Shown here piece by piece: positions 1-34,806 of a stretch of DNA of 34,806 nt. A program made the translations under genes and the position numbers. A model generated the notes under the pieces. It was not told the origin of the DNA, did no database searches, and saw only the letters and a list, made by a program, of their open reading frames with translations. Positions within the stretch are counted from its first letter, which is position 1. Every line of letters starts with the position of its first letter. Origin of the DNA: Coriobacteriia bacterium (lineage in GTDB: Bacteria > Actinomycetota > Coriobacteriia > Coriobacteriales > Eggerthellaceae); contig JAUNIP010000015.1 of the NCBI GenBank assembly GCA_030523425.1, positions 1-34,806 of the forward strand, read 5' to 3'.

Positions 1-29
1 ATGAAAATTGCTGTTTTTTATGAGAATAT

Positions 30-1469
30 TTATGACGGCGCCCGGGCGGCGGGGGCGGGGGCGGCCGCGGGGGCCGCGGGCGGGTAGTCCACCCAGTCCA
101 CTTCCGGGGCCCAGCCCAGCGTGCGCATGACTATGCGCGGCAGGGCGTCCAACATGCAGTACTTGCACACGTACGGCACCGCCACACGCTGCAGTGGCGC
201 GCCTTCCACCTGGGACTTCGCGCACAGCCGCGCGGCGCGGCCCGCCAGCGCCTGAGCCACGAAACACAGGTCGGGATAGCCGCCGAACACGGCATCCACG
301 TCGGCACGCTGCAGGCCGGTGAACGCCCGCGGGTCCAGTTCGCGGGCCATCTGCAGGACCTCAGGGGGAAGGCCTTCTGCCATCTGGGAAAGACGGGGCG
401 CGGCGAACGGGGCGGATGTGCTAGAAGACGCACCTTCGTTCGGACCGGCAATTCTTACTGATTCCGCCTGTTTCGCCACGTAGACCAAGGTACGTAAGCG
501 GATGCGGGCCTGGGCGTTGTTGCTGATGTCATCAAGCTGCAGCAGGGTGAAGGGCTTGCCGACGGCGGTCAGCGCGGCGCGCACTTCGGGCATGTTCAGG
601 TGATCGTAGCCGCAGCCGAAGGCCTGCAGGCACACCAGGTCCAAGTGCGGCTCGGCCGCCACGCAGCCGGCCAGCTTCAGCAGGTGCTTCGCGGGGCGCC
701 ACGGCGGCACGCCGTCGTCGGGCGGTTTGGGGCCGGAAAGATGCGTGCCGCACAGCACGCCCAGCCCCAGTGCCGTCACTTCGGCGTCCAGGCCTTTCAG
801 CAGGAAGGGATCGGCGTGGTAGGGCCGGCCGGCCAAAACCAGCGCACGATTCCCCGGTTGCCGCGCCCACGCGCACGCGCGGTCGTTTTCGTGTTCCAGC
901 AGCTGTTCGAACTCCACCTGAACCGCCCAGGCGGCCTGGAAGGCTTGCTGGAATTCGGCCTGCGTGGGCGGGGCTTCCGGCACCAGCTGCCGCAGCGACG
1001 CCAGCACTATTTCCTGGTCGTAGGGCAGTTGCTGGAACTTCGCCGCCTTGCGCGCCAGCAACAGCGGGGCCACCAGCTGCACCTGCCCTTCGCGCACGGG
1101 GGGCACCGTTTCCAGCACGCTTGCGTAACAGCAGTTCACCGCGCAGCGCGAAAGGCGGTCGTGCACGGGGAAGAACACGTGCGTGGCGCCGCGTTCCAAC
1201 AGGTCGTAAAGGCGCAGGTGCGCCTGCTTGGCCGGGAAGCACACGCTTTCGGAAGGGATGCTTTCCAGGCCCGCGTTGCACAACCCGTGCGACACCACCA
1301 CCGAAAAGCCCAATTCGCCGAACAGGACGTGCCAAAACGGCAGCTGGTCGTACTGGGCCAGCACGTTCAGCAGCCCCACGCGCACGTGCGCGCGCGGGCC
1401 TTGCGCGGGCGCCGTCTGGAACCCTTGCAGCAAGGTCTGCTTCAACGCGATGGTGTTAGGTGGCCGCAT
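30..1469 (-). CDS. DUF2229 / acyl-CoA dehydratase activase-related protein
   Basis: 479 aa. It matches the C-terminal (DUF2229) part of the large activase proteins related to HgdC/BadF, which support ATP-driven electron transfer to radical 2-hydroxyacyl-CoA dehydratases; the exact role of this part is unknown. Visible family motifs are an N-terminal VRVGLLNVLAQYDQLPFW stretch, SIPSESVCFPAKQAH, a central LAGRPYHADPFLLKG block, QAFGCGYDHLNMPEV and QLDDISNNAQARIRLR. A CKYC pair lies near the C-terminus, followed by an Ala/Pro-rich tail. The start at 1469 is preferred over a longer reading from 1532 because GGAAAGG lies 5 nt upstream. The N-terminal ASKHA ATPase domain found in fused family members is absent, so a separate partner or a stand-alone role is likely. 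The gene is divergent from the EamA transporter gene. Confidence 0.85.
   Translation of the reverse strand: MRPPNTIALKQTLLQGFQTAPAQGPRAHVRVGLLNVLAQYDQLPFWHVLFGELGFSVVVSHGLCNAGLESIPSESVCFPAKQAHLRLYDLLERGATHVFFPVHDRLSRCAVNCCYASVLETVPPVREGQVQLVAPLLLARKAAKFQQLPYDQEIVLASLRQLVPEAPPTQAEFQQAFQAAWAVQVEFEQLLEHENDRACAWARQPGNRALVLAGRPYHADPFLLKGLDAEVTALGLGVLCGTHLSGPKPPDDGVPPWRPAKHLLKLAGCVAAEPHLDLVCLQAFGCGYDHLNMPEVRAALTAVGKPFTLLQLDDISNNAQARIRLRTLVYVAKQAESVRIAGPNEGASSSTSAPFAAPRLSQMAEGLPPEVLQMARELDPRAFTGLQRADVDAVFGGYPDLCFVAQALAGRAARLCAKSQVEGAPLQRVAVPYVCKYCMLDALPRIVMRTLGWAPEVDWVDYPPAAPAAAPAPAARAPS
49..84 (+). other. G-rich tract, candidate G-quadruplex
   Basis: The plus strand carries five runs of three to five G separated by spacers of 1 to 7 nt, which fits the usual quadruplex pattern. 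The tract lies in the 3' end of the minus-strand DUF2229 gene, where it encodes an Ala/Pro-rich tail, so simple GC-rich low complexity is the alternative reading. Confidence 0.4.
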
Positions 1470-1663
1470 GCGCGCCTTTCCGTTGGTTTTTCGCCTGCAA
1501 CCATTGTGGCACGGTGTACCATATTCAGCCACAGGTAAAAGCCGCGTTTTAAGGAAATCGCGAAGCCGCCGGAACCGTCGCGGGCTGCCTGCGGGCCGCG
1601 CTTCCCAGCACCGTTGGGCGCGCGTCCCAGCACCGCCAGCCGCGCACCAGAAAGGGGGGGTTC

Positions 1664-2560
1664 ATGGCAAGCACACCGCAAGACAGCGCTTGGCGCGTGA
1701 AGGCCCCTTTGTTGGTGCTGGTGGCGGGCGTATGCTGGGGCTGCATCAGCCTGTTTTCGCAGGCGCTGGCAGCCGCAGGGCTAACTTCCTTGCAGATTAC
1801 CGCCGCGCGCTGCTTCTTCACCGCCGTGGTGCTGGCACTGGTCTTGGTGGTGTGCAAGCGCGACTGCTTCCGCATCCAGCTGCGCGACCTGTGGATGTTT
1901 GTGGGCTCCGGCGTGCTGAGCATTTCGTTTTTCAACGTGTGCTACTTTGCCTGCATGCAGGAATGCAGCGTTTCCATAGCCGCGGTGCTGCTGTATACCG
2001 CGCCCTGTTTTGTAACCGTGCTGGCGCGCGTGTTCTTCAAGGAAGCGCTGACCAAACGCAAGGTTGCCTGCCTGGTGGTGGCGTTTTGCGGATGCGCACT
2101 GGTGGCCGGCATAGGGTCGACGGGCGCTACGGCCACGCCGCTGGGCGTGGCGCTGGGCCTGGGGTCGGGCATAGGATACGCGCTGTACAGCATCTTCGGC
2201 ACCATGGCGCTGAAGAAGTATTCCCCGTTCACGTTTGCGTTCTACACGTTTGTGTTTGCCGCGGTGGCCATGCTGGTAATTTCCCAGCCCGTTCAGATTG
2301 CGCAGGTAATGGCGGCCGATTACACGGTGGGGCTGGTGGCGCTGGGCTTGGCTGTGCTGTGCACCGCCGTGCCGTTTACCTGCTACACCGTTGGTTTGCA
2401 GCACATGGAGGCCAGCAAGGCATCCATCCTTGCCTTCGTGGAGCCCCTGGTGGCGCTATTGGTGGGCGCCTTCGTGTTCCACGACGTGCTGACCCCCCTG
2501 AACATGGTGGGCATCTGCTGCATCTTGGCGGCCGTGGTGGCCCTTTCGCTGAAGAAGTAG
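1664..2560 (+). CDS. EamA/DMT-family membrane transporter
   Basis: 298 aa integral membrane protein with about ten hydrophobic segments arranged as two EamA repeats, the normal size and layout of drug/metabolite transporters. The N-terminal repeat shows the typical start of helix 1 (LVLVAGVCWGCISLFSQ), and the second repeat ends in the usual pattern of a helix, VEPLVALLVGAF, a last helix and a short Lys tail. Members export or import small metabolites such as amino acids or nucleotide-related compounds; the substrate cannot be read from sequence. A GGGGGG stretch just upstream of ATG serves as ribosome binding site. Its stop is 16 nt from the end of the convergent metallopeptidase gene. Confidence 0.9.
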   Translation: MASTPQDSAWRVKAPLLVLVAGVCWGCISLFSQALAAAGLTSLQITAARCFFTAVVLALVLVVCKRDCFRIQLRDLWMFVGSGVLSISFFNVCYFACMQECSVSIAAVLLYTAPCFVTVLARVFFKEALTKRKVACLVVAFCGCALVAGIGSTGATATPLGVALGLGSGIGYALYSIFGTMALKKYSPFTFAFYTFVFAAVAMLVISQPVQIAQVMAADYTVGLVALGLAVLCTAVPFTCYTVGLQHMEASKASILAFVEPLVALLVGAFVFHDVLTPLNMVGICCILAAVVALSLKK

Positions 2561-2576
2561 CTTGGGGGCGGCTGGT

Positions 2577-3257
2577 CTAGCGGCGGCTGGTGAAGATGCT
2601 CAGGTAGTACAGCAGCTGCATGATGGACGTCAGGGCGGCGGCCACATACGTTAAGGCTGCCGCGCGCAGCACGGTTTTGGCACCGCTGTAGGTGCTTCCC
2701 TGCAGCGCCAGGCCCTGGCTGGATTTCAGGTAGCTAAGCGCGCGGGAAGAAGCGTTGAATTCCACCGGCAGCGTGACAACCTGGAACAACACCGCAAACC
2801 CGTACACGATGCAGGCAATCAGCACCAAGCCCATGATGTTCAGCAGAATGCCGATGATCAGCAAGACCATCCACGCGCTTGACCCGAAGTTAGCCAGCGG
2901 GATAAGCGCCGAGCGCACGGTCATGGGCGCGTATTTTGTGGCATGCTGCACCGCGTGCCCGCATTCGTGGCAAGCCACCGCCAGCGCCGCAATGCTGGAA
3001 GACCCATACACGCCTTCGGACAGGTTCACCGTCTTGGAACGGGGGTCGTAGTGGTCGGTCAGCGTGCCGGACACAGGCTTCACCACCACATCGGTGACGC
3101 CGTTGTCGCGCAGCATCTTTTCGGCCATTTGAGCACCCGTCATGGAAACGCCCGCGCTGACCTTGGAATACTTGCTGTACGAAGAGTTGATATAGGCCTG
3201 CGTGGCAAAGCCCATCACAAGCGTCACGATGATGAGCAACAGGTAAGTCATGTCCAT
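2577..3257 (-). CDS. Membrane-bound zinc metallopeptidase (Zn_peptidase_2 family)
   Basis: 226 aa. An N-terminal membrane segment (residues 4-19) is followed by a soluble part with the zinc-binding HECGH motif (H97, E98, H101, within ACHECGHAVQHA) and two or three further hydrophobic segments. This is the layout of the neutral zinc metallopeptidase family common in Gram-positive bacteria; the substrate is unknown. The open frame extends upstream to 3482, but that part crosses a repeat element. The start at 3257 is chosen because GAGG lies 6 nt upstream and the hydrophobic N-terminus begins there. A second ATG two codons later is possible. The gene is divergent from the LysR gene and convergent with the EamA gene. 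Confidence 0.87.
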   Translation of the reverse strand: MDMTYLLLIIVTLVMGFATQAYINSSYSKYSKVSAGVSMTGAQMAEKMLRDNGVTDVVVKPVSGTLTDHYDPRSKTVNLSEGVYGSSSIAALAVACHECGHAVQHATKYAPMTVRSALIPLANFGSSAWMVLLIIGILLNIMGLVLIACIVYGFAVLFQVVTLPVEFNASSRALSYLKSSQGLALQGSTYSGAKTVLRAAALTYVAAALTSIMQLLYYLSIFTSRR

Positions 3258-3378
3258 TGGTAGCCTCAAATCACTAAGGTGCTGCCAGCGGCAACACGTG
3301 CGTTCAAATTGCTTGGGGAACATCCTACCACGACACCCTGAAAGTTTCCTGCGCGGCGTGCCGTGGCGTGAGAGCAGA

Positions 3379-3454
3379 ATGGGTGTGACAGAGACGGGGG
3401 AGTGCCATGATTTCGTCGAAAACGTGACACTCCCCCGTCCCCTGTCACGCCCAT
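3379..3454. repeat. Long imperfect inverted repeat, REP-like
   Basis: Two arms of about 26 nt (3379-3404 and 3428-3454) pair almost perfectly, with one bulge and one G-T mismatch, around a 23-nt loop. The arms contain GACGGGGGAGTG and its complement bracketed by GTGACAG and CTGTCAC. Such GTGACAG...GGACGG palindromes resemble REP-type intergenic repeats seen in many genomes. It sits between the divergent metallopeptidase and LysR genes and has no T-run, so it does not look like a terminator. Confidence 0.7.
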
Positions 3455-3577
3455 CCCCAGAATAATTGAAGGTAAATTCCAATATTTCACTATACGAAAC
3501 AAGGTTGCGCTGGCCTTGCCGTATCCGCTACATTGGGTGGGCACTGCTTTTTCGCTGTTAGGAGTACCTGCTTCACC

Positions 3578-4501
3578 ATGACGCTGCAACAACTAAAGTA
3601 CCTGATAGAAGTAGCAAAACACGGATCTTTCAACGCGGCGGGCCAAGAGCTGTACCTTTCCCAGTCCACGCTTTCCATGTCCATCAAAGACTTGGAAGAA
3701 GAATTGGGCATAAAAATCTTTTTGCGCTCCAACCGCGGCCTGACCCTGACCAACGACGGCACGGAACTGCTCAGTTACGCCCGCCAGGTGGTAGAGCAAG
3801 CCGACCTGCTGGAAGACCGTTACTCCAACCGCAGAAAAGCCCAGGCCAACCGCCTGTCCATCAGCACGCAGCATTATGCGTTTTCCGTGGAAGCCTTCGT
3901 GAACCTGGTAGAACAGTTCGACGCCGACCAGTACACCTTCACCCTGCGCGAAACCCGCACTAGCGAAATCATCGCCGATGTGCGCGAATTCCGCAGTGAA
4001 CTGGGCATCATCTACTTAAGCGACTTCAACGAGCGCTTCATCAACCGCTGCCTGGACGAAAGCAACCTCACCTTCACCTTGCTGTTCGAAGCCAACGTGC
4101 ACGTGTTCGTGGGCGAACATCACCCGCTGGCGGGGCGCAAAACGCTCAAGCCCGGCGACCTGACCGAATACCCGCGCCTGTCCTTCGAACAAGGCACCGT
4201 GAATTCGTTCCACTTCGCGGAAGAGCCGTTGGCGTCGCTGAACCACAAGCGCAACATCACCTACAGCGACCGCGGCACCCTGACCAACCTGTTAACCCAT
4301 TCCAGCGGCTACACCCTTGCCACCGGCGTGCTATCCAGCGAAATGCAAAGCGGCATTGTGGCCATCCCCCTAGACGTGAACGAAGTGATGCGCGTGGGCT
4401 ACATCATGCACAAGGAACGCAAGTCCAGCCCCCTGGTGCAACGCTACATAAAAGAGCTGGAAGCCTGCATCAACAACTCCACCCTGGTACGTCGCCATTA
4501 A
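3578..4501 (+). CDS. LysR-family transcriptional regulator
   Basis: 307 aa. The first 60 residues form the LysR winged helix-turn-helix (MTLQQLKYLIEVAKHGSFNA, then LYLSQSTLSMSIKDLEEELG), and residues 90-300 look like the periplasmic-binding-protein-like effector domain. Family length is normal. The start at 3578 gives the canonical N-terminus; AGGAG lies 13 nt upstream, a long spacing. A possible promoter is TTGAAG at 3466-3471 with TATACG at 3491-3496, spaced 19 nt and therefore weak. LysR proteins often control a divergent neighbour, here the metallopeptidase gene, but that is inference; the effector is unknown. A terminator-like hairpin follows at 4551-4596. Confidence 0.9.
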   Translation: MTLQQLKYLIEVAKHGSFNAAGQELYLSQSTLSMSIKDLEEELGIKIFLRSNRGLTLTNDGTELLSYARQVVEQADLLEDRYSNRRKAQANRLSISTQHYAFSVEAFVNLVEQFDADQYTFTLRETRTSEIIADVREFRSELGIIYLSDFNERFINRCLDESNLTFTLLFEANVHVFVGEHHPLAGRKTLKPGDLTEYPRLSFEQGTVNSFHFAEEPLASLNHKRNITYSDRGTLTNLLTHSSGYTLATGVLSSEMQSGIVAIPLDVNEVMRVGYIMHKERKSSPLVQRYIKELEACINNSTLVRRH

Positions 4502-4550
4502 AAGAGGGCGGGCCCACTGCGGGCGCCACTGCTTCAGCGGCAGAGCGAGG

Positions 4551-4596
4551 CCCTGAAAAAGATGACGGGATGCCCAGTCCCTTGCCGTCTTTTCAG
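4551..4596. terminator. Bidirectional Rho-independent terminator candidate
   Basis: An imperfect hairpin with outer arms CTGAAAA and TTTTCAG and inner arms GGGA and TCCC ends in A-rich and T-rich flanks on both strands. It lies between the convergent LysR (+) and L,D-transpeptidase (-) genes, the expected place for a shared terminator. Confidence 0.6.
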
Positions 4597-4657
4597 CAAA
4601 AGAGCTACGGCAAAAGCTGCCCGGCGCGCCAAATGCGCGTCTGCGGGCGAAACGCCG

Positions 4658-6265
4658 TTAGTAGTGCACGCTTACGGGCAGGCCTACTTGCACCAGGTCC
4701 CATAGCTCGGCGGCTTTTTCGGTGGGCAGGTTTACGCAGCCGCCGCTGCCGTAGTAGGGGTCGTGGTACATGTCGCCGCCCCAACCATCGGTTTGCCACG
4801 GGGCGTCGTGGAAGCCTATGAAGTTGCCGTAGAAGGGCATCCAGTACTCCACTTCATGCCGGTAGGTTATGGTCAAGGGCTCGGTGCCGTCGCCGCCGTC
4901 GTAGGTGCTGGAAGATTGCAGCACCGAAGGGCTTTCCTTGGCGTTGATGACGAAGAAGCCGGTAGGCGTGTCGTAGGTGCCGTTGTCGTAGCCGGTGATC
5001 ACGTCGGTTTCCCACAGCACCGCGCCGCCCACGTCGTACAGGCGCGCGTGCTGCTCGGTTATGTCCACATCTATGTAGCGACCGCAATCCGGCCCGTCCG
5101 GGCCCTGGTAGCCGTTGCCTTCCACGGCGCACGTAAGAGCTACGGTGTTGGTGGAATTACTGTCTATCCCCTGCCGTATGGCGGTGTACAGCGCATCCCG
5201 GTCCACCTGCCAACCGTAGGTGCCGCCCGTAACCGAAACTTCCTTGCCATCGGCGCGCGTATAGGTGTGGGTGCCGCCGGCGGTGTTCAACGAATCGCCC
5301 AGGCGCCCCAGCCATTCCTGGAAGCGCTCTTCCGAATACGTCACGTTGTAGTCCGCGTCCACGTTTACCCAGTCCAGCGCGCAACCGCGGTTGATGGGCA
5401 GCAGCGCGGAAGATCCCAACGCAACGGTGAAGTTGAACCCGAAGCTGGTGTTCAGCTGCCCTGCTTCCTTCTTCAGCTGCTCTACGGAAGGGCCGCTCAC
5501 CTGGGAATTCATCACGCACGAATCGTCCAGCTTCACCGCGGTTGCTCCGTTGTCCACTGCGGCTTTCACCTGGGCCAACACTGCGTCGTAGCTTAGCTGT
5601 TGGCTGGGCACGGCGTTCACCACGCTGAATTGGCTGGTGGCTTGGTCGTAGCGCAGCGTTGCGGGCGAACCGGCCGGAACCATGTTGTTGTAGGCGTCCA
5701 CCCAACCCTGCACGTTGGCTTCCAACACGGCGGCGTCATACGCAACAACCGCGCTTGCCGGCGCCGCATGGCTGGCAAACAGCTCTAGCGGCCAAGCAGC
5801 CGCGTTGCCGACAAGCCCCAGCGATTCAACCGTTTGGTTGGTTGCCGTAACGCCCAAAAGCTCTGAAGAAAACACCACGTCTTCCCCCGCGCCGGAAACC
5901 GTAAGCGTGTAGTTGCCGGAAAGCTTTGCCAGCTCTTCATTGGCTTCCGCGTGGGTTTTCATCCCCAAGCTGGTGGAGCCCATGGTGGTGTTAGGGAACA
6001 GCCGGTCGGCGAACAGGCTTTGCCCCAGGCAATACACGCAGTACAGACAAAACACCACCACCAAGGCAATAAGCCCCACCTTCATCCACGGCGTGCGCGG
6101 CTGCGAAGAGCCCCCGCGCGGCGTGGGCCGGCGTCCCGAAGAAGACGCACGCGCGGTAGGCCGCTGCGGCGCGCCCTGGTCAGCGGGCCGCCATTGGGGG
6201 CCCTGGTTAGCAGGGCGCCGCGGGGCGCCCTGATTGCCGTAGGTATGGTTGACGGTGCCGGGCAT
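4658..6265 (-). CDS. L,D-transpeptidase (YkuD) with N-terminal membrane anchor
   Basis: 535 aa. A Pro/Arg/Gln-rich cytoplasmic tail (residues 1-60) is followed by one membrane helix (about 62-85), an extracellular region resembling the PG_binding_4 module that precedes YkuD domains, and a C-terminal YkuD catalytic domain (about 395-535). The catalytic signature is visible: His486 in GFHDAPW and Cys510 in YGSGGCVNLP. YkuD enzymes form 3-3 peptidoglycan cross-links or attach proteins to peptidoglycan outside the membrane. The start lies 5 nt after the stop of the lipoprotein gene, so the two are probably translated together; an AGGGG stretch overlaps this junction but is very close to the ATG. 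Confidence 0.92.
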   Translation of the reverse strand: MPGTVNHTYGNQGAPRRPANQGPQWRPADQGAPQRPTARASSSGRRPTPRGGSSQPRTPWMKVGLIALVVVFCLYCVYCLGQSLFADRLFPNTTMGSTSLGMKTHAEANEELAKLSGNYTLTVSGAGEDVVFSSELLGVTATNQTVESLGLVGNAAAWPLELFASHAAPASAVVAYDAAVLEANVQGWVDAYNNMVPAGSPATLRYDQATSQFSVVNAVPSQQLSYDAVLAQVKAAVDNGATAVKLDDSCVMNSQVSGPSVEQLKKEAGQLNTSFGFNFTVALGSSALLPINRGCALDWVNVDADYNVTYSEERFQEWLGRLGDSLNTAGGTHTYTRADGKEVSVTGGTYGWQVDRDALYTAIRQGIDSNSTNTVALTCAVEGNGYQGPDGPDCGRYIDVDITEQHARLYDVGGAVLWETDVITGYDNGTYDTPTGFFVINAKESPSVLQSSSTYDGGDGTEPLTITYRHEVEYWMPFYGNFIGFHDAPWQTDGWGGDMYHDPYYGSGGCVNLPTEKAAELWDLVQVGLPVSVHY

Positions 6266-6270
6266 TGCCC

Positions 6271-6885
6271 CTACGCGTTACCCTGGGCGGGCGTATACAG
6301 CTGGTCGGCCAAGCCCACAAGGCCACTGGCCTTAGCGGTGGCGGGAACAGCACTGAAGCTGTAGTCGATGCCGGGTACCACGTCGAACCACGTGACCACG
6401 CAAGCTTCGCCGCACGACATAGCCGTGGCGTCCAGGTTGCCCACCTTGGCAGCTTCCGTGGCGGTCCAGGTGTAGTACATGCCCGAAATGTCGGTGGCCT
6501 GGGTGCCCTTGGTGGCGGACTGCATGCGGTAGGTGTATGCCGTGCCATCGGCCGTGAAATCAACCTGCGCGATGGGCTCTTCGCCGGTCACAGCAATGCT
6601 GCTGTAAACGATGTTGGTAGCATTGCAGGCAGCCGTAATCTGGTCTTCAGTGGGAAGCGGCAGGCCTGTTGCCTGCTGCACCTGGTCGTAGGTGCCCTCC
6701 GTAACAGGATTTGCCACGCCCGCGGTTTGCGCCGCGGTGTTGGCGTTGGCGTTGGTGTTGGCATTCGCGTTGGTGTTGGCGGCGTTCGTGTTGTTGGCCG
6801 TGTTCGCCGCGCCGCCGCACGCCGCCAGCGTAAGGCCCGCACAGCACATCAAGGCGCACACGCCTACTGCGAAAATCTTCCTCAT
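6271..6885 (-). CDS. Lipoprotein with Asn/Ala/Thr-rich linker, function unknown
   Basis: 204 aa. The N-terminus is a lipoprotein signal peptide ending in a lipobox LTLAAC with the acylated Cys at about residue 23. A repetitive linker of Asn, Ala and Thr (about residues 27-55) should let the C-terminal domain extend from the membrane. The remaining 150 residues form a small unrecognised domain with two Cys near MSCGEACVVTW. AAAGGA lies 6 nt upstream of ATG. The gene lies 27 nt after the flavodiiron gene and 5 nt before the L,D-transpeptidase gene, so an operon is likely and a cell-envelope role is an inference from the neighbour. Confidence 0.85.
   Translation of the reverse strand: MRKIFAVGVCALMCCAGLTLAACGGAANTANNTNAANTNANANTNANANTAAQTAGVANPVTEGTYDQVQQATGLPLPTEDQITAACNATNIVYSSIAVTGEEPIAQVDFTADGTAYTYRMQSATKGTQATDISGMYYTWTATEAAKVGNLDATAMSCGEACVVTWFDVVPGIDYSFSAVPATAKASGLVGLADQLYTPAQGNA
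6737..6806 (-). repeat. Short tandem repeat encoding the lipoprotein linker
   Basis: A degenerate 6-nt repeat (GTTGGC/GTTGGT on the plus strand) encodes alternating Asn, Ala and Thr residues just after the lipobox. Slippage here would change linker length in steps of two residues without shifting the frame. Confidence 0.75.
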
Positions 6886-6912
6886 GAGTGTTCCTTTCGT
6901 CGAAAGCTTCCG

Positions 6913-8073
6913 TTATGCCATCAGCTCGGCCACCAAGGCGTCAATCTGGGCGCGCGCTTCTTGGTCTAGCGCGCCGTTGACGGTCACCGTGGTTTCCGCG
7001 AAGGTCAGGTTCTTGCAGGGTTCCAGCGCGGCCTTCATGCCCTTGGCGGCGGTGGGGCCCCACAGGCCGTTTTGCACCAGGCCAATGAACTTATTTTGGT
7101 AGTTGTGGTCCTGCAAGTGCGAAATGAAGTCGTGCATGAAGGGGAAGATGCCGCCGTTGTAGGTGGTGGTGGCCAACACCACCTTGCCGTAGCGGAAGGC
7201 GTCCTCCACGCATTCGGCCATGTCTTCGCGGGCCAAATCCGCAATGGCCACCTTGGGGCAGCCGGCGGCTTCCAGCTTGGCGGCAACCAGTTCGGCCGCT
7301 TCCTTGGTGTGGCCGTACACCGAAGTGTAGGCAATGAACACGCCTTCGGTTTCCACGCCGTAGGAGCTCCAGGTGTTGTACAGGTCCAGGTAGTAGTCCA
7401 GGTTTTCGGTCAGCAGCGGGCCGTGCAGCGGCAGGATGGCCTTCACGTCCAGCGTGGCAGCCTTTGCCAGCACCTTTTGCACCTGGGCGCCAAACTTGCC
7501 CACAATGCCGAAGTAGTAGCGGCGGGCTTCGCAGGCCCAGTCTTCGTCCACGTCAAGCGCGCCGAACTTGCCGAACGCGTCGGCGCTGAACAGCACGCCG
7601 GTGGCGGCATCGTAGGTCATGATGACTTCCGGCCAATGCACCATCATGGCGCCCACGAAGCTAAGCGTGTGGGTGCCCAGCTCCAACGTGTCGCCGTCCT
7701 TCACGGCAATGCGGCGGTCGGGGTAGTCCACGCCAAACAGCTTCTGCATCAGCGGGAAGCTTTTCGCATTGGAAACCACCTGGGCGGCCGGGAAGGCGTC
7801 CATGAAGCGCGTGATGTTGGAGGAATGGTCGGGCTCCATGTGCTGAACCACCAGGTAATCCGGCGTACGACCGTCCAACGCGGCGGTCAGGTTGGCCATC
7901 CATTCTTCGCCGAAGTTGGCGTCTACCGTGTCCATGACGGCAATCTTTTCATCCAGGATAACGTAGGAATTGTAGGCCATGCCGTTTTCGGTGACGTCGT
8001 ATTGGCCTTCGAACAGGTCTATTTCGTGGTCGTTCACACCTATGTAGACGGTGTCCTTCGCGGGAGTGATCAT
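6913..8073 (-). CDS. fprA: FprA-family A-type flavoprotein (flavodiiron protein)
   Basis: 386 aa. The N-terminal metallo-beta-lactamase-like domain (about 1-245) carries the diiron ligand motif H78-x-E80-x-D82-H83, then a His in MMVHWPE, an Asp in SADAFGKFG and a His in LPLHGPLL. A flavodoxin-like FMN domain (about 250-386) starts at VFIAYTSVYGHTKEAAE. Flavodiiron proteins reduce O2 to water or NO to N2O in the cytoplasm and protect anaerobes. Length is typical; there is no extra rubredoxin domain, so an outside electron donor is needed. AAGGAG lies 5 nt upstream of ATG, and a good promoter lies at 8148-8176. The lipoprotein and L,D-transpeptidase genes follow on the same strand. Confidence 0.96.
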   Translation of the reverse strand: MITPAKDTVYIGVNDHEIDLFEGQYDVTENGMAYNSYVILDEKIAVMDTVDANFGEEWMANLTAALDGRTPDYLVVQHMEPDHSSNITRFMDAFPAAQVVSNAKSFPLMQKLFGVDYPDRRIAVKDGDTLELGTHTLSFVGAMMVHWPEVIMTYDAATGVLFSADAFGKFGALDVDEDWACEARRYYFGIVGKFGAQVQKVLAKAATLDVKAILPLHGPLLTENLDYYLDLYNTWSSYGVETEGVFIAYTSVYGHTKEAAELVAAKLEAAGCPKVAIADLAREDMAECVEDAFRYGKVVLATTTYNGGIFPFMHDFISHLQDHNYQNKFIGLVQNGLWGPTAAKGMKAALEPCKNLTFAETTVTVNGALDQEARAQIDALVAELMA

Positions 8074-8147
8074 AGGGTCTCCTTGCTTGTTGGCTTTGTG
8101 CGGCCGCCGCGCTTGCAGGCACCGGCGCCCCCTTATGTGACGAACGT

Positions 8148-8176
8148 ATTTTAGCGCGCGGAGGCACGCCTGTCAT
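8148..8176 (-). promoter_or_regulatory. Sigma-70-type promoter for the flavodiiron gene
   Basis: On the minus strand, ATGACA (8171-8176) and TAAAAT (8148-8153) are spaced exactly 17 nt, about 75 nt upstream of the flavodiiron start codon. Confidence 0.6.
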
Positions 8177-8221
8177 TTTCGCAGCGGCAACAATGGCAAA
8201 AAAGCGCTTACTGCGCGTATG

Positions 8222-8267
8222 CCGCCCGAAAAGTGGTGCGATAATTGGCGCAGAAGATTTCGGGCGG
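8222..8267 (+). promoter_or_regulatory. Inverted repeat around a -10-like box, candidate operator
   Basis: CCGCCCGAAA (8222-8231) and TTTCGGGCGG (8258-8267) form a perfect 10-bp inverted repeat. The 26-nt spacer contains GATAAT (8240-8245), a plausible -10 box for the downstream flavin reductase gene, whose start is at 8328. No clear -35 box is visible. Confidence 0.45.
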
Positions 8268-8327
8268 AACACGGGATTACCGCTAACGGGAGCGCATACC
8301 CCGCCGTCCGGCGTTCAGGAGGGGAAC

Positions 8328-10286
8328 ATGAACAGGGATTATCCGAACCTTTGCCAGCCGTTAGACGTATGCGGGCTGCGCCTGCGCAACCGCATGTGCT
8401 CGGCGCCTATGGGCGCCACCGACGTTGACGCACAAGGCACACCCGGGCCGCGCACCTTGGGCTTCTACGAAGCACGCGCCCGCGGGGGCGCTGCCATCGT
8501 GACCGTTTCTGAATTGGTGGTGCATCCTGAAACCGACGGGTCGCAGATGCTGCACCTAAGCCTGAAAACCCCTGGTCAGTTGGCTGCCTTCACCTATGTG
8601 GCGGACGCCATTGCCCGCCACGGCGCCATCCCCAGCATAGAACTTTCCCATTCCGGGCAGTACGCCGGCACCTACATGGTGGACAAAGCCGCCAAGGGCG
8701 AACTGTGCCAGTACGGCGCCAGCGACGGCGTGCGCCCCGACGGTATAAAGGTGAAGGCCCTGACCGCGCAACAGATTGATTCTATCGTGGAAGCCTACGC
8801 CGAAGCGGCCGCGTTGGCGCAGCGCGCGGGTTTCCGCATGTGCATGGTGCACTGCGGCCACGGGTGGCTGATCAACCAGTTCCTAAGCCCGTATTTCAAC
8901 AAGCGAACAGATGAATACGGCGGCAGCCTGGAAAACCGCACGCGGCTGGCCCGCCGCATTCTGCAGGCCATTCGCGAAAAATGCGGCCCGCGCTTCGCAA
9001 TAGAAATGCGCATGAGCGGGTCGGAGCTGTTCGAAGGCGGCTATGACCTGGAAGAAGGCGTGCGCATTGCCCAGGCGCTGGAAGAATTGGTGGACATCAT
9101 CCACGTTTCCGCCGGCAGCTACCAGTTCGGCTTCAGCATCACCCACCCCAGCATGTTCCGCGACCACGGCTGCAACGTGTATTTGGCAGCCGAAATCAAG
9201 AAGCATGTGAGCAAGCCGGTGGCAACGCTAGGCGGCCTTTCGGATCCTGCCCAGATGGAAGAAATCATCGCCAGCGGCCAAGCTGACCTGGTGGCCATGG
9301 GCCGTGGCCTGTTGGCCGACCCCGAATTGCCCAACAAGGTTATGTCCAACCGCGGCGACGAGATTGTTCGCTGCATGCGCTGCTTCACCTGCATGGCCGA
9401 ACGCCCCGTCACGCAGACGCGCCGGTGCAGCTTGAACCCGCGCATCGGGCGCGAACTGGAAGGGCACGCCATTGTGCCCGTGCCTGAGCTGGACCGCAAG
9501 CGCGTGTTGGTGGTAGGCGGCGGCATCGCGGGCATGGTGGCGGCCTACACCGCCGCCAAGCGCGGCCACCGCGTTACCCTGTGCGAAGCCGGCCCGCGGC
9601 TGGGGGGCATCCTTGCCACCGAAGCGGCGGTTCCCTTCAAGCAAGACATGTACCAGTTGGGCATTACCTACGCTACGCTGTGCGAACGCGCTGGCGTGGA
9701 TATTCGCCTGAACACGCTGGTAGACGCCGCCTGGGCCGAAGAATTCGGCGCTGATGCGGCCGTGGTGGCCGTGGGGTCTGAGCCCATGAGCCTTAGCTTT
9801 TTGCCCGTGAACGAAGATGCGTACGTGGTGAATGTGGAAGAGTTGTACCTGGGCGGCGCCGCCGTGACCGATGAAGTGGTGGTAGTAGGCGGCGGCCTGA
9901 CCGGCGCCGAATGCGCGCTGAAGTACGTGCGCGAAGGCAAAAAGGTTCACCTGGTGGAAATGCGCGACGGCATTGCCATAGACGCCAATTGCCGGCACCG
10001 CCCCATTCTGCTGAAAGAAATTGAAGACAGCGCCATTGACGTGGTGGTGAACGCCCGCGCAAAGGCTGTGACCGCCGAAGGCGTAACCGTGACCCTGCCT
10101 GACGGCAGCGAACAGCTGATTGCCGGCACCACGGTGGTAAGCGCCATCGGGCAGCGCAGCCGTAAAGCCGCAGTGGAAGACCTGCGCGACGCGGCACCTT
10201 GGGTGCGCGTGATAGGCGATGCATGGCTGCCCCGCAACGTGACCGCCGCCGTCTACGAAGGCTTCCATGCCGCGCTGGACATTTAA
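8328..10286 (+). CDS. Old-yellow-enzyme/2,4-dienoyl-CoA reductase-type Fe-S flavoprotein
   Basis: 652 aa. Residues 1-370 form an FMN-binding TIM barrel (QPLDVCGLRLRNRM, CGHGWLINQFLSPYFNKRTD, YGGSLENR, VATLGGL, AMGRGLLADP). A cysteine cluster C349, C352, C355 and C367 probably binds a [4Fe-4S] centre. The C-terminal half has two dinucleotide-binding motifs, VLVVGGGIAGMVAA and VVVVGGGLTGAECALK, for FAD and NAD(P)H. This layout is shared by 2,4-dienoyl-CoA reductase, BaiCD/BaiH bile-acid reductases and enoate reductases, which reduce C=C bonds with NAD(P)H; the substrate is unknown. The start at 8328 has AGGAGGGG just upstream. A cupin gene follows 14 nt later. Confidence 0.93.
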   Translation: MNRDYPNLCQPLDVCGLRLRNRMCSAPMGATDVDAQGTPGPRTLGFYEARARGGAAIVTVSELVVHPETDGSQMLHLSLKTPGQLAAFTYVADAIARHGAIPSIELSHSGQYAGTYMVDKAAKGELCQYGASDGVRPDGIKVKALTAQQIDSIVEAYAEAAALAQRAGFRMCMVHCGHGWLINQFLSPYFNKRTDEYGGSLENRTRLARRILQAIREKCGPRFAIEMRMSGSELFEGGYDLEEGVRIAQALEELVDIIHVSAGSYQFGFSITHPSMFRDHGCNVYLAAEIKKHVSKPVATLGGLSDPAQMEEIIASGQADLVAMGRGLLADPELPNKVMSNRGDEIVRCMRCFTCMAERPVTQTRRCSLNPRIGRELEGHAIVPVPELDRKRVLVVGGGIAGMVAAYTAAKRGHRVTLCEAGPRLGGILATEAAVPFKQDMYQLGITYATLCERAGVDIRLNTLVDAAWAEEFGADAAVVAVGSEPMSLSFLPVNEDAYVVNVEELYLGGAAVTDEVVVVGGGLTGAECALKYVREGKKVHLVEMRDGIAIDANCRHRPILLKEIEDSAIDVVVNARAKAVTAEGVTVTLPDGSEQLIAGTTVVSAIGQRSRKAAVEDLRDAAPWVRVIGDAWLPRNVTAAVYEGFHAALDI

Positions 10287-10300
10287 CGAAAGGGACCCCC

Positions 10301-10732
10301 ATGGAATCCAGCAAGTACGTAATCCAAACCCTGCAGGACCCGCCGTTCGCAGACGAAAATTTCAAGCGCATCTACGACGGCTTCGCCAAGCGCATATTGT
10401 GGATGGACGGCAATGTGGTGCCGGGTGCGTTCCAGATGAACACCGCTTGGTACTTCGCCGTGCCAGAAAAGAATCCCATCTTCGAAGAGCACAGCCACAA
10501 CACCGACGAACTGATAGGCTTCATAGGCAGCAACCCCGACGACCCCTATGACTTAGGCGGCGAACTGGAAGTGACCGTAAACGGCGAAACGCACGTGATA
10601 ACCACGTCCACCATGATTTTCGCGCCGGCGGGCATGCCCCACATGCCGCTGAAGATTAACCGCGTAGACCGTCCCATCTTTCACTTTTCCGTGGTGATGG
10701 AATCCACCTACGACGCCGGGGCATACAAGTAG
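10301..10732 (+). CDS. Small cupin-domain protein paired with the flavin reductase
   Basis: 143 aa. A single cupin barrel is suggested by the metal-ligand-like pattern EEHSHNTDELIGFIG in motif 1 and PAGMPHMPLKI in motif 2, with a beta-rich segment between. The protein could be a metal-dependent isomerase or dioxygenase, or a small-molecule binding protein; sequence does not decide. An upstream extension to 10199 would overlap the reductase gene, so the ATG at 10301 with AGGGA upstream is preferred. The 14-nt gap indicates an operon with the flavin reductase, so the cupin may act on the same substrate or pathway. Confidence 0.82.
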   Translation: MESSKYVIQTLQDPPFADENFKRIYDGFAKRILWMDGNVVPGAFQMNTAWYFAVPEKNPIFEEHSHNTDELIGFIGSNPDDPYDLGGELEVTVNGETHVITTSTMIFAPAGMPHMPLKINRVDRPIFHFSVVMESTYDAGAYK

Positions 10733-10769
10733 CCTGTCCGCTGGGTGACGCAGGCGAAAAGGAAGCCGC

Positions 10770-11609
10770 ATGTCAGAAACGCAAACTAAGCCAGCAGTAG
10801 CAACTGCCGAAACAGCAGCCGCAAAACCCGCCCCAGCCGGTCCTGCCGCCAAGAAGCGCCACTTCAAGCTGCGCGTTGCGGGCATTGTGCTGGGGCTGTT
10901 CTTGGTGGCGTGCGCGGGCTTTGTGGTGGCGTACTTGAACGACTACTACCCCGCCGACAGCACCGCCCTTGCTGCGCTGGAAAACGGCACTGCAGACGGC
11001 GTGCAGGTGGCGTATCCCAAAGACGACCTGGTGGCGTTTCTGCCCCAGGGCTACAGCACCGAGAACGCGGACAACGCACCGAAGGGCTTTATCTTCTACC
11101 CCGGCGCGAAGGTGCAGGCAACTGCTTACGCTGGCCTGCTGCGCGCGTGCGCCGAAAGCGGCCTGGTGGCGGTGCTGGTGCCCATGCCCTTCAACTTCGC
11201 GTTGCTGGGCACCAACAAAGCAGACGGCATCCAAGACCTGTATCCTCAGGTGGAAAGCTGGTACATAGGCGGCCATTCCTTGGGCGGCGTGGCGGCTTCC
11301 AGTTACGTGTCCAAGCACGCCGATTCGTATGACGGGCTTATTTTGTTGGCAGCTTATAGCGCGGACAAAATCCCCGACACCCTGAAAGTGCTTTCCATAT
11401 ATGGCACCGAAGACGGCATACGGAACCTGGACAACTACCAGAAAAATCGTGGCAACCTTCCCGCCAACACTGTTGAGCTGCTGATAGAAGGCGGCAACCA
11501 CTGCCAATTCGGCAGCTATGGCCTACAACAGGGCGACAACGAAGCCACCATTTCCCCCGAAGCGCAGGTGCACGAAACCGTAGCCGACATTATGGCCTTT
11601 GTGGGTTAG
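10770..11609 (+). CDS. Membrane-anchored alpha/beta hydrolase
   Basis: 279 aa. An Ala/Pro/Lys-rich N-terminus (1-30) is followed by a single membrane helix (about 36-55) and an extracellular alpha/beta hydrolase fold. The nucleophile elbow is GGHSLGG, with Ser as the expected nucleophile; the acid is likely Asp in YGTEDGI and the base His in EGGNHCQFGSYG. The GGNHCQFG tail is typical of one alpha/beta hydrolase subfamily of unknown substrate. AAAGGA lies 6 to 8 nt upstream of ATG. It follows the cupin gene by 37 nt and may share its transcript. The repeat mosaic begins just downstream. Confidence 0.88.
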   Translation: MSETQTKPAVATAETAAAKPAPAGPAAKKRHFKLRVAGIVLGLFLVACAGFVVAYLNDYYPADSTALAALENGTADGVQVAYPKDDLVAFLPQGYSTENADNAPKGFIFYPGAKVQATAYAGLLRACAESGLVAVLVPMPFNFALLGTNKADGIQDLYPQVESWYIGGHSLGGVAASSYVSKHADSYDGLILLAAYSADKIPDTLKVLSIYGTEDGIRNLDNYQKNRGNLPANTVELLIEGGNHCQFGSYGLQQGDNEATISPEAQVHETVADIMAFVG

Positions 11610-11740
11610 GGCGGCGCGTTGGCTGCTTGCGCTGCGCGCGCACGATGATGCGCCCCGTGTCATTCCGACCGAAGCGGGGCCGTTAAGCCCCCGCGAAGTG
11701 TTGGAATCTGCTCCCGAGCAAGGATCGCTTGCATTGGGCG

Positions 11741-11970
11741 GGCGCACGAGGCGCAATGTGGGCGCTACGCTGGGGCTATTAGGCAAGGAAAAGAAGGGCA
11801 GGCGAGTTGGGGCATGGACCCTCGCCTTCGGCGACGCGGGGGTTTGCCGGCCGCTGGGTCGCGCGCACGAGGCGCAATGTGGGCGCTACGCTGGGGCTAA
11901 GGGCAAGGAGAAGGAGGCGTGCTGCTTTGGGGCATGGACCCTCGCCTTCGGCGACGCGGGGGTTTGCCGG
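11741..11970 (+). repeat. Two tandem copies of a ~120-bp repeat (direct orientation)
   Basis: Copies start near 11741 and 11861. Shared blocks include GGCGCAATGTGGGCGCTACG, TGGGGCTA, GGGGCATGGACCCTCGCC and CGACGCGGGGGTTTGCCGG. The block around CGCCTTCGGCG can form a small hairpin. The middle of each unit is more variable. Confidence 0.85.
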
Positions 11971-11995
11971 CCCGGGTCGTTCGGTGCTGAATTGG

Positions 11996-12372
11996 TTGTG
12001 TGAACGACGAAACGGCCGATTTCGTCGTTCACACGGCGAAAATCGGGCTGTTTTCGCGTTGTGTGAACGACGAAGGGGCGCCGAGGGGCCCTGCGAGGGC
12101 GCTCGCCGCCTTCCGCGACCCGTTGTGTGAACGACGAAGGGGGCGCCCGCCTTTGTGGAGCCCGCGAAACCCCAGGTCAGCGAAATGGCCTCTTAGTGGG
12201 CCGATCATGAGCCGGCGGCATGCTAAGGAGGCGTGGGGCCTTCGTCGTTCACACAACGCCGAAAGCGGGCGGAATACGCTTTGTGAACGACGAAATGGCC
12301 GATTTCGTCGTTCACACAATGAAGCGTCCGGGTGCGGGCGCGCCCGTAGCGGGCCCGTCGTCGTTCACACAA
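11996..12372. repeat. Cluster of eight TTGTGTGAACGACGAA sites in both orientations
   Basis: Plus-orientation copies start at 11996, 12059, 12123 and 12281 (the last lacks two bases). Minus-orientation copies lie at 12021, 12241, 12303 and 12357. Two pairs (11998-12034 and 12281-12317) form near-perfect hairpins with 7-nt loops, CGGCCGA and TGGCCGA. The sequence between the other copies is unrelated, so the site itself is the conserved unit. Confidence 0.85.
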
Positions 12373-12452
12373 AGGCGCTCCCCGGCGGTGGGTCCCGCGG
12401 TGCCGGTGGTTTCACGCGAGATGCGCTGCCGCACGGGCCCCGCCGCGCCCCG

Positions 12453-12772
12453 TGTGGCAGCAGAGGGCGAAAAACGGAATCAAATTTCGGACTTGTGGCA
12501 GAAAAACGGGAAAGACGGAATCAAGCGCCTCCTCTGCGGGGGCCAATCCCGCAACTGGATGGCGGGGCAATTTTGCTATAAGTCTCTGACCTGGGAGGAT
12601 ACAATCATGCGCAGAAGGGCCGGTCCCGGCAGAGCGCACGGAGGGGCCAAACAGGCCGTCTCGATTCCGTCTTTCGCCTTCTGCTGCCACAAGTCCGAAA
12701 TTTGATTCCGTCTTTCGCCGTTTGCTGCCACTTTCCCCGAAAACCGTTCCGTCTTTCGCCGTTTCCTGCCAC
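12453..12772. repeat. Five GTGGCAG...GGAATC units, two direct and three inverted
   Basis: Units of about 30 bp read GTGGCAG, a purine-rich stretch, GGCGAAA or GGGAAA, then ACGGAATC. Direct copies lie at 12453-12482 and 12493-12524; inverted copies at 12663-12692, 12702-12731 and 12745-12772. A perfect 27-bp inverted repeat joins 12475-12501 with 12684-12710. The 182-nt centre contains GGAGG followed by ATG at 12607. Confidence 0.8.
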
Positions 12773-12787
12773 CCGGCCCCACCCGGC

Positions 12788-13262
12788 CGCGAAAACCCCG
12801 CGTCGCCGAAGGCGAGGGTCCATGCCCCAAAGCAGCACGCCTTCTTTTCTTTGCCCAATAGCCCCAGCGCAGCTCTCACAGTGCGCCTCGCGCGTGCGAA
12901 CCCGCGACCTGCGAAAACCCCGCGTCGCCGGAGGCGAGGGCCCAAGCCCCAAAGCAGCACGCCTCCTTTTCCTTGCCCTAATAGCCCCAGCGCAGCGCCC
13001 CCATCGCGCCTCGTGCGCACGACCCAGCGGCCGGCAAACCCCGCGTCGCCGAAGGCGAGGGCCCATGCCCCAAGCCGCCTGCCCTTCTTTTCCTTGCCTA
13101 ATAGCCCCAGCGCAGCGCCATCATCGCGCCTCGCGCGCGCGACCCTGCAGCCTGCGAAAAACACCGCGTCGCCGAAGGCGAGGGTCCAAGCCTCAAAGCA
13201 GCACGCCCTTCTTTTCTTTGCCTAATAGCCCCAGCGCAGCGCCCCCATCGCGCCTCATGCGC
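12788..13262 (-). repeat. Four tandem copies of the ~120-bp repeat (inverted orientation)
   Basis: Copies lie at about 12788-12898, 12910-13021, 13032-13141 and 13152-13262, with a period near 122 bp. They are inverted relative to the two copies at 11741-11970 and share the blocks CCCCGCGTCGCCGAAGGCG, CCTAATAGCCCCAGCGCAGC and CGCGCCTC. The copies differ at scattered positions, so they are not a recent amplification. Confidence 0.88.
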
Positions 13263-13354
13263 CCGCCCACCGCAAGCGGTCCGCTCCTCGGAGTGGACCT
13301 CTCCATTCCGGCCCCTGCGGGGCCTCCGGTCGAGGTGACACGGGCGCACGTCTC

Positions 13355-13798
13355 TTACAGGACGTCTTCCTTCGCGCGTTGCGCCAGGGCGTCTAGGGTC
13401 ATGCGTACGACGTTCGTTATGTAGCCGTTGCACACGGGCATGCGCTGGTCGGGGTCTTCTGGGCGCAGTTGGGAACACAGGGTGCAGCCGCCGTGCGCTT
13501 CCTTGAAGGCTTCTACCAGGGCGTTTACCCGTTCGTAGGTGCTTGCCTTCGAACACAGCGCTTGGGATCCTTCGCTGTTGCCGTAGCTGATGGTGGCCAC
13601 GCCTCCTGAAAGCGCGCCGCACACCTGCGTGAAGCCACCCATGCCGCCGCCGAAACCTTCCATCACGCGAAAAGCCTGCTCAACGTCCAAACCCACCAAG
13701 TCGCACGTGGCACACACCACCGACTGGGCGCAGTTGTACCCCTTGTGATGAAACTGGCGTGCCAATTCCATGCGGCGCTGGTATTCGGTGTTTTCCAC
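13355..13798 (-). CDS. C_GCAxxG_C_C family putative redox protein
   Basis: 147 aa. The family motif is visible as GYNCAQSVV near residue 20, followed by GFGGGMGGFTQVCGALSGGV near residue 50, and Cys in GGCTLCSQLRP and MPVCNGYI. These conserved Cys are thought to bind a metal or Fe-S cluster or to form a redox pair; the reaction is not known. Length fits the family. The start is GTG at 13798 with AAGGGGGG three bases upstream. It is divergent from the ATP-grasp gene. Its 3' end abuts the repeat mosaic, where a GGCCCC/GGGGCC hairpin near 13308-13329 may limit transcription. Confidence 0.9.
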   Translation of the reverse strand: MENTEYQRRMELARQFHHKGYNCAQSVVCATCDLVGLDVEQAFRVMEGFGGGMGGFTQVCGALSGGVATISYGNSEGSQALCSKASTYERVNALVEAFKEAHGGCTLCSQLRPEDPDQRMPVCNGYITNVVRMTLDALAQRAKEDVL

Positions 13799-13965
13799 AA
13801 GCCCCCCTTACAACGATTGCTCATTCATTATACGCCGCCCCCCTACCGCCTTCTATGGCGCAGAACCGTCAAACGCGGTCACGCGCGCGTTAACGTCTTG
13901 CCAATGTGATACTGTAATGGAAGGTTAACTAGACAAGCCGCGTAACGCGGCCGCAAGGAGGGACC

Positions 13966-14979
13966 GTGGCTTACAAAGTTGCCATCATAGTGGGCGGAGG
14001 CGCCACCGAACGCGAATTTTCCATCAAGTCGGGCGCGAATGTTTCGCAGGCTTTGCAGCTTATGGGCCACAGCGTGGTCATGCTGGACACCACAGCAGAC
14101 CTGATTCCCAGCCTGTGCCAGGAAGCGCCTGATTGCGCCTACATTGCCATCCCGGGCAAGCAGGGCGAAAGCGGCGCGGTGCAAGCCGTTTTGGAGTTCG
14201 TGGGCATCCCCTTCATTGGGCCTACTTCCGCCGCGTGCGAACACGCCTGGAACAAGTTCAACCTGGAATCCACCATGGGCGCCGCGCACAGCGCCGCGGA
14301 TTCCCTTAAGCACGCCGCGTGGCCGAAGGGCTTCTGCCTTTCCAAGCGCGTGTTCGAAGACTTGGGCGCGCGGTCGGCGCTGGATGTCATAGAGCGTAAT
14401 ATCGAAAGCTATCCCGTGGTGGTGAAGCCTTCCCGCGGCGTGGGCGCGCAAAGCGTGCACAAGGTGGAATCGCCCGACCAGCTGTTCCCCGCCTGCGCAG
14501 ACGTGTTCGCCTTAGACGATAAAGTAATCATCCAGCAGTGGATTACCGGCGTGGAGGTTTCCGTTTCGGTGGTGGAGCTGCCAGAAGGGACCTTGGTGCT
14601 TCCTCCGGTGGAAATTGTGCCCAAGAAGGGCTGGTACGACCGCGCTTCCCGCGTGGATTCTTCGCTGGTGGACTACTACGCCCCCGTGCGCAGCGCTTCG
14701 CTGTTCCCGGAAGAAGGGGGCGCGCAGGCCATCCAGTCCGAAATCAAGCGGGCTGCTTTGGAAGTGTTCCATGCGTTCGGGCTGCGCGACTTGGCCCGCA
14801 TCGACATGATTTGGAACGGCAAAAAGCCCTGTGTTTTGGAAGTGAACGTGGCCCCTAACGTGACCGACATAAGCATGCTGCCTGCAGCCTGCCGCGCCGC
14901 CGGGCGTACCTTCCCCGAAGTGCTAGACAAGCTGGTCAAGCACGCGGTAGCGCGCGGCGCCAACGCCACTTCGGTGTAG
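13966..14979 (+). CDS. D-alanine--D-alanine ligase-like ATP-grasp protein
   Basis: 337 aa. The N-terminus IIVGGGATEREFSIKSG matches the Ddl start pattern (GG-x-[ST]-x-E-x-x-x-S). A central ATP-grasp region follows (YPVVVKPSRGVGAQSVHKV, then IIQQWITGVEVSVSVVEL), and the metal-binding end reads LEVNVAPNVTDISMLPAACRAAG. Ddl normally joins two D-Ala for peptidoglycan in the cytoplasm. Here the usual YYDYxxKY omega loop is replaced by GWYDRASRVDSSLVDYYAP and the usual NTxPGMT by NVAPNVT, so acceptor specificity may differ. The start is GTG, with a strong AAGGAGGGA upstream. No murein or van genes lie next to it. Confidence 0.85.
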   Translation: MAYKVAIIVGGGATEREFSIKSGANVSQALQLMGHSVVMLDTTADLIPSLCQEAPDCAYIAIPGKQGESGAVQAVLEFVGIPFIGPTSAACEHAWNKFNLESTMGAAHSAADSLKHAAWPKGFCLSKRVFEDLGARSALDVIERNIESYPVVVKPSRGVGAQSVHKVESPDQLFPACADVFALDDKVIIQQWITGVEVSVSVVELPEGTLVLPPVEIVPKKGWYDRASRVDSSLVDYYAPVRSASLFPEEGGAQAIQSEIKRAALEVFHAFGLRDLARIDMIWNGKKPCVLEVNVAPNVTDISMLPAACRAAGRTFPEVLDKLVKHAVARGANATSV

Positions 14980-14980
14980 G

Positions 14981-15079
14981 TTACAGCGAAAGCCCCAGTT
15001 CGCGGGCCTTTGCGGGGTAAGAACTGCCACGCGTCATGGATGGGGTGCCGCAGCCGGGGCTATTCTGGAGGCAGCACAT
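14981..15079 (-). CDS. Possible 32-aa Cys-containing small ORF
   Basis: The frame starts at ATG 15079, 18 nt after the stop of the membrane-protein gene, and encodes 32 residues beginning MCCLQNSPGCGTPSM and ending ARELGLSL. Its stop faces the stop of the ATP-grasp gene. GGAAAG lies upstream but at a long spacing. Composition looks coding rather than random, but a gene remnant is equally possible. Confidence 0.3.
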   Translation of the reverse strand: MCCLQNSPGCGTPSMTRGSSYPAKARELGLSL

Positions 15080-15097
15080 CTGCTTTGCGCTTTCCGC

Positions 15098-16060
15098 CTA
15101 AGTTCTGGCCTTCATGCCGCCGATGGGCACCTGGATGTTCACGTTGAACAGGGCGTTTATCAGCCACAGGAAGAACAATATGACCAAAAGGGGTATCACG
15201 CACGACGTGATGACCATCACAGCGAAGGCTTCCACCGCGTCGCTGAGTGCGTTTTGCATGGTGCCTAGCAGGTTTGAAGCGGAAGTGGTGACAGAGTCTA
15301 CCGCGTTGGTGACCGTGTTGGTGAACCAGTCGATAACATTGCCGCTGCTGTCGCCGCTGTCGGATGCGCCTGCGCCTTCCAGTTGGTCTGTGGCGCTGTC
15401 CAGGGAAGCCGTGGTTTCCTCAAGCGACACGGCGTAGGTGTCTTCCACCAGCTGCGCTATTGCCACGCTAAGCGGCACCACCAGCACCAACGCCACGCCT
15501 AGCACCAACACCTTGCCAAACAGCACCCGGAAGCTGGGCGCGTACGCCCACCGGGCGAACAGCAAGCAGAACGCGAAGCCCACAAGAGCTAAGGGTATGA
15601 GCACCTTGAACGTGGCCAGCGGCGCAAGCGTGAGCAGGTATTTCTCCAGGTAGATGGCACCTAAGATGAGTCCGAAGTTTTGGCTTACGTCCGCCAGCTT
15701 TTCGGCTATGGGCGTGCCCGTGTCGTCCGGGATGGCGGAAATGGCGGTGGACGCAACGGCCGTAGACGCTATGAGCCCCATGACGTTGTTGCGCTTTTCG
15801 TCAAGCGCGTTGATGCTTGACTGGTTGAAGTCGGGCGAAGCCACTACGTCGGCTACCGCGAAAAACGAAATCGCCGCTACCACCACCAGCAGCGCCGCTA
15901 TGATCCAGCGCGCCGGCTTGTTGAGCGAAGGGAACGTAAACGCGCCTTCGGGCCCTGCCTGCGGTTGGGCGGCAGGCAGCTCCGACGGCTGGGCGTCGGC
16001 CGGCGGCTGGGCGGGCGGCCAGGTGTGCGGCTGCTCGGGCGGCTGAAGTTGGTTGTCCAT
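15098..16060 (-). CDS. Multi-pass membrane protein with Pro/Gln-rich N-terminus
   Basis: 320 aa, family not recognised. Residues 1-50 are rich in Pro, Gln and Ala and should be cytoplasmic. Four or five hydrophobic helices follow (about 52-72, 127-145, 150-170, 180-200 and 275-300). Between the last two lies an extracellular-looking segment of Ser, Thr, Asp and Ala containing a possible coiled coil. AAAGGAG lies 5 nt upstream of ATG. The transglutaminase gene ends 26 nt upstream on the same strand, so the two may be co-transcribed. Lack of a known domain prevents a functional call. Confidence 0.75.
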   Translation of the reverse strand: MDNQLQPPEQPHTWPPAQPPADAQPSELPAAQPQAGPEGAFTFPSLNKPARWIIAALLVVVAAISFFAVADVVASPDFNQSSINALDEKRNNVMGLIASTAVASTAISAIPDDTGTPIAEKLADVSQNFGLILGAIYLEKYLLTLAPLATFKVLIPLALVGFAFCLLFARWAYAPSFRVLFGKVLVLGVALVLVVPLSVAIAQLVEDTYAVSLEETTASLDSATDQLEGAGASDSGDSSGNVIDWFTNTVTNAVDSVTTSASNLLGTMQNALSDAVEAFAVMVITSCVIPLLVILFFLWLINALFNVNIQVPIGGMKART

Positions 16061-16086
16061 GAAGGCTCCTTTCGCGCGGCGGAATG

Positions 16087-17508
16087 TTATGCGGGCCAGC
16101 CGTGGTGGATGGCGTGCTGGATGGCGCGGGCGTCGTTGGCGGTTACGCCGGCTTCGCCGTCCACGTTGGCGGCGGCCCAGGCAGATTCGGGCAGGTCGGC
16201 GGGGGCATACACGCCACAGGCCATGTCGTAGGCCATCTGGGCGTCCACCACGTTCAGCACCCCGTTGCCGTTGACGTCGCCCTTCACGCCGGCAAACGCG
16301 GTGAAGCTGAACTGCGCCGATGCCGCGTCATAGGCGGCCGAAATCGTGCATGCGGCACCGCGCGCCGTCCAAGCGGTGTTTTCCAACTGGTAAGCCACCA
16401 GGTTGTTCAGCACGCGCGCGTAGGCCGCCGCTTCGCCCGTAAGCGCGCTGGGCAGCGTGAATGCGGTTGCCCCCGCGTCCAGCTGGGCCTGCACGTTTTC
16501 CGTATACAGCGCGGTGAACGGCGCTATTTCGCCCGAGCGGATGAAGTAGTTGCAGGCCAGCGCGTTGGATTCGTAGCCCGCCTGGGGGGTGTGGTCGGAA
16601 TGCACCAGCAACATGATGGCGTCAGTCAGGCCGAAGTACAGGTGCTGCACGTCTGCCACCGTGCTGGTGTAGCCCGGGTCATCCCAGGTGGTGTCCACCT
16701 GGTACCACGCGCCGTCCATGTTCACGGCCGTCCACACATGTCCGTTGCCTTCCATGCGGCCGTTTTCCACGCCCGCCGTATTTAGCAGCAGGGCATATGC
16801 CCGGTGATAGGCTTCGCAGGTGCCCGTGCCGCGCGCCAGGGCGCCTTCGGCCCCGCAGTACAGGTGTGTGTTGTCGTACGTGCAGTGGTCTATCACCCAG
16901 TCGTGCAGCCACAGGGCCTTTTCGTAGCTGGTTTCGCAGCCCGCCGCCGCGCATTCGGCCGCTATGTTGGCAGCCAAGGTGGCTGTGCTGGGGTGGGCCG
17001 GGTCATTTATGGTGATGGTTTCCACTTGGCGCTTGTACGTGATGGGGCTAGACCCCTGGTCAAGCGCGTAAAAGTACACGCGGTAGGTGCCCGACGTCCA
17101 GAAGGTGAATTCGAAGGTGTTCGTGGCTTTGTACACGCCGTAGGGGCACTGCGACGGGTTCGCCCAAAACGCCGACGCGCTGGGGTCGGTGACCAAGGTT
17201 TGCGTGCCGTCGGCTTCCACCGCGTACACGCACTGCAGCATGTATTGGTAGGTGCCGCTGCCGCCCGTGGCGTCCACGGTGAACGCGGTGGGCGTGCCGC
17301 ACTGGGGCGCCTGGTAGGACACCGAAACCGTAAGCGCTTCCGCCCGCGCAGGCGCGCCCGGCGGGAAGGCAACCGCCAACACAGCAAGCAGCAGGCAGAA
17401 GGCCAGCAGGCCCGCGGTATGCAGACGGCGCTGCTGCGCGCTGTTGCGCGCTGCGGCGCGGAATGCGCCCAAGTCATTCGTACAGTGTTTGCGTCCGACA
17501 CGTTCCAC
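16087..17508 (-). CDS. Secreted transglutaminase-like protein with dockerin-like module
   Basis: 473 aa from a GTG start at 17508, chosen because AAGGGG lies 5 nt upstream; an ATG at 17541 in the same frame has no ribosome binding site, and the longer open frame is antisense to the molbindin gene. A signal peptide (about 1-57, cleavage near ARA/EA) is followed by a beta-rich domain and a transglutaminase core. The core has Cys in GTGTCEAYHRAYAL, His in GNGHVWTAVNMDG and Asp in YQVDTTWDD, matching the Cys-His-Asp triad. The C-terminus (about 405-470) has two calcium-loop-like repeats, GDVNGNGVLNVVDAQ and ANVDGEAGVTANDARA, typical of dockerin type I. It may dock on a cohesin-bearing surface protein, but no cohesin is in this window. 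Confidence 0.88.
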   Translation of the reverse strand: MERVGRKHCTNDLGAFRAAARNSAQQRRLHTAGLLAFCLLLAVLAVAFPPGAPARAEALTVSVSYQAPQCGTPTAFTVDATGGSGTYQYMLQCVYAVEADGTQTLVTDPSASAFWANPSQCPYGVYKATNTFEFTFWTSGTYRVYFYALDQGSSPITYKRQVETITINDPAHPSTATLAANIAAECAAAGCETSYEKALWLHDWVIDHCTYDNTHLYCGAEGALARGTGTCEAYHRAYALLLNTAGVENGRMEGNGHVWTAVNMDGAWYQVDTTWDDPGYTSTVADVQHLYFGLTDAIMLLVHSDHTPQAGYESNALACNYFIRSGEIAPFTALYTENVQAQLDAGATAFTLPSALTGEAAAYARVLNNLVAYQLENTAWTARGAACTISAAYDAASAQFSFTAFAGVKGDVNGNGVLNVVDAQMAYDMACGVYAPADLPESAWAAANVDGEAGVTANDARAIQHAIHHGWPA

Positions 17509-17740
17509 GGTTTCCCCTTCGAACAAGCTTGCAGTTCGCATTATACGCCCATGGTGGCAGGTTGCTGCCAGAGGTGCAACGGCACGAGCGGGCAGGTTAA
17601 GGCGGGCGTTTTGCCGGCGTTTGCCTTCGCCTGTCCTGTGGAAAGTACGAAAAGGGACGAATCGGGACATAAGTTGTGAACATGGGCGCACGCCGGCGGC
17701 AGGGCGCTTCGGGGGTGTCATAGTGGGTGCAGTCAGAAAC

Positions 17741-17797
17741 GCGGCGCCCCGAAGGCGGGGCCGCACCGGAAACCAGCCGGCAAGGAGCCGGCGCCGG
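17741..17797 (+). promoter_or_regulatory. Structured 5' leader of the molbindin gene
   Basis: Two hairpins lie 18 to 75 nt upstream of the start codon. The first (17741-17764) pairs GCGG/CCGC and CCCC/GGGG around GAAGGC. The second pairs GCCGGC with GCCGGC around AAGGA (17776-17792), enclosed by CCGG/CCGG (17766-17797). It could be a molybdenum-responsive RNA element, but it does not clearly match the known Moco riboswitch. Confidence 0.4.
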
Positions 17798-17814
17798 AAG
17801 AAAGGAAACCAACC

Positions 17815-18237
17815 ATGAAAATCAGCGCTAGGAACCAAATCAAGGGCACCGTCAAGACCGTCAAGGAAGGCGCCGTCAACGCTGTGGTGGTCATCTGCCG
17901 CGGCAAGCACAACCCCATCAAGGCCGACATCACCATGGAATCCGTCAAGGACCTGGGCCTGGAGGAGGGCAAGGAGTGCTACGCGGTCATCAAGGCCACC
18001 AACGTGATGTTCGCCACCTCCAAGATTGCAGGCATCTCCGCCCGCAACCAGATCGAGGGCACCGTGGTGTCCGTGCGGGAAGGCGCCGTGAACGGCCATG
18101 TGACCATCGAGGATGAGGACGGCGTGCGCGTGAGCGGGTCGATCACCATGGACGCCATCGACGAGCTGGGGCTGGCCGAGGGCGGCAAGGCCGTGGCCAT
18201 CGTGAAGGCCACCGACGTGATGGTGGCCGTGGACTAA
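17815..18237 (+). CDS. Molbindin, two TOBE/Mop domains (molybdate/tungstate binding)
   Basis: 140 aa. Two Mop-type domains in tandem start with KISARNQIKGTVKTVKEGAV and ISARNQIEGTVVSVREGAV, and each ends in VIKATNVM or IVKATDVM. This is the arrangement of di-Mop molbindins, cytoplasmic proteins that bind and buffer molybdate or tungstate for molybdoenzyme biosynthesis; the ModE or ModC DNA-binding and ATPase parts are absent. AAAGGA lies 8 nt upstream of ATG. Codon use is strongly biased to C-ending codons, suggesting high expression. The 49-aa membrane protein gene follows about 100 nt downstream. Confidence 0.94.
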   Translation: MKISARNQIKGTVKTVKEGAVNAVVVICRGKHNPIKADITMESVKDLGLEEGKECYAVIKATNVMFATSKIAGISARNQIEGTVVSVREGAVNGHVTIEDEDGVRVSGSITMDAIDELGLAEGGKAVAIVKATDVMVAVD

Positions 18238-18340
18238 GCCCGAGCCCCGCACAACAAGAACCCCTTTCCTTGCGCGGACGCCCTCCAACCCGGGCCGGCC
18301 GCGCCTGCTTTTCCGCAGTACCCTAAGGAGGTGGAACGCC

Positions 18341-18490
18341 ATGGAGAAACTGTTGCTTGTGGCGGCGTTCGCCCTGTTCTGCGCAGCACTTGCCGCCCCC
18401 AATGACCCCCGCGTGCAGCCGTGGGGCAAGGCCCACCGGCGCCTGATGCTTGCCGCCGCCGCGGTGACCGGCCTGGCCGTGCTGCTGTAG
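18341..18490 (+). CDS. 49-aa two-helix membrane miniprotein
   Basis: The ATG is preceded by an ideal TAAGGAGGT sequence 9 nt upstream. The 49-residue product has a hydrophobic segment at residues 3-19, a basic/polar turn with NDPRVQPWGKAHRR, and a second hydrophobic segment at 36-49. This suggests a small hairpin membrane protein; no family is recognised. It lies 103 nt after the molbindin gene on the same strand and may share its transcript. Confidence 0.65.
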   Translation: MEKLLLVAAFALFCAALAAPNDPRVQPWGKAHRRLMLAAAAVTGLAVLL

Positions 18491-18539
18491 ACGCCCGGCC
18501 GGCGCGGGCGCGCGGGGCCCGGTTCCGCCGGCGTTTCCC

Positions 18540-18555
18540 ATACCCCCCGGGGTAT
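18540..18555. repeat. Perfect 16-bp palindrome
   Basis: ATACCCC, a CC centre and GGGGTAT form a short palindrome 50 nt after the miniprotein stop. It has no T-run and could be a protein-binding site or a weak hairpin. Confidence 0.4.
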
Positions 18556-18608
18556 ACACAGGAAAACAGAGTGCTTTCCCCTTCCCCGGCAGTCTGCCTG
18601 CCAAGGAG

Positions 18609-18774
18609 ATTACGCCCAGAATGCCCGAATCAGCGAAACTGGGCGTAACCCCGAAGAGGCGCAGCCTTCGGATTACGCCCAGAATGCCCGAATCGGCGAA
18701 ACTGGGCGTAAATCGAGCCAAGGGCGAAAATTCGATTACGCCCAAATCGGGCAGATGCAAGCTTTTGGGCGTAA
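18609..18774. repeat. Three TTACGCCCA...TGGGCGTAA palindromic elements
   Basis: Elements of 39 bp lie at 18610-18648, 18673-18711 and 18736-18774, each starting TTACGCCCA and ending TGGGCGTAA. The first two share the core GAATGCCCGAATC. The third has the core AATCGGGCAGATGC and is followed by AATCGAGCCAAG, which also follows the second. A fourth full element lies at 22933-22971 and half-elements near 22762 and 22900. They look like mobile or REP-like palindromes. Confidence 0.8.
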
Positions 18775-18936
18775 ATCGAGCCAAGCGACCCATGTTTGTT
18801 CTTTCCCTTTACCGCTCCCTTCGATGGACGTCCGCAGGGGAAAGCAGGAGCGCGGGTTGTGTTTCCCCGGATTGCGTTTTCGAAGCGCATGCTGGGGTTG
18901 ACCTATGCGCGAATTGCTGGTCTGCGCACCATCCCG
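18703..18936 (+). repeat. 234-bp direct repeat, copy A
   Basis: Matches 22900-23133 over its whole length with five mismatches. It starts in the end of a TTACGCCCA palindrome and ends at CACCATCCCG. Open frames through it occur on both strands, but none has a domain or ribosome binding site. The tRNA fragment and two terminators lie just downstream. Confidence 0.93.
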
Positions 18937-18942
18937 ATGGGC

Positions 18943-18974
18943 GCGAAAAAAAGCCGCCTGGCGGCGGCTTTCGC
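18943..18974 (-). terminator. Rho-independent terminator downstream of the tRNA fragment
   Basis: AGCCGCC and GGCGGCT pair around TGGC. On the minus strand the stem is followed by a run of seven T, immediately after the tRNA 3' fragment. It is probably the native terminator of the tRNA gene, carried along with the fragment. Confidence 0.75.
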
Positions 18975-18981
18975 AAGGTCG

Positions 18982-19020
18982 TGGTCGGGATGACAGGATT
19001 TGAACCTGCGACCTCTGCGT
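18982..19020 (-). pseudogene. 3' fragment of a tRNA gene (probably tRNA-Pro), candidate att site
   Basis: Read on the minus strand, the 39 nt give the 3' anticodon stem (ACGCAG), variable loop (AGGTC), a complete T arm (GCAGG-TTCAAAT-CCTGT), the 3' acceptor strand CATCCCG, discriminator A and an encoded CCA. The matching 5' acceptor strand CGGGATG, the D arm and a normal anticodon loop are missing upstream. The acceptor and T-arm sequence fit tRNA-Pro. Such 3' ends are left behind by elements that integrate into tRNA genes. It is not a functional tRNA. Confidence 0.7.
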
Positions 19021-19075
19021 AAACGCACCTGCAACCACTACATAATCGAGTACGCACCGGCGATCAATAACGCCG

Positions 19076-19106
19076 AAAAATCGTGCCACCCCGAAGGAGG
19101 GCACGA
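19076..19106 (-). terminator. Terminator of the LRR/SLH gene
   Basis: TCGTGCC (19081-19087) pairs with GGCACGA (19100-19106), and on the minus strand the stem is followed by TTTTT. It lies 28 nt after the stop of the surface-protein gene. Confidence 0.75.
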
Positions 19107-19134
19107 AAGAAATCTAAGCAGCCAGGAAACCGTC

Positions 19135-20808
19135 CTACAGCACTTCGCCGTTGATGGCGTTCACCATAATGGCGGCCATCTCGGCGCGTGTGACGGTGGC
19201 GCTGGGGGCCACCAGGCGCTGGCCGTTCACCTGCTTGCCGCTGATGATGCCCTTGTCCAGGCCCCAGGACACGCCCGCGGCGGCCCAGCCGGAAACGCTT
19301 GCTGCGTCGGGCATGGCGGCCAGTTTCGCGCCGTCACTGGAGATGTCGGCACCCTTCAGGTTAGCGGCGGCGTTAGCCACCACCGTGCATAATTGCTCGC
19401 GCGTCAGGGGCGCATGAGGGTCAAACAGACGGGTCCCGTCGGGCTGATCCTTACCATTTATAACTTTGTTGGCAACAACCCAGTTGGCGGCCGCGGTGTA
19501 CCACATCCCGTTTTCTATGTCGGGCATGTCGGTGGCGTTGCCCGATATGGCCGCGTTGTAGTCCACAACCTCCTGCGGAGCGAAATAGCGCCACAGCACC
19601 ACAGCCGCCTGCGCGCGTGTCAGGCCATCGCCAGCCCCAAAGCTGCCGTCACCGTAACCCGAAAACAAACCCAGGCCCACAGAGTCATACACGCTATCGC
19701 AGTACCACGCATCTTCCGCCACGTCCGGGAAGGACACCTGCGCCGTGCCATGCGCCCGCCACTTTACCGTACCGCCGTACTGCCGCTTCTTGTCCGGTGT
19801 CCAAGTGCTATTTTTCGCAGGGAAATAGGCGGTCAACGTATCCTGGCCAAAGACGTTTGTGCCGAAATCAGGCGCATCCCCTTTGAACGTCATTGATGTT
19901 AGTGAGCTGCAGCCTTTAAAGGACTTTTCGCCTAGCGCTTCCACCTTCGAAGGAATGGTGACCGACTCCAGAGCCGTGTCTTCAAACGCGCTGGCTCCCA
20001 CAGAAAGAACGCTTTCCGGAATAACCACGCTCTTTAAGCTAGTGTCTTTAAACAAGTTGGGCTGGACGTGTTGGGTTTCATCGGACAAGACAGCCGACTC
20101 AATGGAGGATCCCAAGAAAACGCTTTCAGTTTCGCTATAGCTTCTGATGCCTGCAGGAACCATGATTGACAACAGCTTGGGGCAGTTCACGAAGATGCGT
20201 GCGTTAATGACGCACTCTTCGTTGTTGGGCAGGTCAACCGACTCCAAGGAGGTGCAGTTGGCAAAAGCGTTCTCAAGGATTCTGCAAACGCCAGACCCCA
20301 TGTGAACCGACTGCAAAGACGAACAACCGTTAAACGCGCTTATGTCGATAGATGTCACGCTGTCGGGAATGTCCACCTGCCTCAACGAAGTACAGTCGAG
20401 AAAAGCATTCCAGCCGATGGATTTCACTGAACTAGGAATTGACACCGACTCCAAATACGGAAGGCTCCTAAAGGCGCACATTCCAACGCTTGTTACGCCT
20501 TCGTTTACAACCGCGCTTTTTATGTAGTCACGATAGGCGTGAAACGGCGACGAGTCGGAGCTCTTCAACGTCGCTAGAGATCCCATACCTTGTATGTCCA
20601 AAACCCCCGTGTCATAATCTAGCGTCCAGGTAAGGTTCCAGTAGGTGCCGCTTACCACTTCCTGGGTTTGGAAGGTGGGCTGTGCCGCGGAAGCTTCAAG
20701 CCGAGAAGGTGCCTGCTGGGGCTGGGCCAGCGCCGAAGCCGGGCACATGCCCGCCACCAGCACGGCAGCCAACGCACACCTGGCCACCTTCGATGCGAAC
20801 GTTCTCAT
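19135..20808 (-). CDS. BspA-type leucine-rich-repeat surface protein with SLH domains
   Basis: 557 aa. A signal peptide (1-28, cleavage near ALA/QP) leads into a series of BspA/LRR_5 repeats (about 75-340), each with patterns such as LESVSIPSSVKSIGWNAF. Three SLH modules (about 375-557) contain FPDVAEDAWYCDSVY, LTRAQAAVVLWRYF, LTREQLCTVVANAAAN and VTRAEMAAIMVNAI. SLH modules usually hold proteins to secondary cell-wall polymers, and BspA-type LRR proteins commonly act in adhesion. AAGAGG lies 6 nt upstream of ATG. Mid-gene GC is lower than in neighbouring genes, in line with transfer. The SLH part closely resembles that of the 1233-aa protein at the right end. Confidence 0.9.
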   Translation of the reverse strand: MRTFASKVARCALAAVLVAGMCPASALAQPQQAPSRLEASAAQPTFQTQEVVSGTYWNLTWTLDYDTGVLDIQGMGSLATLKSSDSSPFHAYRDYIKSAVVNEGVTSVGMCAFRSLPYLESVSIPSSVKSIGWNAFLDCTSLRQVDIPDSVTSIDISAFNGCSSLQSVHMGSGVCRILENAFANCTSLESVDLPNNEECVINARIFVNCPKLLSIMVPAGIRSYSETESVFLGSSIESAVLSDETQHVQPNLFKDTSLKSVVIPESVLSVGASAFEDTALESVTIPSKVEALGEKSFKGCSSLTSMTFKGDAPDFGTNVFGQDTLTAYFPAKNSTWTPDKKRQYGGTVKWRAHGTAQVSFPDVAEDAWYCDSVYDSVGLGLFSGYGDGSFGAGDGLTRAQAAVVLWRYFAPQEVVDYNAAISGNATDMPDIENGMWYTAAANWVVANKVINGKDQPDGTRLFDPHAPLTREQLCTVVANAAANLKGADISSDGAKLAAMPDAASVSGWAAAGVSWGLDKGIISGKQVNGQRLVAPSATVTRAEMAAIMVNAINGEVL

Positions 20809-21302
20809 GGGATACCTCTTAAATCAACAACCGGTTCGAACAGAACACCGCCATAATACATTAGCCTCCGTTAATAAATTGATATAAAACCATCGCAGAC
20901 GCAACGAACAATGACAACCCCTACCCCGCCGTCAGATACCCAGAACTCCCCGCCCCGTCAACCACAAAGCAAGCCGCCGAGAACCGCGTTGCCGAATACG
21001 TGGTCCCGTTCCCGCCCACAAGCTTGGTGCACTGCCCGAAGCACGCGTAGCCGGAGCACCCAGAAGGCAGCACCCATTGAACGCATACCGCAACGAAGAA
21101 ACCCCGTGAAGGTTCCCTAGCCCGCATTATTCATCCGGCGAACAACCCGTCCGGCGCACAACGCGCACAACCCGTACCCCTGTGCCCAATAGGTTGTGTG
21201 CCCTCGTCCCCGAGAGGGCCGTTTACGCAGATGAAGATGAAAAACAAGCCGAGGACACAGGAGTACGGGTCGTGCACCGACATCGTGCATCGACGCAGCA
21301 GG
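20809..21302. other. Intergenic region without a confident gene
   Basis: About 490 bp between the LRR/SLH gene and the ATPase gene. The first 80 bp are AT-rich and should hold the promoter of the LRR/SLH gene on the minus strand, though no clear -35/-10 pair was found. The middle holds the possible remnant at 20921-21127. The right part has several CGCACAAC-like short repeats and no feature I can name. Confidence 0.5.
20921..21127 (-). pseudogene. Possible remnant of a secreted-protein gene
   Basis: The last 50 codons encode a Gly/Ser/Thr/Ala-rich segment with three regularly spaced Cys (SGYACFGQCTKLVGGNGT, then ATRFSAACFVVDG) that looks protein-like and not random. The upstream part has no ribosome binding site and no recognisable start. 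It may be the 3' end of a lost gene or a chance open frame. Confidence 0.25.
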
Positions 21303-22592
21303 TTACATACGCAGGCTTCCCTGGTCGAGCAGGAAGTCGAAGAGTCCCATCGTGACGATGCCGTCTTGGTCGCGCGACGCGTTCACAACGTCCTTGACCA
21401 GGACGATCTTCTCGAACGAGTCCCCCACCCGCAGAAGCGACGCCTTCTCCTGGCGCCTCTTCTCGTCGTCGGGGATGGCGTAGGCCGACTGGATGTAGAA
21501 GCGCGCGCTTCCCAGGTTCGCGACGAAGTCGACCTCGAGCTGGGATTCATGCTCGCGCCCGTCGGTGCCTTTTTCCCGCTTGGTCACCACGCCCACGTCC
21601 ACCGAGAATCCGCGCGCACGCAGCTCGTTGTAGACGACGTTCTCCATGAGGTGGTTCTCCTCGACCTGGCGGAACCCCAGGCGCGCGTTGCGCAGCCCCA
21701 CGTCCTCGAAGTAGTACTTGCGCACCGCGCCGATGTACTTGCGCCCCTTGACGTCGTAGCGGCTGGCTTCGCTGACCAAAAACGCGTCCTCAAGATAGCC
21801 GATGTAGGCTTTCAGCGTGTTCGCGCTGACTTGCGAGCCCAGTTCGCTTCTGAACGTGGCCTGAATCTTGGACGGGCTTGTGAGCGATCCGGCGGCTGAC
21901 GCCAGCACGTTTACCAAGTCGTCGAGCTCCTGTGTGCGGCGTAGGCCGTTTCGCTCGATGATGTCGCACAGGTAGGTCTCCTCGAACAGGCTGGAAAGGT
22001 ACGCGGCCTTCTGCTGCGGGGTGCGCATGGCTGCCACCAGGGGCAAGCCGCCGTATTCGACGTAATCGGCCCAGGCGTGGTACACATCGTCATCGCGGGC
22101 CAGCATGAATTCGGCGAAGGTGAGCGGAAGCACATGCACCCGGTCGCCACGCCCGCGAAACTCGGTCAGGATGTCAGACGAGAGAAACCTCGAATTGGAG
22201 CCCGTCACGTACACGTCGACGCCATCGCGGCGCAAAAGCCCGTTGAGCACACCATACACGCGCGGGGGGCGCTTGCCCCTGCGCTCCTCTTCCGATATGG
22301 CGAACTGCAGCTCGTCCAGGAAGACATAGCATTGGCCGCTGACCGCTTGGACTGCAGCTTTGAGGTACGCCGAAAGCGCCTTGGGATCGCGCAGCTCCTC
22401 GAAGCCCTCGTCGTCGAGGGCCACGCTGACGATGTTGGAGTCCTCAACACCCTGGGCAAGCAGATAGTCGCGAAACAGCGTGAACAGCAGGTAGCTCTTG
22501 CCGACACGACGGGCTCCGGTCACGACCTTCACCATGCCGTTATGCATGCGCGCCGCCAAGGCCTGAACATACCTGTCGCGTTCGATCCTCAT
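21303..22592 (-). CDS. AAA ATPase with DUF4143 domain
   Basis: 429 aa. The N-terminal AAA_14 domain has a Walker A motif GARRVGKS (residues 26-33) and a Walker B motif CYVFLDELQ (about 91-99), with a sensor-like TGSNSRFLS. The C-terminal half is the DUF4143 region (YLEDAFLVSEASRYDVKGR, KYYFEDVGLRNARLG, then LEVDFVA). The last segment resembles the nuclease-like fold of this family. These proteins are abundant in mobile and defence-rich regions; their function is poorly known. AGGGGG lies 4 nt upstream of ATG. A promoter (22649-22677) and a 7-bp inverted repeat (22608-22646) lie upstream. Confidence 0.9.
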   Translation of the reverse strand: MRIERDRYVQALAARMHNGMVKVVTGARRVGKSYLLFTLFRDYLLAQGVEDSNIVSVALDDEGFEELRDPKALSAYLKAAVQAVSGQCYVFLDELQFAISEEERRGKRPPRVYGVLNGLLRRDGVDVYVTGSNSRFLSSDILTEFRGRGDRVHVLPLTFAEFMLARDDDVYHAWADYVEYGGLPLVAAMRTPQQKAAYLSSLFEETYLCDIIERNGLRRTQELDDLVNVLASAAGSLTSPSKIQATFRSELGSQVSANTLKAYIGYLEDAFLVSEASRYDVKGRKYIGAVRKYYFEDVGLRNARLGFRQVEENHLMENVVYNELRARGFSVDVGVVTKREKGTDGREHESQLEVDFVANLGSARFYIQSAYAIPDDEKRRQEKASLLRVGDSFEKIVLVKDVVNASRDQDGIVTMGLFDFLLDQGSLRM

Positions 22593-22607
22593 GTTGCCCC
22601 CTGCATC

Positions 22608-22646
22608 TGTTGACGTTTTTTCCCGTTTCGGACTGTTTTGTCAACA
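22608..22646. promoter_or_regulatory. Inverted repeat between promoter and start of the ATPase gene
   Basis: TGTTGAC (22608-22614) and GTCAACA (22640-22646) form a perfect 7-bp inverted repeat with a 25-nt spacer. It overlaps the predicted transcription start of the ATPase gene, so it could be an operator or an RNA hairpin in the leader. Confidence 0.45.
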
Positions 22647-22648
22647 GA

Positions 22649-22677
22649 ATTGTATACCGCCCCGAGTGCCCAATCAA
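22649..22677 (-). promoter_or_regulatory. Sigma-70-type promoter of the ATPase gene
   Basis: On the minus strand TTGATT (22672-22677) and TACAAT (22649-22654) are spaced 17 nt. The predicted transcript starts about 50 nt before the ATPase start codon. Confidence 0.65.
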
Positions 22678-22899
22678 GCGGGAGTAGCAAGGCGAAAGGC
22701 TCATGTGCGGGGCAACCGAGGGGGCAGGCGGCACGCACCTGCCCTTCCTGCTCCTTCTCTAGCTGGCATTCTGGGCGTAAGCTTGGCCCGGCAGGCAGGG
22801 CCATTTGCGCCCGCAAGGCCTCCATATACCCCCCCGCCCCCACAAAGCACGGCCATACAACAGGGGTCGTTATGCCCTTTTTGGGCGTTTTGCCGCTTT

Positions 22900-23133
22900 T
22901 GGGCGTAAATCGAGCCAAGGGTGCAAATTCGATTACGCCCAAATCGGGCAGATGCAGGCTTTTGGGCGTAAATCGAGCCAAGCGACCCATGTTTGTACTT
23001 TCCCTTTACCGCTCCCTTCGATGGACGTCCGCAGGGGGAAGCAGGAGCGCGGGTTGTGTTTCCCCGGATTGCGTTTTCGAAGCGCATGCTGGGGTTGACC
23101 TATGCGCGAATTGCTGGTCTGCGCACCATCCCG
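22900..23133 (+). repeat. 234-bp direct repeat, copy B
   Basis: Second copy of the repeat at 18703-18936. Similarity ends exactly at 23133, where the truncated recombinase frame begins, so the repeat boundary and the coding break coincide. It contains one TTACGCCCA palindrome (22933-22971). Confidence 0.93.
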
Positions 23134-23706
23134 CTGATACGAGACACGCTTAACCGCCTGTGGCACATAAGGGCCGACCAGCAGAAGGCGTGGTCGCTCA
23201 TAGGGGCGCCCGCCCCCGACTTCTACGTGTGCGGCCACAATGATGAGCAAAACCGCCCCTACAACCCCACGCAGCTGGGGAAGGACTTCGCGGCGTTCTG
23301 CAGCATGAACGGCTTCGACTGCACGTTCCACATGCTGCGGCACACCTTCGCCACGCTGATGATAGCCAGCGGCGTGGACGTGCGCACGGTGGCCAGCTAC
23401 CTGGGGCATGCCAACCCCAGCATGACGCTGGACCTGTACGCCAGCGTTGATCCGGATGCGAAGCGCGCGGCGGTCGGGCGGATCCAGGCGGTGTTCAGCG
23501 AGGGCTTCGCCGCAAGGGAAACCGCGAAGATCGCAAGCGGCGCCGGGGTGGCAGCGCCCGCGCCCGCGGCGGCCGACACCCTGCTGGCCACGCAGGCGCC
23601 CCCGCCTGGAAACCCCGCGCTGGCGCTGCTGATGTCCGACCAATTCGACAAGCTGGACGACAGCGAGAAGCTGGCGCTGCTGAACCTGGCCCGGAAGGTG
23701 GGGTGA
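23134..23706 (+). pseudogene. Tyrosine recombinase (phage-type integrase), N-terminus missing
   Basis: 190 codons of the C-terminal catalytic domain. The box II motif HMLRHTFATLMIASGVDVRT, then YLGHANPSMTLDLYASVD with the His and nucleophile Tyr, are intact. The core-binding domain and the first catalytic Arg region are absent: upstream the frame runs into the 234-bp repeat, whose translation shows no integrase similarity. An ATG at 22993 keeps the frame open but would give a chimeric N-terminus. The C-terminus has an Ala/Pro linker and a short helix. It is probably a deletion remnant of the integrase that used the tRNA site. Confidence 0.85.
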
Positions 23707-23730
23707 GGGCGGCGGGGTGTTACCTGGCGC

Positions 23731-24077
23731 CTATCCCTTCGCCCCAGAAACTGCGGCAAGCACCTTCGCCAGAAAGGCGTCATCGATGCTGCCAAGCGGG
23801 CTGTCCCGCAGCAGTTCGTGATAGGCAAGACGGAAAAGGTAGTCCGTCCGTATGCTGGACGGAGCGCGAAGCCCGCATTCCTGCCAGTTCTCTATCGAAA
23901 TGTCGCCACTCTCATTCCGGGGGGCTTCGAGGTGATCTTTAGCGCGACGGCGGTCGCCTGGTCTCGGTCGACGTCAAGTATGAGCACAGGACGCACCTTG
24001 CCGATGTCGGGATGGTCCAGGAAATGCAGATATGTCAACCAAATCTGCCCCGGCCTCACGTTAGACCAGGTCATCAT
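23731..24077 (-). pseudogene. PemK/MazF-type toxin with a frameshift
   Basis: Translation starts at ATG 24077 (or 24074), overlapping the end of the antitoxin gene by 17 nt. The N-terminal part VRPGQIWLTYLHFLDHPDIG, then KVRPVLILDV, is the PemK signature. After ALKITSKPP the frame ends early at 23892. In the other frame the protein continues with RNESGDISIENWQECGL, then APSSIRTDYLFRLAYHELL, to a stop at 23731, giving the expected family length of about 115 aa. One missing base in the C-run on the coding strand (G-run 23919-23924) explains this. PemK toxins are ribonucleases that cleave mRNA. The frameshift could be a real inactivation, a slippage switch or a sequencing error. Confidence 0.8.
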
Positions 24078-24333
24078 AGAGCCCTTCGTCGTCGTCGTCC
24101 AGCTGGGCGGGCAAAATCGCGAAGCCAAGCGCTGGATCTATGTCGATGACGTCGACCGTGGCCCAGTCGATGTTGGGGATAGGTGCCTGGGGCGAGTCGT
24201 CGACCGGGCTGATGACCACCCACGGCTTCGAGTTGCGCAGTACGGTGACAGGGCGCTTCGTCCTGTTCACGGCGGCGGCTATCTTGGAGAAGTTCGCCCT
24301 GGTCTCGGCGACGGTTGCAGTCAGCTCAGACAT
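24061..24333 (-). CDS. Phd/YefM-type antitoxin
   Basis: 90 aa. The N-terminal half matches the Phd/YefM DNA-binding fold (TVAETRANFSKIAAAVNRTK, then PVTVLRNSKPWVVISPVDD). The C-terminal half is acidic (PAQLDDDDEGLYDDLV), as expected for the toxin-binding part. GAGGA lies 4 nt upstream of ATG. The gene overlaps the start of the PemK-like toxin gene, the usual antitoxin-first order. Antitoxins of this type repress their own operon; the palindrome at 24360-24371 is the likely site. Confidence 0.88.
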   Translation of the reverse strand: MSELTATVAETRANFSKIAAAVNRTKRPVTVLRNSKPWVVISPVDDSPQAPIPNIDWATVDVIDIDPALGFAILPAQLDDDDEGLYDDLV

Positions 24334-24359
24334 TGCTTCCTCGATTCTTCACGCTATCG

Positions 24360-24371
24360 TTATAGCTATAA
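24360..24371. promoter_or_regulatory. 12-bp palindrome upstream of the toxin-antitoxin operon
   Basis: TTATAGCTATAA lies 27 nt before the antitoxin start in an AT-rich stretch with -10-like sequences (TATTAT just upstream on the minus strand). Its place fits autoregulation by the antitoxin. Confidence 0.6.
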
Positions 24372-24414
24372 TAATAGCCTAATTGGAACAGCATGAGAAC
24401 ACCTAAACCAGAAT

Positions 24415-24487
24415 GCCCTGGGCGACCTCCTTATCGCCCAGGGCGGCATACTTGGCTCCTGCGGGCGGGGAAAGGGCGAACCCCGCC
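24415..24487 (-). terminator. Two hairpins after the restriction operon
   Basis: The first hairpin after hsdR is GGCGGGG/CCCCGCC (24464-24487). The second is a perfect 11-bp stem (24415-24425 with 24434-24444). T-runs are short, so termination may be partial. They separate the restriction operon from the toxin-antitoxin promoter on the same strand. Confidence 0.5.
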
Positions 24488-24490
24488 GGC

Positions 24491-27400
24491 TTACCTTCCC
24501 AGCCCGCTGAACCGCTCGAAGAACGCCTTCAGGCGGTCGAGCACGCGGGCCTTCATGCTGGCGTACTCCCCCTCCGGGGCGAAGCGGCTGGGCTTGGCGG
24601 TCATCAGGGCCGCAACCTCGGTGCCGCTCTCGGGCACGCCACCATCGGCGAAGGAGCGTTCCACCAGCGCGCGGGTGGCGTCCGCATCCAGGGCCTCCTC
24701 ATCGATGATGGCCCCAAGCTCAGCCTCTTTGGCTTCCGCCACATAACGCTCCCAGTCGGCGGCAACGTCGTCGCTGGCGCTCAGGCCGTCAATGAAGCGC
24801 TCTATCAGGTCGCGCTTGTTGCGCAGCTCGTAGCTGGCGGAGATGGCGCGCTCGATGTCGCCTAGCACCACCTTGTCGGCGCAGTGCCCGTCGTGGTACT
24901 TCTGCACCAGCATCAGGATGTAGTCGATGTTGATGTCAACCTGCTTCAGAAGCTCTATCTCGAACACCAGGTCGTCGTTGATGATGGCGGCCTCCTCCCC
25001 GCCGCCGCGCATCTGCTGGTACAGGTCGGTGTACACGCTGCGATAGTCCTGCTCGTCGCGGGGCGAAAGAGTGTCGTCGGCGGCGAAGTCGTCGAAGGCC
25101 GTCAGGATGTTGCGCAGCCGCAGGATCACGCCGAACAGGCGGATGAAGTCCCTCTGGTCCTTCTCGCCCATAAGCGCCCCTGCAAGCAGCGCCTCTAACG
25201 GGAAGCGCTCGGAAAGCTCGGCCAGGCGCTGCCGGTACTCGCCCAGGTACTCCGCGTAGGGCTTCAGCAGCACCACGCCGCCGGCGTCGGCGTCGCCGAA
25301 CAGGCTGATGGCGCGGTTCACCCGGTCCTCCAGGTTGCGGAAGCACACGATGTTGCCGTAGGCCTTCACGCTGTTGAGTATGCGGTTCGTGCGCGAAAAC
25401 GCCTGTATCAGCCCGTGGTCGCGCAGGTCCTTGTCCACCCACAGCGTGTTCAGCGTGGTGGCGTCGAAGCCGGTCAGGAACATGTTCACCACTATGGTCA
25501 GGTCAACCTGGCGGTCCTTCATGCGGTCGGAGAGGTCCTTGTAGTAGTTCTGGAAGCCGTCTGGGCCCGAAGCCGTGCTGTAGCTGGTGGAGAACAGGGC
25601 GTTGTAGTCGGCTATGGCCGCGTCCAGGAAGTCACGCGATGGCGCGTCCAGGCTCTCCACGTCGAAGGTCTCGTCGGGCAGCCCGCACCCGTCGTCGGCC
25701 TCGTTGGGCCCGAAGCTGTAGATGAGCGCCACCTTCAACTGCTCGCCGCCGCGTTCAGCCTGCAGCCGCTTGAACGCGGAATAGTACACCTTGGCCATGT
25801 CGATGCTGGCTGTGGCAAGGATGCTGTTGAAGCCCATGACGCGCCTGCCCCCGTGGGTGTATCCGCTGGCGCGCTTGGTCTTCTGCGCATAGTGGTCAAG
25901 GATGTAGTTCACCACTAAGTCCACGCGCCGGCTGTCCTTGTAGGCGCCCTCCCGGTAGATGTCGTACACCTTCTCGTCGGGGAAGTCCTCCCGCTTCCTG
26001 ATGGTCTGGATGTAGTCCACGCGGAAGGGCAGCACGTTCTCGTCGCGGATGGCGTCCACTATGGTGTAGGTGTGCAGCCTATCGCCGAAGGCCTGCTGGG
26101 TGGTGCGCAGGTTGGCGTTTCGCCCCGTGCCCGCGTTCTGGGCGAAGATGGGCGTGCCGGTGAAGCCAAAAAGGTGGTAGGCCTTGAAGTGCTTGGTGAT
26201 GGCCACGTGCATCTCGCCGAACTGGCTGCGGTGGCACTCGTCGAAGATGATCACGCAGTGCTTGGCGTACACGTCGTGCTTGGGGTTCTTCTTTATGAAG
26301 CAGGACAGCTTCTGGATGGTGGTCACCAGGATGCGGCAGTCGGGGTTGGCCAGCTGGCGGGAAAGCACCGTGGTGGTCTCCGTGGCGTCAACGGCGCCCT
26401 TCTCGAAGCGGTCGTACTCCTTCATAGTCTGGTAGTCCAGGTCCTTGCGGTCCACCACGAACAGCACCTTGTCCACGCCGGCCATGGCGCTGGCCAGCTG
26501 GGCGGTCTTGAAGCTGGTCAGCGTCTTGCCGGAGCCGGTGGTGTGCCACACGTAGCCGCCTGCGCGAAGCGTGCCCAGCATGGACTTGTCGTTCTCGCTG
26601 ATGAGCATGCGGTTAAGGATGCGCTCCGTGGCCACTATCTGGTAGGGCCGCATGACCAGCAGCTTCTCGTCCACGTCGAACACGCAGTACTTTGTCAGGA
26701 TGTTCAGCAGCGCGTGGCGGGCGAAGAAGGTGGCGGTGAAGGGCGCCAGGTCGTAGATGGGCACGTTGTCGGCATCTGCCCACCAGCTGGTGAACTTGAA
26801 GCTGTTCGACGTCTTCTTGCCCTTGGCCTTGCGCCCCGCGCGCTCCCGGATGGCGGAGAAGCGCGTGGTGTTGGAGTAGTACTTGGTGTGCGTGCCGTTA
26901 GAGATGACGAAGATCTGCACGTACTCGTACAGCCCGCAGCCGCTCCAGAAGCTGTCGCGCTGGTAGCGCTCTATCTGGTTGAACGCCTCAGCCAAGGCCA
27001 CGCCGCGGCGCTTCAGCTCCACGTGCACCAGCGGCAGCCCGTTCACCAGCACGGTCACGTCGTAGCGGTTCTCGTAGGCGCCGGTGTTGGTGTACTGGTT
27101 CATCACCTGCAGGCGGTTGTTGTGGACGTTCCGCTTGTCTATCAGCTGCACGTTGCGCGTGCTGCCGTCGTCCCGGGTAAGGGCGAACACGTGGTCGCGC
27201 TGGATGCGACGGGTCTTGTCGGCTATGCCGTCGTTCTCCGCGGCTATCCAGCCCTTGAACAGGCGGTTCCACTCCTTGTCGGTGAAGACCATGCGGTTCA
27301 GGGCTTCAAGCTGCGTGCGCAGGTTGGTGATAAGCTCTTGTTCGCTGGCAACGACAAGCCGATCGTAGCCCTGGCGCACCAGCTGGTCGATGAACGCCTG

Positions 27401-27589
27401 CTCCAGCTGGGCCTCGCTCTGGTAGGCAGACGCCCGTCGCTGCTGCTTGGGTAGAGTCGAGCACACCGTTGCCTGCCCTCCGAACGCCATGACGTCGAAG
27501 TCGATGCTGCCCGGCAGGTCGTCCGCTAGGGATGCCTGGGGCTCGTCGGTGGGAAAGGAAGTGACTTCGTAATCGTAGGAATCAATCAT
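24491..27589 (-). CDS. hsdR: Type I restriction enzyme R subunit (translocase/endonuclease)
   Basis: 1032 aa. The N-terminal nuclease domain has the PD-(D/E)xK-like pattern Asp177 (YDVTV) and E191-L-K193 (VHVELKRRG). The SF2 helicase motor has Walker A at about 350-356 (TTGSGKT), the DECH box at 450-453 and GFTGTP soon after; the second RecA domain contains FLTGFDATTLNTLWVDK and QAFSRTNRI. It cuts unmodified DNA after ATP-driven translocation, together with HsdM and HsdS. The start at 27589 is chosen because it overlaps the stop of the 146-aa gene (ATGA) and has AAGGAG upstream; an upstream in-frame ATG would overlap that gene. Length is typical and no disruption is seen. Confidence 0.96.
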   Translation of the reverse strand: MIDSYDYEVTSFPTDEPQASLADDLPGSIDFDVMAFGGQATVCSTLPKQQRRASAYQSEAQLEQAFIDQLVRQGYDRLVVASEQELITNLRTQLEALNRMVFTDKEWNRLFKGWIAAENDGIADKTRRIQRDHVFALTRDDGSTRNVQLIDKRNVHNNRLQVMNQYTNTGAYENRYDVTVLVNGLPLVHVELKRRGVALAEAFNQIERYQRDSFWSGCGLYEYVQIFVISNGTHTKYYSNTTRFSAIRERAGRKAKGKKTSNSFKFTSWWADADNVPIYDLAPFTATFFARHALLNILTKYCVFDVDEKLLVMRPYQIVATERILNRMLISENDKSMLGTLRAGGYVWHTTGSGKTLTSFKTAQLASAMAGVDKVLFVVDRKDLDYQTMKEYDRFEKGAVDATETTTVLSRQLANPDCRILVTTIQKLSCFIKKNPKHDVYAKHCVIIFDECHRSQFGEMHVAITKHFKAYHLFGFTGTPIFAQNAGTGRNANLRTTQQAFGDRLHTYTIVDAIRDENVLPFRVDYIQTIRKREDFPDEKVYDIYREGAYKDSRRVDLVVNYILDHYAQKTKRASGYTHGGRRVMGFNSILATASIDMAKVYYSAFKRLQAERGGEQLKVALIYSFGPNEADDGCGLPDETFDVESLDAPSRDFLDAAIADYNALFSTSYSTASGPDGFQNYYKDLSDRMKDRQVDLTIVVNMFLTGFDATTLNTLWVDKDLRDHGLIQAFSRTNRILNSVKAYGNIVCFRNLEDRVNRAISLFGDADAGGVVLLKPYAEYLGEYRQRLAELSERFPLEALLAGALMGEKDQRDFIRLFGVILRLRNILTAFDDFAADDTLSPRDEQDYRSVYTDLYQQMRGGGEEAAIINDDLVFEIELLKQVDINIDYILMLVQKYHDGHCADKVVLGDIERAISASYELRNKRDLIERFIDGLSASDDVAADWERYVAEAKEAELGAIIDEEALDADATRALVERSFADGGVPESGTEVAALMTAKPSRFAPEGEYASMKARVLDRLKAFFERFSGLGR

Positions 27590-28026
27590 GCGCCAGGCTC
27601 CTTGACATCGATGATGAAGTACGGGCTCATGCTGTGCCTTGAGGCCTCTGTCAGAACTTTTCCCGACGATGCCACGTAGCACTTGGACATGACCCTAGGA
27701 TCGGCTCTCTCGAAGCGGGCCACCTTGAACCAGCAACTGAAGTCCGCGGCGTCATCTCGATAGTAGGCCGGGATACCCTCCTTGGGTGGTGTCTCTCTGG
27801 TTATCGCTACCACATGGGCCCACCAACGATCGGTCCCGCCGCTGTGAATGAGCAGGATTTTGGAATCGCCCTCAGCAAGGATGCCTTCGGCAACCCTGGC
27901 CGAAACGGGAGACCCCAGCTTTCCGTACCAAACAAAGCCCAGCTCGGCAATCACATCTTCGTGGGCAGCGATGGTGCCGCACGGAGGTGCGAAGTTCTCT
28001 GCGAACCGAAGAGCGACCGTGCGCAT
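27586..28026 (-). CDS. 146-aa protein inside the type I restriction operon
   Basis: Not assigned to a named family with certainty. Visible features are VWYGKLGSPVSARVAEGIL, KILLIHSGGTDRWWAHVVAI, a YYRDD segment, CWFKVARFE and a conserved-looking end RHSMSPYFIIDVK. Beta-strand-like blocks with aromatic residues recall PUA-like/EVE domains, which can read modified bases, but this is an inference. The start codon follows the hsdS stop directly (TAGATG), and the stop overlaps the hsdR start (ATGA). It is therefore translationally coupled on both sides and probably part of the restriction system or its control. Base composition is similar to hsdR. Confidence 0.85.
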   Translation of the reverse strand: MRTVALRFAENFAPPCGTIAAHEDVIAELGFVWYGKLGSPVSARVAEGILAEGDSKILLIHSGGTDRWWAHVVAITRETPPKEGIPAYYRDDAADFSCWFKVARFERADPRVMSKCYVASSGKVLTEASRHSMSPYFIIDVKEPGA

Positions 28027-29157
28027 CTAGATCGCCTTCTTCTCCGGGAATGACAGCAGCTTGTCCCGATAATAAGCGTACTGTTTGCGGCGGGCTTCGA
28101 TTTCGGCTGGAAGGCCCTGCGAGATGTCGTTTACCAGTGTGTCGAACTGGTCGAGGATGGCCACGATGCGGGCTTGTTCTCCGAGGGGCGGGACGGGAAT
28201 TTTTGCCTTCAATATGTTGTCGTTATAAAGCCTGGAAATAGTTCCACCAGCTGAAATATACCAGGGTGAGGTCTGGTAGATATACGATAAGTAACTATTC
28301 GTGACTTGGGTGCCATCGTGCTCAAGCCACACTATGTTGCTGTCTTGGAAGTACGAGGGTTTCCCGTCGAATACCACAGTTCTACCAATGGTGCCGGCAG
28401 CAGATATCAGTATGTCCCCTTTTTTTGGGTAGCTATACTTTCCAGCATAATCATCGAACAGTTCCTTGGAAATGAACGCATTTGCTTGCCCGCCGAAAGT
28501 GCCAATCTTGTAAAAGGGGATATCCCCTGAATCAGATGTCTGATGCTTCATAATCCGCTTGCACATCCTGACTGCACCGACTTCACCCAACGTGGCCCAC
28601 GGCACGTTGTTGCCGAAAGTCAACAGTCGGTCGCGGTAGTGGGCGTACTGGGCCCTCCGGGCCTCCAGCTCCGCCTCCAGCTCCGCGAAGGAGTCTAGCA
28701 CCCGCACAATCTCCTCCTGCACCTCAACCGGCGGCACGGGGATACGGAGTTTTGCAAGGTCTTTCCCGTGGACGTGCGGAACACCGCTGCCTTTCTTGAG
28801 AGAATACAGCCAATCTTGTTTTGAAACCAACAGTTGATAAATGAACTTTGGTGTAATTACTCTTTGGTCAAGGGGCTCAACCGAAAACGCGTCCGAAACC
28901 CAAATAGGTTCTGTCCACAAAGAAACGTAACCAGCATAAGCCCCCGAGCCAGCAACAACAACGGTCGTGCCTTCCCTGTTTGATTCACCATGATAGTAAG
29001 CAGGCTTTTGCCCGCCAGCAACTACAGGTATCGTTCCTTCCTTCGTTTCCTTCTGTGTTATCGTTTTCCCTCGAGTGAAAGAACAAACGTCGTAGATATT
29101 GCAAAACTCCACCCCATCAGGGCAAAGCCGCTGCACCAGCTCGTCAATCCTGCTCAT
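28027..29157 (-). CDS. hsdS: Type I restriction-modification specificity subunit
   Basis: 376 aa. Two target recognition domains (about 10-140 and 185-325) alternate with two conserved helical regions. These are EIVRVLDSFAELEAELEARR with QYAHYRDRLLTFG in the middle, and RIVAILDQFDTLVNDIS with QYAYYRDKLLSF at the end. Each recognition domain ends in a [KR]IPVPP motif (LRIPVPP, KIPVPP). HsdS decides which bipartite DNA sequence the complex methylates and cuts. The start at 29157 overlaps the hsdM stop (ATGA). The recognition-domain DNA (about 28200-28560 and 28740-29100) is much richer in A+T than the flanking genes, as expected for exchanged segments. It is intact and slightly shorter than usual. 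Confidence 0.95.
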   Translation of the reverse strand: MSRIDELVQRLCPDGVEFCNIYDVCSFTRGKTITQKETKEGTIPVVAGGQKPAYYHGESNREGTTVVVAGSGAYAGYVSLWTEPIWVSDAFSVEPLDQRVITPKFIYQLLVSKQDWLYSLKKGSGVPHVHGKDLAKLRIPVPPVEVQEEIVRVLDSFAELEAELEARRAQYAHYRDRLLTFGNNVPWATLGEVGAVRMCKRIMKHQTSDSGDIPFYKIGTFGGQANAFISKELFDDYAGKYSYPKKGDILISAAGTIGRTVVFDGKPSYFQDSNIVWLEHDGTQVTNSYLSYIYQTSPWYISAGGTISRLYNDNILKAKIPVPPLGEQARIVAILDQFDTLVNDISQGLPAEIEARRKQYAYYRDKLLSFPEKKAI

Positions 29158-30743
29158 CGCGCAGTCCCTTCCAAGTCGGCCACTATGGCGTCTATCTGGC
29201 GGCGCAGCTCGTCTTCGCGGGCCACTATGCGGGCTATTTCGGCGTTTAGGGCCTGGATGTCCACCTCTTCGCGGTCGTCGGGCTTCTCCACGTAGCTGCT
29301 GACGGACAGGTTCACGTCGTTGGCAATCACGTCGTCGTTGGGCACCAGCTTGCTGAAGTGGTCCTCTTCCGTGCGCTCTTCGATAACTGCCATGATGCGG
29401 TCGATGTTTTCCGGCATCAGCTTGTTCTTGGAGTCGCGGCGCTGAAACTGGTCGCCGGCGTCCACGAACAGGATGTCGTTGGCGCGCTTGTTCTTCTTCA
29501 GCACCAGGATGCACGTGGCTATGGTGGTGCCGAAGAACAGGTCGGGCGGCAGCTGGATGACGGCGTCCACGAAGTTGTTCTGCACCAGGTACCGGCGGAT
29601 CTTCGCCTCCGCCCCGCCGCGGTAGAGCACGCCAGGGAACTCGACTATCGCCGCCGTGCCTTCGGTGGACAGCCACGAAAGCATGTGCATGGTGAAGGCC
29701 AGGTCCGCCTTGCTGGCCGGCGCCAGCACACCCGCGGGCGAAAAGCGCGCGTCGTTGATGAGCAGCGGGTTGGCCTTGCCTTCCCACTTGATGGAGTAGG
29801 GCGGGTTGGACACGATGGCGTCGAAGGGCTCGTCGTCCCAGTGGGCGGGCTCCTTCAGCGTGTCGCCCAGCGCTATGTCGAACTTGTCGAAGTTGATGTC
29901 GTGCAGGAACATGTTGATGCGCGCCAGGTTGTAGGTGGTCAGGTTCACTTCCTGCCCGAAGTAGCCGTTGCGCACGCTGCCGGGGCCAAGCAGCTTCGCG
30001 AACTTCAGCAGCAGGCCGCCGCTTCCGCAGCAGGGGTCGTACACCTTGTTGATGCTGGTGCGCCCGCCGATGGCTATGCGCGCCAGAAGCTCGCCGACCT
30101 CCTGGGGCGTGAAGAACTCGCCGCCGGACTTGCCCGCGTTGCTGGCGTACATGGTCATCAGGAACTCGTAGGCGTCGCCGAACGCGTCGATGCTGTTGTC
30201 CTGGAAGGCGCCGCCGAAGTCCAGGGAGCCTATCTTGGTGAGCAGCTTCACCAGCTTCTTGTTGCGCTCGATCACCGTGTTGCCCAGCTTGGCCGAGTTC
30301 ACGTCCATGTCGTCGAACAGGCCCCTCAGGTCGCCTTCGCTTTCGGTGCCCACGGCGGAGCCTTCGATGTTCTTGAACGCCTGGGCCAGCAGCTCGTTTA
30401 AGTCCTGGCCGTCTTCGGCAAGCCGCATGCCGTCCTTGTCAACGCGGGAAAGGATGTTGCAGAACAGCTCGCTTGGCAGGATGAAGAAGCCCTTCTCCGC
30501 CACAGTGACCGCGCGGCCGAACTCGGCCTGGGCGTCGGGCAGCTTGGCGTAGTTAAAGGCGGGGTCGCCCTCCTGCTGGGCCAGGTAGGCGCACAGGTTC
30601 TCGCTGATGAAGCGGTAGAACAGCGTGCACAGGATGTACTGCTTGAAGTCCCAGCCGTCCACGCTGCCGCGAAGGTCGTCGGCGATGGACCAGATGGTCT
30701 TGTGCAGCTCGGCGCGCTGCTGGTCGCGGGTGGTGTCGGGCAT
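29154..30743 (-). CDS. hsdM: Type I restriction-modification DNA methyltransferase subunit
   Basis: 529 aa. An N-terminal helical HsdM_N domain (about 10-150) is followed by the N6-adenine methyltransferase domain. That domain carries the SAM-binding motif DPCCGSGG (236-243) and catalytic NPPY (313-316), preceded by GEFFTPQEVGELLA. It methylates adenine in the target chosen by HsdS and is needed for restriction by HsdR. The start at 30743 has AAGGAG 6 nt upstream; a longer frame to 30851 lacks one. TACAAT at 30784-30789 on the minus strand is a plausible -10 box without a clear -35. It is the first gene of an operon: hsdM, hsdS, a 146-aa protein, hsdR. Confidence 0.96.
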   Translation of the reverse strand: MPDTTRDQQRAELHKTIWSIADDLRGSVDGWDFKQYILCTLFYRFISENLCAYLAQQEGDPAFNYAKLPDAQAEFGRAVTVAEKGFFILPSELFCNILSRVDKDGMRLAEDGQDLNELLAQAFKNIEGSAVGTESEGDLRGLFDDMDVNSAKLGNTVIERNKKLVKLLTKIGSLDFGGAFQDNSIDAFGDAYEFLMTMYASNAGKSGGEFFTPQEVGELLARIAIGGRTSINKVYDPCCGSGGLLLKFAKLLGPGSVRNGYFGQEVNLTTYNLARINMFLHDINFDKFDIALGDTLKEPAHWDDEPFDAIVSNPPYSIKWEGKANPLLINDARFSPAGVLAPASKADLAFTMHMLSWLSTEGTAAIVEFPGVLYRGGAEAKIRRYLVQNNFVDAVIQLPPDLFFGTTIATCILVLKKNKRANDILFVDAGDQFQRRDSKNKLMPENIDRIMAVIEERTEEDHFSKLVPNDDVIANDVNLSVSSYVEKPDDREEVDIQALNAEIARIVAREDELRRQIDAIVADLEGTAR

Positions 30744-30907
30744 TCCGTGCTCCTTGGGTTCGCGTGTGGTGTTGCGTGGCTCTATTGTATGCGTTCGGAG
30801 TGCGTTGCGGCGCGGCGGCGTGCGTTTGTGCGCTAGGTGTAGGCGGCGCAACCCTCACCGCTGTCACCGTAGGTGTATTTCCCTCGCTGGTGGAAGCCAT
30901 AGAAACG

Positions 30908-30944
30908 AAAAAAGCAACGCCGCCAGAGATGCGGCGGCGTGGCT
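30908..30944 (-). terminator. Terminator of the 1233-aa surface-protein gene
   Basis: ACGCCGCC and GGCGGCGT pair around an 8-nt loop, extended by AAGC/GCTT. On the minus strand the stem is followed by six T. It lies 24 nt after the stop of the large surface protein and upstream of hsdM. Confidence 0.8.
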
Positions 30945-30967
30945 TTGCATTGGCGGATGCCGTGCCC

Positions 30968-33900
30968 CTACAGCACAGCCCCATCTATGGCGTTCACCAG
31001 GATGGTGGCCGCCCGGCCTCGGAAGATGTCCTCGCCGGGGCGCAAGGACCGGGTTCCGTCATCGTTTTGGTACCCGGAAAGCACGCCGTTCTCAAGCGCC
31101 CACGCGCAGCCCTCGCGCGCCCAAGGGCTCACCTGGTCCGCGTCGGCTATGCGGGAAGGCAGCGAGGCCTCGTCGCCCGCGCCACCCTGGATGCGGCACA
31201 GGATCACGCACAGCATCTCGGCGGAAAGTTTCTCCTCGGGGCCGAAGGTGGTGGAGTTGAAGCCCCTGATGTAGCCCGTCTCCACAGCCCAGTTGATGGC
31301 GGGCGTGTAATAGGCGTTGGACGCCACATCAGTCATACCGCTGGTGTTGGCGGCCTGGCCCTTGTAAGCCGCAGCCTCCTCGGGGTTGAAGTAGCGCCAC
31401 AGCACCACGGCGAACTGCCCGCGGGTGAGCGGGTCCATGGGCCCGAAGTTGCCGTTGCCGTAGCCGCTGAACAGCCCCAGGTCGGCCGCGCGGTACACGC
31501 TGTTGTAGAACCACTGGCCCACAGGGTCGGTCACGTCGGGGAACTGCTTGGCGTCCGCCCGAGTAAGGGCGCCCTGGGCGGCGGTCAGTGCGGCGGCTGC
31601 AGCGTCCACTTCGGCCTGCGTGCCAGGGTTCGCCAGCTGGGCCTGGGCGGCGGCAAGGGCCTGCTGGAATGCGGTCCAGGAAGCCTGCGTGTACACGCCG
31701 CGGGAAACGGCCTGGGCGCTGCTCACGGCGTCCGCCAGAGCGGCGGTGTCAGGCTTCTGCTCCGCCCGGGGAGGAATCGCCTCGGTGCGGGTTTCCCCGC
31801 AACTGGTGCACGTGTAGGTGCGCACGCCCTCCTCCGTCTCGGTGGGCTGCTTGGTCACCGCGCCAGCGTCCCAGCTGTGGCCCAGCGGCTGGCCGTCCAC
31901 ATGGGTGCGGGAGAGCTCCGCGCCGCAGCCCGTGCAGCGGACAACCGAGTCGTAGGAGCCGGCCGCCGTGCAGGTGGCGCCCTGGACGTTCTCCGGGGAT
32001 GCCACCCCGGGCGTGTGGCCCTTGGCGGGGACAGGAGTGGAGACGGAGTGCGAGCAGCGCGTGCACGCCGTCGTGGACACTCCGCCCTCGGTGCAGGTGG
32101 GGGCCTGGGTGAGCGACGTCACCAGGTAGTGCCCCAGTGCGGCGTCGGTTACCGTGGTGCGGCTGATCTCGGTGCCGCAGACCCCGCAGTACACCACGTC
32201 GTCATGGCTGCCTGCGGCGGTGCAGGTGGGGGCTGTAACGTTCTCTCTCATGGCGCTGTTGGGGCTGTGTCCGGCCGCGCAGGGGTTCACCTTCACAAGC
32301 TCAAGCTTCCACTTCTGGGCATCCGAGCCGCTGAAGGAGAAAACCCCCACGATGGTGCCGTCGGCGACCGGGGCGTTGTCCACGGCAAGGTAACGTCCCC
32401 AGGCGTTGCGGACGTAGTAGTAGCCGTCCCCGGCAGACTCGAAGAACCAGCGCTGGCCCAGGAGGCCTGCGTAGGTGCCCGCCATTGTCCTGACCAAGCC
32501 GCCGGATTGGTTGTCCTGGGTCTCCAGGCAGCTTCCGGCCCCGGCGAAGCTGATCGTGGTGCTCTCGCATTCGTCGTCCCACCCGATGGTCAGGCTCTGC
32601 GCGTTGCCGCTGCCGTCGGAGCCAATCTGCGCGCTGCCGCCGGGCGCGGCGTTGTCGGTGGCCTCCAGGTAGAAGTCGCCCAGGGCGGACTTCAGGCGGC
32701 AGTCGCCGGCATCCACGAATCCGTCCATGGTCTGCCGCGTGCCGCCGGACACCCTAGACAGGCGCCATTTCTGAGCGTCGCTGCCGTTGAAGGTGAACAC
32801 CTGCACGTTCTGGCCGTTGGCCGCCTTGCCGTCGGCGACGTCCAGGTAGAAACCCCAAAGGTTGCGGATGTAGTAGTACCCGTCGCCCGCGTCCTCGAAG
32901 AACCAGTTCTGCCCCGGGCCGCCGTTGCCGTCGTACAACTGCACGTTGAGCTGCGGGTATGGCCCGCCGCCTTTCGAGTCAAGCCACCTGGTACCGCTCG
33001 CGTACCGTATGTTGTTACTGAACAGCGGGTCGCCGTTGTAGTCGATGTAGAAAATTTGGTTCTGGTTATCGAGCGTCTGGTAGATGAAGACGTTCGTCTC
33101 GTTGGCATCGATGCCGTCCGCGACGTCGAGCACATAGCCGTTCGTCCCGTCGCCCACTGCGGACATGATCTGGTAATTGCCGCTCTCGATTCTGGTCATA
33201 CTCTGGCCGGACACCTTCACCGGCTTCCACTTCTGGGCGGCGGAGCCGTTGAAGTGCCAGACTTTCACATTTTGCGTGTTCTTGTCTATGCCATCATCCA
33301 CATCCAGGTAGTAGCCCCACAGGTTGCGGATGTAGTACCAGCCGTCGCCCGCGTCCTCGAAGAACCAGTACTGACCCGACCCACCGTTGTCATCGAAAAG
33401 TTGCAAGTTCTGACCCGCGTACGGGCCGCCGCCTTGTGAGTCGAAGAGCCGCCACGAACCGTTCGCCCACCTTATCCTGTTGGCGTCCGGGTCGCCCCGG
33501 TAGTCCACGTAGAATATCTGGTTAACATCGTCGAGCGGCTGATAGGTGAAGACGTTCGCCTCGTTGGCGTCAAGGCCGCCTGCTACGTCAAGCACCTTGG
33601 TCCCCACCTGCGAGACGAACTGGTAGGTGCCTGTCTCTAGCGTGGTCCTGGTGGTTCCAGAGACCCTTACCACCCTCCACTTCTGGGCGTCGGAGCCGTT
33701 GAATCCCCACACATGCACGTTCCGGCAGTTCTCGTCCACGCCGCCGTCGACATCCAGGTAGTAGCCGTGCTTGTTGCGTATGTAGACCCAGCCGTCGCCG
33801 GCATCCTCCAGGAACCACGCCTGGCCGTCGCACCCGTTGACATCCCAGATCTGCACGTTCAGCCCGGACTCAGCGCGGTTAGTGTCCGTGTCGAGAACTT

Positions 33901-34669
33901 CGTTCGTCCCCCACATATAGATGTGGTAGGCGCCGTCGTTACGTTCCCAGAAGTCGAAAATCTGGCCCTTCTCGTCGTGGGTCTGCCAAAGCCAGACGTT
34001 GGTGCCAGCAGCCTCGTTCTTCCCCGCGACGTCGAGGGCCCTGGCGCGGCCCGTGGACACCTTGGGCACCAGCTGGTAGCTCTTCCCATTCTCGACATAC
34101 ACCGGAGCCCCGCCGGAGGTCGCCGGACCACTTCCCTTCCAATCTGGCCGCAGATAACTTGTCGGTGCCGCCCACGAGAGCGGGAGGTTTTCAATCCATG
34201 CGTTTCTCGTGGGTTGATTACTATCCTGCTGTACCACGTCAATGGAATTTGCGTATACGGCGACAACCACAGCCACATGTCCTGTCACACCGGGGCTGTA
34301 ACCGCTTCCAGGCGCCCAAGTAGCAATATCGCCAGGCTGCGGGGAATATTGTCGCGTTGTTCCAGAAGGGGTATAGTAGACCCACATCGAGGCATTGCCG
34401 GTGTAGGTTGAGATACCGAAATGGTCGCTGTATTTTTTTACAACATCAACGCAGTCGCAGCCAGCACCAGCCCTGTCGTAGTTTCCGACATTGTTTACGA
34501 GGCTGTAGGCGTAACTCACACCTTCGGCTTGGGTGTATCCCAACGTGGCGTACGCCGGCTCAGCCGCCGCCACCAGGCAGGCCAGGGCCACCGCCACGGC
34601 CGCGCACGCAGCCGCTATCGCCCGGAGGGCGTTGCTTGCCAACGTTCTGACACTAGGATTCTCACTCAT
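30968..34669 (-). CDS. Large CHAP / ricin-lectin / FIVAR / SLH surface protein
   Basis: 1233 aa. A signal peptide (1-41, cleavage after AYA) is followed by a CHAP-type amidase/peptidase domain (about 45-175) with Cys73, His131 and polar residues 149-151 as likely catalytic set. Residues 185-830 hold repeated ricin-B-like lectin units with GYYLDV, WFFEDAGDG-YYIRN and NGSDAQKW motifs. Next come about three zinc-ribbon-like repeats with CxxC pairs (TCTAAGS, CGVCG, CTRC, CTGCG, CTSCG), then a FIVAR-type helical module, and three SLH modules (about 1043-1233). It is probably a wall-anchored peptidoglycan hydrolase or carbohydrate-binding adhesin. The start at 34669 gives a normal signal peptide; one nine codons earlier has no ribosome binding site. 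A terminator lies at 30908-30944. Confidence 0.9.
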   Translation of the reverse strand: MSENPSVRTLASNALRAIAAACAAVAVALACLVAAAEPAYATLGYTQAEGVSYAYSLVNNVGNYDRAGAGCDCVDVVKKYSDHFGISTYTGNASMWVYYTPSGTTRQYSPQPGDIATWAPGSGYSPGVTGHVAVVVAVYANSIDVVQQDSNQPTRNAWIENLPLSWAAPTSYLRPDWKGSGPATSGGAPVYVENGKSYQLVPKVSTGRARALDVAGKNEAAGTNVWLWQTHDEKGQIFDFWERNDGAYHIYMWGTNEVLDTDTNRAESGLNVQIWDVNGCDGQAWFLEDAGDGWVYIRNKHGYYLDVDGGVDENCRNVHVWGFNGSDAQKWRVVRVSGTTRTTLETGTYQFVSQVGTKVLDVAGGLDANEANVFTYQPLDDVNQIFYVDYRGDPDANRIRWANGSWRLFDSQGGGPYAGQNLQLFDDNGGSGQYWFFEDAGDGWYYIRNLWGYYLDVDDGIDKNTQNVKVWHFNGSAAQKWKPVKVSGQSMTRIESGNYQIMSAVGDGTNGYVLDVADGIDANETNVFIYQTLDNQNQIFYIDYNGDPLFSNNIRYASGTRWLDSKGGGPYPQLNVQLYDGNGGPGQNWFFEDAGDGYYYIRNLWGFYLDVADGKAANGQNVQVFTFNGSDAQKWRLSRVSGGTRQTMDGFVDAGDCRLKSALGDFYLEATDNAAPGGSAQIGSDGSGNAQSLTIGWDDECESTTISFAGAGSCLETQDNQSGGLVRTMAGTYAGLLGQRWFFESAGDGYYYVRNAWGRYLAVDNAPVADGTIVGVFSFSGSDAQKWKLELVKVNPCAAGHSPNSAMRENVTAPTCTAAGSHDDVVYCGVCGTEISRTTVTDAALGHYLVTSLTQAPTCTEGGVSTTACTRCSHSVSTPVPAKGHTPGVASPENVQGATCTAAGSYDSVVRCTGCGAELSRTHVDGQPLGHSWDAGAVTKQPTETEEGVRTYTCTSCGETRTEAIPPRAEQKPDTAALADAVSSAQAVSRGVYTQASWTAFQQALAAAQAQLANPGTQAEVDAAAAALTAAQGALTRADAKQFPDVTDPVGQWFYNSVYRAADLGLFSGYGNGNFGPMDPLTRGQFAVVLWRYFNPEEAAAYKGQAANTSGMTDVASNAYYTPAINWAVETGYIRGFNSTTFGPEEKLSAEMLCVILCRIQGGAGDEASLPSRIADADQVSPWAREGCAWALENGVLSGYQNDDGTRSLRPGEDIFRGRAATILVNAIDGAVL

Positions 34670-34732
34670 ACAGCTCGACCTGCCTTCCGTCGACATATCA
34701 CAGGGAAATCAACGCAATGGGCACACTTATCC

Positions 34733-34751
34733 CATTGAACAGCATTGAACA
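34733..34751. promoter_or_regulatory. Two CATTGAACA direct repeats, one helical turn apart
   Basis: CATTGAACA occurs at 34733-34741 and 34743-34751, upstream of the large surface-protein gene. The 10-bp phasing places both on the same DNA face, as for a regulator that binds as a tandem dimer. No clear -35/-10 pair was identified nearby. Confidence 0.4.
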
Positions 34752-34806
34752 CCCCATTACAGTTTAAATCGTAGTTAATCCGGCGATGAGGCGGCACCGC
34801 CCAGGG

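Follow-up and report, generated by a model that had tools for sequence, protein, structure and literature searches.

A PUA-like gene within type I restriction operons and its predicted resemblance to readers of modified bases

Described systems closest to the locus

Descriptions of type I restriction enzymes give them three subunits, and in a review of these enzymes nothing was found on an accessory or fourth gene. Extra genes have been recorded in the gap between hsdS and hsdR, among them darTG2 and other cargo (PMC12255303). The gene analyzed here occupies the same gap, but it is a single gene rather than a toxin-antitoxin pair or a two-gene cluster, its place varies among relatives, and it is always tied to a restriction-modification locus. 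In phase-variable type I systems with duplicated hsdS (PMC7394358) the published switch is one of specificity. Several relatives of our locus likewise carry a recombinase and inverted hsdS repeats, but in two of them the inversion would also toggle the putative reader gene.

EVE and DCD domains that accompany HsdRMS were predicted by Bell and co-workers to read modified DNA (PMC7641849). The small protein is like them in the order of its strands and helices and in its link to type I genes, but the EVE model PF01878 misses it; passages of the main text of that paper mention neither PF24405 proteins nor a small gene coupled to hsdM or hsdS. The closest solved folds are YTH domains (YTHDC1, YTHDC2, YTHDF and the N-domain of Thermococcus gammatolerans McrB), which align over the whole domain. 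The YTH cage for m6A (PMC6112328) may have counterparts here in a strand-2 tryptophan after a Gly-x pair and in an aromatic residue before strand 5. However, identity to YTH domains is about 9%, the asparagine that bonds m6A is not conserved, and here the domain makes up a bacterial gene of its own within an hsd operon. The N-terminal domain of DS-9A (NF053862; PMC13092281) has in common with the small protein both PF24405 and the motifs H..W..K, PxYY and WF[KN], whereas DS-9A itself is a metallophosphatase fusion of 470-530 aa with a HAD partner and our protein is a lone domain inside a restriction operon. No description of the small gene was found in a literature search conducted mainly outside subscription journals. 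The preliminary description of the locus had regarded such a built-in factor as foreign to the standard three-gene model; the fourth gene is indeed undescribed in the literature searched, but the idea of readers near type I systems had already been advanced for EVE/DCD domains.

The four-gene operon and its relatives

The window, that is, the whole stretch of 34,806 nucleotides analyzed (Coriobacteriia bacterium, contig JAUNIP010000015.1), contains four contiguous genes on the (-) strand, in the order hsdM, hsdS, small ORF, hsdR. The N6-adenine DNA methyltransferase subunit is encoded by hsdM (29154-30743; TIGR00497, 708 bits; PF02384 and PF12161), the specificity subunit by hsdS (28027-29157; PF01420, 179 bits; PADLOC Specificity_I) and the motor/nuclease subunit, with an EcoR124-like C-terminus, by hsdR (24491-27589; TIGR00348, 534 bits; PF04313, PF18766, PF22679 and PF12008). 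With hsdM, hsdS and hsdR in one operon, the window holds a type I restriction-modification system. The small ORF (27586-28026) is an open frame of 146 aa that starts with ATG at 28026 and runs to 27586. Its ATG directly adjoins the hsdS stop codon TAG (28029-28027), with no spacer, and its stop codon TGA (27588-27586) overlaps the hsdR ATG (27589-27587) in a 4-nt ATGA at 27586-27589. The hsdM stop codon (29156-29154) and the hsdS ATG at 29157 form an ATGA overlap of the same kind. The preliminary description had reported both contacts of this ORF and its place between hsdS and hsdR, and the junctions together with the flanking family matches bear it out. Judged from the stop/start overlaps, it is a fair inference that the small ORF is translationally coupled to its neighbors. 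A chance ORF is ruled out by 20 homologues of 36-70% identity to the window protein, by 15 invariant alignment columns and by a match to the family PF24405 in 21 of 21 proteins. Downstream of hsdR, at 23892-24333 on the (-) strand, lie small Phd/YefM-like and MazF/PemK-like ORFs, both just under the Pfam cut-offs, which probably form a toxin-antitoxin pair. The C-terminal part of a tyrosine recombinase (22993-23703, (+) strand) faces the operon and is probably what is left of a mobile element at the island's edge.

Homologues were searched for by sequence only, blind to context. A single-sequence scan of genome contigs gave no confirmed homologue, and a profile scan of the contigs then succeeded; a tblastn search of phage and plasmid collections gave no match to the small protein. 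The 20 standalone homologues come from 19 genomes of Coriobacteriia and Clostridia and from one viral contig. The window gene and all of these homologues (21/21) lie in a type I or type ISP restriction locus, and none was found elsewhere; some hsdS genes of relatives were assigned by tblastn or ORF similarity rather than by a Pfam scan. The family is rare: of 396 genomes from the class, 8 have PF24405, as compared with 60 of 149 for HsdR.

The place of the gene within these loci varies. It stands between hsdM and hsdS in 8 of the 21 (L023, L024, L026, L027, L029, L031, L032 and L035), after hsdS with hsdR-hsdM upstream in 5 (L028, L030, L033, L034 and L038), and in the order hsdM-hsdS-gene-hsdR in 2 (the window and L040). 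Two copies follow a silent hsdS half (L021, which is L018, and L025, which is L012), two follow a single-chain type ISP enzyme (L036 and L037), one follows hsdR (L039), and one lies at a contig edge beside an hsdS-type recombinase and a restriction helicase (L022). The small gene mostly overlaps or abuts hsdM or hsdS, and in 20 of 20 homologues its distance from the end of the upstream gene ranges from a 4-nt overlap to a gap of 35 nt. Because the place varies and is mostly beside hsdM or hsdS, the link to the methylase/specificity part at least equals that to HsdR. Thus the association with restriction operons presumed in the preliminary description holds throughout, homologues outside such operons being absent from the set, while the exact hsdS-hsdR gap recurs in only 2 of the 21 loci. 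Some loci have further features. In L022 (23-430) the gene upstream of the small one is the end of a HipA_C-like gene, not an hsd gene, on a weak match below the cut-off at the contig edge. The type ISP gene of L036 (3950-9004) is present as two ORFs of 797 and 883 aa, as against one of 1713 aa in its sister L037, and this split is a frameshift or an assembly error. L040, an IMG/VR contig listed as viral, carries two recombinase-like ORFs after the operon and, judged by eye, may represent not a phage but an integrative element. A gene with a Schlafen/AlbA_2 domain lies between hsdR and hsdM of one relative (L015:12707-14047, (-) strand).

The enzymes that the small gene accompanies are very diverse. 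At least six lineages, 20-32% identical to one another, can be distinguished among the partner HsdM proteins; the type ISP enzymes have to be added to these, and the C-terminal domains of HsdR also differ among loci (EcoR124_C, T1RH-like and EcoEI_R_C). The median identity of the small proteins is 54% within HsdM lineages and 53% between them; the window and L021, for example, have small proteins that are 70% identical and HsdMs that are 25% identical. Since the identity of the small protein ignores the HsdM groups, the gene must have joined unrelated enzymes repeatedly, and the comparison indicates that it has been freely exchanged among unrelated HsdM lineages.

Two relatives carry the small gene in an invertible arrangement. 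In L018 the silent hsdS half (frame start near 8263) joins the small gene through an ATGA, and the block at 8249-9346 is bounded by inverted repeats of 22 nt (100%) and 24 nt (96%). The hsdS that is expressed has its second half (12213-11527) flanked by the same repeats, and a Pfam-confirmed tyrosine recombinase lies between the hsdS cassettes (L018:8249-12213). L012 (8233-11456) has the same cassette plan and a tyrosine recombinase but different repeats; the repeats of the two loci measure 22-27 nt. Read from this layout, inversion in L018 and L012 would bring the small gene, along with a new hsdS half, downstream of hsdM, and the small gene could be phase-switched together with specificity. 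No inverted repeats of 18 nt or more were found between 27500 and 31000 of the window, and phase variation of the small gene is therefore not claimed there.

Family, predicted fold and candidate pocket

The window protein matches PF24405, named 'Pua-like', with 38.3 bits over residues 6-128 (profile 3-138 of 176), above the curated gathering cut-off of 27 bits. It also scores 37 bits against NF053862, the model of the anti-phage phosphoesterase DS-9A, over the N-terminal domain only; the protein stops at 146 aa and lies below the NF053862 cut-off of 420, and it is not a DS-9A member. PHROGs and PADLOC contain no family for the small ORF. Sequence comparison gave no link to YTH or EVE: the Pfam YTH model found no match among the 21 members up to E 10, nor did PF01878 in the Pfam comparison of the same 21. 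A search of PDB with a profile of 21 rows, again up to E 10, returned no YTH chain and only chance matches, as did a PDB sequence search with the single window protein. Alignment with hhalign to an EVE alignment gave a probability of 0.1%, this EVE alignment consisting of 3 divergent sequences and being too thin to decide.

AlphaFold, run with 21 natural homologues, predicted a beta-barrel with a pLDDT of 92.9 and a pTM of 0.87. With 8 natural homologues the pLDDT was 91.4; the strands were identical and the helices almost so, and the order of these elements resembles the published EVE order (PMC7641849). The top Foldseek matches in PDB were YTH domains with m6A, THYN1 with 5mC DNA, EVE proteins and the EVE domain of VcaM4I; the best E value was 7e-3, none reached 0.001, and TM-scores were at most 0.52. 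The Lon N-domain was also among the matches, clearly below YTH and EVE. The best 50 rows of VIA-align were all YTH, with a top Z of 8.1 over 124 residues (rmsd 3.5 A) and still 7.0 at rank 50, where models without a clear match give Z 4-5 as a reference. The YTH domain of T. gammatolerans McrB (6p0f) stood at rank 44 in Foldseek and was not among the VIA rows listed, an absence that speaks neither for nor against the match. A Z of 7-8 alone may reflect a common arrangement, and one family in all listed rows, aligned across the full domain, is more specific. Taken together, the assignment of the predicted fold to the modification-reader (YTH/EVE-like) class is well supported, as the preliminary description had guessed from aromatic beta-strand blocks: PF24405 lies above its cut-off, and the structural neighbors belong to YTH and EVE, the EVE domain of VcaM4I among them. 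The kinship to YTH is a resemblance of the predicted fold rather than proven homology. We therefore write of a YTH/EVE-like fold, not of a YTH family member, because no YTH or EVE sequence match was obtained.

Fifteen residues are invariant in the 21 homologues (L6, P14, H22, G30, W33, G35, K36, G38, L58, S62, P80, V118, S120, S121 and S134). Position 88 (Y88) is aromatic in 21 of 21, and Y89, W69 and W99 are each conserved in all but one. In YTHDC1 the cage for m6A is formed by W377, W428 and L439 (PMC6112328). Matched by chain order alone, W33 (strand 2) would correspond to W377, and Y88, ahead of the long fifth strand, to W428. The YTHDC1 residue that bonds m6A, N363, lacks a conserved equivalent in the family; position 11, placed by eye, is asparagine in 12 of 21. 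MJECL36, with a YTH-like fold and a cage, nevertheless does not bind m6A (PMC6112328). W33, Y88/Y89, W69 and W99 are candidates for the lining of a putative base-binding pocket.

Possible roles of the small protein

That type I enzymes spare the host DNA while sites are being methylated, or after a change of specificity, is commonly attributed to kinetics and ClpXP. Our best explanation, which we consider about evenly poised between right and wrong, is that the 146-aa protein reads modified bases in the manner of YTH and EVE domains and that m6A-writing type I and type ISP enzymes keep its gene as an optional fourth one. The small protein would flip a methylated base, most likely m6A written by its partner, into a putative pocket of conserved aromatic residues, and the action of the restriction enzyme would then be governed by how the DNA nearby is methylated. 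m6A is preferred as the ligand because an m6A product and ATP-driven translocation are what the sequence-divergent partners have in common. As a leading guess for the output, cutting might be restrained where DNA bears the enzyme's own mark, as when sites that are new or hemimethylated are being filled after specificity switching or replication. A fuller version is much more tentative, namely that type I and ISP enzymes carry a portable YTH-like reader of their own m6A that tunes restriction and that some species switch it together with an hsdS half by inversion.

PUA-like folds may have RNA, protein or free nucleotides as ligands. The main rival, ranked close behind restraint on self-marked DNA and held by us to be possible though doubtful, is that the reader binds 5mC, 5hmC or foreign m6A in phage or plasmid DNA and brings HsdR to it, so that the type I enzyme would gain a second, type IV-like activity. 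Such a role was predicted for EVE/DCD domains with HsdRMS (PMC7641849), and PF24405 stands N-terminal in an McrB-like GTPase, a position taken by EVE/YTH specificity modules, and is found in the anti-phage DS-9A. Recruitment, however, requires a protein interface, while the HsdR/HsdM partners are so divergent and include type ISP, and the gene is coupled to hsdM or hsdS more often than to hsdR. An interface would likewise have to be conserved if the protein acted in the manner of the Lon N-domain, binding HsdR, HsdM or HsdS for assembly or for proteolysis of HsdR with no reading of bases, which is hard to square with free exchange among such partners. Tight coupling, as suggested by the overlaps, would suit a stoichiometric subunit, the Lon N-domain does appear among the Foldseek matches, and restriction alleviation of EcoKI proceeds by ClpXP proteolysis of HsdR (PMC4231737); but YTH and EVE rank clearly above it and YTH fills the best 50 VIA rows, and we hold a pure protein regulator to be unlikely. 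Even less probable is a passenger, that is, an independent defense- or toxin-type traveler in an hsd locus that serves as an insertion hotspot. The small gene does move between unrelated hsd operons, and the gap between hsdS and hsdR is known to house other genes, darTG2 for instance (PMC12255303), but a passenger would hardly be confined to type I/ISP loci in several arrangements with upstream overlaps or gaps of at most 35 nt, two copies lie inside an invertible hsdS cassette, and a toxin-antitoxin partner is never constant. Both of these last readings are thus less likely than base reading.

If base reading is right, a portable reader across unrelated type I/ISP enzymes would be a fourth, methylation-sensing component. 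The gene would allow a direct test of whether the enzyme's own mark is read, or modified phage DNA as predicted for EVE/DCD, and if it reads m6A the small bacterial protein would be a practical reagent. Two further candidates were set aside, a transcriptional C-protein on the grounds of the beta-barrel fold and no match to a helix-turn-helix family, and a toxin on the grounds that no constant antitoxin partner is present.

Outside the standalone subfamily, PF24405 forms the N-terminus of the AAA_5 McrB-like GTPases in L051 and L052 (1483-3147 in each), close downstream of a PglZ-domain gene; it is possible that this fusion is an undescribed reader-McrB arrangement in a BREX-like locus. In McrB homologues the domain for modified-base specificity is usually N-terminal (PMC7641849, PMC11090510), and the position of PF24405 there favors a general function of the domain in sensing. 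PF24405 is also the N-terminus of metallophosphatase proteins in L041 and L046, where a HAD gene follows as in the DS-9 plan, and in L047. The DS-9-like pair of L046 (49-5669), a PUA-like/metallophosphatase protein and HAD, lies downstream of N6-methyltransferase and HsdS-type genes.
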